Assembly: GCF_028463845.1 (NCBI RefSeq)
Contig: NZ_CP116805.1
Coordinates: forward strand, 2,972,001-3,036,000
Direction: 5' to 3'
Source: Gimibacter soli
Lineage (GTDB): Bacteria > Pseudomonadota > Alphaproteobacteria > Sphingomonadales > Kordiimonadaceae
Length of the DNA: 64,000 nucleotides
Shown here: in pieces, positions 1-64,000 of the stretch
How positions within the stretch are numbered: position 1 is the stretch's first letter
Layout of the letters: each line of letters opens with the position of its first letter
The notes under the pieces: generated by a model
Told to the model about the DNA's origin: nothing
The model's input: the letters and a program-made list of their open reading frames with translations, nothing else
The model's database searches: none
Position numbers and translations under genes: made by a program

Positions 1-771
1 ACCATCCTGCCGCAGCATCCGGCGCAGCACCCCGCGCACAGTGGCGTCCACGCCGCCGTCTTTCGTCAGTTCGCTGTGGAACGTGCCAAGCTCTTCCATC
101 AGCTTCTCGCCCTGCATCATCAGGGCGCGGTCTTCATCCAGCTTTTCTTCCTCGCCGGGCTCGGGGTCGAGCGAGACAAGCTCCTCGACCGCATGACGCA
201 GGAAATCCTCGTCGCGGCGTGCTTCGACGAGCGAGGCTTCAGCCTCCGAGAGGACGTCTTCTTCGGCGCGGAGCGTTTCGTAGGCAGCCGCCACTTCGGC
301 CCGCGCCTCGGCATTGCCGGCGAAGGCATCCAGAAGATCGCGGTGGGCGGCAGGGTCCAGAAGGCCACGATCATCATGCTGGCCGTGGATTTCCACAAGA
401 AGGGTGCCGATCTCGGCGAGCAGCGTCTGGCTCACCGGCTGGTCATTCACCCACGCACGACTGCGGCCATCGGTGGTGATCTGGCGGCGCAGGATCAGCT
501 GGCCGTCGCCGTGATCCATGCCATTATCCGCAAGACGCTCGCAGGCGGCGTGATCGGGGGTGAGGTCGAAAGCGGCGGTCACGCTGCCCTGCTCGGCCCC
601 CTGCCGCACCAGCGCGCGGTCGGCGCGGGCGCCAAGGGCAAGCCCCAGGGCATCAAGAAGGATGGATTTACCGGCGCCGGTTTCCCCGGTCAGCACGTTT
701 AGCCCGGCTCCAAGCGCGAGGTCGAGCCGGTCGATCAGGACAATATCGCGAATACTGAGGTTCGCCAGCAT
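1..771 (-). CDS. recN: DNA repair protein RecN (5'-terminal part of gene)
   Basis: SMC-like ATPase involved in recombinational repair of double-strand breaks. Only the first 257 codons lie in the window; the gene continues past the left edge (family length is about 550 residues). The start is the ATG at 771, behind the purine-rich GGGGAGGCGG. The N-terminus reads MLANLSIRDIVLIDRL and is followed by a Walker A motif, GETGAGKS (residues about 32-39), typical of RecN. Further on, LVEIHGQHD is the family's Q-loop region and an acidic coiled-coil stretch begins. It lies 27 bp downstream of bamD on the same strand and is probably co-transcribed with it. Identity is confident; completeness cannot be judged. 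Confidence 0.93.
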   Translation of the reverse strand, partial: MLANLSIRDIVLIDRLDLALGAGLNVLTGETGAGKSILLDALGLALGARADRALVRQGAEQGSVTAAFDLTPDHAACERLADNGMDHGDGQLILRRQITTDGRSRAWVNDQPVSQTLLAEIGTLLVEIHGQHDDRGLLDPAAHRDLLDAFAGNAEARAEVAAAYETLRAEEDVLSEAEASLVEARRDEDFLRHAVEELVSLDPEPGEEEKLDEDRALMMQGEKLMEELGTFHSELTKDGGVDATVRGVLRRMLRQDG

Positions 772-798
772 TGCCGCCTCCCCCTCACGCGTGCCGCG

Positions 799-1605
799 TC
801 AGAACGGCCACAGTTTGCTGAGCCAGCTTCCTTCGTGCACTTCCGGCTCCAGTGACTGGTTGTTCAGAAGCGAATAGGAATAACGGTACCATTTGTTGCC
901 CGGGAAGTTATGGCCGAGCACGGCAGCCGCCATCTGGGCTTCCGGATAGATACCAAGCGCCAGATAGCATTCCACCAGCCGGTGCAGCGCTTCGGGCGTA
1001 TGGCTTGTCGTCTGGAAATTCTCGATCACGTTGCGGAAACGGATCGCCGCCGACAGATATTCCTTACGCTGCATGTAGAAGCGACCGACTTCCATGTCCT
1101 TGCCTGCAAGGTGGTCACGGGTCAGGTCGATCTTCAGTTTCGCATCGCGCGCATAGTCCGTATTGGGGAAACGACGGACCACCTCGGTCAGCGCATCAAG
1201 CGCCTTCTGGGTCTGGTCCTGGTCGCGGCCCACGTCGCTGATCTGCTCGTAATAGCTGACGGCAATCAGATAATAGGCATAAGGCGCACCGCGGTTACCC
1301 GGGTGCAGCTGCAAGAAGCGCTGCGCCGCAAGGACCGCGTCGTCATATTTGTTGGCCATATAGGCAGAATAGGCCGCCATCAGCTGTGCGCGGCGGGCCC
1401 AGACGCTGTAGGGGTGCTGGCGTTCGGTCTCGTCGAAAATGGCGGCTGCCTGCCGGTATTGTTTCCGGTCCAGCCGGTCCTGCGCGAGGTTGTAAAGCAC
1501 TTCCACATCGCGGGCGATATAGGTGTCTTCATCCTTGCCACCGCAGGCGGAAAGCGCCACCAGACACCCCGCGAGACATGCAAGTTTCAGCCGTTTCATC
1601 GCCAT
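799..1605 (-). CDS. bamD: Outer membrane protein assembly factor BamD (lipoprotein)
   Basis: Lipoprotein subunit of the BAM complex, which inserts beta-barrel proteins into the outer membrane; anchored on the periplasmic face. 268 residues from the ATG at 1605, chosen because GAGGGGAAG lies 8 nt before it; the reading frame is open further upstream but without a ribosome site. A short signal peptide ends in the lipobox LSAC (Cys about residue 21). TPR-type helices follow: AQDRLDRKQYRQAAAIFDE, then repeats around HPYSVWARRAQLMAAYS and LHPGNRGAPYAYYLIAVSYY, as in the family. It is upstream of recN on the same strand, a common order in alphaproteobacteria. Length is normal. Confidence 0.93.
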   Translation of the reverse strand: MAMKRLKLACLAGCLVALSACGGKDEDTYIARDVEVLYNLAQDRLDRKQYRQAAAIFDETERQHPYSVWARRAQLMAAYSAYMANKYDDAVLAAQRFLQLHPGNRGAPYAYYLIAVSYYEQISDVGRDQDQTQKALDALTEVVRRFPNTDYARDAKLKIDLTRDHLAGKDMEVGRFYMQRKEYLSAAIRFRNVIENFQTTSHTPEALHRLVECYLALGIYPEAQMAAAVLGHNFPGNKWYRYSYSLLNNQSLEPEVHEGSWLSKLWPF

Positions 1606-1786
1606 ACCAGTCACTTCCCCTCGCCGCGACACCAGTCTTCCATTGCCGCAGGTAGAATTATAAATATAATTTTCAACCATCGCGCACAGGAGAAGTCCTG
1701 CGCAAAATGAAGGCCGGGTCATCCTCTAGCACAGGTCCGGCGGCCCAGCCAACGACGAATCGCCCCTTACCGCACGAGGATTGAGT

Positions 1787-2173
1787 ATGAGCAGGAAGAG
1801 CGAAGAAAGCGGCGAAATCATGACCGCCGACACACCCCTGGAACGCGCCGCCATGATCGACGCGCAGGTTGCCGCACGTCTCGCCGAAGCACGGCGCGAC
1901 CAAGGCCTCAGCCTAAGCGCCCTCGGGCAGGCCGCAGGCGTCAGTTACCAGCAGATCCAGAAGTATGAAAACGGCCGGAACCGTATCAGTTGCGGCATGC
2001 TTTCAGTGCTCGCCGGGTTTCTGGAAAGACCCATCGAATGGTTCTTCGACGCCGCAGAAAGCACAAGGGCGCCGGATAAACCCAGCGCCCCTGACCCGAT
2101 CGACAAGGCAATCGGTGAATTGCTTATGGCTGTCCGCCAGTCGCGGTACGGTCGTCGTCAGGCCGGCAGCTGA
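1787..2173 (+). CDS. XRE-family helix-turn-helix transcriptional regulator
   Basis: Small DNA-binding protein of 128 residues. A Cro/C1-type helix-turn-helix occupies roughly residues 32-86; the segment LGQAAGVSYQQIQKYENG is the classic HTH_3 signature. The C-terminal tail has no recognised domain. The start is the ATG at 1787, 7 nt after GAGG; the in-frame TTG at 1781 is too close to that site. The gene diverges from bamD across an A+T-rich spacer. Its last 16 nt overlap the 3' end of the convergent ilvE. Similar short XRE proteins are frequent in alphaproteobacteria, often as general regulators; no target can be named here. Confidence 0.8.
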   Translation: MSRKSEESGEIMTADTPLERAAMIDAQVAARLAEARRDQGLSLSALGQAAGVSYQQIQKYENGRNRISCGMLSVLAGFLERPIEWFFDAAESTRAPDKPSAPDPIDKAIGELLMAVRQSRYGRRQAGS

Positions 2174-3042
2174 CCGCGCACCAGCGCGTCATAATCGAAC
2201 ATCAGCGATTTGGTGATCTCGCCAACTTCGAACTTGAAGGGCCCGATTTCCGAAAGCGGGGTCACTTCTGCTGCCGTCCCGGTCAGGAATGCCTGCTCGA
2301 AGCCTTCCATCTCGTCCGGCATGATGGCACGTTCGATGACTTCGATGCCGCGGCGGCGGGCCAGATCGATCACCGACCGGCGGGTGATGCCATCAAGGAA
2401 GCAATCGGGCTTCGGCGTATGGATCTTGCCGTCCTGCACGAAGAAGACATTGGCGCCGGTCGCTTCGGCCACCTGGCCGCGATAGTCATACATCAGCGCG
2501 TCGTCATAGCCCTTGGCTTCCGCCGCATGCTTTGAAAGCGTGCAGATCATGTAAAGGCCCGAAGCCTTTGCAGCGGTCGGCGCGGTATCCGGGGCCGGAC
2601 GGCGCCACTGGGCGATATCAAGCCGCAGGCCGCGCAGGCGTGCTTCCGGCGAGAAATAGGACGGCCATTCCCAGCAGGCAATCGCCGCATGGATCGTGTT
2701 CTTCTGGGCGGCCACACCCATCATCTCGCTGCCGCGCCAGATGATCGGGCGGAAATAGCAATCCTTGTAGCCCGCCTTGTTCATCACTTCATAGCAGGCG
2801 TCATTGATCTCTTGCTGCGTGAAAGGCACCTTCATGCCCAGAAGCTCGGCCGACTTGAACAGCCGCTCGGTATGTTCTTTCAGCTTGAAGATGGTGCCAT
2901 TGTAGGCGCGCTGGCCTTCGAAGACCGCACTGCCGTAATGCATGGCATGCGTGAGCACATGGACCTTGCAATCACGCCAGGGGCGCATCTCGCCGTCCAT
3001 CCAGATCCAACCGTCCCGATCATCATAGGGCGCCGTGCTCAT
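2158..3042 (-). CDS. ilvE: Branched-chain amino acid aminotransferase
   Basis: PLP-dependent class IV aminotransferase that interconverts leucine, isoleucine or valine with their 2-oxo acids, using glutamate/2-oxoglutarate. 294 residues from the ATG at 3042, which has GGAG 7 nt upstream; an in-frame TTG at 3054 would be inside the ribosome site. Lys159 in TAAKASGLY fits the PLP lysine and Glu193 in GQVAEATGANVFF the conserved glutamate. HYGSAVFEGQRAY near residues 35-47 is typical of IlvE. The gene diverges from a MarR regulator; an inverted repeat between them contains a consensus-like TTGACA on the ilvE strand, so repression by that regulator is plausible. Confidence 0.93.
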   Translation of the reverse strand: MSTAPYDDRDGWIWMDGEMRPWRDCKVHVLTHAMHYGSAVFEGQRAYNGTIFKLKEHTERLFKSAELLGMKVPFTQQEINDACYEVMNKAGYKDCYFRPIIWRGSEMMGVAAQKNTIHAAIACWEWPSYFSPEARLRGLRLDIAQWRRPAPDTAPTAAKASGLYMICTLSKHAAEAKGYDDALMYDYRGQVAEATGANVFFVQDGKIHTPKPDCFLDGITRRSVIDLARRRGIEVIERAIMPDEMEGFEQAFLTGTAAEVTPLSEIGPFKFEVGEITKSLMFDYDALVRGQLPA

Positions 3043-3113
3043 TTTAGTCTCCAACCACTGAATTTAAAAGAAAAGTTCGTTTTCGGCTTGCCCGACGTAA
3101 CATTATGTCGCAT

Positions 3114-3136
3114 ATATGTCAACAACACTGACATAT
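3114..3136. promoter_or_regulatory. Probable MarR operator between ilvE and the regulator gene
   Basis: A perfect inverted repeat, ATATGTCA-N7-TGACATAT, typical in size for a MarR-family dimer site. It overlaps a TTGACA hexamer on the minus strand (3117-3122) that could serve as the ilvE -35, and on the plus strand it follows a possible -35 (TTGCCC, 3088-3093) by the right distance to cover the -10 region. The binding protein is inferred from position, not shown. Confidence 0.65.
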
Positions 3137-3175
3137 GCCGAAGACGTTTTTTCAGCAAGAGGGCACATCCAGACC

Positions 3176-3667
3176 ATGACACCGCGAAAAATTCCGCAAT
3201 CGAATCTGTACCTTCGGGAAGAGGAACTGCGGCGTGGTATCGAGCTTCTGTATTTCGCCTACCGGGACTTCACGCGCGACCCGGACGAGATCCTTGCCAA
3301 ATCACGATTCGGGCGGGCCCATCACCGGGTCCTCTATTTCGTCGGCCGCAGCCCCGGCATCACGGTTTCGGGGCTTCTTTCCATCCTTCGCATCACCAAG
3401 CAAAGCCTGTCGCGCGTGCTGGGCGAACTGGTGGAGCAAGGCTTTGTCCGCCAGGAAACCGGCACCGAGGATCGCCGCCAGCGGCTTCTGTACCTCACCG
3501 ACAAGGGCGAGGCCTTCGAGCGCCAGCTGTTTGCAAGCCAGCGCGACCGTGTGGCTCGCGCCTACAAGATCGCCGGCCCCGAGGCCGTAGCGGGTTTCTG
3601 GGAAGTGCTCCTCAATATCGTGGACGATGACGAGCGCGACGCGGTTCTCAAGCATATCGAGAAATAG
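3176..3667 (+). CDS. MarR-family transcriptional regulator
   Basis: 163 residues. Winged helix-turn-helix of the MarR type: RFGRAHHRVLYFVG, then GLLSILRITKQSLSRVLGEL as the recognition helix region, and ETGTEDRRQRLLYLTDKG as the beta wing with the conserved DxRR. The frame is open to an ATG at 3116, but that codon lies inside the operator palindrome; the ATG at 3176, about 12 nt after AAGAGGG, is preferred. It is divergent from ilvE. In many alphaproteobacteria an ilvE-linked MarR protein resembles PetP of Rhodobacter; whether this one affects the nearby petABC operon is speculation. Confidence 0.88.
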   Translation: MTPRKIPQSNLYLREEELRRGIELLYFAYRDFTRDPDEILAKSRFGRAHHRVLYFVGRSPGITVSGLLSILRITKQSLSRVLGELVEQGFVRQETGTEDRRQRLLYLTDKGEAFERQLFASQRDRVARAYKIAGPEAVAGFWEVLLNIVDDDERDAVLKHIEK

Positions 3668-3759
3668 GCATCCTTCATTCTGGACCGGACGGTACTGGCT
3701 TGTTGCCCTGCCGTCGCCATGCTAAAGGGCAGCGCCAGAACAAACGAGGAGACTGATGC

Positions 3760-4404
3760 ATGACCCTTGATCAGCGCCTGATCGACGGCTACCGACGCTT
3801 TCTCGAGACCGACTTCGAACGAGACCGCGAGCTTTATCACTCGCTCGCCGAAGAAGGCCAGACCCCCCATACACTTGTTATTGCCTGCTCTGACAGCCGT
3901 GTGCTGCCCCAGCACGTATTGGGTGCCGGACCGGGCGACATGTTCCTTGTCCGCAACGTAGCAGCCCTTGTGCCGCCCTTTGAGGACGACGCCGGTTACC
4001 ACGGCACCAGTGCCGCCATCGAATTTGCGGTCACCAGCCTTGGCGTGAAGAACGTCATCGTCATGGGCCACGCCAAATGCGGCGGTGTCGGCTGCGTGGC
4101 GGATGGCAGCGTGACGGAAACAAGCTTCGTCGGCCGCTGGGTCCGCCCCTTGCGCGAATGGCTGCACCGCCATGACGACCTGATCCCGAAGAACCCCACG
4201 GCCCGTGCCCGCCTCCTGGAGCGCGCCGCGGTGCATCTGTCGGTCGAGAATCTGATGAGCTTCCCCTTCATCGCCGAGCGTGTCGCCGCCGGCACCCTGA
4301 ATGTGGAAGGCCTGATCCTTGATATCTCGAACGGCGAGCTCCTGAAGGTCATCGCCAAGCCCGATGGTATCTTCGATGTGCAATCGGTGCTGAACGAAGG
4401 CTGA
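3760..4404 (+). CDS. Beta-class carbonic anhydrase
   Basis: Zinc enzyme that hydrates CO2 to bicarbonate, cytoplasmic. 214 residues, normal for the family. The zinc ligands are all present: Cys43 and the active-site Asp45/Arg47 in ACSDSRV, then His104 and Cys107 in VMGHAKCGG. The start ATG at 3760 has GAGGAGA 8 nt upstream. The gene stands alone between the MarR regulator (92 bp upstream) and a strong bidirectional terminator shared with the convergent petABC operon. It may supply bicarbonate for carboxylases or manage CO2 from respiration; the specific need is not shown. Confidence 0.94.
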   Translation: MTLDQRLIDGYRRFLETDFERDRELYHSLAEEGQTPHTLVIACSDSRVLPQHVLGAGPGDMFLVRNVAALVPPFEDDAGYHGTSAAIEFAVTSLGVKNVIVMGHAKCGGVGCVADGSVTETSFVGRWVRPLREWLHRHDDLIPKNPTARARLLERAAVHLSVENLMSFPFIAERVAAGTLNVEGLILDISNGELLKVIAKPDGIFDVQSVLNEG

Positions 4405-4446
4405 GGTCCCTCGCCTTTCAAACGATACGATACTCCTGAAAACGAA

Positions 4447-4470
4447 AAGGCCGCTCAAACGAGCGGCCTT
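4447..4470. terminator. Bidirectional rho-independent terminator
   Basis: Perfect 10-bp stem AAGGCCGCTC / GAGCGGCCTT with an AAAC loop, followed by CTCTTTT on the plus strand and preceded by AAAACG on the other. It separates the convergent carbonic anhydrase gene and petC and can stop transcription from both. Confidence 0.92.
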
Positions 4471-4502
4471 CTCTTTTGTCTTGAAGCGTCAGAGCCCGAC
4501 GA

Positions 4503-5285
4503 TCAGTCGAACTCTTTGCCTTCCTTCACCGGCTTCCACACCTTCTTCATCGAGAAGTACAGGATGATGGTGAGCACCAGCAGGAACAGGATCACATGGA
4601 GACCCATCGAGTGGGACTGCTCGAGATGCGGTTCTGCAACGAAGGTCAGGAAGTTGACCACATCGCGGGCCAGCTGGTCCTGCGTGGCTTTGGTGCCGTC
4701 TTCATATTCGACGATATCGTCGGAAAGCGGCGAAGCCATGCCGATCTGGCCACCCTTGAAGTAAGGGTTGTAGCTTTTGCCCGGGGTCACCGACACGTCG
4801 GCCGGTGCATCCTCGTAGCCAGTCATCAGGCTATAGACATAGTTGGCACCGTCATGACGGGCCTTGACGATCAGCGACAGATCGGGCGGCAGAGCCCCGC
4901 CGTTCGAGGCGCGCGCGGCGTTCTCGTTGGCGAAGGGAGCCGGGATACCGTGCTGCGGCATGGCCTTGATCATGGTCGGCTCGCCGAACTCGTCGGGCTC
5001 GCCCGGGACTTCATACTCGGCGGCGAAAGCCTTGATCATGTCTTCTTCGTAGCCAAGCGCCGCAAGGTTGCGGAACTTGAAATACTTCAGGCTGTGGCAC
5101 GAAGCGCAAACCTGTTTGAAGACCTGGAAACCACGCTGGGCCGAGGCGGTGTCGAAGGTCCCGAAGGGGCCTTCGAACTGCCATTCAACCTGCTTGGGGT
5201 GCGCCCCGGCAGCCGAAGCATTGGCCGCCATGGTCAGACCCGCAACCGCGGTCAGGGCAAGGGCAAAATTCTTGATCATTTTCAT
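4503..5285 (-). CDS. petC: Ubiquinol-cytochrome c reductase, cytochrome c1 subunit
   Basis: Haem c subunit of the cytochrome bc1 complex; it takes electrons from the Rieske protein and passes them to soluble cytochrome c on the periplasmic side. 260 residues from the ATG at 5285. A signal peptide ends near ANASA (residues 21-25). The haem-binding motif is CASCH (Cys60, Cys63, His64). GGQIGMASPLSDD carries the likely axial Met. A C-terminal membrane anchor, MGLHVILFLLVLTIILYFS, is followed by Lys residues. It is the last gene of petABC, 17 bp after petB, and ends at a bidirectional terminator. Confidence 0.95.
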   Translation of the reverse strand: MKMIKNFALALTAVAGLTMAANASAAGAHPKQVEWQFEGPFGTFDTASAQRGFQVFKQVCASCHSLKYFKFRNLAALGYEEDMIKAFAAEYEVPGEPDEFGEPTMIKAMPQHGIPAPFANENAARASNGGALPPDLSLIVKARHDGANYVYSLMTGYEDAPADVSVTPGKSYNPYFKGGQIGMASPLSDDIVEYEDGTKATQDQLARDVVNFLTFVAEPHLEQSHSMGLHVILFLLVLTIILYFSMKKVWKPVKEGKEFD

Positions 5286-5302
5286 TTGTCCAATCCCCCC
5301 GC

Positions 5303-6571
5303 TCAGGCTTTTTTCACGCATGCCTTGGCGATGCTCTCGGGCAGAGGAAGTGTCTGCTCGATTTTGCCAAGAAGCGGCATGACCACCAGGAAGTGCAGGA
5401 AATAGTAAGCGGTGCCGATAAGGCCGACCAACGGCCAGATACCTTCAGGCTTCTTGCCGCCAACGATGGTGAGGATCACCATGTCGATGACGAGGAACCA
5501 GAAGAAGATGCGGTAGGTCGGACGGAACTTCGCCGAACGCACCTTGCTGGTGTCAAGCCACGGCAGTGCGAACAGGAGAAGGATCGAGCCGAACATGGCC
5601 AGAACGCCCAGAAGCTTTGCCGGGATGATCACGATATCGGTGAAAGGAATGCCGATATCGAACGTGATCGACCGCAGGATCGCGTAGAAGGGCAGGAAGT
5701 ACCATTCGGGCACGATGCTGTCCGGGGTCACCATCGGGTCAGCCGGGATATAGTTATCCGGGTGGCCGAGCGCGTTCGGTGCATAGAACAGGAACAGGCT
5801 GAAGAAGATCAGGAACACGCCCACGCCGAACGCATCCTTCACTGTATAGTAAGGATGGAACGGGATCTTGTCGCCCTTGCCCTTGGCATCGATGCCGAGC
5901 GGGTTGTTCGAACCCGGCAGGTGCAGCGCCCAGATGTGCAGGATCACAACACCGGCAATCACGAACGGCAGCAGGAAGTGCAGGCTGAAGAAGCGGTTCA
6001 GGGTCGGGTTATCAACCGAGAAGCCACCCCACAGCAGGGTCACGATATAGTCACCCACCACCGGTATTGCCGAGAAGAGGTTGGTGATCACCGTGGCGCC
6101 CCAGAAGGACATCTGGCCCCAGGGCAGCACATAGCCCATGAAAGCGGTTGCCATCATCAGGAGGAAGATGACGAGGCCGAGCATCCAGATCATCTCGCGC
6201 GGGGCCTTGTAGGACCCGTAATAGAGACCGCGCAGGATGTGGATATAGACGGCGATGAAGAACATGGAGGCGCCGTTCGCATGCATGTAGCGAATGAGCC
6301 AGCCATAGTTCACGTCGCGCATGATGCGCTCGACGCTATCGAAAGCCATCAGCGTGTTCGGGGTATAGTGCATGGCAAGCACGACACCGGTCACGATCTG
6401 GATGACGAGGCAGAGCCCGGCGAGCGAGCCGAAGTTCCACCAGTAATTCAGGTTGCGGGGTGCGAGGTAGCCTGCACCGAGCGAACCATGGATGAGCGAG
6501 AAGATCGGCAGCCGGTCGTCAATCCATTTGACAACCGCGCTGTTCGTTTCAAACGCAGGTCCGTGAGCCAT
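5303..6571 (-). CDS. petB: Ubiquinol-cytochrome c reductase, cytochrome b subunit
   Basis: Membrane core of the bc1 complex, holding haems bL and bH and both quinone sites. 422 residues, full-length bacterial type with N- and C-terminal halves in one chain. Haem ligands are the two His pairs spaced by 14 residues: His97/His111 and His198/His212. The quinol-oxidation motif PEWY is at residues 288-291. Eight or so membrane helices are evident, for example [23 protein letters not shown]-like purines (GGGAGG) precede the ATG at 6571. It lies 11 bp after petA and 17 bp before petC, so one transcript is expected. Confidence 0.97.
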
Positions 6572-6582
6572 CTGGGCCTCCC

Positions 6583-7137
6583 TTAACCGATCTTGAGGAC
6601 GGTATCGCTGGCAAAAGCATAGCTCGGAACTTCGAGGTTCCGGGGCGCAGGTCCTTTGCGGATACGGCCAGAGGTATCATAGTGCGAACCGTGGCAGGGG
6701 CAGAACCAGCCGCCGAACTCGCCGCGATCGTCACCCGTCTTGGTGCCGAGAGGCACGCAGCCGAGGTGCGTACAAACGCCGAGAACCACGAGCCATTCAG
6801 CCTTGCCGGCCAGAACGCGCTCTGCGTCGGTTTGCTTGTCAACGAGTGCGCCCAGGTCCACAGCCTCGGCTTCCTGGATTTCAGCCGCCGTACGATGGCG
6901 AATGAAGACAGGCTTGCCGCGCCATTTCACGACGACAGCTTCGCCAACCGGGATCTTCGAAAGATCGACCTCGATCGAGGCCAGTGCCAGCGTGTCGGCA
7001 GCCGGGTTCATCTGGTCGACGAACGGCCACACGGCAACAGCCGCACCGACCGCGCCGAAACCGGCAGCGGCAACATGGAGGAAATCACGGCGATTGACGC
7101 CGTCATCACCTTCCACCGTATTTTCGATTGTGCTCAT
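6583..7137 (-). CDS. petA: Ubiquinol-cytochrome c reductase, Rieske iron-sulfur subunit
   Basis: 2Fe-2S subunit of the bc1 complex that oxidises ubiquinol and reduces cytochrome c1. 184 residues. A Tat-type signal/anchor, [23 protein letters not shown] (shown here only as positions 16-38), precedes the soluble head. Cluster ligands are in box I (Cys122, His124, with disulfide Cys127, in CTHLGC) and box II (Cys146, Cys148, His149 in CPCHG). The start ATG at 7137 follows AAGGATGATTAA. It opens the petABC operon; the 279-bp gap up to trmL holds the divergent promoters, where no clear hexamers were assigned. Confidence 0.96.
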
Positions 7138-7416
7138 TTAATCATCCTTGGCCGGAAATCATGCGGGCCGACTGGTCCTCGCCGAGGCGGCGACCGCACT
7201 TTTCTACCCTAACCTGGCGGTGTCGATGCGGCGAAATGCCACGAGGCCGCCGCCAAGCGCCCCTGCGCCCGGGCAAAACAGGTGCCCGCGCGTTGGCTCC
7301 GGTTTAATCGCGCTCGCTCAAAGAGGCAAGGCTTTATGCCTGCCCCGACCAAAAAAATGCCATGTTTCAAGGGGTAGGAAATCGAAAGCCCGTTGCGCTC
7401 CTTGCGGCTATTCCTT

Positions 7417-7905
7417 ATGCCACCGGATATGGACATCGCCCTCTATGAACCTGACCTGCCCCAGAACACCGGCACCATGCTCCGGCTTGCCGCCTGCATG
7501 GACGTGACGGCGCATGTCATCGAGCCCTGCGGCTTTCCCTTTTCGGTCAAGGCGATGAGGCGCTCGCTGATGGATTATTCGGACCATGTTTCGCTGGCCC
7601 GCCATGAAAGCTACGAGGCCTTCGATGCATGGCGCAAGGGTGCAGGGCGGCGACTGGTTCTCCTGTCCACCAAGGCGAGCCTTCCCTATGATGAGTTCGC
7701 GTTTCAGGGGGACGATATCCTGATGGTGGGCCGGGAATCGAAAGGCGTGCCGGACGATATTGCGATGCAGGCCGATGCCCGCGTGCTGATCCCCATGAAA
7801 GCGGGGGTTCGCTCGCTGAATGTGGCGGTGTCACTTTCCATGGTGCTCGGCGAGGCCATGCGGCAGACCGGTGGATACAAGCCCTTCACGAAAGGACAGT
7901 CATGA
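7417..7905 (+). CDS. trmL: tRNA (cytidine(34)-2'-O)-methyltransferase TrmL
   Basis: SPOUT-class methyltransferase that modifies the ribose of the wobble base C34/U34 in tRNA-Leu. 162 residues from the ATG at 7417; the ATG at 7429 (N-terminus MDIALYEPD) is equally possible and neither has a strong ribosome site. Family motifs are [20 protein letters not shown] at the N-terminus, then the trefoil-knot SAM-binding segments [12 protein letters not shown] and [14 protein letters not shown]. It overlaps hemF by 4 nt (ATGA), so the two are translationally coupled. No functional link between the two products is known. Confidence 0.92.
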
Positions 7906-8789
7906 GCGACGCACTGACCATCGAACAGAAAACAGCCGAAGCCGCAGACTGGTTCCGCACCCTTCGCGACAATGTCTGTGGGAGCTTCGAAGCCATCGAA
8001 GACGACAACGAAGGCCCCAAGGCCGATCTCGCCCCCGGTCGCTTCAAGCGCCAGATGTGGGAGCGCACCAATCAGGCTGACGGCAAACCCGGTGGCGGCG
8101 GCGTGATGTCGATCATGACCGGCGGCCGCGTGTTCGAAAAGGTCGGGGTCAATATCTCGTCCGTTCACGGCACCTTCACGCCCGAATTCGCGAAATCGAT
8201 TCCGGGGGCGGATGAAGACCCGCGCTTCTTCGCGACTGGCATCTCGCTTGTCGCCCATATGCAAAGCCCGCGCGTGCCGGCGGTGCATATGAACACCCGG
8301 TTTATCGTCACGACCAAACACTGGTTCGGCGGCGGAGCTGACCTCAACGCCCCTCTGCCCGTGGCGGAGGACACTGCCGACTTCCACGCAGCCTTCAAAG
8401 GCGCCTGCGACCGCCACGGCGACGACTATTACGCGCGCTTCAAAAAATGGTGCGACGAATATTTCTATATTCCGCACCGGGGCAAGGCGCGCGGCGAAGG
8501 CGGCATCTTCTATGACGGGCTGAACACCGGTGACTGGCAGGCCGATTTCGCCTTCACCCGCGACGTGGGCGAAACCTTCAACACCATCTACCCCGCCCTT
8601 GTGCGCCGGCACATGAACGAGGACTGGACCGCCGACGAACGCGAAACCCAGCTCGTTTACCGGGGCCATTATGCCGAGTTCAACCTTGTCTATGACCGCG
8701 GCACCACCTTCGGCCTGAAGACCGGCGGCAATGTGGACGCCATCCTGATGTCCCTGCCACCCGAGGCCAAATGGCCCTCGCCGATTTGA
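7902..8789 (+). CDS. hemF: Oxygen-dependent coproporphyrinogen III oxidase
   Basis: Cytosolic enzyme of haem synthesis; it decarboxylates two propionates of coproporphyrinogen III to give protoporphyrinogen IX, using O2. 295 residues, normal length. Family blocks include [21 protein letters not shown] (positions about 64-84), [20 protein letters not shown]-like text around residue 130-150, and [16 protein letters not shown]. The start overlaps the trmL stop; AAAGGAC lies 8 nt before it. Haem made here would serve the bc1 complex and cytochrome oxidase encoded in the same window. Implies aerobic growth. Confidence 0.95.
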
Positions 8790-8803
8790 GGCTGAAACAC
8801 GCC

Positions 8804-8892
8804 CTTCGAGACGCGGCTTGCGCCGCTCCTCAGGACGAACGCATGATAAGGCACCGTTCGGACTGAGGAAGCGCGACTGCGCTGTCTCGAAG
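8804..8892. repeat. Palindromic extragenic repeat (REP-like) with two inner hairpins
   Basis: Two 38-nt arms (8804-8841 and 8855-8892) form an imperfect inverted repeat around a 13-nt centre. The outer parts agree almost fully: CTTCGAGAC at the ends and CCTCAGGACGAACG near the centre (CCTCAGTCCGAACG in the other arm). The inner blocks differ but each forms its own hairpin (GCGGC-TTGC-GCCGC and AGCGC-GACT-GCGCT). It resembles the CTTCGAGAC/TCCTCAGGACGAAC repeats known from sphingomonads and other alphaproteobacteria. It fills the hemF-nitronate monooxygenase spacer. Confidence 0.8.
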
Positions 8893-8925
8893 TCCGCATC
8901 GCCAACCGATACGGAGCCCATGCCC

Positions 8926-9834
8926 ATGCCCCTGCCTGCCCCGCTTCTCGCGAATCTCCGGTTGCCGGTCATCATGGCGCCGCTCTTCGTTATCTCGAAC
9001 CCGGCGATGGTGATTGCAGCAGCAAAGGCCGGGATCATCGGCACTTTTCCCACGCTCAATGCGCGCTCGCCTGAAATCCTCGAAGGCTGGATGGAGGAGA
9101 TTGCCGCAGCCCTCGGGCCAGACGACGCGGCGTGGGGCGCGAACCTTATCCTCCATAGAACCAACAGCCGCCGCGATGCTGATCTCGCGCTGATCCTGAA
9201 GCACAAGCCGAAGCTGGTGATCACCTCGGTCGGCGATCCGGCCCCGGTCGTGGAGGCTGTCCATGATTATGGTGGTGTGGTGTTCCATGATGTGCTGTCG
9301 TTCAAGCATGCCGCGAAGGCCGCTGCCGCAGGCGTCGACGGGCTGATTGCGGTATGTGCGGGCGCAGGCGGCCACGGCGGCACGATCAGCCCCTTCACCT
9401 TCATCCCGGCGCTGAAAGAGAAATACGGCTGCACGGTGATCGCGGCTGGCGCCATCGGCGATGGCCGCGCCATGCGGGCAGCCGAGATGCTCGGGGCTGA
9501 CGCTTCCTATATGGGTACCCGATTCCTGGCGAGCGTCGAATGCGGCATCGATCCCGCCTACAAGCAGATGATGATCGACGAGGATGCCGACGGGCTTCTC
9601 TACACTGACAAGATTTCGGGTATTCCCGGCTATTTCCTGAAGGAAAGCCTGAAAGCTGCCGGGCGCGACCCGATGACCGGCCTGCCCGCAGCCGAGGCAG
9701 CATCCACCGACTTCAAACGCCCATGGCTCGATATCTGGTCAGCGGGCCAAGGCATCAGCGCCATCCACGATGCCCCGACGATTGCCGGGATCGTGGACAG
9801 GTTGGCAGGTGAATACGAAGCCGCTGCTTCCTAA
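8926..9834 (+). CDS. Nitronate monooxygenase-like flavin (FMN) oxidoreductase
   Basis: TIM-barrel FMN enzyme of the nitronate monooxygenase / 2-nitropropane dioxygenase family, which oxidises alkyl nitronates; several members have other substrates. 302 residues from the ATG at 8926, 9 nt after GGAG; an ATG at 8920 is too close to that site. The N-terminus [20 protein letters not shown] is typical, as are [10 protein letters not shown] (phosphate/FMN contact) and [13 protein letters not shown] near the barrel's end. The gene follows the palindromic repeat and converges on the chemoreceptor gene, their stop codons sharing 3 nt. Substrate cannot be given. Confidence 0.88.
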
Positions 9835-11165
9835 GCCACCGACTTTCTCAGCGCTGCCACCAGGTCATGCATGATCTGGTCGGCGGTTTCCTGTGTGCTG
9901 GCAGCGAGAGTTTCCATCTGCCCTGCCAGATCGTCCACCTGCGCCGTCTCTTCCGCCACATTGCCGATATGGCTGGAAACGTCGCGGGTGCCGAGGGCTG
10001 CCTCCTGGATGTTGCGGCTGATTTCTGATGCCACAGCATCCTGCTCCGTCACCGCCGCCGCAATCGCATCGGCGTTCGATTTCACGTCGCCAATGACCGA
10101 CTGGATCGCCTTGATCACCTTTTCCACATTGAGGGCTGCTTCCTGGATGCTGGATATCTGGTCGCCGATTGTTTTCGTGGCGTGGGCCGTCTCGTTGGCA
10201 AGGCTTTTCACCTCGCTTGCCACCACCGCGAACCCGCGCCCGGCATCGCCGGCGCGCGCGGCCTCGATCGTCGCATTGAGCGCCAGAAGGTTTGTCTGGC
10301 TTGCGATATCATCGATCAGCTTGACGACATTGCCGATTTCCTTGGCGGTGACGCCAAGGCTGCCGATCACACTCGTCGCGCGGTCGGTTTCCTCCACCGC
10401 CCGGTCGCTGATCAGGCGGGACTGCTCGGCCTGACGGCCGATTTCAGCTACCGACGTGCTCATTTCCTCGGTCGCGGCTGCCACCGCGTCCACATTCACG
10501 CTTGCCTGTTCCGAGGCGGCCGCCACGCTTTCCGCACCACCCCGCATCTTTTCGATGGTGGCACCGACATCGCCGATGGCCTGCTGCAGCGAGCGGTTGG
10601 TGGCCGCCAGCTTTTCGGAAGCCGCATTCGCCTCGTTCTCCAGCCCTTCAACAAGCCGAAGCATCGAGGCCTGTTTATCGGCGGCTGCCGCATCAAGATA
10701 GGTGGTCACGGCGATCTCGAGATCGAGCATGATGGCGCGGGTAATGGCCTTTGAAACCATCGCCGCCGAGGCGCCACACACGCGTTCGATCACAGCCGCC
10801 AGCGCCGACATCACGAAAGAATAGCCGCCGATATACCAGTTGGGTCTGAGCCCGATCCTGTTGTGCGCCTGCCCGATGGCATAGGCACGCTGCCAGTAAT
10901 CCTGATCAAATCGCCCCGAAAAGAGCACGGCCCAATGTTCCGCCTGCTTTTTCTTCAGGCCGTCGATCCGGTCACGGGAGCCAAGGATCGTTCGGGTTTC
11001 TTCGTGCTTCCACAGATGCTCGTAAAAGGCATCCAGAATGGACGGCACTTCGGCCAGAATGGCAGGCCCATTCGCCGCCAGCGATTGTCGCGTTTCTTCA
11101 TCGATCTGGAAAAAACCGAGACGCTCGGCGGAACGGTCCGCCGTACCCACAACTTCTTGAATCAT
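9831..11165 (-). CDS. Globin-coupled methyl-accepting chemotaxis protein (aerotaxis sensor, HemAT-like)
   Basis: Soluble haem-based O2 (or other gas) sensor that signals to CheA. 444 residues. Residues about 1-160 are a protoglobin domain: His77 in KKKQAEHW fits the proximal haem ligand, and [16 protein letters not shown] is the typical distal-side block. No membrane segment or HAMP domain. Residues about 190-440 form the MCP signalling hairpin, with the conserved tip [19 protein letters not shown] and [15 protein letters not shown]. The ATG is at 11165. No che genes are nearby. The stop codon overlaps that of the convergent flavoenzyme gene. Confidence 0.93.
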
Positions 11166-11282
11166 TGCTACCCCCAGACTGCGTTAGCCGGAAAAACGGT
11201 GTGGATCACCTACTTGGGTACAACTCTAGAAGGAATTAAGATCAAGCGCTTGAGACCTATAGACATACCAGCCCGGCGGGCC

Positions 11283-12485
11283 TCAGCCAAGGGAAAAGCC
11301 GTTTTCAATCCAGTGCTCTTCCAGTTCTTTCAAGCGTTTGCCAAGCTCCGGCCCGGCAGGAATGCCCTCAGCCATCAAGTCAGCAGCCTTCACAGGGAAG
11401 ACGGGAATTTCCCACTTTTCACAAACTAAAATTGAATTTTCTGATTTATTTTTAATATCTTCTGAAGTCCACAACAGAGCGTCGGCCACAGGCTTGCCAA
11501 AACGGTAGGCTGCCTCCTGCCACATCGGCAGCACGGATCGGCGAGGCAGCAAGAGCGCCTTCGCCACATCATCCAGAAAGCGTGCCTCGGACCGGCTCAA
11601 GCGGAACGACTCGGCAAAGACTCGCATCCTGTCGCGCTCGCCGCCCAGAAGGGCAATGAGCCGAACCATAGACGGCGCATAACCCGAAGTTGCATATTCA
11701 TTAGCCTTAAGCAACCGCCAGCGATTTCCTGCCTGAAGTCCTTCAAAAAGCGCCGCAAGCACCCCTTCGTTCTGCATCAGGTCAATCACCGCAGAGGCTG
11801 CCGGTTCCTTCAGGAGTTTCAGGAACTCATCGCGTTTACGCTCGGCCGAGAGGACCTCAAGTCCCGGTAGTGCATCCCGGATGGCCGCGAGGGCCGCCTC
11901 GTCCCGCTCAGCGCCGCCCATCACCGTCAGGAACCGGAAGTATCTCAGCAGCCGCAGCCTGTCTTCAGCAAGCCGGCTGGCGGGGTCACCAATGAAGCGT
12001 AGCCGCCGTGCCTGCACGTCCGCGAGCCCGCCGACCGGATCATACAGCTTGCCATCGGGGCTCAGATACAGGGCATTGACCGTGAAATCGCGCCGCGCTG
12101 CATCCTCAGCCCAGTCATCGGTATGCTCGACGCGGGCGTGGCGACCGTCGGTTTCGGCGTCCCGGCGCAGCGTGGTGATCTCGATGGTGCGGCCATCGGC
12201 CACCGCCGTGACGGTGCCATGATCGATGCCCGTCGGCACCGCGCGCAGGCCCGCGGCTTCCAGTCGCTGCAAGGTGACATCGGGTTTCAGCGGGGTGGCA
12301 GCGTCGAGGTCCAGTACCGGGCGGCCAAGGAAGGTGTCGCGAACGGCGCCACCCACGAAACGCAGGTTGCCGGGGCCGAGGGCCGCCGAAACCTTATAGA
12401 CGATTTCAAGGTCCAGCCAGTCGGGATGGAGATCGAGAACGGCTTCGTCCGCCTGTCGCTCACGGGCGCCCGTCACGTTCGCCAT
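11283..12485 (-). CDS. cca: CCA tRNA nucleotidyltransferase / poly(A) polymerase family protein
   Basis: Adds or repairs the 3' CCA end of tRNA (some class II relatives are poly(A) polymerases). 400 residues from the ATG at 12485, the only start before the conserved core, overlapping the DUF6111 gene by 26 nt. Core motifs: FVGGAVRD, then LDLDAATP with the catalytic Asp pair, GTVTAVADGRTIEITTLR, and RRDFTVNALYL; RLAEDRLRLLRYFRF is the RNA-binding start of the neck. A short stretch near codons 340-360 (11421-11460) is extremely A+T rich, unlike the rest. It is the last gene of a four-gene overlapping operon. Confidence 0.92.
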   Translation of the reverse strand: MANVTGARERQADEAVLDLHPDWLDLEIVYKVSAALGPGNLRFVGGAVRDTFLGRPVLDLDAATPLKPDVTLQRLEAAGLRAVPTGIDHGTVTAVADGRTIEITTLRRDAETDGRHARVEHTDDWAEDAARRDFTVNALYLSPDGKLYDPVGGLADVQARRLRFIGDPASRLAEDRLRLLRYFRFLTVMGGAERDEAALAAIRDALPGLEVLSAERKRDEFLKLLKEPAASAVIDLMQNEGVLAALFEGLQAGNRWRLLKANEYATSGYAPSMVRLIALLGGERDRMRVFAESFRLSRSEARFLDDVAKALLLPRRSVLPMWQEAAYRFGKPVADALLWTSEDIKNKSENSILVCEKWEIPVFPVKAADLMAEGIPAGPELGKRLKELEEHWIENGFSLG

Positions 12486-12789
12486 TATCCTTCTCGCCGT
12501 CTTCCGCTTCCTCCACCGGCTCGAACCGGCCCGGCACCAGCGTTTCGCCTTCCATATGCGGGGGGAAATAGCGCGTGTGGGATTCGCTGCGGCGGTCGTC
12601 GGTGACATAAAGCCCGATGGCCGCAACCAGCATACCAACGACACACGCCCCAAGCATCCGCCGCAAGCGCCGGATATCGGCCTCCAGTTCCTCTTCCGTG
12701 CGGTCCACCTTGGCACGGTGGCGCAGCCACAGGATCACCGCCGCCAGCGGCAGCGACAGCAGAATGAAGCGGAAGAAGATGGCAATCAC
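12460..12789 (-). CDS. DUF6111-family small membrane protein
   Basis: Function unknown. 109 residues from a GTG at 12789 whose bases overlap the TGA stop of the nudix gene (GTGA). Two membrane segments are visible: IFFRFILLSLPLAAVILWL near the N-terminus and MLGACVVGMLVAAIGLYV around residues 47-64, with a charged linker between them and an acidic tail (VEEAEDGEKDNGERDG). Its layout matches the DUF6111 family, which in alphaproteobacteria usually sits between a nudix hydrolase and cca, exactly as here. The family label is from memory of this neighbourhood. Confidence 0.75.
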   Translation of the reverse strand: MIAIFFRFILLSLPLAAVILWLRHRAKVDRTEEELEADIRRLRRMLGACVVGMLVAAIGLYVTDDRRSESHTRYFPPHMEGETLVPGRFEPVEEAEDGEKDNGERDGRP

Positions 12790-13445
12790 CCGGCGAGGCT
12801 CCTTTTCAGAAAGGCGGCAGGATCTTTGGTGTCGGCGGTCGCGCGCATCAGATCGGCCAGATTGACGATCATGCCAGCGGTAGCGCCCCAGATATAATGT
12901 TTTTCGTGCGGGATGACATAGAAATGCCGGGTCCGCCCCCGGAACTCGGCGGACTGGCGCTGGTGATTGCGCGGGTCCAGAAGGTGGGCCAGCGGCACTT
13001 CGAAAATCTCGTCCACCTCGTCTTCCGCCCGGACAAGATGAAAACCGTCCTGCACGATGCCGACGAAGGGCGAAATCTGGAAGCCGGTGACGGTGCAATA
13101 GGTATCCAGATGCCCGCGCACATCCACATAGTGCGGGCCGATGCCAACTTCTTCCTGCGTTTCACGAAGGGCGGCGGCAAGCGGGCCGGCGTCGGTATCG
13201 TCGATCCGGCCACCGGGGAAACTCACCTGCCCGCCGTGCGCCCGCAGGCCGCCGTGGCGTTTGGTCAGCAGCACGGTCGGCTCGGATCGTTCGATGATCG
13301 GGATCAGCACGGCAGCGGGGCGCAAGGGCTTGCCGGCAAGCGCCGACACCGCCACAGGGTCGCTGCGGTCGAGGTCCCCGTCGCCGCGCAGGCCACGGGC
13401 GGCGCTGTTGCCGGGGGCCAGTGCCCTGTCCAGCCAGTCACGCAT
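12786..13445 (-). CDS. Nudix hydrolase, CoA pyrophosphatase type (NudL-like)
   Basis: Likely cleaves coenzyme A or a related nucleotide diphosphate. 219 residues. The Nudix box is RETQEEVGI preceded by VSFPGGRIDDTDAGPLAAAL, in the form usual for NudL-type CoA pyrophosphatases. A further family feature is LLTKRHGGLRAHGGQVSFPG, linking the substrate loop to the Nudix box. The start ATG at 13445 lies within the 3' end of the DUF1285 gene (8-nt overlap), and its stop overlaps the next start. The three neighbours DUF1285, nudix, DUF6111 and cca form a conserved alphaproteobacterial set. Confidence 0.9.
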   Translation of the reverse strand: MRDWLDRALAPGNSAARGLRGDGDLDRSDPVAVSALAGKPLRPAAVLIPIIERSEPTVLLTKRHGGLRAHGGQVSFPGGRIDDTDAGPLAAALRETQEEVGIGPHYVDVRGHLDTYCTVTGFQISPFVGIVQDGFHLVRAEDEVDEIFEVPLAHLLDPRNHQRQSAEFRGRTRHFYVIPHEKHYIWGATAGMIVNLADLMRATADTKDPAAFLKRSLAG

Positions 13446-14034
13446 CCGACAGATCCTCCATGCTCACGCTGCCAAGATCGAAGGCCTCGCCCTGGCTTGC
13501 CAGCCGCAAGGCCACACAGCCATCGCCCATATCCACATGGCTGGCAGCGGCCACCAGTTCATAAAAGACCGCTCGGGCAATCAATGCCTCCAACCGCCCC
13601 CTGATCAGGATATAGGGACGCGGCTCGCCGGTTTCATCATCCGTTTCCACCCGGATCGGATGATCTTTGCCAGCAATCACCGTATCGCCCACGTTTGTGG
13701 TGAAGGCAAAGGCGCGCTCGTCACCCTCGCCGACGTCCTCCACGGCAACGGCTACAAAGGGAGCGTCCTCGACGCGGATACCGACCTTCTCGATCGGGGT
13801 CACAAGATAGGTCTTGCCGTCTTCGTCCTTCCTGAGGATCGAGGCGAAAAGACGGACCATGCGTTCCCGTCCGATGGGCGTGCCCATATAGGTCCAGCTG
13901 CCGTCCTTGAGGATCGCCATATCGATATCGCCGCAAAAGTCGGGGTTCCAGCGCTCAACGGGCGGAAAACGCTGGCCTTCCACCTGTTTGATGATCTCTT
14001 CAAGCCTGAAAGCGGACTGTGGGCGGTCGTTCAT
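13438..14034 (-). CDS. DUF1285-domain protein
   Basis: Function unknown. 198 residues from the ATG at 14034, which has GGAGGA 10 nt upstream; an ATG at 14052 is itself part of that ribosome site and is rejected. The sequence has the DUF1285 hallmarks: WNPDFCGDIDMAILKDGSWTY (residues about 30-50), PIGRERMVRLFASILRKDEDG and YLVTPIEKVGIRVEDAPFVA. No signal peptide or membrane segment. First gene of the DUF1285-nudix-DUF6111-cca operon; overlap with the nudix gene suggests coupled translation. Confidence 0.88.
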   Translation of the reverse strand: MNDRPQSAFRLEEIIKQVEGQRFPPVERWNPDFCGDIDMAILKDGSWTYMGTPIGRERMVRLFASILRKDEDGKTYLVTPIEKVGIRVEDAPFVAVAVEDVGEGDERAFAFTTNVGDTVIAGKDHPIRVETDDETGEPRPYILIRGRLEALIARAVFYELVAAASHVDMGDGCVALRLASQGEAFDLGSVSMEDLSDA

Positions 14035-14116
14035 TGATCGAGAATCCTCCATACCGGCTGCGATGATAGCGCGCAGCCGGGCGGAGAAACAACCGTTCGG
14101 AAAGGGGCTGCCGCGA

Positions 14117-14722
14117 TCAGGCGGCAGCGGGGGTTACGGCTTTGGCCGATTTGCTTGCTTTTGCTGCCCGAAGGCGGGCAGGTTCCAGTGCAGCAACGGC
14201 TTCGTCGGACGCCGGGGCAAAGCGCACCAGCTGGCCAACCGCCGGCAGGGCCGCGATCATGCCGCGCTGACGCACCAGCAAACGGTCAGCATCGGCACCA
14301 CCCGGCAGGGTGATGTGGCACGGCTTCACCGGCACGAAGCCGAAGCGGCCGTAATAGCCGGCGTCACCCACCAGCATCACGCGCTGGTAACCAAGGCGGT
14401 CGACTTTCGCCAGCGCCTTTTTCATCAGCGACGAGCCGATGCCCGAGCCTTGCGTGTCCGGGTCCACGGCAAGCGGGCCCAGATACAGCGTCGTGCTTTC
14501 GCGGCCCGTGAGCATGTCGCGCACGGTAACCGGCCAGAAACGGATGGTACCAACAACGCGGCCTTCGCCGTCGCGTGCCACCATCGAAAGATGTTGAACG
14601 GGGGCGACATCCTGCCGCAAGCGGTAGGAGGCTTTCATCAGCCGTGCGGGGCCGAATGCCTTGTCGAGAAGTTGATCGATCTGGCCGCCTTCAAACGGCC
14701 GTTCCGGACCATAAGTGATCAT
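14117..14722 (-). CDS. GNAT-family N-acetyltransferase (YhbS-like)
   Basis: Probable acetyl-CoA-dependent acyltransferase with unknown acceptor. 201 residues. The acetyl-CoA site is visible as GPLAVDPDTQGSGIGSSLMKKAL (the Q/RxxGxG/A loop is QGSGIG), followed by LVGDAGYYGRFGFVP, a block typical of the YhbS type. The C-terminal tail is rich in Ala and Lys. The ATG at 14722 is preferred, 9 nt after AAGGG; a GTG two codons earlier is too near. It diverges from a possible small ORF and is separated from DUF1285 by 82 bp. Confidence 0.85.
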   Translation of the reverse strand: MITYGPERPFEGGQIDQLLDKAFGPARLMKASYRLRQDVAPVQHLSMVARDGEGRVVGTIRFWPVTVRDMLTGRESTTLYLGPLAVDPDTQGSGIGSSLMKKALAKVDRLGYQRVMLVGDAGYYGRFGFVPVKPCHITLPGGADADRLLVRQRGMIAALPAVGQLVRFAPASDEAVAALEPARLRAAKASKSAKAVTPAAA

Positions 14723-14908
14723 CTGCACTGCCCTTCAAACCCGGATTCCATGCCCGGGATGTCGATCCTGTCGTACGCATATGCGCTACAACCGAGAAAA
14801 ACGTTTACTCAAAGAAACGCTTATCTTCGTCGCAGCGATATCACCGTAGTAACAGGTCGGGTCAGTAACATGGTCTTGATGACACTTTCATTTAGGAGGC
14901 GTGAAAAT

Positions 14909-14959
14909 ATGATGATCACCCCCCTCGTACAAGCGGTTTTTCCATTCATACGAAAATAG
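14909..14959 (+). CDS. Possible small ORF (16 residues) with a consensus ribosome site
   Basis: In a 245-bp gene-free stretch, TAGGAGG lies 8-9 nt before an ATG that opens a 16-codon frame, MMITPLVQAVFPFIRK, ending in TAG. A hairpin that can act as a terminator begins 8 nt after the stop. The peptide is hydrophobic with a basic end, so it could be a small membrane peptide or a leader. No promoter could be assigned with confidence and no homologue is recognised; the support is the ribosome site plus terminator only. Confidence 0.35.
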   Translation: MMITPLVQAVFPFIRK

Positions 14960-14966
14960 AAAAAAT

Positions 14967-15000
14967 GAAAAGGCGCCTCCTGACAAAGAGACGCCTTTTC
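14967..15000. terminator. Rho-independent terminator downstream of the porin gene
   Basis: Stem GAAAAGGCG-c-CTC / GAG-a-CGCCTTTTC with one mismatch and an 8-nt loop. On the minus strand, after the porin stop at 15029, it is followed by ATTTTTTC, as expected of an intrinsic terminator. It could also end a plus-strand transcript from the small ORF. Confidence 0.85.
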
Positions 15001-15028
15001 AAAGGGTTAAAAGAGGCCGGACAGTGGC

Positions 15029-16327
15029 TTACCAGTCGACCTGGAAGCGCAGACCAAGCGCGTCGACGCTGTTTTCGCCGTCAGCACCGTTTGCAGCGAC
15101 GCCAAAGGCGTTTTCTATGTCGCTGCGGCTGAGGTTCAGCATCATGCGGGCATAGCGGTTGAGATACCAGTTCACGCCGAGGAGATAGGTATCCATCTCG
15201 CCGCCAAAGATACCCTTGTCTCTGAGGTCGATCCGGTCAAAGCGGGCCGCGATCTGCCACGCGCCGAAACCGCCTTCATCCACCGGGTTATTGACCTTCG
15301 GGCGGTCCCACACGCCCTGCCCGAGCTTCAGTGCACGCTGTTCGTCGGTCAGGAACATGCCGATCTCGACAAAGCCGCCATTGAAGCTGGCATTGCCGCC
15401 ATTCGCTGCCGCGTTGTCAGCCGTCACGAAGGCCCATTCGCCGGTTGCGTGGAACGGACCCTGCACATAGGCAGCCTCAAGGCCGTAAAGTACGTCCTTC
15501 GAAGAAACGTTGCCAGTATCGATGAAGCGCAGTGTGCTGAGGTGCTGGTGCGGGCGCTGGCGGTAGCGGAACGCGCCTTCTTCAAGATTGCGGTAGCGGA
15601 TCGATGCACCGAGCATCCAGGCGCCGTCGCCGATCTTGTCGCCATAATGGCCGCGGATCGCGAGGGTCTCGCCTTCCTTCTCGCCGGTCGTGCCTGCGCT
15701 GCCCCGGAAGGCGCCGGCCGAAACCGAATAATTGTCGCCGCCGATGGTGGCCGACACGCCGATCTGGCGCGCGAAGCCGAAGGCATCGGTGTAGGACGAG
15801 CGTTCCATGAAGGTGGTGTGGCGGCTGGAGGTCAGCTCTTCCATCGAGGTCGGCGGATTGAACTGGCCAAGCTGGTAGGTCACGCCGTGATCGGCCTTGT
15901 AGGACAGGAAGGCGTCTTTCAGTTCGACTTCATCACCCGCGAAATCCACCTCGAACTTGTAACCGGTGCGGGCGCCTGCCTTGCCTTCGATGCCGAGGCG
16001 CGCAGCGCGCAGCTCGGTGGCCGAGAGGTCCATCGCATTGTCGTTGTCCGACGCCCAGGCGGCATCAGCGAAGATACGACCGCGCACGTTGAAGGTGAAG
16101 TCACCAGCCGCGAAGCCAAGCTCGGAGGCGGGCTCATCCTTCTTCACGACAACGTTCTTTTCCTGCTTCTTCTCGAGCTCTTCGATGCGCTTGGCGAGAA
16201 GGGCGAGTTGCTCTTTCAGCTCTTCAATCGACTGGGCAGAGGCAGGTACACCCCACACATAGGCCGCAAGGGCGGCAACGGCGGTGGCACTGCGCAGAAT
16301 TCCGGCACGGTGTTTCTGGATGATCAT
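15029..16327 (-). CDS. Phosphate-selective porin O/P family outer membrane protein
   Basis: Trimeric beta-barrel porin of the OprO/OprP type, predicted to take up phosphate or polyphosphate. 432 residues. A signal peptide ends near VPASAQ (residue about 32). A short coiled coil follows (SIEELKEQLALLAKRIEELE), as in OprP relatives, then a barrel of alternating strands that ends in an aromatic residue (FQVDW). The start ATG at 16327 lies 10 nt after AAGGA. Upstream, at 16394-16426, three 11-bp repeats resemble a Pho box, consistent with induction under phosphate starvation. It has its own terminator and appears monocistronic. Confidence 0.88.
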   Translation of the reverse strand: MIIQKHRAGILRSATAVAALAAYVWGVPASAQSIEELKEQLALLAKRIEELEKKQEKNVVVKKDEPASELGFAAGDFTFNVRGRIFADAAWASDNDNAMDLSATELRAARLGIEGKAGARTGYKFEVDFAGDEVELKDAFLSYKADHGVTYQLGQFNPPTSMEELTSSRHTTFMERSSYTDAFGFARQIGVSATIGGDNYSVSAGAFRGSAGTTGEKEGETLAIRGHYGDKIGDGAWMLGASIRYRNLEEGAFRYRQRPHQHLSTLRFIDTGNVSSKDVLYGLEAAYVQGPFHATGEWAFVTADNAAANGGNASFNGGFVEIGMFLTDEQRALKLGQGVWDRPKVNNPVDEGGFGAWQIAARFDRIDLRDKGIFGGEMDTYLLGVNWYLNRYARMMLNLSRSDIENAFGVAANGADGENSVDALGLRFQVDW

Positions 16328-16393
16328 TGTGTCTTGTCCTTGTTACGGCCCGGCCCGCGGGCAGATCGCAACCCGAAGGCGGCATGGGCGCCT

Positions 16394-16426
16394 GTTTATG
16401 ACGCATGTGTTACAGCTTTATGACAG
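16394..16426 (-). promoter_or_regulatory. Pho-box-like PhoB-binding repeats
   Basis: On the minus strand there are three consecutive 11-bp units: CTGTCATAAAG, CTGTAACACAT and GCGTCATAAAC. The first two match the PHO-box pattern (two CTGTCAT heptamers 4 bp apart) at 12 of 14 positions. The third is weaker and might instead supply the -10. The site lies 67-99 nt upstream of the porin start. Confidence 0.7.
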
Positions 16427-16459
16427 ATGTAATATTTCAGTCATCAAACAGTAAGAAAG

Positions 16460-16488
16460 CTGACACCGACGACGGACGCCGGTGTCAG
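16460..16488 (-). terminator. Probable terminator of the chemoreceptor gene
   Basis: 9-bp perfect stem CTGACACCG / CGGTGTCAG with an 11-nt loop, starting 9 nt after the minus-strand stop codon at 16497 and followed by CTTTCTTACT. The T-tract is interrupted, so moderate strength is expected. Confidence 0.65.
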
Positions 16489-16496
16489 CAATGGCT

Positions 16497-18554
16497 TCAA
16501 ACGGTGCGAACACCGCTAAGGAAGACGCCAACTTCCGATTTGATCGTGGCAGCCAGCTGCGCCAGCGTCTCGGCGGCGGTCATCACATGCGAGGATGCCT
16601 TGCCAGTACGTTCCGCCCCGGCCGACACGTCCTGGATATCGCTTGTCACGCGCTGCGCACCTTCTGAGGTGAACTGGACGTTGCGACTGATCTCGTTCGT
16701 TGCCGCATCCTGCTCTTCGACGGCTGCCGAAATACCGGACATGACAGAGGAGAACTGGTCGATCGTCCGCTCGATCGCCTTGATCGCGCTGACGACCGAT
16801 GCAGTCACCGACTGCATGTCCTGTATCTGGCCGGTGATCTGCTCGGTGGCTTGTGCCGTCTGGTTCGCAAGGCTCTTCACCTCGCTTGCCACCACGGCAA
16901 AGCCCTTGCCGGCGTCACCCGCCCGCGCCGCCTCGATGGTGGCATTAAGGGCCAAAAGGTTGGTCTGCTCGGCGATATCATTGATGAGCCGCACCACGTC
17001 CTCAATCTGATGGGCATTCTCGGCCATGCGATCAATAGCGACCCCGCCCTGACCCGCCGCGGTTACCGCCTCGCCCGAATAGCGGGTGGCAGTATGAACC
17101 TGACTGTTCACCTCACGGATCGCCGCCGCCATTTCCTCGATGGCCGCAGCCGTTGTCGCCACATTGGCCCGCATCTGCTCCGCCGATGATGACACGCTCG
17201 CTGCCTGACGACCGGTGGCATCGGCTACATCCACCATGTCACCCGCCGTGGTGTTCATCGAAACGGAGGCGCTTTCAAGATCAGCAACTGCCGCCGTGAT
17301 GCGATTGTCAAACTGCTGGACCAGCTCTTCGAGCCTGCGGGCACGTTCCTGCCGGGCCAAGGCTTCAGCCCGTTCTTTTTCCATCTTCTCGCGTTCGGCG
17401 GCGGCGCGTTCTTCGGCCAGCGCCAGATCCTGCTTCGCCTTCTCCTCGGTCATCCGGCGGGCATCTTCTTCAAGCCGAAGCCGCTCGGCGGCCGCATCCC
17501 GCAGATTGAGTGCTACGCGCGCCATGCTGCCGAACTCGTCCCTCTGCGCCGTGCCCGGCACGTCCGTCTTATAGTCACCCTCGGCAATCTTGCCGAGCGC
17601 AGCTTCAAGCCGCACCACCGGCCCGACCGTTGTCAGGATCACCAGCCAGCCGACAAGCGCGGTGGAAACCAGCACGACACCAACAACAGTGAGGACGACA
17701 TTCTGGATCATGTCGTAAGTTGCCTGCTCCGAGGCATTCGCGGCAGCCACGCCCGCTTCGGCCTTTTCGCGAACCAGCGAGAAATGCTCAGCGGTGCGCG
17801 AATAGATGCTGCTCAGTGTTTCCACCTCAGTTTCGATCTGAAGACGGTCCCGTGCATAAACATTGAAATTCTCGACATAGCTGGCGAGCCGCGCCTCGAT
17901 ATCCGTCTTTTCCGCTGCCGGGAAGTTGGTGGCAGCGAGCGCCGTGCGGAATTCCGAGGCGCGCGTCGCGATATCGCCGATATAGCGATCCTGCAGGCGT
18001 GCGATGAAATCCTTCTCGTGCCGCCGCATCATCAGCATCAGAATCTGCAGCTTGTCGTTCGGATGCTCTTTCAGGGATTCCTCGATATTGTGAACTGCCC
18101 CCCGCAGCGCGCCTTGCAGCCCTTCATTCTCGCTGAGGCCGATGGCCTTTTTCAGGTCCACAACCTTTTCGAACTGGGCGCGGTGTTCCGGCAATATTTC
18201 CTCGAGCGCGACTGCCGCCCGCTGAACAGCACTGTCATCCGACAGCGCCTTGATCGCCCTGAGCGTCGCCAGCGCCTTGTCGGACGATTCTGTATATTGC
18301 GCCGCATAGTCGAGATCATTCCGGAGAAGGAAGTCCTTCTCGCGTCGCCGGATATTCAGCGACTGGATTTCCAGCTCGGCGGCCAGATCGCCAAGCTTGT
18401 TGTAGCGCGCGGCATCAGCACGCGCCGTTTCCATATGCGACGACCCGACGAAATCGGTGATGAGAATGGCAATAAGTCCAAGTGCTGCCACCCCGACGAG
18501 CGTGAAAACGCGGATGGCTGTCTTGAGATTTTGAAAAACAGAAATAATTGACAT
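16497..18554 (-). CDS. Methyl-accepting chemotaxis protein with helical periplasmic sensor (HBM-like)
   Basis: Transmembrane chemoreceptor, 685 residues. The first membrane helix is at about 13-35 ([19 protein letters not shown]), a long helical periplasmic domain spans about 40-280, and the second helix is about 286-310. The sensor contains two RRxEKDF motifs ([10 protein letters not shown] and [10 protein letters not shown]), a mark of helical bimodular domains that bind small acids. A HAMP domain and a charged coiled coil ([20 protein letters not shown]) follow, then the MCP signalling domain with [25 protein letters not shown] precedes the ATG. The ligand is unknown; no che genes are close. 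Confidence 0.92.
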
Positions 18555-18756
18555 GAGCGTCCTCCTGCCAGCGCCCTCAGGCGCGGGTTTGCAAGTGACA
18601 GCTCCCTTTGATCGAAGTGGCAGCCGGTGCCTAATTGCCCGCCTGCTCGTTTACTTGCGGCGAATTTCTCCCCCGTCAGATGAGAAGATTACCGTAAGTC
18701 CGTAAATAATTTAATAAAATTTTATACAGCCAAGGGTGGCATCGACACAAAACAAA

Positions 18757-18782
18757 ACCCCGGGAAGAATTCTTCCCGGGGT
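18757..18782. terminator. groESL terminator, perfect 26-bp palindrome
   Basis: ACCCCGGGAAGAA followed by its exact reverse complement. On the minus strand, 50 nt after the groEL stop, it is followed by TTTGTTTTG. As a perfect palindrome it forms a 12-13-bp stem with almost no loop. The region 18555-18756 between it and the chemoreceptor start holds that gene's promoter area; nothing else is recognisable. Confidence 0.88.
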
Positions 18783-18832
18783 CCGTCGTGCCATCCGAAG
18801 ACGGCGCATATCGTATGGCTGAGGGCCGGACC

Positions 18833-20521
<1,689 letters not shown>

Positions 20522-20539
20522 TCAGAGCAAGCGAGTGGC

Positions 20540-20827
20540 TTACTCGATGATGCCCATGATGTCGGATTCTTTCATGATGAGGAGATCGACGCCGTCGACC
20601 TTCACTTCGGTGCCCGACCATTTGCCGAACAGGACCTTGTCGCCCTTTTGAACGTCAAGCGGGGTCACTTTGCCGTCGTCGCCGCGCACACCGGTGCCAA
20701 CTGCGACAACTTCGCCCTCCGAGGGCTTTTCCTTGGCGGTATCCGGCAGGATGATGCCGCCCGAAGTCTTAGCTTCGCTTTCAATACGCTTGACCAGTAC
20801 GCGGTCATGAAGCGGACGAAGAGCCAT
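20540..20827 (-). CDS. groS: Co-chaperonin GroES (Hsp10)
   Basis: Heptameric lid of the GroEL chamber. 95 residues, the standard length, from the ATG at 20827 (N-terminus [16 protein letters not shown]); GGAGA lies 8 nt upstream. The mobile loop [18 protein letters not shown] and the roof/beta region [19 protein letters not shown] are conserved. First gene of the groES-groEL operon. A CIRCE operator lies 39 nt upstream and a sigma-70-type promoter just beyond it, so HrcA-mediated heat-shock control is expected; hrcA itself is not in the window. Confidence 0.97.
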
Positions 20828-20865
20828 TATGTGTCTCCATATCTGATAAAGCGTCAAATGAGCTG

Positions 20866-20892
20866 TTAGCACTCAATTGTCCTGAGTGCTAA
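20866..20892 (-). promoter_or_regulatory. CIRCE element (HrcA operator)
   Basis: Perfect match to the consensus TTAGCACTC-N9-GAGTGCTAA, placed between the predicted transcription start and the groES start codon. HrcA binding here represses groESL at normal temperature. Confidence 0.96.
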
Positions 20893-20901
20893 CACGCCGC
20901 C

Positions 20902-20930
20902 TATGTAAGCCACCTGTGTTACGGCTTCAA
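20902..20930 (-). promoter_or_regulatory. groESL promoter
   Basis: On the minus strand, TTGAAG (-35, 20925-20930) and TACATA (-10, 20902-20907) are separated by 17 bp. The expected transcription start falls just before the CIRCE element, which supports the assignment. The rest of the 20931-21258 spacer holds the promoter region of the divergent TonB receptor; a 67-71-codon minus-strand frame there has no ribosome site and is not called. Confidence 0.7.
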
Positions 20931-21258
20931 GGCTGATTGCCCGGATTTTTTGACTTTTGTCGGTTGCGTGCGCTTTCTCAGGAGAACCGCGGCATGGATT
21001 ACGTATTTTGGCCCGCAGGCATAGAACAATACACCTAATGCGATAGTAATATCACACTGCCGGGTCCACCCTTCGCCTGTAACATAAGCGCCACATACAG
21101 AATCATATACGCCGTTAACCATTTTAAATCGCAACTATATTTCTTGAAGACGCCCATCATGCGTCGATAATTTCAATCCTGACCTCTCGAAAGGTCAGAA
21201 CCCAAGAAACATAATCGACGGCACCGCCAAAGCGGATGCCCGTCCAGGGAGAAAATAG

Positions 21259-23619
21259 ATGCAAGGGAAGACCAGCAAATTGCTGCGGGCCACCTCCATT
21301 GTCGCACTTGTCGCCGTGCCCATGACCACCGCGGCTTCTGCACAGGATACCACCGCCCGCTCGGCCGATTTTGAAGAAATCGTCGTAACCTCGCGCAAAC
21401 GGTCCGAAACACTGCAGGACGTTCCCTTCTCGGTGAACGCCAAGACCGAAGAACAGCTCCGCAATTCCGGCGCGACCGGCCTTGCCGACATGGCCCGTAA
21501 CGTTGCCGGCCTCGCCATCACCGACCTAGGGCCCGGCCAGAGCCAGATTGCCATTCGCGGCGTCGCCGCCGGCCAGACGATCCGCGACATGGCGGGCGTG
21601 AAGGAACAGGTTGGCGTCTATCTTGACGAATCGCCGATCTCGGTCGCGCTCTTCACCCCCGATGTCGACCTCTTCGACCTCGAGCGCGTCGAAGTGCTGC
21701 GCGGGCCGCAAGGCACGCTGTTCGGCGCCGGTTCGCTTTCGGGTACTGTCCGCTACATCACCAAAGCACCGGAAATGAACAGCTCTGAAGCTGTTGTTGA
21801 AGCCGGTGCCAATCAGGTTGATGGCGGTGGCTTCGGCTGGAGCCTGAAGACGGCGGTCAACCTGCCGATTGCTGAAGACAAGGCTGCCATTCGCGCGGTT
21901 GCCTATCACACCAAGATGCCCGGCTTCATCGATGCCGTGACCATCAATGGCCGTGAAAAGGATGTGAACGACGGCGGCAAATCGGGCTTCCGCGTTGCAG
22001 CTACCTTCAAACCGACCGAAAACCTGAGCATCACGCCGCGCATCCTGTTCCAGAAACTGGATACGGACGGCTACCCGCGCATCGATGTGTGGAACATCCT
22101 CGGCAACCCCTACACCACCACCGAGCCCGCTGTAACGCTTGGCGAGCGCGAGCAATATGTGCAGCTTGAAGAAGGCCTGAGCGACAATTTCATGCTGCTT
22201 GATGGCAAGGTCGAATATGAAGGCGACAACGTCATCTTCACCTCGATCACCAGCTATACCGACCGCGAAGTGGAAGTCGTGCGCGACGCCACCCAGCTGA
22301 CCGGCAGCGTGACCTTCGACTTCGGCGCCCCGGATGGCGTACGCCTTGATGCCCCGCTCACCGACACGACCGACCTGAAAATCTGGTCGCAGGAAGTGCG
22401 CCTGTCGTCCAACAACGACGGTCCGCTCACCTGGGTGCTCGGTGGCTATTATACCGACTGGAAGCGTGACTATGGTCAGGTGCTCGACACCCCCGGCTGG
22501 ACGGACGCCACCGGTGTACCCACCCAGGGCACCATCGGCGCCGGCGTTGACCAGCCTTACTGGTCGGCCCTCAATATCGATTTCAAGCAAGTCGCCCTCT
22601 TCGGTGAAGCCACCTATGCCGTCAGCGACCGCATGGATATCACCGGCGGCCTGCGCTGGTACGATTACGACGAAGAACGTCGCCTGCGCTTCGATGGTCC
22701 GTTCGCGGATCCGACCGACCGCACCGACAATGCCGGTGCCAACGGCTTCGCTCCGCGCGTGATCCTGTCGTATGACACGTCGGACGATGTAACCGTGAAC
22801 GCGCAGGTCTCGAAAGGCTTCCGCCTTGGCGGTGTGAACGACCCGATCAACCTGCCGCTCTGCTCGGACGAGGACAAAGCCATTTTCGGTGGCCGCGACC
22901 AGTTCGAGGACGAGAGCGTCTGGAACTATGAAGTGGGCGCGAAGGCCAACCTTGGCAACAAGGGCAGCCTGAACGTTGCCGGCTTCTACACCGACATCAA
23001 CGGCCTGCAGATTCCGGTCACCGCCGGGTCGTGCTCGTCGCGTCTCGTGATGAACGTGCCGTCGGCCCGTTCGATGGGCGTTGAAGCCGAGTTTACCTAC
23101 CGCCCGACCGAGAATATGGACTTCGCGATGGGTGCCACCATCACTGACGCCGAAATCCGCTCCACCGTTGTGGACGGCGCCGGCAACGTGATCGGCGCAA
23201 TCGAGAAAGGCAACCGCCTGCCCACCGCACCGAAGTTCCAGTTCAATGCCGCGCTGAACTATTACTGGCAGTTCGGCACCGACTATGAAGGTTTCATCTC
23301 GGCAACCTTCCAGCACGTCGGTTCGGTCTATTCGCTCGTGGAAGCACAGGCCGATGGCTATGACACCTTCACTCCGCGCAACTATGGCGGACTGACTGTC
23401 AGTTCCATCAGCTTCGATCCCAAGCTGCCGTCCTACAATATCGGCAACTTCCGGATTGGCGCACGGCGCGGTCACTATGAAATCGCGTTCTTCGTGAACA
23501 ACCTCTGGGACGAACGTGCGTACCTGTCGCTTGACGTGGAACGCGGTCGCGTGGCGCGGGTCGGTTACCTGACCAACCAGCCCCGTACCTTCGGCGTGAA
23601 TTTCCGCAGCGAATTCTAA
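21259..23619 (+). CDS. TonB-dependent outer membrane receptor
   Basis: Energised outer-membrane transporter, substrate unknown. 786 residues. A signal peptide of about 28 residues ends near TAASAQ. The plug domain follows: EEIVVTSRKRSETLQDVPFS is the TonB-box region and start, and LERVEVLRGPQGTLFGAGSL is the conserved plug loop. The 22-stranded barrel ends in Phe (FRSEF). AGGGAG is 8 nt before the ATG. The style (SxxTLQDVPFSV) is that of the large CirA/FecA-like group common in sphingomonads and caulobacters, often for plant or algal compounds. A terminator follows, so it is transcribed alone. Confidence 0.93.
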   Translation: MQGKTSKLLRATSIVALVAVPMTTAASAQDTTARSADFEEIVVTSRKRSETLQDVPFSVNAKTEEQLRNSGATGLADMARNVAGLAITDLGPGQSQIAIRGVAAGQTIRDMAGVKEQVGVYLDESPISVALFTPDVDLFDLERVEVLRGPQGTLFGAGSLSGTVRYITKAPEMNSSEAVVEAGANQVDGGGFGWSLKTAVNLPIAEDKAAIRAVAYHTKMPGFIDAVTINGREKDVNDGGKSGFRVAATFKPTENLSITPRILFQKLDTDGYPRIDVWNILGNPYTTTEPAVTLGEREQYVQLEEGLSDNFMLLDGKVEYEGDNVIFTSITSYTDREVEVVRDATQLTGSVTFDFGAPDGVRLDAPLTDTTDLKIWSQEVRLSSNNDGPLTWVLGGYYTDWKRDYGQVLDTPGWTDATGVPTQGTIGAGVDQPYWSALNIDFKQVALFGEATYAVSDRMDITGGLRWYDYDEERRLRFDGPFADPTDRTDNAGANGFAPRVILSYDTSDDVTVNAQVSKGFRLGGVNDPINLPLCSDEDKAIFGGRDQFEDESVWNYEVGAKANLGNKGSLNVAGFYTDINGLQIPVTAGSCSSRLVMNVPSARSMGVEAEFTYRPTENMDFAMGATITDAEIRSTVVDGAGNVIGAIEKGNRLPTAPKFQFNAALNYYWQFGTDYEGFISATFQHVGSVYSLVEAQADGYDTFTPRNYGGLTVSSISFDPKLPSYNIGNFRIGARRGHYEIAFFVNNLWDERAYLSLDVERGRVARVGYLTNQPRTFGVNFRSEF

Positions 23620-23637
23620 GCCTTTTCCAAGCGTGAT

Positions 23638-23671
23638 AAAAATGGGCGGTGCCACGGTGCCGCCCATTTTT
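23638..23671 (+). terminator. Rho-independent terminator of the TonB receptor gene
   Basis: 12-bp perfect stem AAAAATGGGCGG / CCGCCCATTTTT with a 10-nt loop, 18 nt after the stop codon. It could work in both directions. Confidence 0.92.
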
Positions 23672-23688
23672 CTTGAAACTGTAGCCTC

Positions 23689-24768
23689 ATGATGACCCAT
23701 GCCCGACTGAACAGAACCGTTTCCCTCTTCGCTGCCAGCCTCGCGCTGGCCCTGCCCGTGCACGCGGCGGAGCCTGCCGCGGCGCCCGACCGCAGCTGGA
23801 CCCTGCAGGTGGAAAACGATCTGTTCAGCCAGTTCATGGGCCTTGCCGACAGCGATTCCGATGCGCCCGATTTCGACGGTGACCGGGGCTATACACAAGG
23901 GCTGCGCCTTGGCCTGACGCTGAAACGCGACAAGGACCTGTTCTTCATCTTCGACTGGATCGACGATAACGGCCTCAGCATCCTTGGTGGCGGCGAGGGC
24001 GACACCTCGGTCAGGACCAAGCAATATTTCTTCGGCCAGAATATCTATACACCCAAGGATATCACGGTCAGCACGCCGCAGCCGGACGACCGCCCCTATG
24101 CTGCGTGGCTTTATGCCGGTGGCTCGGTGGCGCGCCAGACAGGCCGGTCCTTTGAGGTGATCGAACTGGATGTTGGTGTGATGGGGCCCATGGCGCTTGG
24201 CAAGGAAGTGCAGACCACATGGCACGATATCGTCAACACCCGGCACCCCGAGGGCTGGAGCAACCAGCTGCGGAACGAACCGGGCTTTGTGATGACCTAT
24301 ATGATCGCAAGCCAGCTCGTTCGCTATGACGCGGGCGACGACACCAACGGCTTCGGTTTCGACATCACGCCGCACGGCTCCGTCGCCATCGGCACCATCT
24401 ATGATTATGTCAGCGTCGGCGGCACCGCCCGCGTCGGCTGGGGCCGCGACCGCGAGATTGTGACGCCCAACCGCATCCAGCCGTCCACACCCGGCAGCGA
24501 CTGGTTCTCGCCCGGCAGCTTCACGGGTTATTTCTTTGTAGGCGCCGAGGGGCGGTTCATGGCGCGCAACGCCTTTCTCGACGGCAATCTGTTCCGGGAT
24601 AGCCAAAGCGTCGACAAGCATCACTGGGTGGCGGATATCGTCGCGGGTGCTGTCATGTTCGCGGGTGACTGGCGGCTGGCCTACACCCACACTTTCCGTA
24701 CCGAGGAATTCCACGGGCAGGAAGGCGGCCAGTTCTTCGGCGCTGTATCGGTGACCAAGCTCTTCTGA
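23689..24768 (+). CDS. LpxR-family (DUF2219) outer membrane lipid A deacylase-like protein
   Basis: Predicted outer-membrane beta-barrel; LpxR of Salmonella removes the 3'-acyloxyacyl group from lipid A. 359 residues with a signal peptide ending near HAA (residue 27). Asn43-Asp44 in QVENDLFS match the conserved N-D pair of the LpxR active site, and the His in TTWHDIVNTRHPEGWSNQL fits the catalytic His. GDRGYTQGLRLGL and DDRPYAAWLYAG are the other family blocks. It ends in Phe (VTKLF), as barrels do. No clear ribosome site precedes the ATG at 23689. Whether it acts on this organism's lipid A is unknown. Confidence 0.88.
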   Translation: MMTHARLNRTVSLFAASLALALPVHAAEPAAAPDRSWTLQVENDLFSQFMGLADSDSDAPDFDGDRGYTQGLRLGLTLKRDKDLFFIFDWIDDNGLSILGGGEGDTSVRTKQYFFGQNIYTPKDITVSTPQPDDRPYAAWLYAGGSVARQTGRSFEVIELDVGVMGPMALGKEVQTTWHDIVNTRHPEGWSNQLRNEPGFVMTYMIASQLVRYDAGDDTNGFGFDITPHGSVAIGTIYDYVSVGGTARVGWGRDREIVTPNRIQPSTPGSDWFSPGSFTGYFFVGAEGRFMARNAFLDGNLFRDSQSVDKHHWVADIVAGAVMFAGDWRLAYTHTFRTEEFHGQEGGQFFGAVSVTKLF

Positions 24769-24887
24769 AATATCATATTTTCCGCAAGCCCCCTTTGCCT
24801 GCATGTCGCCGCTGTGGCATGATCCGCACGGGGGGCAGCCATATTTCCGCTGCCTGATCTGACCGAACGGCTTTGGAAGGGGTGAAG

Positions 24888-25400
24888 ATGTTGACGGGTC
24901 GCCTTCCGCACATGCTTGTGCTGGCTGCCTTGCTGCTTGGTGCCCCTGCGGCCCGGGCGGACCTTACCCCCACCCACGTTACAGTCGCCCTGAAATCCGC
25001 GCGCTTCCTGATGCCGGCACCCACACCCGGTGACATAGCCGCCATCGTCTACAAGGAAGGCGACGCAGCCTCAAAAAAACTTGCCGAAACATTAGCAGCC
25101 AGCGTGGACACAGTCATCCTGACCCCGAAGCTGACCTCGACCGCCAATCCCGATTTCACTCGCGCGCGGCTCGTGTTCATCACCGATGCAGCGCTTGCCG
25201 ATATCGACCGGCTCTCCGAAATCGCCAAAATCCACCATGTGGCAACCATCGCGTCCAAGGCCAGTTGCAGTCAGGCCGACAAGTGTGTGCTGACGGTGGA
25301 AACCGACCCTAAAACCCAGATTTATCTGAGCATCGATGCGGCGACCGCCGCTGGCGTCACCTTCTCCAGCGCCTTCACGATGCTTGTCAGAAAACATTGA
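24888..25400 (+). CDS. Secreted YfiR/DUF4154-like protein
   Basis: 170 residues with a signal peptide (MLTGRLPHMLVLAALLLG, cleaved near ARA). The mature part looks like a divergent YfiR/DUF4154 domain: an N-terminal ALKSARFLMP-type strand, ARLVFITDAALADI in the middle and the ending IYLSIDAATAAGVTFSSAF, which parallels the INLDAARRAGLKLSS signature of the family. Two Cys (SCSQADKC) may form a disulfide. GAAGGGG is 5 nt before the ATG at 24888. It lies 16 bp upstream of a TonB receptor gene, a pairing often seen for DUF4154 proteins. The family call is tentative. Confidence 0.6.
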   Translation: MLTGRLPHMLVLAALLLGAPAARADLTPTHVTVALKSARFLMPAPTPGDIAAIVYKEGDAASKKLAETLAASVDTVILTPKLTSTANPDFTRARLVFITDAALADIDRLSEIAKIHHVATIASKASCSQADKCVLTVETDPKTQIYLSIDAATAAGVTFSSAFTMLVRKH

Positions 25401-25416
25401 GCCCGCAGGAATTCCG

Positions 25417-27537
25417 ATGATGCGACCGGCAAGAAAAAGAAGAACCATCAAACCCCTCACGGGCCGCTCCAGCCTGGCGGCCCTCGCCTGCGCTCTGATA
25501 TCAGCGTCTCCTGCCTTGGCCCAATCACTGGACCACGGCACCATGGAGGAAATCTTCGGCGAACCCGTCACCGAAGGCGCCACCGGCACGCCGAAGCGGG
25601 CGTCCGAAGTGCCGGTGAATATGACCATCATCTCGGCCGATGAAATCCGCCGATCCGGCGCGCGGGACGTGATGGAAATCCTGCGCCGTCATGTCGGGCT
25701 TGATGTCCAGCGCGCTACACAAACCAGCGGCAATGTCTCGGTGCGCGGGCTTAATATCGATGGCGGTCGTCTGCGCGTGCTGATCAACGGGCGGGACACG
25801 TACCGCACCTACGAAGGCACCACACAATGGGCAAGCCTGCCTGTGGCGCTTGCCGAAATTCGCCAGATCGAAATCGTGCGCGGCCCGGCAACGGCGCTTT
25901 ATGGAGCCAACGCCGTCACCGGCGTCGTCAATATTGTCACTTACGATCCGCTGTATGACGAAGGCGGTAATGTCACGGCCCGTATTGGCAACAATGGCGT
26001 CCGGGAAGTCGCGGCAAATGCCATCGTCAAGCTTGGCCCCAAGGCGGGCGTCCGCATTTCCGGCGGCTATTTCGATAGCGACGCGTTCGACGCCCCCCTG
26101 ACCCCGTCGGAAGCCCTGTTACGGCTTGATCCCGGCAGCCACTGGATCAGCGTCGACGCCGGATTCCAGCTGTCCGATACCATTCAGGCGAGCCTCGAAT
26201 TTTCGCACCTTGGCGGTGATGTGAACTCGCTGCCCTATCTCGGCACGCTCAACAATTCGGAAGTCGAGGACTATGCCGCGAAGGGAACCCTGACCGCAGA
26301 AACCGCATTCGGGCGCTGGACAGCGACGGCAATTTTCAACTCGAATGAAGAAACACGCTACACGGCGCTGACCATACCGACAGGTGTTTTCCTGCTGCTG
26401 CAGAAAATCGAGGCCGAAACCCGTATATTCGATGTCACCAACATGCAGATGGTGGGGGCCGATACCGCGCTTCGCCTGTCGGCCGGTTACCGGCAAGACA
26501 AGGCCGGGCAATTCGGCATGAGTGCGGCAGACGGCACGGGCGACGTTGGCTACGATACCTATTATGCCGCCTTCCTGATCGACCGGGTGATTTCAAGCAG
26601 CCTCACCTTCGACCTCTCAGCCCGCTACGATTATATCAGCACCTTCCGCACGGCGGACATGCTGCCTTTCCTGCCGTTCACGAACGACGATTATGGCAAT
26701 TATGACGCCGTCAGTGCCAATGCGGGCCTCAGCTGGAAACCGACGGATGCGGACACGCTGAAGCTAATGTATGCGCGCGGCTTCCTCGCCCCCACCATCT
26801 TCACCCTTGGCGGCCAGATCGTGCCGAATTCGACCTATCCCGGCATCGTTGCTTTCGGTGGCAGCCCGAATGTGGAACCCACGATCTCGACACAATTCGA
26901 ACTGCTATATGAACGCGACATTCCGGCGCTCGGCGCCAGCTTCAGTGCGGCCATCTTCCACCGCAAGGACAGCAGCATTCATCGCTCCGTCGTGCTTGGC
27001 GGCCTGTATCCGCTTGAAAGCGGCGATTACTATGTCGGCACCGCCGTCATCGGCGACGCAAAGACATGGGGGCTGGAACTGGACCTGAGCGGCAAAACAC
27101 CCGAGGGCATATATTGGGCGCTGCGCTACGGCTTTGCAGACACCTCCGAGACGCACGATTTTGAAGGCGGGATCGGGCCTGTTTCAGACGCATATGCACT
27201 GGTGCCGGAACATCTGGAAGACAGAAGCTCCAAACATATCCTGACAGCCAATATCGGCTTCGAACGCGAGACAGGCTTCTACGGCGACATCCTCGTCCAG
27301 TACAAGTCAGGCTATGACAGCTTCTCGGGCTTCGCACTGCCGCCAACGGCTGCAAGCCCTTACCGCCAGATCGACGGCACCTGGGTCGGCAATGCCAACC
27401 TCGGCTACAAGTTCGAGGGTGGCTGGCGGCTGTTTGTGACCGGCGAAGGCCTGTTCAATGCCCACCGGTATGAACATGTCGCCCCGCAGGCACGCCTCGA
27501 CCGGCGCTTCTGGGCGGGAGTCAGCTTCGATTTCTGA
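25417..27537 (+). CDS. TonB-dependent outer membrane receptor
   Basis: 706 residues from the ATG at 25417, 7 nt after AGGA. Signal peptide ending near PALAQ. The plug domain begins with ASEVPVNMTIISADEIRRSG and contains RGLNIDGGRLRVLINGRDTY and IRQIEIVRGPATALYGANAV, the short-loop style of vitamin B12/colicin-type or metal receptors. The barrel ends in Phe (GVSFDF). It follows the YfiR-like gene by 16 bp and is likely co-transcribed. In other bacteria such DUF4154-receptor pairs accompany c-di-GMP or histidine-kinase genes; none is present here. Substrate unknown. Confidence 0.92.
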   Translation: MMRPARKRRTIKPLTGRSSLAALACALISASPALAQSLDHGTMEEIFGEPVTEGATGTPKRASEVPVNMTIISADEIRRSGARDVMEILRRHVGLDVQRATQTSGNVSVRGLNIDGGRLRVLINGRDTYRTYEGTTQWASLPVALAEIRQIEIVRGPATALYGANAVTGVVNIVTYDPLYDEGGNVTARIGNNGVREVAANAIVKLGPKAGVRISGGYFDSDAFDAPLTPSEALLRLDPGSHWISVDAGFQLSDTIQASLEFSHLGGDVNSLPYLGTLNNSEVEDYAAKGTLTAETAFGRWTATAIFNSNEETRYTALTIPTGVFLLLQKIEAETRIFDVTNMQMVGADTALRLSAGYRQDKAGQFGMSAADGTGDVGYDTYYAAFLIDRVISSSLTFDLSARYDYISTFRTADMLPFLPFTNDDYGNYDAVSANAGLSWKPTDADTLKLMYARGFLAPTIFTLGGQIVPNSTYPGIVAFGGSPNVEPTISTQFELLYERDIPALGASFSAAIFHRKDSSIHRSVVLGGLYPLESGDYYVGTAVIGDAKTWGLELDLSGKTPEGIYWALRYGFADTSETHDFEGGIGPVSDAYALVPEHLEDRSSKHILTANIGFERETGFYGDILVQYKSGYDSFSGFALPPTAASPYRQIDGTWVGNANLGYKFEGGWRLFVTGEGLFNAHRYEHVAPQARLDRRFWAGVSFDF

Positions 27538-27543
27538 GGCGCC

Positions 27544-28857
27544 TCACATCACCGGGTCCTTGGCATCCACATAGATGCCATCCCCGACACTAGCGACTGG
27601 CAGGGCCAGGACCTTGTCGATCCGCTTGCCGTCCATATCCATCACCTCGAAATGCCAGGCTTCCCATACGGCGGTATCGCCTTCCTCAGGGATGCGCCCC
27701 AGAAGCCGCAGGATCATGCCCGACAGCGTGTGGTAGCGCCCCTCTTCGGGCACCAGACGGATGCCGAGGCAATCCTTCAGGTCCGGCAGCGGCAGGCTGC
27801 CATCCAGAAGCCACGAGCCATCGGCACGCAGGATCGCGCGGCCTGTACCTTCGGCCGGGGCGAAGTCGCCAGTCAGGGCTTCGAGAAGATCATGGATCGT
27901 GATGAGGCCTTCGATCTCGCCGTATTCGTCCACGACCAACGCGAAATGATCGGCGCCCTGCCGGAAACGTTCCAGTAGCTCCATGCCCGTCAGCGTCTCG
28001 GGTACATAGAGGGCCGGGCGGATGCGGGCACGCAGGTCAGCGCTGCCCGAGGCAACATCGCCGAGCACATGCTTTGCCTGCACGAAGCCCAGCACATTGG
28101 CGGGCCCGCCTTCGCACACAGGGAAACGCTCGTGGGCGCTGTCGGTCATGACTTTCAGGTTTTCGGCAAGCGGCCGGGCCAGGTCGATCCAGTCAATCTC
28201 GCCGCGCGGCACCATCAGGGAGCCAAGCTGACGGTCATCAAGCCGCAGTACATTGCGCACCATCGCGTGCTCGTGCGCCTCAATCACCCCGGCATCCGAA
28301 CCTTCGGCGAGCACGGCATGGATTTCCTCTTCCGTCAGCGGATCGGCCTTGTCCTCCCGCACACGAAGCAGCGCAAGAAGGGCTTTGGTGGAAACGGAAA
28401 GGAGCGCCACGAAGGGGCGACTGGCAAAGGCCAGCAGCTGCATCGGCCGGGCCATCAGCCGGGCGATGCCTTCGGGGTGCAGTTGCCCGATCCGTTTGGG
28501 CACCAGTTCGCCCACAACAATCGACAGATAGGTAACTGCCACCACCACCATCACAGTTGCACTGATCGCCGCTGTTTCGGGGTCAGCGCCAAGCCCGGTC
28601 AGCCAGCGGGCGAAATCATCGGCAAGCACAGCCTCACCGACGATACCATTAAGGATACCGATCGAGGTGATGCCGATCTGAACGGTGGAGAGAAAACCGG
28701 TCGGCTCCTCGGCAAGTTTCAGCGCCGTCGCCGCCTGCTTGTCGCCTTCTTCGGCACGCTTGGCGAGCCGGGCACGGCGAGCGGTGACAATGGCAATCTC
28801 CGACATTGCGAAGACACCATTCAGGATGATAAGGCCAATCAGCAGCAGGATTTCCAT
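27544..28857 (-). CDS. CNNM/CorC-HlyC family membrane protein (DUF21-CBS-CorC)
   Basis: Integral membrane protein linked to divalent cation (Mg or Co) efflux. 437 residues with the standard three parts. A DUF21 membrane domain covers about 1-190, beginning MEILLLIGLIILNGVFAMSE and including GITSIGILNGIVGEAV. A CBS pair covers about 205-335 (MVPRGEIDWIDL; FALVVDEYGEIEGLITIHDLLEAL). A CorC/HlyC C-terminal domain covers about 350-430. GAGG is 6 nt before the ATG. It converges on the TonB receptor gene with only 6 bp between stops. Older databases call such proteins hemolysins, without support. Confidence 0.92.
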   Translation of the reverse strand: MEILLLIGLIILNGVFAMSEIAIVTARRARLAKRAEEGDKQAATALKLAEEPTGFLSTVQIGITSIGILNGIVGEAVLADDFARWLTGLGADPETAAISATVMVVVAVTYLSIVVGELVPKRIGQLHPEGIARLMARPMQLLAFASRPFVALLSVSTKALLALLRVREDKADPLTEEEIHAVLAEGSDAGVIEAHEHAMVRNVLRLDDRQLGSLMVPRGEIDWIDLARPLAENLKVMTDSAHERFPVCEGGPANVLGFVQAKHVLGDVASGSADLRARIRPALYVPETLTGMELLERFRQGADHFALVVDEYGEIEGLITIHDLLEALTGDFAPAEGTGRAILRADGSWLLDGSLPLPDLKDCLGIRLVPEEGRYHTLSGMILRLLGRIPEEGDTAVWEAWHFEVMDMDGKRIDKVLALPVASVGDGIYVDAKDPVM

Positions 28858-29090
28858 ATAAGCCTCGGCCTAAAGCGCAACTGCGGGCACCGGGCGGTCG
28901 CTGCCGCCAATGCCTCTACTGTGATTGTCATCCATGTTGAAAATCCTGAAACGCTGGTGCGCGATTTTAGGAAGGCCAGCCCCTGCGTGTCAATTGAAGG
29001 TGGAAATTCACCCAAAGGTGTCTTAGAAAGCGCTGCCGCTGCCTGTAAAGTGTTGAATGCGGCCCGTATTCCGATCCAAGATAGAAACAG

Positions 29091-30005
29091 ATGCGCCTGA
29101 TTACGTCAGCCATAGTCGCCCTTGCGGCGACCCTGAGCACCGCCCTGCCCGCCGCGGCGGAAGAAGGGCGTCATCTGGTATTTGGCTGCATCTGCGATGA
29201 CACACAGGACCTGCGTGACCGCCAAGGACTGGTGATCGATTATCTGGCGACTGTCCTTTCGGATATTCCCGGCCTGAAAATCGAATCCGCACGCTTGGCC
29301 GACATTCCTTCAATGTCGGATGCCATCAATGCAGGCAAGGTGGATTTTGTATCGGAAACGCCGCTTGCCGCCTGGGCCATCATCGACCGCACGAATGCCG
29401 AAATTACCTTCCGCGAACGCCGCCACGGCGTCATCTCCTATCGCAGCCTGATCGTCGCGTCGGAGAAATCCGGCGTGACGACGCTTGGTGACCTCGTCGG
29501 CAAGGTTGTCGCCTTCGAAGGGCCGGGTTCCACATCGGCCTTCCTGTTCCCGCTCGCGATGCTGCGCGGTGAAGGGCTGCAGACCGTGGAACTGGCGTCC
29601 CCGACCGATCCCGTCCCCGCTGGCAAGGTCGGCTATATCTTCACCCACGAGGACGGCGCTGCCGCGCGCTATATCGCCGATGGCAAGGCCGTGGCCGGTG
29701 CGCTGAGCGACGAAGACTGGGCCTCGCCCCAGATCGAGGAACCACTTGCCCGTACCCGCATGAAGGTGATCAGCACCAGCGAACCGCTCCTGCGCGCTGT
29801 GACCCTTGTCCGCAAGGATATGGATCCCGAACTGAAGGCGCGGCTGATTGCCGCCCTCAAGAATATGCATGACGATCCGGACGGACGGCAGGCCCTGCGC
29901 GACTATAACCGTGTCCGGCGCTTCGACTATGCCGACGAGGCCATCCTCGCGGATATGGAGCGGATGCGCGTTTACTATGAACGCGTGAAAGACCGGGTCG
30001 GCTGA
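29091..30005 (+). CDS. PhnD-like periplasmic phosphate/phosphonate-binding protein (orphan)
   Basis: 304 residues with a signal peptide cleaved near AAAEE (residue 23). The fold fits type 2 binding proteins of the PhnD/SsuA-like group: VDFVSETPLAAWAII (the aligned loop), SLIVASEKSGVTTLGDLVGKVVAFEGPGSTSAFLFP (hinge and ligand loop, positions about 124-158) and DPDGRQALRDYNRVRRFDY near the end. An unusual FGCICDD replaces the usual FG-P start of the domain. No permease or ATPase gene is adjacent. It may feed a distant transporter or act as a sensor partner. The 233-bp region before it shows no clear signals. Confidence 0.82.
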   Translation: MRLITSAIVALAATLSTALPAAAEEGRHLVFGCICDDTQDLRDRQGLVIDYLATVLSDIPGLKIESARLADIPSMSDAINAGKVDFVSETPLAAWAIIDRTNAEITFRERRHGVISYRSLIVASEKSGVTTLGDLVGKVVAFEGPGSTSAFLFPLAMLRGEGLQTVELASPTDPVPAGKVGYIFTHEDGAAARYIADGKAVAGALSDEDWASPQIEEPLARTRMKVISTSEPLLRAVTLVRKDMDPELKARLIAALKNMHDDPDGRQALRDYNRVRRFDYADEAILADMERMRVYYERVKDRVG

Positions 30006-30031
30006 CCGCTGCCGCATTCACCGGCATGAAA

Positions 30032-30060
30032 AAGGGGGCATCGCGCCCCCTTCTTGTTTT
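30032..30060. terminator. Bidirectional terminator between phnD-like gene and gcvPB
   Basis: 8-bp stem AAGGGGGC / GCCCCCTT with a 5-nt loop. TTCTTGTTTT follows on the plus strand and TTTCATG on the minus. It lies between two convergent genes. Confidence 0.92.
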
Positions 30061-30065
30061 CCTGG

Positions 30066-31625
30066 CTATTCGGCGGCTTCCGCCTCTGGCGACCAGCGCA
30101 GGACCGGGTTCCGGGCTGCCTGCGTCTCGTCCAGTCGCTTCCAGGGCGCGAAATATGGCGCCCCAATGAAGCGGTTGGTTTCGCCTGCCTTGGCGGCAGT
30201 TGCGAGGCCGCGCATCGAGCGGATGAACTGATCCAGATTGTATTTGCTCTCGCTCTCGGTCGGCTCCACCAGCATGGCGCCGTGCACGACAAGCGGGAAA
30301 TACATGGTCATCGGATGGTAACCCTCGTCGATCATCGCCTTGGCGAAATCGAGCGTGGTAACACCCGTGCCCTTCAGGAACTCGTCATCGAACAGCACTT
30401 CGTGCATGCACGGACCTTCGAACGAGACGGTCATCAGGTCATCAAGGCAGGCCTTGATATAGTTGGCATTGAGAACTGCGTCCTCGCTGGCCTGACGGCA
30501 ACCATCCACCCCGTGGCTCAGCATGTAGGAAAGGGCGCGCACATACATGCCCATCTGGCCGTGGAAGGCGACAAGACGACCAAAGCTCGGGTCGTTATCA
30601 CCGTCCAGATGCTCCTTGAAGGAAAGGCCATCAGCCGTTTTCACCACATAGGGCAGCGGCACATGATCCTTCAGCCGGTCGGAGAAGACGACAGGGCCGG
30701 AGCCCGGGCCGCCGCCGCCGTGCGGGGTCGAGAAGGTTTTATGGAGGTTGATGTGCATGGCATCGACGCCAAGATCGCCGGGGCGTGCCTTGCCGACGAT
30801 GGCGTTGAAGTTGGCGCCGTCGCAGTAGAAAAGCGCACCGGCAGCGTGGATCGCATCGGCAATCTCGCGCACTTCATCTTCAAAGAGGCCGCAAGTGTTG
30901 GGGTTGGTCACCATCACGGCCGCGACCGTGTCGTCGAGCGCTGCTTTCAGGGCTTCGATATCGACGCGGCCATTGGCCTTGCCGGGGATCGATTTCACCT
31001 TGTAGCCGCAGAAGGCAGCGGTCGCCGGGTTGGTGCCGTGCGCCGATTCCGGGCAGAGGATCACTTCACGGGCGTCACCACGGGCCTCGAGCGCCTTCCT
31101 GATTGCCATGATGCCGCAAAGCTCGCCGTGCGCACCGGCTTTGGGCGACAGGGCCACCGCCGGCATGCCGGTCAGTTCCATCAGCCAATGCGAGAGCTCT
31201 TCCATCAGGCCAAGCGCACCCTGCACGGTCGATTGCGGCTGCAGCGGGTGGATGTCCCCAAAGCCGGGCAGACGGGCCATCTTCTCGTTGAGGCGCGGGT
31301 TGTGCTTCATGGTGCAGGACCCGAGCGGGAAGACGCCCATGTCGATGCCATAGTTACGGCGCGACAGGCGGGTATAGTGGCGCACCACATCGGGTTCAGC
31401 GAGGCCGGGGCAGCCGGTGCCACCGGTACGCTCCAGTGCGCCGAGGTTCGAGACAAAGCCTTCGACTTCTTCAACATCCACACCGGTGCGATCTTTGGAG
31501 CCGATCTCGAAAATCAGCGGCTCGGCAAGGCGCAGGCCGACGTGGCCCGAGAAGCTTTCATACTTGTGCTCGTCGGTCGTCACAGCATTCGGGGTGGTGG
31601 GCCGACCTTCGCTATTCATGCTCAT
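30066..31625 (-). CDS. gcvPB: Glycine dehydrogenase (decarboxylating), subunit 2
   Basis: PLP-carrying half of the split P-protein of the glycine cleavage system; it decarboxylates glycine and passes aminomethyl to the lipoyl group of GcvH. 519 residues. The PLP lysine lies in [20 protein letters not shown]. The N-terminal part has [20 protein letters not shown], typical of subunit 2. The ATG at 31625 overlaps the gcvPA stop (ATGA), so the two subunits are translationally coupled, fitting their 1:1 complex. Last gene of the operon gcvT-gcvH-gcvPA-gcvPB. Confidence 0.96.
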
Positions 31626-32968
31626 GCCGCATACTCCTTTAGGCCGTTCACAAGGGCCTTGATATCGTCCCCCGTCACCGTTTCGGTGGCGGCAATGATC
31701 AGAAGGTCATCGAAGCCTTCACCGGGATAAAGGCGCGAGGCCGGCACACCAGCCAGAATGCCCTTGTCGGCGAGCGCCTCAACCGCCTTCGCGGCATCCT
31801 TCACGCGAACGGTGATCTCGTTGAAGAAGCGCTTGGAGAGAACCTCAATGCCTGCGCCCGAAAGCGCCTTGGCAACGGCTTGCGCACGGGCATGGTTCAC
31901 CCTGGCAAGGCCGGTCAGACCCTTGTCGCCCAGAAGCGACATATGGATCGTGAAGGCGAGTGCGCAAAGGCCGGAGTTCGTGCAGATGTTCGAGGTCGCC
32001 TTCTCGCGGCGGATATGCTGTTCGCGGGTGGAAAGCGTCAGCACGAAGCCGCGCTTGCCATCGGCGTCCACCGTTTCACCGCACAGGCGGCCCGGCATCT
32101 GGCGCACATATTTCTGGTTGGTGGCAAAAAGGCCAAGATACGGCCCGCCGAAATTGAGGCCGTTGCCGATCGACTGGCCCTCGCCCACCACGATATCCGC
32201 GCCCATTTCGCCGGGGCTCATCACGAGGCCGAGCGACACAACTTCGGTGACGACGACCACCAGAAGCGCCTTGTGGGCATGCGCCTTTTCGGCCACGGGA
32301 CGAAGATCGAGGACCTCGCCGAAAGCGGTCGGGTTCTGGACCACGACGCAGCTTGTCGTGTCGTCGATGGCGTCCATCACGGCTTTCAGCTCGCCGTGCG
32401 GGTCAGCCGGATTGGCGGCCAGCGAGACAACTTCGTCTTCCGTATATTGCGTCATGGTAGTGACAACATCGCGGTAATGACCATGCAGGGAGCCGGCGAG
32501 GATCGCCTTGTTCCGGCGGGTCACGCGGCGCGCCATCATCACAGCCTCGCCGCACGCGGTGGAGCCGTCATACATGGAGGCATTGGCCACATCCATGCCG
32601 GTCAACATCGCCACCTGGGTCTGGAATTCGAAGATATACTGCAGCGTGCCTTGCGCGATTTCCGGCTGATAGGGCGTATAGGCCGTCAGGAATTCGCCGC
32701 GCTGGATGATGTGATCGACGGTCGCCGGCACATGGTGCTTGTAGGCACCGGCCCCCACGAAGAAGGGCACACTGGAAGCCGGAACGTTCTTTGCCGCCAG
32801 CCGCGAGAGGTGGCGTTCCACCTCCATCTCGCTTTTGTGCGCGGGCAGATCGATCACGGGGTTGAGGGCATCCTTCGGGACATCGACGAACAGGTCATCG
32901 ATGCCCTTCACGCCGATCTTGGTCAGCATCTCCTGCCGGTCGGCAGGGGTCAGCGGCAAATAACGCAT
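31622..32968 (-). CDS. gcvPA: Glycine dehydrogenase (decarboxylating), subunit 1
   Basis: Partner half of the split P-protein. 448 residues, normal length. Characteristic blocks are [19 protein letters not shown] at the N-terminus, [37 protein letters not shown] and [17 protein letters not shown]. It lacks the PLP lysine, which lies in GcvPB. It follows gcvH by 38 bp and overlaps gcvPB by 4 nt. Glycine is oxidised by the complete complex to CO2, ammonia and methylene-tetrahydrofolate, with NADH formed by the L-protein, whose gene is not in the window. Confidence 0.96.
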
Positions 32969-33006
32969 TGGGTCAGGCTCCGGGCGCGGAAAAGCGGGGG
33001 CAAGCC

Positions 33007-33378
33007 TCAGTCGAGGCTTGCAAGAAACTCGTTATAGGCGTCTTCGTCCATCAGGTCGTCGAGCTCGCCTTCGTCCTCAAGCTTCATCTTGAAGAACCAG
33101 CCGGCATCCATGGCGGCAGAGTTCACAAGCGCGGGCGTACCTTCCAGCTCGTGGTTCACGGCCTTGATCTCGCCCGAAAGCGGGGCGTAAACCTCGCTCG
33201 CGGCTTTCACGGATTCCACGACAGCGGCTTCATCGCCTTTCGAGTAGGTGGCGCCAACTTCCGGCAGTTCCACAAACACAACGTCACCCAGCGCCTGCTG
33301 GGCATAATCGGTGATGCCGACGGTGGCGATGCCGTCCACATATTCGATCCACTCGTGATCTTCGGTAAATTTCAGCAT
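33007..33378 (-). CDS. gcvH: Glycine cleavage system H protein
   Basis: Small lipoyl carrier that shuttles the aminomethyl group between the P and T proteins. 123 residues. The lipoylated lysine is in [17 protein letters not shown], and the N-terminus [13 protein letters not shown] and the ending [10 protein letters not shown] are standard. It lies 32 bp after gcvT and 38 bp before gcvPA. Fully intact, so with GcvT and GcvPA/PB the system lacks only the shared L-protein (Lpd), which is normally encoded with 2-oxoacid dehydrogenases. Confidence 0.97.
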
Positions 33379-33410
33379 GTCAGGTCCCCTATCGAAATAA
33401 GCTGAAGATA

Positions 33411-34541
33411 TCAGGCAGTCTTGCGCTTGTAGCGCTGGGTAACGAACGGCAGGGCGGCGACCGTGGCCGGATGCGCCTTGCCGCGGATCATCAGATTGAG
33501 CTTCGTGCCAACGGCCGAAAGCGCAGGCGGCACAAAGCCCATGGCAACCGGGCCACCCACCGTGGGGCCGAAGCCGCCGGAGGTGACAACACCGATCACG
33601 GCTCCGGCCTCGTCGGCAATCTCGGTGCCTTCACGGGCCGGCGCGCGGCCCTCGGGGCGGATACCGACCCGCACCTTGGCGGGGCCCGAGCTAAGTTCCT
33701 TCAGGATACGCGACGCGCCCGCAAAATCACCTGCTTCCTTGCGCTTTTTGCCAAGCGCGAAGGTGACGCCCGCCTCAACCGGGCTGACGCTCGCGTCAAA
33801 GTCATGACCCGATAGGCAAAGGCCCGCCTCAAGGCGCAGGCTGTCGCGCGCGCCAAGGCCGATAAGCTCCACATCCGGGTGGCGGATCAGACGCTCGGTG
33901 AGCGAGACAACCGCTTCCTCCGGCACCGAAATCTCGTAGCCGTCTTCACCGGTGTAGCCCGACCGGCTGATCCAGCAGACAACACCTTCAAGCGTCACGG
34001 ACGTGGCTTCCATGAAGCCAAGCTCGGCAACCTCCGGCGCGAACTGCGCAAGGGCGGCTTCGGCCTTCGGGCCTTGCAGCGCGATCAGGGCCTTGTCTTC
34101 CAAAGGTTCAAGCGTGATCAGGTGACCGAGCTTTTCCTCGATGATGTCGTAATCCTTGTCCTTGCAGCCGGCGTTGACGACCACATACAGGGCACCATCG
34201 GGCTCGTGCGTGCGGGTGACCATCAGGTCATCCTCGATCCCGCCTTCATCATTGAGGAGAAGCGTATAGCGCATCTTGCCCGGCTGCAGGGACTGGAGGG
34301 CACCGGGCATCAGCTTTTCAAGCGCGGCTGCCGGGTCGCTGCCATCGCGCGAGCGCACCATCGCCTGCCCCATGTGCGACACATCGAAAAGACCGGCCTT
34401 TTCCCGCGTGTGATTATGCTCCCCCATGATCCCCAGGGGATACTGGACAGGCATGTCATAGCCCGCAAAGGGCACCATCTTGGCGCCGCGCGCAACATGC
34501 AGATCATAAAGCGGGGTTTTATGGAGAGGGGTATCGGTCAT
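33411..34541 (-). CDS. gcvT: Aminomethyltransferase (glycine cleavage T protein)
   Basis: Releases ammonia from the aminomethyl-lipoyl H protein and makes 5,10-methylene-tetrahydrofolate. 376 residues from the ATG at 34541, with GGAG 11 nt upstream; the reading frame extends into the riboswitch but that part is not translated. Core motifs are [28 protein letters not shown], and [16 protein letters not shown], and [12 protein letters not shown] carries a conserved substrate-site segment. First gene of the operon, directly downstream of a tandem glycine riboswitch and a strong promoter, so expression should rise with glycine. Confidence 0.96.
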
Positions 34542-34586
34542 CGGCGCAGGCACTCCGCAGGCGTGGGTTGACGCCGGGGTGAACCG

Positions 34587-34802
34587 GCCCAAAACCCCCT
34601 CTGTCATGGGACCTGAGAGATTTCGCCGTCCGCGCACACTATCGCGCCAGACGGCTTACCCCGTCGGTGAGGCGATCAAGGTTGCCCTCGCCCGCCTGCT
34701 TTCCAGAGTTGTCCGCCGACCGTGCGGTCCTTCTGCCTGAGAGTTTCCGGGGTGGTTGCTCCTTCGGCGCCGGAATTTGGAGTCCGGTCTCTCCCGCACA
34801 GT
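34587..34802 (-). ncRNA. Tandem glycine riboswitch
   Basis: The leader of the gcv operon has both aptamers. Aptamer 1 starts at about 34802 with GGGAGAGACC and holds GGCGCCGAAGGAGCAA and AAACTCTCAGGCAGAAGGACC. Aptamer 2 follows after the short linker (GGCGAGGGCAACC..., about 34690 down to 34587), with CACCGACGGGGTAAGCCG and AAATCTCTCAGGTCCC then GACAGAGGGGG. These match the known consensus blocks. About 45 nt separate it from the gcvT start; a GGGG/CCCC pairing there could form the expression switch, but the mechanism is inferred. Boundaries are approximate. Confidence 0.93.
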
Positions 34803-34853
34803 CACCACGGGGAGCATTAGCCCGCCCCCGCAAGACCTGAATCAGTGGCCGCG

Positions 34854-34881
34854 ATCATAGTGGCAGGGGGAAAAGAGTCAA
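34854..34881 (-). promoter_or_regulatory. gcv operon promoter
   Basis: TTGACT (34876-34881) and TATGAT (34854-34859) on the minus strand, 16 bp apart, each matching the sigma-70 consensus at 5 of 6 bases. The expected start is about 45 nt before the first riboswitch aptamer. Confidence 0.82.
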
Positions 34882-34941
34882 TCGGGGTTTGGAGCGCGGA
34901 TCTAGCTCCAATCCCCTCGTGCGAGGATTGCAGCCCGATTA

Positions 34942-35499
34942 TTATTTCTCACCCAACACTCCATTATTCCCAAAACCTACCCTATAGCCAGTCAACACAT
35001 AAGTGTATTGAGCGCTAAACGAGACCACCCCATCTGAACTTACTTCGCTACCCACAGAAATAGCCTGCACTCCTAGTAAGTCTGAATATAAAAAATACGA
35101 TACTCCTGGCATTTCGTCACATACAGCCCGAATACTCTTCAGATAGTGATCCGTATGGTTATCCATATAATAAGGATGGCGAGAAACAACGTTAAAGGCG
35201 CAGCCAGAAAATTCCCATCTATCCCCCACGGTTACTTCTTCAGGTGGTAAATAGATTGCGATCCCTAGTTCTTTACCGATTGCATAGGATGCTTGTTTTC
35301 CATCACTTCTGACGAAGTCTGAGACTACCTCGTCAGAGTAAATGATATATCCCCCATCGTCTGTTGTCATGATCCCGATGGAATGAAGCGGATCAACCGC
35401 ATCAAAATAGGGAAACATATCTACTATATCCAACATTCCTGCCGCCACATTGAAGGAAACGACGGTTGCTAGAAATGTTCCGCAAACAATTTGATACAT
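34942..35499 (-). CDS. Secreted hypothetical protein, A+T-rich
   Basis: Not recognised. 185 residues from the ATG at 35499, which has GGAGG 9 nt upstream. A signal peptide, MYQIVCGTFLATVVSFNVAAG, or a little more, suggests export. The mature part has alternating strands (IGIMTTDDGGYIIYSDEVV; VSFSAQYTYVLTGYRVGFG) and a few aromatic-rich segments (RHPYYMDNHTDHYLKS), with two Cys (GCAFNV and VCDEMPG). Base composition is unusual: 38% G+C in 35041-35100 against about 63% in typical lines. The frame overlaps the end of the PiuC gene only if an upstream start is used. Probably acquired by transfer. Confidence 0.7.
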   Translation of the reverse strand: MYQIVCGTFLATVVSFNVAAGMLDIVDMFPYFDAVDPLHSIGIMTTDDGGYIIYSDEVVSDFVRSDGKQASYAIGKELGIAIYLPPEEVTVGDRWEFSGCAFNVVSRHPYYMDNHTDHYLKSIRAVCDEMPGVSYFLYSDLLGVQAISVGSEVSSDGVVSFSAQYTYVLTGYRVGFGNNGVLGEK

Positions 35500-35528
35500 A
35501 GTCGTTTCCTCCAGACATAAGAGGGGCG

Positions 35529-36212
35529 TCACACCCCCGCCCAGCGGCGCACCAGATTGTGGTAAATCCCGGTGAGCCGCACGGTTGTCGGGTCATCAAG
35601 GCCCTTCTCGGCGGCGAGGTCCTGCACGGACTGGTCGAGATCGAACAGCAGTTCCCGCTCGGCGCCGTCGCGGACCATGCTTTGTAGCCAGAAGAAGCTG
35701 CAAAGGCGCGTGCCTTTGGTCACCGGCTTCACATGATGGAGGCTGGTGGACGGGTACAGGACCATCGAGCCCGCATCGAGCTTCACCTCCTGCGCACCGT
35801 ACTGCGTTTCGATCACCAGTTCGCCGCCTTCATATTCGTCTGCGCCCGCGAAGAAGAGCGTGGCTGAAAGGTCGGTGCGCATTTTGATCGGCGTGCCGGG
35901 GATACGGCGGATGGCGTTGTCCACATGCGTGCCGAAATTCTGGCCGCCCGAATAGCGGTTGAACAGCGGCGGGAAAATCTTTTCCGGCAAGGCTGCCGAC
36001 AGAAACAGCGGGTTTGCGGCGAGCGCGGCGAGGATCACATCGCCGACCTTCGCAGCGGCAGCGGAGCCTTCCTTGAGTTGTTCATTCTTCTTGGCGCGGG
36101 CCGCCTGTGCGCCCGAGGTGGCGTTGCCATCAACCCAGTCGCCTGCTTCCAGCAGGGCACGGCAGGCTTTCACCTCGTCAGGGGTCAGGACATCGGGAAT
36201 GCAGATCAGCAT
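35529..36212 (-). CDS. PKHD-type Fe(II)/2-oxoglutarate dioxygenase (PiuC/YbiX family)
   Basis: 227 residues. The iron-binding facial triad fits HVD in [11 protein letters not shown] (residues about 96-98) and the distal His in [13 protein letters not shown], which also holds the Arg for 2-oxoglutarate. The N-terminus [14 protein letters not shown] is that of the YbiX family, and the RRW-AGV ending is usual. It lies 76 bp after a siderophore receptor gene, the same order as fiu-ybiX in E. coli and piuA-piuC in Pseudomonas, pointing to a role in iron uptake, perhaps modification of a catechol siderophore. GAGG precedes the ATG. Confidence 0.92.
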
Positions 36213-36288
36213 CAGCGGCCTCGTCTGGATAGCAATCCGCCGGGCAGAACCCGGCGGACAAGATGGTTCATTTGTCAGACTGCCCGGA

Positions 36289-38571
36289 TCAGAAGTCGAT
36301 GTCGAGCGTCACAGTAGCCGAGCGGCCCGGCGCGATATAGGTGAAGGGCGCGCTGCTGCGATACAGGCTGTCGTAATAGACCTTGTCGGTCAGGTTCTGC
36401 ACATTCAGCGAGATTTCCACGCCTTCCTTCAGCTCGAAATGCGCGAAGGCATCGAAGCGCCAGTGCGAGGGCAGATAGGTGGTGCCGACATAGGTGGTGC
36501 CGCCATAAATCTTGCTCGCATACACCGCCGTACCGCCGAAGCTGAAGCGCTCGGTTGCCTGATATTTGGCAAGGAGCGTGGCGCTCGTCTCCGCCACGTT
36601 CGGCAGTTTGGAGCCGATCTCTACTTCGTTATCGGACGCAAGGATTTCGGTATCAAGAAGGGTGACGCCGCCAAACAGGCTGAGCTTTTCGGTCACATTG
36701 CCCGAAAGGCCGATTTCGAAACCGTCAACGCGCTGTTCGCCGTTGAGCGTGGTGACTTCCGACGAGCCCGAACCGGTGACCGAGCGGCCCGCCGTTTTCT
36801 CGATACGGAAGAGCGCGGCGCTCACCAGGAAATGCTCGTCGAACACGGCCCATTTGGTGCCAAGCTCGTAGTTCATGTTGCGTTCGGCATCGATGCTCTG
36901 GCTGCTGCCGGAGATGCCGCCATAGGCCGCACCGCCGCCGTCCACCTGCTCGCCCGGCGGGTTCGAGGAGGAGCCGATGGAGACATAGACGTTGCCGTTT
37001 TCAGCGGGCTTGTAGGTCACGCCTGCATGCCAGTTGAAGAAGTTGTCGTCGCTGCGAAGCTGCATGTCGCCGCCGCGGCCGCCGATGCTGGTGTAATCGA
37101 TGCCGAAGTCATCGAAACGCAGCCCGCCGAAGACCTGCCACTGGTCGTTCAGCTCGATCGTGTCGATCAGGAAGAAGGCCTTCGTGGAGATTTCGGATTC
37201 GGTGTAGGACGTGCCCGGAACCGCGAAAAGGTCCCACGGCAGGTGCGGATCGGGGTTCCACAGATTCTGCGAAACCGAAGTGCTGCCGGGGGTCGGCGCA
37301 CCGCCCGTGGACGGGTCTTCGGAATCGAGGAAACCGTAGGGGTTGTTGTGGATTTTCTCTTTCGAGAATTCGAAGCCGCCCACAAACGTGTGCTCGACGC
37401 CGCCGAAACCGGATTTCCAGGTCAGGTCCGTCTGGTTGACGAGATATTTGTTCGTCTGGTTCCGGTTCTTCGGGCTTGCCGATACGGTCCAGTTGGCCGG
37501 ATCGGGATCGGTGGTCACCGGGCGTTCGGGCGCCGAGACCACATAACCGTTCCAGGTGTGGCCGTAACGCAGGACGCTCTTCAGCACCTTGCCGTCGCTC
37601 AGCTCAGCGCGGATCTGGCCGGTCACGATGTCGATATTGTTCTTGTGGAAGTCGCGGTTCACAAGGCCGTAGAAATTGTTGCGATCCACCTTGAAGGGCT
37701 CGTTGTTGGCCACGTCATAGGGCACGCCCCAATCCGGCAGGCCGTCGGTTTCAAGGTGATAATAATCGAGGCCGAGCTCAACGGATTCGTTCATCTGGTA
37801 GGCGGCAGCAGCGGCCACACCCCAGCGCTCGTTGAAGACCTCGTCACGGCCTGCGGTTTCGCTGTCGTGATACATGCCATTGACGCGCACCGCGAGCTTG
37901 TCGCTCAGCTGGCGGTTCACGTCAGCCGTCACGCGCTTGGTGTCGTCGGTGCCGACAGTCACTTCAACGTCGCCGAAATCCTTGGCTTGCGGGGCTTTCG
38001 AGATCATCGAAATGGCGCCGCCGGTGGTGCCACGACCGCCAAAGGCCGAACTCGGGCCCTTGAAGATTTCGATCTGCTCGACCGCGAAGGTCTCGCGCGA
38101 GGTAACGCCCGGATCGCGAACGCCATCGATATAAATGTCGTTGCGGGCATCGAAACCGCGGATGAAGACGCGGTCACCGAAAGCGTTGCCGCCCTCGCCG
38201 GTACCGAGCGTGACACCCGGCTGGATGCGCATCAGGTCGCGGAAGGTGCTGGTGCCGGTATCGTCGATCAGCTCTTTCGGCAGCACGGTGATCGATTTGG
38301 CCGCATCAAGAATCGATTGCGTCAGCTTCGAGGAAGCCGAACGGTCGATCTTGTAGGGCGCCATCGGGTCGGCATAGGGGTTCGAGCCGGCCTGACGGCC
38401 TTCGACCAGAACTTCCTCGATATCGTCATTCTTCGGGTTTTTCTTCGCGTCCGCCGTGTCAGCGAAGGCGTGGGAGCTTACGAGAGCGGCCGAGAGAAGG
38501 CCAACCGTGCCGCGCGCTGCATGGCGCACTGCAACTTTCCTCAGTGAAAGAGGCTGCTTGTTACCGGACAT
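36289..38571 (-). CDS. TonB-dependent catecholate siderophore receptor (Fiu/PiuA-like)
   Basis: 760 residues from the ATG at 38571, with AGGGAT 5 nt upstream. Signal peptide to about residue 37 (VSSHAFA). The plug has [18 protein letters not shown], the [28 protein letters not shown] block and [20 protein letters not shown], followed by [19 protein letters not shown], all typical of Fiu-like receptors. The barrel ends in Phe (VTLDIDF). It heads an operon with a PiuC-type dioxygenase. A promoter with near-consensus hexamers is upstream; iron control is expected but no standard Fur box was found. Confidence 0.93.
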
Positions 38572-38650
38572 TTCGATCCCTGCGATTTTGTTATGGGGAT
38601 GTCGGTGCAATCGAAACTGAAACTCACTCTCATGAACCGACGAACGCTTC

Positions 38651-38678
38651 CTTATATGCAATCCATTCGCAGTTTCAA
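38651..38678 (-). promoter_or_regulatory. Promoter of the siderophore receptor operon
   Basis: On the minus strand TTGAAA (38673-38678) and TATAAG (38651-38656) with a 16-bp spacer, each 5 of 6 to consensus. The spacer contains TGCGAATGGATTGCA, an imperfect palindrome that would suit a repressor site. Confidence 0.6.
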
Positions 38679-38720
38679 TCTCAAAAATGTCCTTTTGAGA
38701 CAATTGTGACAAAAGCAAAG

Positions 38721-38757
38721 AAAAAGGCCCGCTCCAACAGGTGGGGCGGGCCTTTTT
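38721..38757. terminator. Rho-independent terminator
   Basis: Stem of 12 perfect pairs, AAAAAGGCCCGC / GCGGGCCTTTTT, extended by three more with one G-T pair, loop 7 nt. It follows the minus-strand lipoprotein gene and isolates it from the siderophore receptor promoter. Confidence 0.92.
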
Positions 38758-38782
38758 CAGGATTGCGTCAGGGCGGATACGC

Positions 38783-39307
38783 TCAGCTGCGTTCCATATT
38801 GTAAACCGCCTCGTCGGGGCTCAGCTGGAAGCCGACGATCACTTCATAATCGTAGCGACGAGCCTGCTCGATCGACGGCACCACATGACGGATCGTCTGG
38901 GCGCTCGAGGCTTTGCCGTCGGCGTCGAAATTCAGGGTCACCGGATAGGTCTTTTTGGTGATGATGCGGCTGTTGTCCTTCAGGACCGCCACGAAATAGG
39001 AAATATCCACCGTACGGCTCGTCAGCGCCGGGCCAGCCGTGGCGCCAACCACGAAGCGGGTGGTGGCTGTCACCTCGCCGCTTTCCTTGTCGTCGGGCTC
39101 TTCGCAGTCCGTCAGCACATTCATGATGGTGGCGGTGTAGGAGACATCCTGATCGGTGCGGCCGCTGCCAGCGAAGCGCGTGACCGTACCGGCGTCACCA
39201 ACCACGGCAACGGCAGAGCAGCGTGAAATCTTCACCTCGAGCGGGTTTCTGTTGCAGGCTGCAACCATCAGGCAAAGCCCGGCAAGGACAAGAGCACGCG
39301 CGATCAT
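38783..39307 (-). CDS. Predicted lipoprotein of unknown function
   Basis: 174 residues from the ATG at 39307 (AAGGGAA about 5 nt upstream). A short signal peptide ends in the lipobox MVAAC (Cys about residue 18), followed by N-R-N, so outer-membrane sorting is likely. The rest is a globular domain: SRCSAVAVVGDAGTVTRFAG, SYTATIMNVLTDCEE and TTRFVVGATAGPALTSRTVD, ending near DYEVIVGFQLSPDEA. No known family is recognised with confidence. It stands between arfB (divergent) and a strong terminator, so it is probably monocistronic. Confidence 0.8.
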   Translation of the reverse strand: MIARALVLAGLCLMVAACNRNPLEVKISRCSAVAVVGDAGTVTRFAGSGRTDQDVSYTATIMNVLTDCEEPDDKESGEVTATTRFVVGATAGPALTSRTVDISYFVAVLKDNSRIITKKTYPVTLNFDADGKASSAQTIRHVVPSIEQARRYDYEVIVGFQLSPDEAVYNMERS

Positions 39308-39444
39308 GTATTCCCTTTCGATCAGTCTCAACGCCGCGGGGGTGCATGCACATCCCGAAGCGCCGCGATCATAGGGTGGCATTAGGGCAGGCGCAAGGCA
39401 CCAATCGTTGCATCGCTCCGGGCGAGCGGATAGGCTCCGCCCCC

Positions 39445-39867
39445 ATGATAGAAATCACCGACACGATAGGGCTCGACGAGGCCGAAATCAGCTTCACTTT
39501 CATCCGCGCCGGCGGGCCCGGCGGGCAGAATGTGAACAAGGTTTCCTCTGCGGCACAGCTCAGGTTCGACGCGCGCCATTCGCCGTCGCTGCCGCCCTAT
39601 GTGCGGGCACGGCTTGAAAAACTGGCGGGATCGAAGCTGACAACAGCGGGCGAGATTGTCATCACCGCCAATCGCTTCCGCACGCAGGATGCCAACCGCG
39701 AGGATGCGACAAACCGTTTGATCGAGATGATCAAGGCGGCATCGATCAAACAGAAATACCGTGTGCCCACCAAGGCCTCGAAGGCGCAGAAGAAGAAGCG
39801 GCTGGAAGCCAAAGGGCACCGCTCCGGCATCAAGGCGATGCGGCGCGGCCCGGCGCGGGACGACTGA
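39445..39867 (+). CDS. arfB: Peptidyl-tRNA hydrolase ArfB (alternative ribosome rescue)
   Basis: Releases peptides from stalled ribosomes. 140 residues, ArfB/YaeJ length. The catalytic GGQ is in RAGGPGGQNVNKVSSAAQL near residue 27, and the basic C-terminal tail (KASKAQKKKRLEAKGHRSG) is the part that enters the empty mRNA channel. The family lacks the codon-recognition domain of release factors. The start is the ATG at 39445. No ribosome site is obvious (GGCTCCGCCCCC before it). It is 9 bp from the convergent argP stop. Confidence 0.93.
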   Translation: MIEITDTIGLDEAEISFTFIRAGGPGGQNVNKVSSAAQLRFDARHSPSLPPYVRARLEKLAGSKLTTAGEIVITANRFRTQDANREDATNRLIEMIKAASIKQKYRVPTKASKAQKKKRLEAKGHRSGIKAMRRGPARDD

Positions 39868-39876
39868 GCCCCTCTC

Positions 39877-40776
39877 CTACTCCTGCCGCAACACCTTCCG
39901 TGCAGCGCGCTGAACGTCGCCGGTCAAAGCTTCCAGGAGCCGGGCGCCAACGCGGGACGCCTGCCAGTAAAGCCGCACCTCCGTCACCTTGCCCGGCAGC
40001 AGTTCCACCAGTCGGCCGGACTTCACATAAGGGGCGGCCAGCATCTCGGGGTTCATCCCCCAGGCGAAACCGGCGAGGGTGAGATCGATGAAGGCCTGTG
40101 TGGACGGCACCCAGTGCCGAGGTGAGGCCAGATCAACTCCGCAATAGTCCTTCGCCCAGCGTGCCTGCAGATGATCCATCCGGTCGTACCGCAGCACCGG
40201 CGCAGCCTGCAGGCTGGCCTCATCCACCCCGTTCGGGAAATGCCTTGCGACATAGGCGGGGTTCGCCACTGCCAGATAGCGCAGCGCGCCGAGCGCCACG
40301 GTGCGGCAACCCTGCACCGGTGTCGGGTCTGCCGTCACCGCCGCCAGCACCTCGCCCGAGCGTAACCGCTCGGCCGTGTGGCCCTCATCCTCCAGCACCA
40401 GATCGAACAGTGCGCCGGTCTTTTCAGAGAAGCTCGTAAGCGCTGCCGGGAACCATGTGTTCAGGCTGTCGGAATTGACGGCAATCCGGATGACCGGGCG
40501 TTCCTCCACCTGCTGCCCCAGAATCGAGGGCAGTTCCCCCACCATTTCGCTTTCCATCAGGCGGACCTGCTCGACATGGGCACAAAGCCGCGCACCCACC
40601 GCCGTGGCGCGGCATGGCTGCTCCCGCACCACCAGCACGGTGCCAAGGCGTTCCTCAAGGAGCTTCAATCGCTGCGATATGGCAGAGGGCGTTACGCCAA
40701 GGGCAGCCGCCGCGCGCTCGAAGCTGCCTTCACGCACAATCGCCGCAAGGGCGGAGAGGGACGCATAATCAAGCAC
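39877..40776 (-). CDS. argP: LysR-family regulator ArgP
   Basis: Activator of amino acid exporter genes, responding to lysine and arginine. 299 residues from a GTG at 40776 with AAGGG 8 nt upstream; an ATG two bases before is out of frame. The N-terminal HTH reads AAIVREGSFERAAAALGVTPSAISQRLK, and the effector domain (VIRIAVNSDSLNTWFPAAL; CRTVALGALRYLAVANPAYV) matches ArgP. It is divergent from a LysE/ArgO exporter gene across 70 bp, which is the classic argP-argO arrangement; control of that exporter is therefore likely. Confidence 0.92.
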   Translation of the reverse strand: MLDYASLSALAAIVREGSFERAAAALGVTPSAISQRLKLLEERLGTVLVVREQPCRATAVGARLCAHVEQVRLMESEMVGELPSILGQQVEERPVIRIAVNSDSLNTWFPAALTSFSEKTGALFDLVLEDEGHTAERLRSGEVLAAVTADPTPVQGCRTVALGALRYLAVANPAYVARHFPNGVDEASLQAAPVLRYDRMDHLQARWAKDYCGVDLASPRHWVPSTQAFIDLTLAGFAWGMNPEMLAAPYVKSGRLVELLPGKVTEVRLYWQASRVGARLLEALTGDVQRAARKVLRQE

Positions 40777-40846
40777 ATTAGAAACCCTTAATTAACATTA
40801 CATAATTGAGATACACTAATATAAGGAGCAGCGCTACAACGGCGCC

Positions 40847-41473
40847 ATGACCGATATCTTTTCAACATTCGCCAACGGCTTTGCCATCACCGCCGCCCTC
40901 ATCATGGCAATCGGGGCCCAGAATATGTTCGTGCTGCGGCAGGGCTTGCAGCGTGAACATGTAGGGCCGATCGTCCTTTTCTGTGTGGTGTCCGACGGCA
41001 TCCTGATCAGCGCCGGAGTGGCCGGCATGGGGGCAGCGCTTGAGCTTGTCCCCGGCCTGTCGCTGTTCCTGTCGCTCGGCGGCGCCTGCTTCCTTGGCTG
41101 GTACGGGGCCGTTGCCTTTCGCCGGGCGGCGACATCAAGCTCGATGCAGGTTGCGGGCGGCGGGGGCAAAACGCTTGTCGCAGCCCTCGCCGGAGCCGCC
41201 GGCTTCACCTTCCTCAACCCGCATGTCTATCTGGATACAGTGCTGCTGATGGGTGCGGTGAGTTCAACGATTGCGGAGCAGTTGCGGCCCGTGTTCGTGG
41301 CAGGCGCGCTGACGGCCAGCGTCATCTGGTTCACAGCCCTCGGCTTCGGGGCGCGTTTCCTGTCGCCCCTCTTCGCCCGGCCTGCCGCCTGGAAGATCCT
41401 TGATATTTTGGTCGGCACCATGATGGTGACCATGGCAATCGGGCTGCTGGTCCACGCCTTCGATCTGGCTTGA
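40847..41473 (+). CDS. LysE/ArgO-family amino acid exporter
   Basis: Inner-membrane exporter of basic amino acids, 208 residues with about six membrane segments. NGFAITAALIMAIGAQNMFVLRQGL at the N-terminus (positions 7-31) and AAGFTFLNPHVYLDTVLLMG in the middle are the family signatures. The ATG at 40847 is about 18 nt from the best ribosome site (AAGGAG), an unusually long gap; no better start is seen. Paired with the divergent argP regulator. The function (lysine, arginine or canavanine export) is inferred from the family. Confidence 0.9.
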   Translation: MTDIFSTFANGFAITAALIMAIGAQNMFVLRQGLQREHVGPIVLFCVVSDGILISAGVAGMGAALELVPGLSLFLSLGGACFLGWYGAVAFRRAATSSSMQVAGGGGKTLVAALAGAAGFTFLNPHVYLDTVLLMGAVSSTIAEQLRPVFVAGALTASVIWFTALGFGARFLSPLFARPAAWKILDILVGTMMVTMAIGLLVHAFDLA

Positions 41474-41483
41474 AGCCCTGACT

Positions 41484-42173
41484 TCAGGCCAGCTTGCCGA
41501 GCGACTTGAAGCCTTCGCCGAACACACGGGTCATGCGGTCAAGGATTGCGGCAAAATCGCCGGACCGGCACTGCCCGCCTGACAACACATCGATACGGCC
41601 CGTTTGCGCCAGCGACAGGGAAATCGCACCCGACATCAGGTGATAGAACCAATAGATATCGGCTTCCTTCACATCCGGGCGCACCTCGGCCAGCATCTCC
41701 ACCAGCCGCCGCACCACGGGATCGAACGGCGTGTGGGTCGTATCCACATCGCCGCCCATCGCCGTGCTGTTCAGCTTGGCGATCAGCGCACCATAGTTCA
41801 GAAAACCCGGCTCGCCCGACATCATGAAACGGAAGGTCGGCTCCAGATAGGCCCGCACCACGCCCTCGGCCGTCATCTTGCCCGCATGGCCTGCAGCATA
41901 GGCATCGAGCGATACCTGCCGGGTTTCGTTCACAATCCCGGCCCGGCGGGCAATCACGGCATCGAAAAGCCCGGCCTTGGTGTTGAAATAATAGTGCAGA
42001 AGCGACGTATCGGTCGCCGAAGCCGAGGCAATCTCGCGCATCGTGACCCCGTCATAGCCGCGCCGTGCCAGCAGCTCCTCGGCAGCGTCCAGAATACGCT
42101 CCCGCGATTCCTCGCGCCGGTCCGCCTGCCGGCGCCGCACCGGTTGTTTCTTTGCGGTTGATACTGCCGCCAT
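41484..42173 (-). CDS. TetR-family transcriptional regulator
   Basis: 229 residues. The N-terminal HTH is REESRERILDAAEELLARRGYDGVTMREIASA, followed by ATDTSLLHYYFNTKAGLFDAVI, typical of TetR proteins; the rest forms the ligand domain with a TetR_C-like segment (MLAEVRPDVKEADIYWFYHLMSGA). It is divergent from a TonB receptor, with a perfect 22-bp palindrome in the spacer, and is likely to control that receptor and the following hydrolase gene. The inducer is unknown. The ATG at 42173 follows GGGGACAGGG. Confidence 0.9.
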   Translation of the reverse strand: MAAVSTAKKQPVRRRQADRREESRERILDAAEELLARRGYDGVTMREIASASATDTSLLHYYFNTKAGLFDAVIARRAGIVNETRQVSLDAYAAGHAGKMTAEGVVRAYLEPTFRFMMSGEPGFLNYGALIAKLNSTAMGGDVDTTHTPFDPVVRRLVEMLAEVRPDVKEADIYWFYHLMSGAISLSLAQTGRIDVLSGGQCRSGDFAAILDRMTRVFGEGFKSLGKLA

Positions 42174-42237
42174 CCCTGTCCCCTCTTGTTGGCGCCACTT
42201 TGGCCCGGCAGCCGGATCATGACAAGTTCGAATTTAA

Positions 42238-42259
42238 ATTTATTGATCGATCAATAAAT
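42238..42259. promoter_or_regulatory. Probable TetR operator (22-bp perfect palindrome)
   Basis: ATTTATTGATC followed by its exact reverse complement, in the 187-bp spacer between the TetR gene and the TonB receptor. The core TTGATCGATCAA has the size of a TetR-dimer site. The rest of the spacer is A+T rich with no firmly assignable hexamers. Confidence 0.75.
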
Positions 42260-42360
42260 AAATTGACACCAACCCGGTTTGGCGCAAGCCTGATGCTCGG
42301 CGCGTGGAGGGCGCCCGCCCCGGGACGTTACGTCAGGGGCTGAAAACGGGAGGGTTTCAT

Positions 42361-44700
42361 ATGATCAGGGTTCAACGGACTCTGCCGGCGCGGCTTCTGC
42401 TCGCCGGCGCTTCGGCAACGGCACTTGCCTCCGGCATGCCGGCCATTGCACAGGATACAACGGGCGACGAAGAGGCGCTCACCATCGATACCATCGTTGT
42501 TACGGCCCGGCGCCGCGACGAATCGATTGTCGAGGTGCCGATTGCCGTCAGCACCTTCGACGCCGACAAACTGGATATGCGCGGGGCGCTGGATATCACC
42601 GCCCTGCAACGCAACACGCCGAACCTGACACTGCAGGTTTCGCGCGGCACCAATTCCACCCTCACCGCCTTCATCCGCGGCGTGGGCCAGCAGGATCCCC
42701 TGTGGGGCTTCGAGCCCGGCGTCGGCCTTTATGTGGACGATATCTATATCGCCCGCCCGCAAGGCGCGATTCTCGACATTTTCGATATCGAACGGATCGA
42801 AGTGCTGCGCGGGCCCCAGGGCACGCTTTATGGCCGCAACACCATAGGCGGTGCGGTCAAATATGTCACCCGGCGGCTGGGGCAGGAGCCGACCTTCAAG
42901 GTCCGCACCAACCTTGGCAATTACGAACAGCGCGATCTCGTGGCCTCGGGCTCGGTGCCCCTTGGCGACAAGGTGGCACTGGGTGCCGCGATCGGCTGGT
43001 ATAACCGCGATGGCTATGGCACCAACCATTTCACGGGCGCCGAAACCAACAACAAGAAGTCGTTCGCAGCTCGCCTCACCCTTGAGGCAACGCCCAGCGA
43101 AAACCTCTTCTTCCGCCTGAGCGCGGACCGCACAGACGACGATTCGAACGCCAACCATGGCCACCGCGAAGCGGCTGTCCCTGCTGATTGGGCCGTGTTG
43201 CCAGCTGTTCTGCCGGGCTACAGCCCCTCGGCCCAGCCGGTGCCAGCGGGTGCCTTCCCGGTGCAGGCCAACAAGTATGACACGTGGGCCGGCCTCGGCG
43301 ACGATAACGAGGTCATCACCCAAGGGCTTTCGGGCCTTGTCGAATGGACGCTGAGCGACAGCCTCGTCTTCAAGTCGATCACCGCCTACCGCGACGGCGT
43401 GACCCACGGCACCGGTATCGATTTCGACGGCACCCCTGCCCCGATCCTCGATATCAGTGCGGGCGGCTCGGTTTACGATGACCACCAGTTTTCGCAGGAA
43501 CTGCAGCTGGTGATCCAGCGCGAAAGCTGGAGCGGTATCCTCGGCGCCTATTATCTGGATGCACTGGCAACCGGGCAATATGACACCGTGCTCGGCATTG
43601 GCGCTGCCGCCATTCCGGGCGTGCCGACCCCGCACCTCACGCAAGGCACCAGCGGCGAGGTGGATACCAAATCCATCGCGCTCTTTGGTGATTTCGACTT
43701 CGACCTTGGCGAGCGCTGGAACCTGTCACTCGGTGGTCGCTGGACCCGCGACAAGAAGGAAGGCACCGTCTTCAAGGCCAACTATCTGGGCCTTGGCTCG
43801 CCGATCTCGGGGGCGACCTCGAGCATCCTGATCCAGACGCTGACCGACTATACCCGCGAGCTGACCTTCGAGGAATTCACCCCGCGCGTCAGCCTTTCCT
43901 ATGCCCTTGCCGATGATATGAATGTCTATGCCGCCTATAGCCGCGGCTTCAAATCGGGCGGGTTCGACATGCGGGGCGACGCCACCGCAACCCCGGCGAC
44001 GCAAGAAGGCTACGAGCCTGAAACGGTCGATTCCTTCGAAATCGGCCTCAAGGGCAATGTGCTGGATGGCCGGCTTTCCTTCGCCGGTGCCATCTTCCAC
44101 ACCCTGTATGACGGCCAGCAGGTGACAAGCCAGCAGGTGAACCAATCGGGCACCGGCGTCGTCAGCTTTGTCGACAACGTCGGCTCTTCCACCATTAACG
44201 GCGCCGAGCTTGAGGCGACAGCCTGGTTCTCCAACGCCTTCAGTGTCGATTTCGCGCTCGGCTATGTGGACGCCAAGTTTGACGAATATCTGGCCTATGC
44301 CCCGGTTGGTGGCAGCTATGTGCAAGTGGATGTGGCCGACCAGCGCCAGTTCCAGAACACGCCGGAATGGAACGGCAACGTTGCCCTCAACTACACCGTC
44401 GATATGGACACCCGCGGCACGCTGGCGCTGCGCGGCGCCCTGTCGTTCCGCAGCTCGATCAATATGTTCGAGACACCCGTACCGGCCATCGACCAGCCGG
44501 CTTACGAGCTTCTGGACGCCAGCATTGTCTGGACGGCGGCCAACGAGAAATGGCGGGTCGGCATCCATGGCCGCAACCTGACAAACGAACGCTACAGGAC
44601 CGGCGCCTATAACTTCCCGGGCCTCGCCTTCGGGGATTCGATTATCGGCTTCTACGGTGCGCCGCGCACCATCTTTGCCTCGATCGAGTATCGCTACTGA
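42361..44700 (+). CDS. TonB-dependent outer membrane receptor
   Basis: 779 residues from the ATG at 42361 (GGAGGG 6 nt upstream). Signal peptide to about residue 31. The plug domain contains TIVVTARRRDESIVEVPIAV, FIRGVGQQDPLWGFEPGVGL and IERIEVLRGPQGTLYGRNTI, the last being the universal block; barrel ends with RY (FASIEYRY). The plug style is that of sphingomonad/caulobacter receptors for organic compounds. It is transcribed with the following alpha/beta hydrolase (62 bp, with a hairpin between), and both probably answer to the divergent TetR protein; the transported compound may be an ester or lactone. Confidence 0.93.
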   Translation: MIRVQRTLPARLLLAGASATALASGMPAIAQDTTGDEEALTIDTIVVTARRRDESIVEVPIAVSTFDADKLDMRGALDITALQRNTPNLTLQVSRGTNSTLTAFIRGVGQQDPLWGFEPGVGLYVDDIYIARPQGAILDIFDIERIEVLRGPQGTLYGRNTIGGAVKYVTRRLGQEPTFKVRTNLGNYEQRDLVASGSVPLGDKVALGAAIGWYNRDGYGTNHFTGAETNNKKSFAARLTLEATPSENLFFRLSADRTDDDSNANHGHREAAVPADWAVLPAVLPGYSPSAQPVPAGAFPVQANKYDTWAGLGDDNEVITQGLSGLVEWTLSDSLVFKSITAYRDGVTHGTGIDFDGTPAPILDISAGGSVYDDHQFSQELQLVIQRESWSGILGAYYLDALATGQYDTVLGIGAAAIPGVPTPHLTQGTSGEVDTKSIALFGDFDFDLGERWNLSLGGRWTRDKKEGTVFKANYLGLGSPISGATSSILIQTLTDYTRELTFEEFTPRVSLSYALADDMNVYAAYSRGFKSGGFDMRGDATATPATQEGYEPETVDSFEIGLKGNVLDGRLSFAGAIFHTLYDGQQVTSQQVNQSGTGVVSFVDNVGSSTINGAELEATAWFSNAFSVDFALGYVDAKFDEYLAYAPVGGSYVQVDVADQRQFQNTPEWNGNVALNYTVDMDTRGTLALRGALSFRSSINMFETPVPAIDQPAYELLDASIVWTAANEKWRVGIHGRNLTNERYRTGAYNFPGLAFGDSIIGFYGAPRTIFASIEYRY

Positions 44701-44709
44701 CCGGGGCAC

Positions 44710-44743
44710 GGTGCCGCCGGGTCCCCCAGGAACCGGCGGCGCC
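44710..44743 (+). other. Intercistronic hairpin between TonB receptor and hydrolase genes
   Basis: 11-bp stem (GGTGCCGCCGG / CCGGCGGCGCC, one G-T pair) with a 12-nt loop, starting 9 nt after the receptor stop and ending just before the AAGG of the hydrolase ribosome site. There is no T-tract, so it is more likely a stability or processing element than a terminator. Confidence 0.6.
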
Positions 44744-44762
44744 ACCAAGGATGGATGACACG

Positions 44763-45632
44763 ATGAAAGACTTTTTCTGGCGCTCGCAGGACGGGCTCAA
44801 TCTCCATGCCGCCGACTATATGCCCGAGGGCCGTATAAAGGGCCTGCCGATCATCTGCGTGCCCGGCCTCACCCGCAACGCCCGCGATTTCAGCGATTTC
44901 GCACCGTGGGCGGCGAGCCTCGGCCACCGTGTCCTTGCTGTTTCCCTGCGCGGCCGCGGCCAATCGGACCGTGACCCGAAACCGCGCCGCTACCGGCCGG
45001 ATACCTATGCCCGCGATATCGTCACACTCATGGATACACTCGGCCTTGCGCGCGCCATCCTTGTCGGCACCTCGCTTGGCGGGCTTGTCACGATGGAACT
45101 GGCGCATATCGCCCCCTACCGGGTGGCGGCGGCAGTGTTGAATGATATCGGCCCGAGTGTCGACAAAAGCGGTATCGCGCGGATTGCTTCTTACGCTGGC
45201 ACGGCGGCGCCGGTGACCGACTGGCAAAGTGCGGCAGCACACTGCGAGCGGATCAATGGCGTCGCCTTCCCGGATTTCACGGAAGACGACTGGCAGCGCC
45301 TTGCCCGCTGGACCTTCGCCGAAGGGCCGGACGGCCTACCGGTGCTGGATTATGACCGCGCCATTTTCCGCCCCGCCCCACGCTGGCTGATGCCGTTCAT
45401 CGAATGGCACCTGTGGCGGCGCTTCCGCAATCTGGCGACTGGCCGCCCCGTGCTGGCGCTGCGCGGTGCGATATCGGATATCCTGTCGGCTGAAACGCTG
45501 GCCCGCATGGGTACCACCGCCCCCGGCGTGCAGACCGTGGAAGTGCCCCGTGTCGGCCATGCCCCGACCCTTTCGGAACCTGCTGTCAAAACCGCGATGG
45601 AGGACTTCTTCGCCGTCCTGCCGCCCGCGTAG
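44763..45632 (+). CDS. Alpha/beta-fold hydrolase
   Basis: 289 residues from the ATG at 44763, 12 nt after AAGG; the ATG at 44751 touches that site. The nucleophile elbow is GTSLGG (Ser at about 98-100), the acid is probably Asp in RGAISDILSAE and the His lies in EVPRVGHAPTLSEP. The oxyanion start is IICVPGLTRNARDF. Proteins of this type cleave esters or lactones (for example homoserine-lactone or dienelactone-like substrates). Follows the TonB receptor and is likely regulated with it. No signal peptide, so cytoplasmic. Confidence 0.88.
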   Translation: MKDFFWRSQDGLNLHAADYMPEGRIKGLPIICVPGLTRNARDFSDFAPWAASLGHRVLAVSLRGRGQSDRDPKPRRYRPDTYARDIVTLMDTLGLARAILVGTSLGGLVTMELAHIAPYRVAAAVLNDIGPSVDKSGIARIASYAGTAAPVTDWQSAAAHCERINGVAFPDFTEDDWQRLARWTFAEGPDGLPVLDYDRAIFRPAPRWLMPFIEWHLWRRFRNLATGRPVLALRGAISDILSAETLARMGTTAPGVQTVEVPRVGHAPTLSEPAVKTAMEDFFAVLPPA

Positions 45633-45675
45633 CGCTTGACCGCCAATCGCCCAAGGGATAGCAAGGGGCAACAGC

Positions 45676-46647
45676 ATGTTCCGGAGCCCTGATCCCATGA
45701 GCGGACATCCGTCCATCCGTATCCTTCTCGCCTCGCCGCGCGGCTTCTGCGCCGGCGTGGACCGCGCGATCAAGATTGTCGAACTGGCGATCCAGAAGTT
45801 CGGCGCGCCCGTCTATGTGCGCCACGAAATCGTGCATAACCGCTATGTGGTCGAAGGCCTTGAGGCGCAGGGCGCCGTGTTCGTGGACGAACTTCACGAA
45901 GTGCCCGAAGGCCTGCCGGTCGTCTTCTCCGCCCACGGCGTACCGAAATCGGTGCCCGCCGAGGCCGAAAAGCGCGAGATGATCTATGTGGATGCCACCT
46001 GCCCGCTCGTCTCCAAGGTCCACCGTGAGGTGGAACGCCACGACGGGCTAGGCCGCCATATCCTGATGATCGGCCATGCCGGCCACCCCGAGGTGATCGG
46101 CACCATGGGCCAGGTCGCCGAGGGTTCCATGACGCTGATCGAAACCGTTGAAGACGTTGAAAAGCTTGAGGTCACGGACCCCGCCAACCTCGCTTTCGTC
46201 ACCCAGACCACGCTTTCGGTGGACGACACCTCGGATATCGTCGCGGCCCTGCAGGCCAAGTACCCCGAGATCACCACACCGAAGAAGGAAGACATCTGCT
46301 ACGCCACCACCAACCGGCAGGTTGCCGTGAAGGAACTGGCGAAGGAGACCGACCGGGTGATCGTGATTGGTGCCCCCAACAGCTCCAACAGCCGCCGGCT
46401 TGTGGAAGTGAGCGAAAAGGCAGGCTGCCCGGCCCGCCTTATCCAGCGCGCGGCAGACCTCGACTGGGACTGGCTTGAAGGCGTTACCGCGCTCGGCATC
46501 ACGGCAGGCGCCAGCGCGCCTGAAGTGCTGGTCACTGAACTGATTGACGCCATCCGCACGCGTTATGACGCGAAGGTGGAACTGGTGACGACGGCGGAAG
46601 AAAACGTGGTCTTCAAGGTGCCGCCGATCCTGAAGGATGTTGCCTGA
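45676..46647 (+). CDS. ispH: 4-hydroxy-3-methylbut-2-enyl diphosphate reductase
   Basis: Last step of the MEP isoprenoid pathway; iron-sulfur enzyme making IPP and DMAPP. 323 residues from the ATG at 45676 (AGGGG 7-8 nt upstream); the ATG at 45697 (MSGHPSIRI) is also possible. The three cluster cysteines are in [24 protein letters not shown] and [22 protein letters not shown] binds the diphosphate. It is the first gene of a unit ispH-thrB-rnhA-hutD with consecutive overlaps, an order common in alphaproteobacteria. Confidence 0.95.
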
Positions 46648-47612
46648 TGGCGGTCTATACGCAGGTCGACGACCAGACCCTTGCCGAGTTCCTGAGCCAG
46701 TATGACGTGGGCGAGCCGACGAGCTTCAAGGGCATCGCCGAGGGCGTGGAAAACTCCAATTACTTGCTGGAGACCACCAAGGCACGCTTCATCCTGACGC
46801 TTTATGAAAAGCGCGCCAACCCGGCAGACCTGCCCTATTTCCTCGCCCTGATGGAACATATCGCCAAGGCCGGCCTGCCCGCCCCGCTGCCGGTGCATGA
46901 CAAGGCCGGCAATGCGCTGAAAACCCTGAAGGGCCGCCCGGCCTGCCTGATCAGCTTCCTGACTGGCGTGAGTGTGAATGACACAGGACCGGAGCAGTGT
47001 GCTGCGCTTGGCGCTGCCCTCGCCGGCATGCACAAGGCAACGGCGGATTTCGACCAGACCCGCCCGAATGACCTGTCGCTCGCCGGCTGGCATACGCTCG
47101 CAGGCAAGATCGGCGACCGCGCCGACGAGATCGAGCCGGGGCTCACCGCCCTCATCCGCGAGGAACTGGCGTACCTGGATGCCCACTGGCCCGCAGAAGG
47201 CAGCCTGCCAGCCGGCACCATCCATGCGGACCTCTTCCCCGATAACGTGCTGATGCTGGGTGGCAAGGTCACGGGGCTGATCGACTTCTATTTCAGCTGC
47301 ACCGATTTCCTCGCCTACGATATCGCCGTGTGCCTGAACAGCTGGTGCTTTGACGATGCCCACGCCTTCGTGCCCGTGCGCGCCAAGCGGATGATGGAAA
47401 ATTACGATATCCTCCGCCCGCTGACCGCCACCGAAACAAAGGCCCTGCCGATCCTCGCACGTGGCTCGGCGCTGCGTTTCATGCTGACCCGCGCCTATGA
47501 CTGGCTGAACCCGGTGCCCGGTGCTGTGGTCCGCCCCAAGGACCCGCGCGACTATCTGCTGCGCCTGAAGTTCCACCGCACCGTATCGGACGCCGCCCAG
47601 TATGTCGTCTGA
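46647..47612 (+). CDS. thrB: Homoserine kinase (APH-fold type)
   Basis: Phosphorylates homoserine for threonine synthesis. 321 residues, aminoglycoside-phosphotransferase fold rather than the GHMP fold of enterobacteria, as usual in alphaproteobacteria. The ATP-site Asp motif is [14 protein letters not shown] and the Mg-binding one is [10 protein letters not shown]-terminus [20 protein letters not shown] is family-typical. The ATG shares a base with the ispH stop (TGATG); the end overlaps rnhA by 11 nt. Threonine synthase (thrC) is at 60-62 kb of the same window. Confidence 0.95.
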
Positions 47613-48048
47613 ACGCACGGTGGTGATCTATACGGACGGCGCCTGTTCCGGCAACCCCGGCCCCGGCGGCTGGGGCGCGGTGCTGGAATGGAACGGGCAC
47701 GAGAAGGAACTTTCGGGCGGTGCGTTCGAGACCACCAACAACCGGATGGAGCTGACCGCCGCCATCGAGGCGCTGAATGCCCTCACCCGCCCCTGCAAGG
47801 TGACCCTGCACACCGACAGCACCTATGTGAAGGACGGCATCACCAAATGGATCCACGGCTGGCAGTCGCGCGGCTGGAAAACCGCCGACAAGAAGCCCGT
47901 GAAGAATGCCGACCTGTGGCAGGCGCTCCTTGATGCTGAAAACCCCCACACGATCGAGTGGAAATGGGTGAAAGGTCACGCCGGCCACGACGGCAACGAA
48001 CGCGCGGACGAGCTCGCCCGCATGGGCATGGAGCCCTACAAGCCATGA
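47602..48048 (+). CDS. rnhA: Ribonuclease HI
   Basis: Degrades the RNA strand of RNA-DNA hybrids. 148 residues. Catalytic residues are Asp12 ([14 protein letters not shown]), Glu50 (NNRMELTAA), Asp72 (HTDSTYV) and Asp136 (NERADELA), with His126 in [10 protein letters not shown]. The handle region [20 protein letters not shown] is present, as in E. coli. It overlaps thrB (11 nt) and hutD (4 nt, ATGA), so translation is coupled through the operon. Confidence 0.97.
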
Positions 48049-48611
48049 TCCGCCATCTGGGTGCCGCCGATTATCGCGCGATGCCCTGGGCGAACGGGCG
48101 CGGCACCACGACCGAACTTGCCCGCGAGAATCGCCCGGACGGCAGCCTTTCGTGGCGCCTGTCGGTCGCGACCGTATCCGAAGACGGCCCCTTCTCGCCG
48201 CTGCCCGGGATCGACCGCATCCTGACGCTGATCTCCGGCGAAGGCTTTGACCTGATGATCGACGGCACCCGCCACGCCCTCGCCCCGCTCGCCCCACTCG
48301 CCTTTTCAGGCGACGCAGCCGTGAGTGCAGTGGGCGTGAAAGGCCCGAGCCTTGATTTCAACGTGATGGTGGACCGCCGCGACTGGCAGGCAAGCGTGAC
48401 CCTGATCACCTCGCCGCATCGCTTCACAGTAAATGGTGGCGACCTCGCCTTCCTTTACATGCTCGATGCCAGCACCGGCGGAGCCGCAGCGGGTGACCTG
48501 ATCGTCATTCAGGATGAGGAAGTGTTTACGTTTATGGAAGGGGAACGGGCGTTGTGGGTGCGCGTCCAGAGAAGCATAAAGCCCCCATCATCCAAAAATA
48601 GACCTTCATAA
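48045..48611 (+). CDS. HutD/Ves-family protein
   Basis: 188 residues from the ATG at 48045, which overlaps the rnhA stop. HutD family features: [16 protein letters not shown] near the N-terminus, [22 protein letters not shown], and the cupin-like strands [15 protein letters not shown] and [10 protein letters not shown]. The family is linked to histidine use in pseudomonads, where its role is unsettled. The last codons ([10 protein letters not shown]) lie in A+T-rich sequence, unlike the rest, and the gene ends 10 nt from the convergent TIR-membrane gene; the 3' end may have been altered when that island was inserted. Confidence 0.85.
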
Positions 48612-48621
48612 ATAAAACTCT

Positions 48622-49488
48622 TCAAAAAAACAGACCAAGAAGTGTCTTAACCATCAAAAGCCAGTCAGCTGAGAAAGCCACAAATATAAGCATCAAATAC
48701 AATAAATACAAAAAATAGTTTGGAACGTTTTCTTCTGTGTTTGTAAAAGATTGATACTTCTCTTTTCGGAATCCCTTTCCCAAAGAAATCCACTCTGCAG
48801 CATATATTTGAGCATCAAACTGACGCTCGATCTTATGGATCACCTTGAATTTACCCGCATTGAGTTTTCCGTAGTTTTCAATAAGACTTCTCCAAGACTT
48901 ACACATCAAAATTCCTATAAAAAATGGAAAAATTAGGAATATAGTACTCCCTTCATTCAAAATTCCTTCCTTTATCACAAACCCGGAACCAGAAATAAGG
49001 GCCCCAATAACAGTTATGAAGAATCCGTTTGTAATCTGTCTTCTACCAATAAGAGTCTCAGAGGACTCCACCATAATCCTATAGAGCTCCATAAGCTGCT
49101 GTTTATTTTCGTTGTCCACCACGAAACACTGATCAAATTCGCTTTGAAAGTCATATGCTGATTTCAGGGCCCCAAGCTTGCGGGAACCAATATCGTCGCG
49201 GGACAGTTCAACAACTGGCTTTCCAAGCTCTAACGCCTTTTCCAACTCCCACCGCGTGTTTTCCGACTCAGCACATGCCTCGGCATCGTAAATAATGACT
49301 ACCTCAGCAGAATCGATCAGGCTTTCAGCCTGAGCTTTCCATTTCTTGCCGTATGATCTTTTCAGGAAGCACGGCTGAACATGAATACCGTGAGATTGGC
49401 GAATAGATGCGAAGAACTTCGACGCTTCACCACGCATTGAGGTCCTATGTACCAAGAAGGCTTTCAATTCCTTATCGCTTACCTGCAA
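48622..49488 (-). CDS. TIR-like domain fused to RipA-like multi-spanning membrane domain (candidate defence effector)
   Basis: 288 residues. Residues about 8-97 look like a TIR fold: KAFLVHRTSM (first strand and loop), HGIHVQPCFLKRSYGKKWKA, SLIDSAEVVIIYDAEA and then AESENTRWELEKALELGKPVVEL; Glu81 of TRWELE is the candidate catalytic glutamate. Residues about 130-288 hold two hydrophobic segments (156-173 and 182-197) and a third at 258-279, with YRIMVESSETLIGRRQITNG and KLNAGKFKVIHKIE, which recall RipA-family octameric membrane proteins (from memory). The start is a TTG at 49488 without a strong ribosome site, overlapping the upstream TIR gene by 17 nt; an ATG at 49437 would cut off the first strand. 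The gene is A+T rich (30% G+C in 48661-48720). Function is inference. Confidence 0.7.
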   Translation of the reverse strand: MQVSDKELKAFLVHRTSMRGEASKFFASIRQSHGIHVQPCFLKRSYGKKWKAQAESLIDSAEVVIIYDAEACAESENTRWELEKALELGKPVVELSRDDIGSRKLGALKSAYDFQSEFDQCFVVDNENKQQLMELYRIMVESSETLIGRRQITNGFFITVIGALISGSGFVIKEGILNEGSTIFLIFPFFIGILMCKSWRSLIENYGKLNAGKFKVIHKIERQFDAQIYAAEWISLGKGFRKEKYQSFTNTEENVPNYFLYLLYLMLIFVAFSADWLLMVKTLLGLFF

Positions 49489-49861
49489 ATAGAGCTTTCA
49501 GATTGTCCCATGTCCAACGATAAAGCTTGTCATTGCTGGTCGCTGACTTCGGCTTGGTACACTTGCCGTCGCCATAAGCCGCTAGTAGGAAGTATGGCTT
49601 TCCAGCAGCCCGAGCAATTTCAAGTTCGGCCGACACTCCATCAGCAGTATGGGTCTTTCTGCCACAGAGAATGACGACCACATCGACATTTTCCATGCGT
49701 CTTCTAACCTTCTGCTCCCAATCCCCATCCAAATGGCTGCGAACTGAGTTATCTTTAAATTCGAATGGGCTTTCTAAATGCTTTGACTGCCCTACGAACA
49801 TAACTTTCGCGGGTTCGTCATTCTCGTAATCAAAACTCACAAATGCTCTTTGCTTGCCCAT
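49472..49861 (-). CDS. MTH538/DUF1863 TIR-like protein (ThsB-like)
   Basis: 129 residues from the ATG at 49861, which has GGGGG 6 nt upstream; an ATG at 49882 lacks such a site. It matches the MTH538 TIR-like family: RAFVSFDYENDEPAKVMFVG, the segment SPFEFKDNSVRSHLDGDWEQKV, RRRMENVDVVVILCGRKTHTADGVSAELEIA (positions 53-83) and KLYRWTWDNLKALF. Glu79 is the candidate NAD-cleaving residue. ThsB of Thoeris, which makes a cyclic-ADP-ribose-type signal, belongs to this family. First gene of a two-gene operon with the TIR-membrane protein. A TACAAT hexamer (49907-49912, minus) may be its -10. Confidence 0.82.
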   Translation of the reverse strand: MGKQRAFVSFDYENDEPAKVMFVGQSKHLESPFEFKDNSVRSHLDGDWEQKVRRRMENVDVVVILCGRKTHTADGVSAELEIARAAGKPYFLLAAYGDGKCTKPKSATSNDKLYRWTWDNLKALFAGKR

Positions 49862-50001
49862 GCCACCCCCTATCCGCGACACAAACTAATCCCAAGACAC
49901 ACATAGATTGTACAAGTCCCTCATAAGACGCAAGCAATGACTCGCAAGGAGGCCTTCACAACCGACAATAGGTTCCATTTCTGAAACAGCCCATACAAAG
50001 C

Positions 50002-51645
50002 CTAGTCCTGCTTCTCGAACACACCTCCGAAATAGTCCCCGGCGTTCCACTGCGGGGCCATGTCGCGGTTGGCGATTTCGTTGGCGATCAGCCAGTTGAC
50101 GCGGGCGAATTTGGCGGCGGCGTCAAAATGGATCGGCTGGTCCATCGTGTCCGACGGCTTGTGGTAGATATTCTTCATAAAGGTGTCGGTGAGCGCCGCA
50201 CTGTCGGCACCGTCCACGGCGGGGGATATCCCCACCTTCAGGGCCACCGCCGGTACGCCGCGCTGCACGAAGCGGAACTGGTCGCTGCGGGTGAAGCGGC
50301 CCTCGTTCGGCAACGGATCGGGACTAAGGGCCAGCCCCGCCTTGGCAACCGCGGCCTCGACAATCGGGCCGAGGTCCGACCGTTCACCACCGAGCGCATT
50401 CACATCGGCGAAATCGAACAGCAGTATCGGCATATCAAGGTTCACGTTCGCCACCATCTGGTAACCGGCGGGCGGGAAATGCGCCAGATAATCGGAGCCC
50501 TGCAGGCCTTCCTCCTCGGCAGTGACTGCCGCAAACAGCACGGACCGGCGCGGCCTCAAGCCGCTTTCCTTCCACACACGGGCAACCTCGAGAAGCGTCG
50601 AGATACCGGCGGCGTTGTCCAGCGCGCCGTTATAGACCTTGCGGCCCTCGCCTTCGTCTTCCTTCACGCCCTTATGGTCCAGATGCGCCGACATGACGAC
50701 GACCTCATGGGCGAGCTCGGGGTCTGAGCCTTCAAGGAGACCAAGCACGTTGGGGCTTGTCACCGGGTCCGATGCCTTGCTTTCCGCCTTGATGGCGAGA
50801 TGCAGGCCAAGGTCAACCGGCGCCACCTTGTCCGTGCCCGCGTCGACTGCGGCAAGGATCGGGTCAAGGTCCACACCGGCAGCCGCAAACAGGCGTTTCT
50901 GCATGGCAGGGGAAAGAAGCAGGCTCGGCAGGCCTTGCGCCTCGCCGCTGCCTTCGGGGCGGACCCAATCGAAGCTCGGGTCGTTGATGAATTCAAGATA
51001 GCGGTCATAGCCGAAGCGGGCATTCTCGGCGGGCGTGCGGATTGTCACCATCGCCACCGCGCCGCGCTTGGCCAGCTCCTTGCCCTTCACGGCGTTGGAG
51101 CGCTGGTAGGCGCGCACCTCGCTGTGGAAGCCCTTCGGCGCATCGGCGATCAGGACAACGATCTTGCCCTTCACATCCAGCCCTTCAAGGTCATCATGGC
51201 CAAGCGTCGGTGCATGCACGCCGAAGCCAGCAAACACCAGGTCACCCGCCACATCCACCTTCGGATGGGCCGAGCTGCCGCGCATCTGGTAATCGTCCGC
51301 GAAAGTAAGGGTCTCATTCTTGCCGTTGGCGGTGAGCGTGACAGACGTGTTTTCGCGCACCAGCGACGCCTTCACAAACGGCACCTGCTGGAAATAGCTG
51401 CCATCATCGCCCACCGGCTTCAGCCCGGCGCGGGCATAGGCTGCCGCCACATAGCGCGCGGCGAGCTCGTGCCCTTCGGACGCCACCTTGCGGCCTTCCA
51501 GCATGTCATCGGCCAGAAAGGCCATGTCGGCCTTGATGCGCCCGGCCTCGAACGCCGTTACCGCCGGCTCCTGCACCTTGGCGGTGCAGGCAGTAAGCGA
51601 GAGCATGCAGCCGGAAAGGGCCGCGATCAGGGTGTGTTTCTTCAT
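50002..51645 (-). CDS. M28-family zinc aminopeptidase lipoprotein (copy 2)
   Basis: 547 residues from the ATG at 51645. Signal peptide with lipobox LTAC (Cys about 20), so it is a lipoprotein. A PA-type insert (GDLVFAGFGVHAPTL) precedes the peptidase core. Zinc ligands are visible: His and Asp in MSAHLDHKG and NGALDNAAG, the catalytic Glu pair in TAEEEGLQG, Asp in VNLDMP and His in YHKPSD. It lies 16 bp downstream of a close paralogue of nearly equal length; the pair looks like a tandem duplication. Next to it, on the other side, is the TIR island. Confidence 0.92.
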   Translation of the reverse strand: MKKHTLIAALSGCMLSLTACTAKVQEPAVTAFEAGRIKADMAFLADDMLEGRKVASEGHELAARYVAAAYARAGLKPVGDDGSYFQQVPFVKASLVRENTSVTLTANGKNETLTFADDYQMRGSSAHPKVDVAGDLVFAGFGVHAPTLGHDDLEGLDVKGKIVVLIADAPKGFHSEVRAYQRSNAVKGKELAKRGAVAMVTIRTPAENARFGYDRYLEFINDPSFDWVRPEGSGEAQGLPSLLLSPAMQKRLFAAAGVDLDPILAAVDAGTDKVAPVDLGLHLAIKAESKASDPVTSPNVLGLLEGSDPELAHEVVVMSAHLDHKGVKEDEGEGRKVYNGALDNAAGISTLLEVARVWKESGLRPRRSVLFAAVTAEEEGLQGSDYLAHFPPAGYQMVANVNLDMPILLFDFADVNALGGERSDLGPIVEAAVAKAGLALSPDPLPNEGRFTRSDQFRFVQRGVPAVALKVGISPAVDGADSAALTDTFMKNIYHKPSDTMDQPIHFDAAAKFARVNWLIANEIANRDMAPQWNAGDYFGGVFEKQD

Positions 51646-51661
51646 CTCGTGTCCCCCGGCC

Positions 51662-53311
51662 TTATTTCGTGCCCGCAAAGGTCTGGCCGAAGAAGTCACC
51701 TTCGTTCCATTCCGGCTTTTCGTCGCGGTTGGCGATCTCGTTGAGGATCAGCCAGTTGACGCGGGCAAACTTGGCCGCCGTATCGAACCGGATCGGCAGG
51801 TCCATCTGGTCCTTCGGGGTATGGTAGGTGTTTTTAAGGAAGTCGACAAACACGTCCGCCCCCTTCACACCGTCCGCCGTGAGGCCGAAGCCGGTGGCGA
51901 GCATCACCGCAGGCACACCCTTCTGCACGAAGCGGTAATGGTCGCTCCGCGTGAAAATACCCTCATCCGGCATCGGATCGGGGCTGAGCGTGATATCAGC
52001 CTTGGCGAGTGCCGCAGCCGTGATCGGGCCAAGGGTCGAGCGGTCGGCCCCGAAGGCGATCAGGTCAGCGAAATCATAGAGGAGCACCGGCATATCGAGG
52101 TTCACGTTGGCCACAAGCTCGCCGACCGGCGGCGGGAAATGCGCCAGATATTCCGAGCCCAAAAGCCCTTCTTCCTCGGCCACCACTGCCGCGAAAAGGA
52201 TCGAGCGGCGCGGGCGGATGCCGTTTGACATATAGGCGCGGGCAACCTCCAGCATCGTGGCGATACCGGCGCTGTTATCGAGGGCGCCATTGTAGATATG
52301 GTCCTCGCCTTCGGCCCCTTCCTTCATACCTTCATGGTCAAGGTGGCCGGACAGCACCACAACCTCGTTCTTCAGCTTGGGGTCACTGCCTTCGATCAGC
52401 GCCAGCACATTGGGGCTGGAGACCGGATCAAGAAGCTTGCTCATGCGGACAAGATCGACGTGGGCATTGAGGGCACCGGTCGGCATGTCGTCCACACCTT
52501 CATCGGCAGCTTTCAGCACGGCGGCGATATCGATGCCGCTGTCCGCAAACATGCGGGTCGCGACGTCCGACGAGACAAGGGCGGAAACGACCGCGGTTTT
52601 CGCGTCCTCAGCGCTGCCGACCCAATCGAACGACTTTTCCATGAAGGCGCTTTTCAGCTTGTCGAACGTGCGGCGCTGTTCTTCCTGCGGGGTGCGAATG
52701 AAGATCACGCCGGTGGCGCCGCGCGCCTGCAGGTTCTTCCATTTGGACCGACCGGAGCCCAGATGGGCGCGGATCTCGCTGTTCAGGCCCTTGGGTGCGC
52801 CCGAGACAACAACAACGATTTTGCCATTGAGGTCCAGCCCGGCAAGGTCATCCCAGCCAGCCTCCGGCGAATAGACCCCGTAGCCCGCGAAAACGACATC
52901 ACCCGTGGCGGTCATCGAGGGCAGTTTCACTTCGCCAGCCATCAGGAAGTCGGTGCCAAAGGCGAGCTTCTCGGCCTTGCCGTTCATCGTCAGCGTCAGC
53001 GACGAGGCTTCGTCATCGATCATCGCGCTGCGGAACGGCACCTGCTGGAAATAGGTGCCGTCGGCGGCGGCGGGTTTCAGCCCGATCAGCTCGAACTGGG
53101 TTTTCACATAATAGGCCGCGAGCGCATAACCGCGCGTGCCGGTGCGGCGACCTTCCATCAGGTCGTCCGACAGGAAGGCCATATCGGCCTTGATACGATC
53201 CTGGCTGAAGAGGGGCTCATGGCTCGCCGTCTTCGCATTCCCCGTGGTGGCGCAGGCTGACAGGAGCATCGCTCCGCCCATCAGTGCCATCATTGCCATT
53301 TTTGTTTTCAT
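51662..53311 (-). CDS. M28-family zinc aminopeptidase lipoprotein (copy 1)
   Basis: 549 residues. Signal peptide ending in the lipobox LSAC (Cys about 20). The same architecture as the downstream copy: N-terminal RIKADMAFLSDDLMEGRRTG, PA-type insert (GDVVFAGYGVYSPEAGWDDL), and the zinc core LSGHLDHEG, NGALDNSAG, AEEEGLLGSE, VNLDMP and YHTPKDQ. Substrate peptides are unknown; the family cleaves N-terminal residues and acts outside the cytoplasm. First gene of the pair; 106 bp from the divergent-spaced DsbA-like gene on the same strand. Confidence 0.92.
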   Translation of the reverse strand: MKTKMAMMALMGGAMLLSACATTGNAKTASHEPLFSQDRIKADMAFLSDDLMEGRRTGTRGYALAAYYVKTQFELIGLKPAAADGTYFQQVPFRSAMIDDEASSLTLTMNGKAEKLAFGTDFLMAGEVKLPSMTATGDVVFAGYGVYSPEAGWDDLAGLDLNGKIVVVVSGAPKGLNSEIRAHLGSGRSKWKNLQARGATGVIFIRTPQEEQRRTFDKLKSAFMEKSFDWVGSAEDAKTAVVSALVSSDVATRMFADSGIDIAAVLKAADEGVDDMPTGALNAHVDLVRMSKLLDPVSSPNVLALIEGSDPKLKNEVVVLSGHLDHEGMKEGAEGEDHIYNGALDNSAGIATMLEVARAYMSNGIRPRRSILFAAVVAEEEGLLGSEYLAHFPPPVGELVANVNLDMPVLLYDFADLIAFGADRSTLGPITAAALAKADITLSPDPMPDEGIFTRSDHYRFVQKGVPAVMLATGFGLTADGVKGADVFVDFLKNTYHTPKDQMDLPIRFDTAAKFARVNWLILNEIANRDEKPEWNEGDFFGQTFAGTK

Positions 53312-53417
53312 TTTGCGGTTTCCCCCGTCTTCATTCTGAATAGATCATTGGCCGAAACGAAATATTGGACCGTAACGCGGCTGTGCGCCACGTCAATTGG
53401 CCAAAAGTTGCCTGAAA

Positions 53418-54698
53418 TCAGTCGTGCCGCAGGGCTTCGACAACGGCCCAGAGCCTGTCCTGCCCCCAAAGCGTGGTGCCGCCGACCCGGAAAGTGGGCA
53501 CACCCCAGCTGCCGGCATGCAGCATGTCCTGCCGGTTGCGCTCGGCTTTCGCCCGCCAGCCGGCATCGACCTCGATCCGCGCAAGCCGCGCGGGCAGGCC
53601 TGCAGCTTCAAGGATATAGGCCATGCCCTTCTCGGAATTGCCGTCCACGCCCTCAGCCCATACGGCTGTCATGAAGGAGCGGAAAAAGGCCATGTCACTG
53701 CCGTCATTCGGCAGCGACATGCCGATACCCAGTGCACGCTCGGCGGCTGCCCCTACGGGGTCGACAATCGCCCCGAACGGGATACCCAGAAGCCGCGCCT
53801 CGCGCGCCGCATCGAACACGATATAGCGCCGCTTGGCCGCCGGCACCGGCAGGCCGCGCATCACCATCGGCAGCACGGGCCGCAGGCGCAGGGAAACGCC
53901 AGCGGCTTCCACGAGCTTCGCCGCCTGCTCCATCGCGAGATAGCTGTAGGGGCTGCGCACCGAGAAGAAGAATTCGACCGTACGACCGGTGATCGAACGG
54001 TCGAGGTTCGATAGCGCATATTGCCACAGGCGGGTCAGCTCGAAATGGGTTTCCCCGTCACCGAGCCCCAGCGCGTTCAGGCGGCGTTCCAGATGATCCA
54101 GCCGGTCGAGGCCCGGATAGAATTCCCCGCCATAATGGATCGTTCCGCTTGCGTAATGTCCAAGCCAGCGGAGCAGCTTCTGGTTTTCCTCAAGCCGCTG
54201 CTCGCCCATGTCGGCACCAGCACAAAGCTTGCGGATCGCCGTCACATCCTGCCGCCAGACCGCCGCCCCCACCTCCTCGGCAAGCCCGAAGAAATCCGGA
54301 TGCGCCTCATTGGCGGCAAGGAAGCGGCTGGCCATGCCGATCGCCAGCCTGTCAGGCACCAAGGCCGTGTGCGGGAAGCCGAGGCCATAAAGCCGGGCGA
54401 GCCGCGCCGAATCGAGAATCGAATAGGCCTCGAATCGCGCCGGATCGGGATACATGGCAGCCGGCAGGCGTTCCACCACCCGCGGGCGGATCGTCACATC
54501 GAACCGCTCCTTCAGCTCGGGCAGCACCTGCACCATCAGCTGACTATAGGGATCATCCACGCGGTGGAAATAGGTCAGCTCATGGCCCTGACGGCGCACC
54601 CGGCGGGCGATTTCGGTGCCCATGCGCTGAAGATTGAGCCGCGCCTTGCTGGTGATCCAGCTCGCAGCCCCGGCCTTGACGAAACTCTCGAAACTCAT
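53418..54698 (-). CDS. Tandem DsbA-like thioredoxin-fold protein (2-hydroxychromene-2-carboxylate isomerase related)
   Basis: 426 residues carrying two DsbA/HCCA-isomerase-type domains. The N-terminal one is about 38-215 (YFHRVDDPYSQLMVQVLPEL; RVVERLPAAMYPDPARFEAY). The C-terminal one is about 235-420 (EFFFSVRSPYSYLAMEQA; RPVLPMVMRGLPVPAAKRRY; GSWGVPTFRVGGTTLWGQDRL). The CXXC of true oxidoreductases is absent: both domains start with (D/S)PYS, as in the glutathione-dependent isomerase HCCA. So the role is isomerase or glutathione-linked, not disulfide exchange. Its ATG overlaps the nfeD stop by 4 nt. Confidence 0.8.
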   Translation of the reverse strand: MSFESFVKAGAASWITSKARLNLQRMGTEIARRVRRQGHELTYFHRVDDPYSQLMVQVLPELKERFDVTIRPRVVERLPAAMYPDPARFEAYSILDSARLARLYGLGFPHTALVPDRLAIGMASRFLAANEAHPDFFGLAEEVGAAVWRQDVTAIRKLCAGADMGEQRLEENQKLLRWLGHYASGTIHYGGEFYPGLDRLDHLERRLNALGLGDGETHFELTRLWQYALSNLDRSITGRTVEFFFSVRSPYSYLAMEQAAKLVEAAGVSLRLRPVLPMVMRGLPVPAAKRRYIVFDAAREARLLGIPFGAIVDPVGAAAERALGIGMSLPNDGSDMAFFRSFMTAVWAEGVDGNSEKGMAYILEAAGLPARLARIEVDAGWRAKAERNRQDMLHAGSWGVPTFRVGGTTLWGQDRLWAVVEALRHD

Positions 54699-55222
54699 CG
54701 CGAGGCATCGCCTCCCGGCAGCTGGCTGCCGCTGCGATCATCAACCGTGTCGATGCCCGCCGTGTTTTCAAGCGGAGCAACGATCAGGACAATGCCATCA
54801 ACCGCCACCACGCGCACCGGTGTGCCGACAGCGGCATCCGGCCCTTCGGCAAGCCAGCGGCTGTCGCCCACCTGCACATGGCCGCGGCCGTTGGCGATGG
54901 CATCAACGACGACATAGACCTTGCCGACATGCCCCTGCCCCTTCCGGTTGACACTTGTCACGGTCGAGGACGTGTCGCGGCTGTAAATATAGCGGCTGGC
55001 AATATAGATGGAGGCACCGGCGAGGACTGCAAAGACAACGCCCTGCCCCTCAAGCCCGCTACCCGGCCAGATGAAGGCGAAGGCACCGGTGATGATGCCG
55101 GCGATGCCGATCCACAGGAGATATACGCCGGGCAGAACCATTTCCCCGGCAAGGAGCAGGAGCCCCGCGCCCCACCACAGCCAATGGGCGTTTGCCACAA
55201 GCCAGCCGCTTTCCAGTTCCAT
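54695..55222 (-). CDS. NfeD-family membrane protein
   Basis: 175 residues. Membrane helices at about 13-31 (HWLWWGAGLLLLAGEMVLPG), 34-52 and 60-76, followed by an NfeD OB-fold soluble domain (GKVYVVVDAIANGRGHVQVGDSRWLAEGP and VRVVAVDGIVLIVAPLE). NfeD proteins pair with SPFH-domain proteins, and here the SPFH gene is 25 bp upstream. The start is the ATG at 55222; the stop overlaps the DsbA-like gene (ATGA). The pair may organise membrane microdomains or membrane-protein quality control. Confidence 0.92.
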   Translation of the reverse strand: MELESGWLVANAHWLWWGAGLLLLAGEMVLPGVYLLWIGIAGIITGAFAFIWPGSGLEGQGVVFAVLAGASIYIASRYIYSRDTSSTVTSVNRKGQGHVGKVYVVVDAIANGRGHVQVGDSRWLAEGPDAAVGTPVRVVAVDGIVLIVAPLENTAGIDTVDDRSGSQLPGGDASR

Positions 55223-55247
55223 CGCTTATCCCCCTCGCTTTTTCTGC

Positions 55248-56213
55248 TTATGCGTTGCTGTCGGGTACGCTTGTCCGGGCGCCCTTATTGCGGGTCGGCT
55301 TGCCGGTCTCTTCAAGCAGTTCCTTGATGCCGCCGATGGCGCCGATCACGCTGGCTGCTTCCATCGGCATGAAGACGAGCTTTTCGTTCGGCGAACGGGC
55401 GAAGGATTCAAGCGCCGACACATATTTCTGGGCCACGAAGTAATTGATGGCCTGTGCATCGCCCTGCGCGATAGCGTCTGACACCATCTGGGTCGCCTTG
55501 GCCTCTGCCTCGGCTTCGCGTTCGCGGGCTTCTGCATCCTTGAAGGCAGCTTCGCGGCGGCCCTCGGCCTGCAGGATGGCAGCGCGCTTCTCGCCTTCAG
55601 CTTTCAGGATTTCAGCCTCGCGCTGGCCTTCGGCGGTCAATATCGCGGCACGCTTGTCGCGTTCGGCTTTCATCTGGCGCGCCATCGAATCAACGATATC
55701 GCGCGGCGGGGTGATGTCCTTGATCTCGATCCGGGTGATCTTCACCCCCCACGGGCGGGTGGCATCGTCCACCACGCTCATCAGGCGGCTGTTGATCTCG
55801 TCGCGTTTGGATAGAAGCTCGTCGAGGTCCAAGGACCCCATCACCGTCCGGATGTTGGTCATGGTGAGATTGAGGATAGCGAGCGTCATGTTCGAAACTT
55901 CGTAGGAGGCTTGTGCTGCATCCATCACCTGATAGAACACGACGCCGTCGGCCTCGACCATCGCATTGTCGCGGGTGATCACTTCCTGGCTGACAATATC
56001 CAGCACCTGTTCCATCACATTGACCTTGCGGCCAACCCGGTCGATGAGCGGGAAGATGAAGTGCAGGCCCGGCTGCAATGTCTCGGTATAGCGGCCAAGC
56101 CGTTCAACCGTATATTCGTAGCCCTGACGCACCGTCACGACGCCCGAAAAAACGAGAACGATGGCGAAAAAGCCCAGAAGAGCAACGATGATGCCCGGCA
56201 GTTCCAATTCCAT
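55248..56213 (-). CDS. SPFH/band-7 protein (stomatin/QmcA-like)
   Basis: 321 residues from the ATG at 56213, 8 nt after GGGGGAT. An N-terminal membrane anchor (IIVALLGFFAIVLVFSGVV) is followed by the SPFH domain (QGYEYTVERLGRYTETLQPGLHFIFPLIDRVG, about residues 27-58, and VEADGVVFYQVMDA). A long coiled coil rich in Ala/Glu/Lys (KAERDKRAAILTAEGQREAE) and a C-terminal hydrophobic part (MPMEAASVIGAIGGIKEL) follow. Such proteins form large oligomers on the membrane. Operon with nfeD; a terminator of the upstream prx gene precedes it. Confidence 0.93.
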   Translation of the reverse strand: MELELPGIIVALLGFFAIVLVFSGVVTVRQGYEYTVERLGRYTETLQPGLHFIFPLIDRVGRKVNVMEQVLDIVSQEVITRDNAMVEADGVVFYQVMDAAQASYEVSNMTLAILNLTMTNIRTVMGSLDLDELLSKRDEINSRLMSVVDDATRPWGVKITRIEIKDITPPRDIVDSMARQMKAERDKRAAILTAEGQREAEILKAEGEKRAAILQAEGRREAAFKDAEAREREAEAEAKATQMVSDAIAQGDAQAINYFVAQKYVSALESFARSPNEKLVFMPMEAASVIGAIGGIKELLEETGKPTRNKGARTSVPDSNA

Positions 56214-56287
56214 GCGACTATCCCCCGATTTTGCCCGATAGGCTGACTGTGCCCTCTCCCCTTTGGGGATGCAAGGCTCATGAAAAA

Positions 56288-56305
56288 GGGCGGCCAAAGC
56301 CGCCC
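56288..56305 (-). terminator. Terminator of the peroxiredoxin gene
   Basis: 7-bp stem GGGCGGC / GCCGCCC with a CAAA loop; on the minus strand TTTTT follows. It begins 26 nt after the peroxiredoxin stop codon. Confidence 0.88.
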
Positions 56306-56330
56306 GTTTCCAACTGGATTATGGGATGGA

Positions 56331-56813
56331 TCAGAGCTGGCCGAGCATATGGTCGGCGCTCGAAACCTGGAAGGCACCTGGCTCTTCCACATTGAGCGCG
56401 GTGACCTTGCCGTTATCGACAATCATCGAGAAACGCTTGGAGCGCTTGCCCATACCGAAGCCGGTGCCGTCCATTTCAAGGCCGAGCGCGCGGGCGAAGT
56501 CGCCGTTGCCGTCAGCCAGCATCGTGACCTTGCCGTCTGCCGTGTTGGCCTTGCCCCATGCATTCATCACGAACACGTCGTTCACGGCCACGCAGGCGAT
56601 TTCGTCAACGCCTTTGGCTTTGATGTCAGCGGCTTTGTCGATGAAGCCCGGCAGATGCTTGGCCGAGCAGGTCGGCGTGAAGGCGCCGGGCACGGAGAAG
56701 AGCGCGACCTTGCGGCCCTTGAAGAACTCTTCGGTCATCACCGGGCCGGGGCCATCGGCGGTCATGGTGGTGAGCTTGACAGCGGGAATGGTATCGCCAA
56801 CGGCAATGGTCAT
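56331..56813 (-). CDS. Peroxiredoxin, Prx5 type
   Basis: Reduces peroxides with a single or two cysteines. 160 residues from the ATG at 56813 (AAGGAGAG 5 nt upstream). The peroxidatic Cys is in SVPGAFTPTCSAKHLPGF (about residue 48), the typical Prx5 motif; other blocks are AVNDVFVMNAWGKA and RSKRFSMIVDNGKVTALNVE. The reducing partner is likely glutaredoxin or thioredoxin. Monocistronic with its own terminator; located between the SPFH gene and a DsbD-N-like gene. Confidence 0.95.
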   Translation of the reverse strand: MTIAVGDTIPAVKLTTMTADGPGPVMTEEFFKGRKVALFSVPGAFTPTCSAKHLPGFIDKAADIKAKGVDEIACVAVNDVFVMNAWGKANTADGKVTMLADGNGDFARALGLEMDGTGFGMGKRSKRFSMIVDNGKVTALNVEEPGAFQVSSADHMLGQL

Positions 56814-56907
56814 GATGTCTCTCCTTGACTGACCTGAATGTTCGGACTGCGAGACTAACCCTTTCGGGAAATTTGGCAATCGCTATCCGGGCGTCGCCGG
56901 TATGCGA

Positions 56908-57720
56908 TCAGGGAATAGCGATGCTGCGGTCGATGGCATGGCCGCGACCGTCGGTGAAAGTCAGCCGTACCGTCTGCCCCTTGAGGCTGAGACCGGCCTT
57001 CTCGCCTGCGCGGGTCAGGGCTGTCGGTACCACAAACCGGGCTGCCATGCCGCCTTCCATCAGCCGGCGCTCGGCCACGCCGAACTGGATTGCCTCATCG
57101 CCTTCCACCAGCAGATCGGCGGCATCAAGCGCATCGGCGCCGCGAACGGTAACGATCAGCCGTTCGTGCCCCACCTGGCCTGTTGCCTGCACCTTTGCGA
57201 CTTCCAGCCCGACGCCTGCATCACCTTCCCTGTCCGGGACAGCTTTCAGGGCGGCTTCCATGCGGATTGCAGCCGGGCCGGATTCCGACGCCGGCAGGCT
57301 GTAGCTGCCGTCATAGGGGATACAGATATCCTTGCAGACCATGAAACCGACCGAAACCGGATCGCCCACCTTCGCGTCCGCCTTGAACGGCAGGATAAGG
57401 CGGCCGTCATAGCCATAGGTGACAAGGCCGAAAAGTTCAAACCGGTGCGGCAGCGGATAAAGCGCCTCCACCGGGTTGCCGTTCACGGCAACGGTAACCG
57501 GCAGCCCGGCTTCACCGGGCGAACGCCAGTAGGTTTTCCAGCCCGGCGCCATTTCGGCTTCCCAGCCATAGACGGTTTGGCCGTTCATGTCCGCCGCCAC
57601 GATGCGGGTACGAACGTGGGAATCATGCGCAACCCAGCCGCCGGCGTCCTGCGCACCCACGGGGGTCGCACTCATCGTTCCGGCAAAAAACACTGCCATC
57701 GCCACAGCCAGCTTTTTCAA
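56908..57720 (-). CDS. DsbD-N-terminal-domain-like exported protein
   Basis: 270 residues with a signal peptide (MKKLAVAMAVFFAGTMSA). The start is a TTG at 57720, 9 nt after AGGGAG; a TTG three codons earlier is too near. The main domain resembles the N-terminal (alpha) domain of DsbD: APGWKTYWRSPGEAGLPVTV and VGFMVCKDICIPYDGSYSL, the latter with the Cys pair C-K-D-I-C. There is no membrane electron-transfer domain here, so it may be a periplasmic acceptor of electrons from a separate DsbD/CcdA. Its specific partner is unknown. Confidence 0.82.
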   Translation of the reverse strand: MKKLAVAMAVFFAGTMSATPVGAQDAGGWVAHDSHVRTRIVAADMNGQTVYGWEAEMAPGWKTYWRSPGEAGLPVTVAVNGNPVEALYPLPHRFELFGLVTYGYDGRLILPFKADAKVGDPVSVGFMVCKDICIPYDGSYSLPASESGPAAIRMEAALKAVPDREGDAGVGLEVAKVQATGQVGHERLIVTVRGADALDAADLLVEGDEAIQFGVAERRLMEGGMAARFVVPTALTRAGEKAGLSLKGQTVRLTFTDGRGHAIDRSIAIP

Positions 57721-57897
57721 AGCGCACAACTCCCTATCAAAGCATCAGGGCAAAGCCCGTTCGCGCCCTGTTTACCTGTAAGCCCGCCCCGCATCCAGCC
57801 AAACTGCATCACATTGGCGTCACCCCGATTCCGCCAGAGCCATTTGCCTCGCCCCTGAAAGCGAGTTAAGCTTGGCCCTTCTATGGAAAGGACTTCG

Positions 57898-58461
57898 ATG
57901 ACCTCCTCCCTTTCGCTCAGTGGTCAATTGCTGCTTGCCATGCCGGGCATGACCGACCCGCGTTTCGACCGTAGCGTCATCTATATGTGCACGCACGATG
58001 AGGCGGGCGCCATGGGGCTGATCATCAATCAGCCAATCGATTTCCTCACCTTCGAAGGCCTTCTCGAGCAGCTTGAAATCACGGCCGCCCCTGAAGTGCC
58101 GGAAGTGACCATCCATTGCGGCGGACCGGTGGAACCCGGGCGCGGCTTCGTGCTGCATTCGGCCGATTTCGTGCAGGAAAGCACCCTGATCGTCAGCGAA
58201 ACGCTGGCCCTGACGGCGACCGTCGATGTGCTGAAAGCCATCGCGAGCGGCACGGGCCCGCGCAATCATTTGCTGGCGCTTGGATATGCGGGCTGGGGGG
58301 CTGGCCAATTGGAAAACGAGATCACCCAGAACGCGTGGCTCACAGCCGAAGCGGACGAGGAAATCATTTTCCATACGGAAGTTGACCAGAAATGGCCGCG
58401 GACGATGGCGATGCTCGGGATCGATATCTCGATGTTGTCGAGCCTCGCGGGCCACGCCTGA
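57898..58461 (+). CDS. YqgE/AlgH family protein (UPF0301)
   Basis: Function unclear; named for AlgH, once linked to alginate regulation. 187 residues from the ATG at 57898, which has AAAGGA 6 nt upstream; an ATG at 57883 lacks one. The family blocks are SGQLLLAMPGMTDPRFDRSV, GAMGLIINQPI, HCGGPVEPGRGFVLHS, and WGAGQLENEITQNAW near the end. The 168-bp spacer before it carries the promoters of the divergent pair. Its end is 12 bp from the convergent PAS gene. Confidence 0.93.
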   Translation: MTSSLSLSGQLLLAMPGMTDPRFDRSVIYMCTHDEAGAMGLIINQPIDFLTFEGLLEQLEITAAPEVPEVTIHCGGPVEPGRGFVLHSADFVQESTLIVSETLALTATVDVLKAIASGTGPRNHLLALGYAGWGAGQLENEITQNAWLTAEADEEIIFHTEVDQKWPRTMAMLGIDISMLSSLAGHA

Positions 58462-58473
58462 GCAAACCGGCGC

Positions 58474-59097
58474 CTAGTCCGCCCCTTGCCCTTCCAGACG
58501 CTTTTCCGGCATGCGGCCGACGGAAATGCCCTGACGGCGCGCCAGATGACGGATATCGGCTGGCACGGCCTCGTGGTCGAACGGCTGGCCGACATGCACT
58601 TCGAAAATCTCGTCGAATGCGATCTCGACCTTGCCCCAAAGGTTGGTGAAATCGCGGTTGCGGTTATCAAGCGGGCGCCAGACCTGAACAAAGACGCAAC
58701 TTCCGGGGCGCTCTGATGATTTGTCATCAATGAAAGGCAGGCCGAGGCACGAAAGCGGCAATCCTGGATGAACGGCGCTCGTGAAACTTCCATTCAGGTA
58801 AAGCCCGGTGCGGTGGGCCATCGCCTGCTTGATGAAGGCAACGGCGATTTCGGCGATCCGCGCGTTGCTCGCCAGTTCGACAACGCGCCGCCCGCGAATG
58901 CCGCAGCCAAGCTCGGCTTCGAGCCCGCCCCCGCCCAAGCGGAAGCGCAGGTCGCCGTCATTATCCATTTCCAGGATTGTGATCCATGGCAGGAGGGCTG
59001 CAATCGCGCGCAACTCAAGCCGCGACAGGCGGGCTACCCCACCGTCCTCGGCAATAGCGTTCCACAACGCCAGAAAGCGTTCTTGCGACTGCAGCAC
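58474..59097 (-). CDS. PAS-domain protein (PAS_5 type)
   Basis: 207 residues from a GTG at 59097, 9 nt after AGGGGGG. The PAS_5 domain (PF07310) covers most of it: LLPWITILEMDNDGDLRFRL, GLEAELGCGIRGRRVVELA and LPLSCLGLPFIDDKSSERPG. No output domain is attached. In alphaproteobacteria such single-domain PAS proteins are common and of unknown function. It converges on yqgE. The 124-bp gap before the M16 gene holds nothing recognisable. Confidence 0.85.
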   Translation of the reverse strand: MLQSQERFLALWNAIAEDGGVARLSRLELRAIAALLPWITILEMDNDGDLRFRLGGGGLEAELGCGIRGRRVVELASNARIAEIAVAFIKQAMAHRTGLYLNGSFTSAVHPGLPLSCLGLPFIDDKSSERPGSCVFVQVWRPLDNRNRDFTNLWGKVEIAFDEIFEVHVGQPFDHEAVPADIRHLARRQGISVGRMPEKRLEGQGAD

Positions 59098-59221
59098 CCG
59101 TTGACCCCCCTGATCAATCGGCGCGGAGTGTACCAGTATGACACACCAACGCCAAGCAAGAATCAGTATGAATTACAACGTTCCAGTGAATTTATTGGGA
59201 GGACCGCCAAGCCGATTGGCA

Positions 59222-60460
59222 CTAGTACTGCATTTTTTCGATGATGCTGTCGCCAATTACAGCCATGGCGGGTGTTTTTTCTTGCGCAATACGGTGCGCG
59301 ACAGCCTGAACGGCCTCGGGCGTTACCGCATCGATATCGCTGAGGATTTCATCCACCGGGATGATCCGGTCGAATAGCAATATCTGGCGGGCAAGCTGTT
59401 CCATGCGCGACGTGGTCGCTTCCATGCCCATCACGAGCCCGGCCTTGAGCTGGGCACGCGCAACATTGAGCTCGGCTTCCGGCAGCTCGGCAGCAAGCTT
59501 TTCAATCTCACCCCGGACGACCGGCAACAATTCTTCCGCCATTTCAGGGCCGGTGCCGGCATAGATGCCGAACATGCCGGTGTCAGCATGGCTCGAGGCA
59601 AAGGAATAGACGGAATAGACAAGTCCGCGCTTCTCCCGCACTTCCTGGAAAAGCCGCGATGACATGCCGCCGCCTAGGACGGTCGAATAAAGCTGCATCG
59701 GATAATAGTCGTCGTCATGGAACGACGGCCCGCCCCAGCCGAGGGTCAGGTGCACCTGCTCGAGGTCCCGGACATCGAGATGCCGGCCACCAACGAACTG
59801 TGCTTTCTGGTCGCTGCGCACGTCGCCCACCTGCACATGGCCGAAGGCGGCTTCCACGGCCTGCACGAACTCGTCATGGTCGATACTGCCAACGGCGGAG
59901 ACAACCATATTGCGGCCCACATAATGCCGGTCGATATGGCCGATCAGGCTGTCGCGCGTGAAGCTGCGAACGGTATCTTCGGTGCCAAGGATGCTGCGCC
60001 CGAGGGGCTGCGCCTTGAAGCAGGCCTCCTGCAGATAATCGAACACGATATCGTCGGGCGTGTCGTTCGCCTGGCCGATCTCCTGCACGATCACTTCCTG
60101 CTCTCGGGTCAGCTCCGCAGGGTCCAGTTCGCTATGCAGGAGGATATCGGATAGAAGATCAAGCGCGAGCGGCAGATCATCCCGCATCACACGGGCGTAA
60201 AATGTCGTCTGTTCGCGGCTCGTATAGGCGTTCAGGTGGCCGCCTACGGCTTCGATCTCGAAGGCGATATCGCGCGCACTGCGGCGCTTCGTTCCCTTGA
60301 ACACCATATGCTCAAGGCAGTGGGTGATGCCATTCAGCGCTTCGGTTTCGTGGCGCGCACCAACATCGACCCAGACGCCAACAGCAACCGACTGCAGCGT
60401 GCGGCGGGTTTCACTGACGACACGGATTCCGTTCGGCAGACGCGTCAGGCGTGCGGTCAA
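59222..60460 (-). CDS. M16-family zinc peptidase (processing-peptidase-like)
   Basis: 412 residues from a TTG at 60460, 7 nt after GGAGG, overlapping the thrC stop by 4 nt (TTGA). The inverted zinc motif is HCLEHM (HxxEH) in THCLEHMVFKGTKRRS, with the third ligand Glu in the helix about 75 residues later (TREQEVIVQEIGQANDTP). The Gly-rich loop LGGGMSSRLFQEVREKRGLVYSV is typical of M16B. These proteins resemble mitochondrial processing peptidase beta. thrC-M16 is a usual alphaproteobacterial pair; the substrate is unknown. Confidence 0.93.
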   Translation of the reverse strand: MTARLTRLPNGIRVVSETRRTLQSVAVGVWVDVGARHETEALNGITHCLEHMVFKGTKRRSARDIAFEIEAVGGHLNAYTSREQTTFYARVMRDDLPLALDLLSDILLHSELDPAELTREQEVIVQEIGQANDTPDDIVFDYLQEACFKAQPLGRSILGTEDTVRSFTRDSLIGHIDRHYVGRNMVVSAVGSIDHDEFVQAVEAAFGHVQVGDVRSDQKAQFVGGRHLDVRDLEQVHLTLGWGGPSFHDDDYYPMQLYSTVLGGGMSSRLFQEVREKRGLVYSVYSFASSHADTGMFGIYAGTGPEMAEELLPVVRGEIEKLAAELPEAELNVARAQLKAGLVMGMEATTSRMEQLARQILLFDRIIPVDEILSDIDAVTPEAVQAVAHRIAQEKTPAMAVIGDSIIEKMQY

Positions 60461-61854
60461 GAGCGACCTCCGGCCCGCATCAGGGCCTTCAGGGCATTAA
60501 GGTCATTCGGCAGCGTCTGGTAACGCTCCTCACGGCCCAGAAGATCGGCAAGGTGCGCCGGCAGCACCGGGTCAACGCCGACAGCCGCTTTCACGGCGGC
60601 ACCGAACTTGGCGGGGTGTGCGGTCGACAGGGTCACGCGCGGCGTGCCGGTTGCGGGCAGGCAAACCTCGGCCGCGCGGATACCGACCGCCGTGTGGGGG
60701 TCAGCAACATAGCCGGACGCCTTGTACACCGCTTGCATCGTTGCGCTCGTTTCCTTGTCGTCCACACGGGCGGCTGAGAAAAGATCCTTCAGGGCTGCAT
60801 ATTCTGCAGGCGCAAAGCTGAAGGAACGGTTAGCAGCGAACGTATCCATATAGGCGCGCACGGCGGCACCGTCGCGGCCAGCCAGATCAAACATCAGGCG
60901 TTCGAAGTTCGAGCTGATCTGGATATCCATCGAAGGCGAGATCGTCGCATGCACATCGCCCATGGCGTAAGAGCCGGTCTTGAGCGTGCGGGCGAGAATA
61001 TCGTTGGCGTTCGTTGCAATCACCAGTCGCTCGATCGGCAATCCCATGCCGCGCGCGATATAGCCCGCGAAAATGTCACCGAAGTTGCCGGTCGGCACGC
61101 TGAAGGATACGGGACGCTCGGGTGCACCCAGCGACACCGCAGCCGTGAAATAATAGACGATCTGGGCCATCACGCGCGCCCAGTTGATCGAGTTGACCGC
61201 ACCAAGCGACACTTCATCGCGGAAGGCATGATCGTTGAACGCGGCCTTTACCAGCGCCTGACAATCATCGAAGGTGCCTTCAACGGCGATATTCACCACA
61301 TTCGGGGCAAGGATCGTCGTCATCTGGCGGCGCTGCACTTCGGAGACGCGACCCTTGGGGTGCAGCATGAAGATCGAGACATTCTCGCACGCCCGCACGG
61401 CTTCGATAGCAGCCGATCCGGTGTCGCCCGAAGTGGCGCCCAAAATGGTCAGGCGCTTGCCCTGCCGTGCCGTGAAGTGATCAAAGAAGCGACCAAGAAG
61501 CTGCAGCGCGAAATCCTTGAAAGCGAGCGTCGGGCCGTGGAACAGCTCGAGAAGCCAGTCGTTCGCGCCAATCTGGTTGAGCGGAGCAGTGGACGCATGG
61601 CGGAAAGTATCGCCGTAGGTTTCGTCCAGCATCGCCTTCAGCTCGGCGTCCGTCAGGCTGCCTTCCACGAAGGGACGGATCACCCGGAAGGCGGCTTCGG
61701 CATAAGGCAGGCCGCGCAGCGCGCGAATATCATCGAAGGACATTTTCGGCAGGCTTGCCGGCATATACAGGCCGCCGTCACGGGCGAGACCGGTCAGCGT
61801 GACCTCTTCGAAAGACAGGGTATCGGCAAGGCCGCGGGTCGATACATATTTCAT
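60457..61854 (-). CDS. thrC: Threonine synthase
   Basis: PLP enzyme making threonine from O-phosphohomoserine, supplied by ThrB of this window. 465 residues, the longer ThrC type. The N-terminus MKYVSTRGLADTLSFEEV is typical. The PLP lysine is in HGPTLAFKDFALQLLG, and the phosphate loop is LGATSGDTGSAAIEA. It is followed by the M16 gene with a 4-nt overlap. The ATG at 61854 has no strong ribosome site in the sequence inspected. Confidence 0.95.
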   Translation of the reverse strand: MKYVSTRGLADTLSFEEVTLTGLARDGGLYMPASLPKMSFDDIRALRGLPYAEAAFRVIRPFVEGSLTDAELKAMLDETYGDTFRHASTAPLNQIGANDWLLELFHGPTLAFKDFALQLLGRFFDHFTARQGKRLTILGATSGDTGSAAIEAVRACENVSIFMLHPKGRVSEVQRRQMTTILAPNVVNIAVEGTFDDCQALVKAAFNDHAFRDEVSLGAVNSINWARVMAQIVYYFTAAVSLGAPERPVSFSVPTGNFGDIFAGYIARGMGLPIERLVIATNANDILARTLKTGSYAMGDVHATISPSMDIQISSNFERLMFDLAGRDGAAVRAYMDTFAANRSFSFAPAEYAALKDLFSAARVDDKETSATMQAVYKASGYVADPHTAVGIRAAEVCLPATGTPRVTLSTAHPAKFGAAVKAAVGVDPVLPAHLADLLGREERYQTLPNDLNALKALMRAGGRS

Positions 61855-61947
61855 GCTTGGACGCTTCCAACTATCGGCTGTTCAAACGGGGGAGAGTCTT
61901 AGGGGCTCAGGCGCGGGAACGCAAGCAATGTCCGCTTTTCCTGTGGC

Positions 61948-62655
61948 TTAGCTTTTCCGTGCCCGGCGCACGCCATAAGCCACATAGACCCCGACAAGGG
62001 TGAGGGCGAGACCGAACCAGGTCATCGCATATTCGAAATGGTTATTGGGAATATCCACCCGCGCCTGCCCGGCTTCCGGCAGCGGTGCATCCTGCCACGG
62101 GTCCGCGATCACCCGGAAATGATAATATTCCTTGGTGCGCAGCCCGAAAACAGCCGCCATCTCGTGCACATCGGCTGTATAGAACACCCGCTTTTCCGGC
62201 TCGTTTTCTGGCGACATGAAGCCCGGTACGGCGCTCACACGGAAGACCCCGCTGAGGGCCACTTCCTGCCCGCGCGGCAGCGGCACGTCCATCTGGTCCA
62301 TCGGTACCCAGCCGAAATTGACCATCACCGCCATGCCAAAGCGCGTCTTGACCGGCAGATACAGGTGATAACCGCCCTTGCCCGTCTGGTTCGTGGCGAA
62401 CACCGGCAGGGGATCAGCATCGGCGACGATGCCTTCAAGGCTCACCCGGCGCCAGTCAAGCATGGTCGGATCGTCCACATGCACCGGCAGCGGCATCGGA
62501 TCGGTCGTCAGCCCCACATGGATACGGTTGAGAAGCGCCCGTTTTTCGGGAATACGGCCAATCTGCCAACTGCCGAGGCCGATGAGGATGGCAAGGGCGA
62601 CAAGCGTGGCGATGGTCAGCCCCATGCCGGGGCGGAAGCGGCGCTCACTCGTCAT
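61948..62655 (-). CDS. SURF1-family cytochrome oxidase assembly protein
   Basis: Assists haem a insertion into cytochrome c oxidase. 235 residues from the ATG at 62655, overlapping the DUF983 gene by 11 nt. Two membrane helices, at about 12-29 (LTIATLVALAILIGLGSWQ) and near the C-terminus (MTWFGLALTLVGVYVAYG), enclose a periplasmic loop with the SURF1 signatures GSWQIGRIPEKRAL, RRVSLEGIVADADP, and NNHFEYAMTWFGLA. It lies in the order ctaE-DUF983-SURF1 on one strand. Confidence 0.93.
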   Translation of the reverse strand: MTSERRFRPGMGLTIATLVALAILIGLGSWQIGRIPEKRALLNRIHVGLTTDPMPLPVHVDDPTMLDWRRVSLEGIVADADPLPVFATNQTGKGGYHLYLPVKTRFGMAVMVNFGWVPMDQMDVPLPRGQEVALSGVFRVSAVPGFMSPENEPEKRVFYTADVHEMAAVFGLRTKEYYHFRVIADPWQDAPLPEAGQARVDIPNNHFEYAMTWFGLALTLVGVYVAYGVRRARKS

Positions 62656-63067
62656 CGTGCAGTCGGCCTTCATGGGCATCGTGGCGAACTTGCAAGGCAA
62701 AAAGGATGCCCTTGAAAACCCGCAGCATCCACAGCCCGAGCCCGGACACAAACACCGGCCACAGGATGATATGCACCCAGGTGGGCGGCGCGATTTTCAC
62801 TTCCACGATGATGGCGGCGATCGTGACGATGGCGCCAAGGATCAGGATCACGAAAACGGCGGGGCCGTCGCCGGGGTCAGCGGAGGAAAGGTCACGGCCG
62901 CAATCAGCGCAGCGCTCGTTCAACGCCAGCGAAAAGAAGCTCGGGAACAAGGCACCCTTGCCGCAATAGGGGCAACGGCAGCCAAGACCGGCCTTAAAAG
63001 GCGACACCGGCCCGGGCTTGCCGCCCGGACCGGTGTGCATCGTATCGTTTTGGCCTTCGTCAGCCAT
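62645..63067 (-). CDS. DUF983 membrane protein with Cys4 zinc-ribbon
   Basis: 140 residues. Near the N-terminus are two CxxC pairs, CPYCGKG and CADCGRD, likely binding a metal. Two membrane helices follow (AVFVILILGAIVTIAAIIVEVK and WVHIILWPVFVSGLGLWML). The ATG at 63067 shares one base with the ctaE stop (TGATG). DUF983 proteins are found in cox clusters of alphaproteobacteria, so a role in oxidase assembly is likely but unproven. Confidence 0.9.
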   Translation of the reverse strand: MADEGQNDTMHTGPGGKPGPVSPFKAGLGCRCPYCGKGALFPSFFSLALNERCADCGRDLSSADPGDGPAVFVILILGAIVTIAAIIVEVKIAPPTWVHIILWPVFVSGLGLWMLRVFKGILFALQVRHDAHEGRLHDDE

Positions 63068-63933
63068 CAGTGCGGCGTACCGCCATAGACGACATAGACG
63101 AAGATGAAGAGGAACAGCCACACCACGTCCACGAAGTGCCAGTACCAGGCAGCAGCCTCGAAGCCGAAGTGATGATCTGGCTTGAAGTGACCGCGGTAAG
63201 CACGACCAAGGCAGACGGCAAGGAAGATGGTGCCGACAAGGACGTGGAAACCATGGAAGCCCGTCGCCATGAAGAAGGTGGCGCCGTAAATGTTGCCCGA
63301 GAATGCGAAAGCTGCATGGGCATATTCATACACCTGGACGCAGCTGAAGAAGGCGCCAAGGAGAACGGTGCACCACAGGCCCTTCTTGAGGCCGTCACGG
63401 TCGCCGTGCAGGATCGCATGGTGCGCCCAGGTCACGGTCGTACCCGAGAGCAGCAGGATCAGCGTGTTCATGAACGGCAGGTGCCAGGGGTCGAAGGTCT
63501 CGACGCCGGCCGGCGGCCAGGCTGCATCGGTGCTGATCACATCCCAGAAGCTGCCCATGTCAGCGATATGATGCAGCGGGTACATGGCAGCGCCGAAGAA
63601 GGCCCAGAACCAAGCCACGAAGAACATCACTTCCGAGGCGATGAAAAGGATCATGCCATAGCGCAGGCCGATGCGGACAACGGGCTTGTGGTCGCCGCGT
63701 TCGGCTTCCTTCACCACGTCTTTCCACCAGGCGAACATGCTGTAAATCGTGCCGAGGAAACCGGCACCGAAGAACCACAGGCCGAACGACGCGCCTTGCG
63801 CACCAAAAAGGGTGGCTTCCGGTTTCATGCTGAAGACGGCACCAACCATCATGAACAGAACAGCCAACGAGGCCACAGCCGGCCACGGGCTGGGGTCTAC
63901 AAGATGGTAGTCGTGATGAACATCGCCCGCCAT
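63067..63933 (-). CDS. ctaE: Cytochrome c oxidase subunit III
   Basis: Membrane subunit of the aa3-type oxidase, which protects the turnover of the O2-reducing centre. 288 residues with about seven helices. Family blocks include HDYHLVDPSPWPAVAS, EVMFFVAWFWAFFGAAMYP, TVTWAHHAILHGDR and MATGFHGFHVLVGTIFL, and the C-terminal AAWYWHFVDVVWLFLFIFVYV (given here within its core of 20). GGAGAG precedes the ATG at 63933. Subunits I and II would lie beyond the right edge; bases 63934-64000 hold no called gene. Confidence 0.96.
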   Translation of the reverse strand: MAGDVHHDYHLVDPSPWPAVASLAVLFMMVGAVFSMKPEATLFGAQGASFGLWFFGAGFLGTIYSMFAWWKDVVKEAERGDHKPVVRIGLRYGMILFIASEVMFFVAWFWAFFGAAMYPLHHIADMGSFWDVISTDAAWPPAGVETFDPWHLPFMNTLILLLSGTTVTWAHHAILHGDRDGLKKGLWCTVLLGAFFSCVQVYEYAHAAFAFSGNIYGATFFMATGFHGFHVLVGTIFLAVCLGRAYRGHFKPDHHFGFEAAAWYWHFVDVVWLFLFIFVYVVYGGTPH

Positions 63934-64000
63934 AAAGTCTCTCCTTGAATAGCACCGGTCAGGGCCGGCGTTTCCATACCCTATACTGACCTCAACGCCC

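What the first reader, a model, noticed from the sequence alone, without database searches (positions are those of the whole stretch)
42238..44763. TetR/TonB receptor/hydrolase unit for an unknown small molecule
A divergent TetR gene, a perfect 22-bp palindrome, a TonB receptor and an alpha/beta hydrolase form one unit with a strong hairpin between the last two. It looks like a ligand-inducible uptake-and-cleave system, perhaps for an ester or lactone.
Basis: inference. Interest (0 to 1): 0.5.

Follow-up and report, generated by a model that had tools for sequence, protein, structure and literature searches.

The report
Conserved TetR-controlled ester-scavenging gene unit
Three neighbouring bacterial genes - a repressor, an outer-membrane uptake receptor and an ester-cleaving enzyme - form an inherited unit with its own DNA switch, and relatives of the unit hint that it scavenges small esters, possibly fragments of the storage plastic PHB.

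Summary
A PsrA/NicR2-like TetR gene (41484-42173, -), a perfect 22-bp palindrome (42238-42259), a TonB-dependent receptor (42361-44700, +), a hairpin (44710-44743) and an alpha/beta hydrolase (44763-45632, +) are present; the host is close to Pseudokordiimonas caeni. The three genes are inherited together: the same four-genome clade appears in all three protein trees. The palindrome is a good operator candidate: ATTTATTG-N6-CAATAAAT is kept in the four units (one with one mismatch) while flanks diverge, and across related units the operator changes with the TetR recognition helix. In this genome it is a single, local site. The hairpin lacks a T-run and similar ones follow two of four other receptor genes checked, so it is not special.

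The genome holds a paralogous unit with an acyl-CoA ligase. Its operator, TTCAAC-N4-GTTGAA, also precedes a permease in 13 of 41 genomes and 3-oxoacid CoA-transferase in three. Three gammaproteobacterial units carry 3-hydroxybutyrate dehydrogenase. This suggests 3-hydroxybutyryl esters/oligomers for the paralogous branch and a related ester here. Substrate is inferred, not shown: 0 of 24 3-hydroxybutyrate dehydrogenase loci in the host order, and 27 of 30 CoA-transferase loci, lack the operator.

The parts
41484..42173 (-). TetR-family repressor, PsrA/NicR2-like (TetR_N + TetR_C_30); recognition helix ATDTSLLHYYF
   Evidence: Pfam; NCBIfam PsrA 55.8 bits, below cutoff 300; PDB sequence matches NicR 5.6e-15 and 2fbq 1.7e-11; orthologs 96, 79, 64%
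42238..42259 (.). perfect 22-bp palindrome, proposed TetR operator ATTTATTG-N6-CAATAAAT
   Evidence: one site in genome; kept in the four orthologous units, one of them with 1 mismatch
42263..42289 (+). conserved TTGAC(A) at 42263-42268 touching the operator, and CGCAA at 42283-42287; proposed receptor promoter
   Evidence: alignment of orthologous intergenic regions; reading as promoter is inference, the sigma-70 scan did not call it
42361..44700 (+). TonB-dependent receptor, 779 aa
   Evidence: Plug and b-barrel; orthologs 83% and 69% in G014, G020; sphingomonad relatives 58-59%
44710..44743 (+). intergenic hairpin without T-run
   Evidence: other sequence but same place in G014 and G020; not unique to this unit
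44763..45632 (+). alpha/beta hydrolase (alternative start 44751), triad S104-D239-H266 counted from ATG 44763
   Evidence: Pfam; triad columns; model pLDDT 94.5; best fold match 3bwx, TM 0.90, 44% identity

Best explanation
A small, locally controlled scavenging regulon. In the absence of substrate the PsrA-like TetR dimer sits on the 22-bp operator between the divergent genes, next to the receptor's -35-like element, and represses receptor and hydrolase (and probably itself). A substrate or its acyl product releases the repressor; the receptor then brings the compound across the outer membrane with TonB energy, a permease encoded elsewhere takes it across the inner membrane, and the cytoplasmic alpha/beta hydrolase cleaves an ester bond. 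The acid is passed to CoA activation encoded elsewhere. By analogy with the paralogous ligase-containing branch the ester is most likely a 3-hydroxyalkanoate oligomer or a similar hydroxy-acid ester. Shown by sequence: gene content, co-inheritance, operator conservation and operator/helix covariation, catalytic residues. Inferred: repression, inducer, direction of transport, site of cleavage, substrate.
For: Co-inheritance: window, G001, G014 and G020 form one clade in the receptor (100/100), hydrolase (97/88) and TetR (100/100) trees, with the same order TetR<>receptor-hydrolase. Operator: 24 of 34 columns at 42238-42271 identical in window/G014/G020 against 39 of 180 elsewhere; 2 of 20,000 permutations reach the best 34-column block. 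Covariation, 55 units examined: 4 of 4 units with helix [AVT]DTSL[LV]HYYF have ATTTATTG-N6-CAATAAAT at 0-1 mismatch; 28 of 29 units with helix VD[LVI]AL.[SN]YHF have TTCAAC-N4-GTTGAA at 0-1 mismatch (23 exact); 7 of 7 with VDTALVHYYF have a third, intermediate sequence. Regulon of the paralog: of 49 exact TTCAAC-N4-GTTGAA sites in 41 genomes (reversed control 10), 21 lie at TetR/receptor units, 13 before a permease (11 SSF, 2 MFS), 1 before 3-oxoacid CoA-transferase and 14 at places I could not assign; two more CoA-transferase sites have 1 mismatch (G000, G001). 3-Hydroxybutyrate dehydrogenase adjoins the hydrolase or tetR in L114, L126 (over the TIGR01963 cutoff) and L152 (over the PRK12429 cutoff only). 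The set hydrolase, dehydrogenase, CoA synthetase or ScoAB is the PHA-degradation route given in PMC7830162 (passages seen).
Against: No experiment. The 3-hydroxybutyrate clues come from the paralogous branch, not from the window's own clade. CoA-transferase carries the operator in only 3 of 30 loci examined, and 0 of 24 3-hydroxybutyrate dehydrogenase loci in the host order carry it; only 3 of 80 named hydrolase loci have the dehydrogenase nearby. The hydrolase is far below the curated cutoff of an intracellular PHA depolymerase model (34.6 against 300 bits) and this genome has no PHB esterase over the TIGR01840 cutoff. Many hydrolase relatives sit without receptor or TetR nearby. Sphingomonad receptor-hydrolase pairs have a different, non-TetR_C_30 TetR. 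The acyl-CoA ligase scores best against general long-chain models. The two SSF permeases of the alpha and gamma regulons are only 26% identical.
Confidence: 0.5

Rival explanations
1. Same regulon logic, other ester or lactone: e.g. an acyl-homoserine lactone, plant or algal ester, or aromatic ester unrelated to 3-hydroxybutyrate.
For: The hydrolase fold also matches AHL lactonases, macrolide and aryl esterases; the window clade lacks ligase, permease and dehydrogenase, so it may have changed substrate; the recognition helix and operator have changed too.
Against: Those fold matches are much weaker (E about 1e-14, TM about 0.7) than 3bwx (1.4e-34, 0.90), whose substrate I found in no call; related regulons point to C4 hydroxy/oxo acids.
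Confidence: 0.35
2. TetR and receptor are a unit, but the hydrolase is a loosely coupled neighbour separated by a transcription-reducing hairpin and serves housekeeping ester turnover.
For: Strong hairpin after the receptor stop, followed by TTTT in G020; hydrolase relatives often stand without receptor.
Against: Same clade in all three trees; receptor and hydrolase stay adjacent in sphingomonads with a gap of 2 bases in L095 and L112 and no hairpin there; similar hairpins also lie inside paralogous units (5 of 7 junctions with z below -1.5).
Confidence: 0.12
3. The receptor takes up iron or another micronutrient and the hydrolase releases it from an ester-type carrier (siderophore esterase logic).
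For: The best general receptor model is TonB-siderophor.
Against: That score is below its cutoff (135 against 223.5 bits); regulators are TetR rather than Fur, and partners are ligase, permease and CoA-transferase, not iron genes.
Confidence: 0.03

Closest known systems
PsrA (TetR repressor, Pseudomonas)
   Same: Best NCBIfam model of the TetR; the paralogous operator TTCAAC-N4-GTTGAA resembles PsrA's rpoS site TTCAAACN4GTTTGAA and consensus C/GAAACN2-4GTTTG/C (PMC13104628, passages seen).
   Different: Score 55.8 against cutoff 300; the window operator is ATTTATTG-N6-CAATAAAT, and the linked genes are a TonB receptor and a hydrolase.
NicR/NicR2 (TetR, PDB 5fhp, 5fgl)
   Same: Best full-length PDB sequence match, 5.6e-15.
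   Different: Its role in nicotine degradation is recalled; no nicotine genes here.
Alpha/beta hydrolase 3bwx, Novosphingobium aromaticivorans
   Same: Sequence E 4.7e-64; fold TM 0.90, 44% identity.
   Different: Structural-genomics entry; function found in no call.
Intracellular 3HB-oligomer hydrolases (PhaY) with BDH and ScoAB/AacS
   Same: Same kinds of enzymes gathered in the related regulons; pathway in PMC7830162 (passages), PhaY1/PhaY2 listed in PMC3430594 (passage).
   Different: No PhaY sequence was compared here; the original papers are not held. A TonB receptor and TetR are not part of the pathway as described there ('TonB' 0 occurrences).
Sphingomonad fumonisin cluster and PEG operon (recalled)
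   Same: Receptor + permease + esterase or acyl-CoA ligase in one substrate-specific set.
   Different: Recalled only; the literature search for the first found 0 papers.

Membership tests
TetR family, TetR_C_30 / PsrA | TetR_N helix-turn-helix and TetR_C_30 domain over Pfam cutoffs | tested here: met
   56.9 (cutoff 24) and 85.4 (26.3) bits
TetR family, TetR_C_30 / PsrA | PsrA equivalog cutoff | tested here: not met
   55.8 against 300 bits
TetR family, TetR_C_30 / PsrA | palindromic operator beside its own gene | tested here: met
   binding itself not tested
TonB-dependent receptor | Plug and beta-barrel domains | tested here: met
TonB-dependent receptor | membership of a named substrate subfamily | tested here: not met
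   none of the 25 NCBIfam models shown (27 matched) reaches its cutoff
alpha/beta hydrolase | fold and Ser-Asp-His triad in G-x-S-x-G | tested here: met
   geometry of the triad in the model was not measured
PHA depolymerase / 3HB-oligomer hydrolase | curated model of intracellular scl-PHA depolymerase (NF050089) | tested here: not met
   34.6 against 300 bits
PHA depolymerase / 3HB-oligomer hydrolase | hydrolysis of 3HB oligomers | not testable with these tools
   needs enzyme assay
intrinsic terminator (hairpin) | stem followed by T-run | tested here: not met
   not called by the scan; TTTT follows only in G020

The most novel reading that the evidence does not exclude
A family of TetR-controlled, TonB-dependent scavenging regulons for 3-hydroxybutyrate oligomers (fragments of PHB), in Kordiimonadales and gammaproteobacteria: receptor, SSF or MFS permease, oligomer hydrolase, CoA ligase, 3-hydroxybutyrate dehydrogenase and CoA-transferase under one operator; the window unit is a ligase-free paralogous branch with its own operator, for a related polyester fragment.
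Probability: 0.28. Interest if true: 0.7.

Novelty: new variant of a known kind. Interest (0 to 1): 0.45.

Why it matters
The substrates of most TonB-dependent receptors are unknown (general knowledge). Here a receptor comes with a predicted operator, a regulator code that changes in step with it, and a related regulon whose enzymes name a likely substrate class, so the function becomes directly testable. If right, it would give an outer-membrane entry step for polyester oligomers. My paper searches (1, 1 and 0 papers, listings only) turned up no report of one, in a library that lacks most subscription journals.

Tried and rejected
Terminator: rejected for the window hairpin, no T-run. Hairpin as a special device of this unit: weakened, 2 of 4 other receptor genes in this genome (L034 -34.5, L036 -29.9 kcal/mol) have one too, L035 and L037 do not; junctions of L070 (z -1.15), L084 (-0.17), L095 and L112 show none. 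Wider regulon of the window TetR: rejected for this genome; besides the operator and a register-shifted overlap only two 3-mismatch sites, reversed control one. 3-Hydroxybutyrate dehydrogenase as member of the paralog regulon in the host order: 0 of 24 loci. CoA-transferase as a general member: 3 of 30 loci, plus one weaker (L231, 1 mismatch, 212 bases upstream). In one search the strand was guessed wrongly for some loci with no stops on either strand; one search rescanned the whole loci on both strands. Four of the eight paralog-operator places at up to 1 mismatch in this genome (control 2) were not examined. Secreted PHB depolymerase: none over cutoff. Threonine dehydratase, S9 peptidase and KDPG aldolase neighbours of paralogous units were taken as synteny, not function.

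Literature: searches found 0 papers; one found 3, 51 and 52 one each, 65 found 67 (20 listed), 77 found 124 (8 listed); listings only, except passages of PMC7830162, PMC3430594 and PMC13104628.

Full report
Observation. The elements are as described: TetR gene 41484-42173 (-), perfect palindrome 42238-42259, TonB-dependent receptor 42361-44700 (+), hairpin 44710-44743, alpha/beta hydrolase 44763-45632 (+). ispH starts 44 bases after the hydrolase (identity of ispH by eye). The genome is one 3.59-Mb contig and the palindrome is its only match at up to 3 mismatches. The nearest held relative, G001, has a contig of the same length (319,321) as the Pseudokordiimonas caeni LB-31 contig of L090, so I take G001 to be that strain.

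One inherited unit. TetR<>receptor-hydrolase in the same order is found in G001 (TetR 96%), G014 (79%) and G020 (64%) of 59 related genomes searched (in G001 the receptor ORF was hidden by an antisense ORF and shown). Trees of the receptor (41 rows), hydrolase (35) and TetR (34) each unite these four with supports 100/100, 97/88 and 100/100. Sphingomonads L095, L102 and L112 have the nearest receptor clade (58-59% identity) directly followed by the hydrolase (45-50%), but with a divergent TetR of another kind, matching TetR_N only. So receptor and hydrolase stay together, with a divergent TetR-type regulator, even where the regulator differs.

Operator. In an alignment of the window, G014 and G020 intergenic regions the best conserved block is 42238-42271: 24 of 34 columns identical, against 39 of 180 elsewhere; 2 of 20,000 column permutations do as well. 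It contains ATTTATTG-N6-CAATAAAT and TTGAC. Among 55 units, [AVT]DTSL[LV]HYYF helices go with this operator (4 of 4, the window's own included), VD[LVI]AL.[SN]YHF helices with TTCAAC-N4-GTTGAA (28 of 29 at 0-1 mismatch, 23 exact), and VDTALVHYYF helices with AATCATTGAACGCTGAATAAA or its reverse complement (7 of 7). The units are related, so these are not independent events; but the second group spans alpha- and gammaproteobacteria. Exceptions: L031 (2 mismatches); L008 (helix ...NYYF) and L028 have the second operator with a differing helix; L140's helix could not be read; the remaining helices have neither motif at 0-1 mismatch, though L126 has one at 1 mismatch just outside the stretch used.

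Paralogous regulon. This genome has a second unit with 42-50% identical proteins and an acyl-CoA ligase between receptor and hydrolase (L070). Of the 20 loci picked from the hits for close reading (L070-L089), 16 hold TetR<>receptor with the hydrolase downstream, 9 of them with the ligase. Six named gammaproteobacterial loci (L110, L123, L130, L140, L154, L158) have TetR<>SSF permease-receptor-ligase-hydrolase. I searched the exact operator in 41 genomes: 49 sites against 10 for the reversed pattern. By coordinates and tblastn, 21 lie at TetR/receptor units; 13 lie before a permease elsewhere (SSF in G000, G001, G005, G009, G011, G012, G015, G016, G018, G019, G023; MFS in G017, G021); one lies before 3-oxoacid CoA-transferase (G020); 14 are unassigned, near the number that the control leads one to expect. 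At one mismatch, G000 and G001 also have the site before CoA-transferase, with the same 16 bases as the second site of their own TetR unit.

Substrate. CoA-transferase subunits score over their cutoffs. In Zhongshania (L114) a 3-hydroxybutyrate dehydrogenase gene follows tetR, in Pseudomaricurvus (L126) one overlaps the end of the hydrolase gene in a cluster without receptor and ligase, and in a gammaproteobacterial MAG (L152) one lies between receptor and hydrolase. Hydrolase, dehydrogenase, CoA synthetase or ScoAB are the steps of PHA-oligomer breakdown as described in PMC7830162 (passages). Against this: 3 of 80 named loci only, 27 of 30 CoA-transferase loci and 24 of 24 dehydrogenase loci in the host order without the site, no PHA-depolymerase model over cutoff for the hydrolase, and no PHB esterase over cutoff in this genome. 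For the window unit itself, which lacks these partners, the substrate is an extrapolation.

Hydrolase. Ser104 and His266 are kept in 32 of 32 aligned relatives and Asp239 in 31 of 32 (rows chosen from the 80 loci). The model (pLDDT 94.5) matches 3bwx best. No signal sequence is seen by eye, so the enzyme is probably cytoplasmic.

Hairpin. The junction hairpin recurs with other letters in G014 and G020 (z -2.7 and -4.5) and at several receptor-ligase junctions, but not all; G001's is the window's sequence with one change beside it. Two of four other receptors of this genome have one as well. I read it as a common 3'-end feature after receptor genes that may lower or protect expression; its role here is open.

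Verdict. A real, conserved regulatory and catabolic unit; ordinary in parts, new in its combination and in the lead to polyester oligomers.

Noticed in passing
48622-49488 (-): 288-aa protein with an 8xMP membrane domain in its C-terminal half behind an N-terminal domain that looks TIR-like by eye; no PADLOC match.
   Followed up: partly
39877-41473: Divergent ArgP/LysG-type LysR regulator (over cutoff) and LysE-type amino acid exporter pair beside the unit.
   Followed up: partly
36289-38718 (-): Another TonB-dependent receptor, siderophore-like by eye; the genome gives 49 matching stretches to the window receptor.
   Followed up: no
L071 1866-8237 (own genome 1155000-1170000): Third related TetR (44%) with recognition helix VHHTLLNYYF beside a distant receptor and an acyl-CoA ligase near 3-(methylthio)propionyl-CoA ligase models; none of its operators was identified.
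   Followed up: partly
L106 and L111, intergenic: A fourth palindrome, ATTAATC-N8-GATTAAT type (ATTAATCAACCGATTGATTAAT), with helix ATSAMIHYYF in two ligase-containing units.
   Followed up: no
L188 4818-6847: Small membrane protein of no known family next to the SSF permease that carries the paralog operator; kept beside it in the related genomes.
   Followed up: partly
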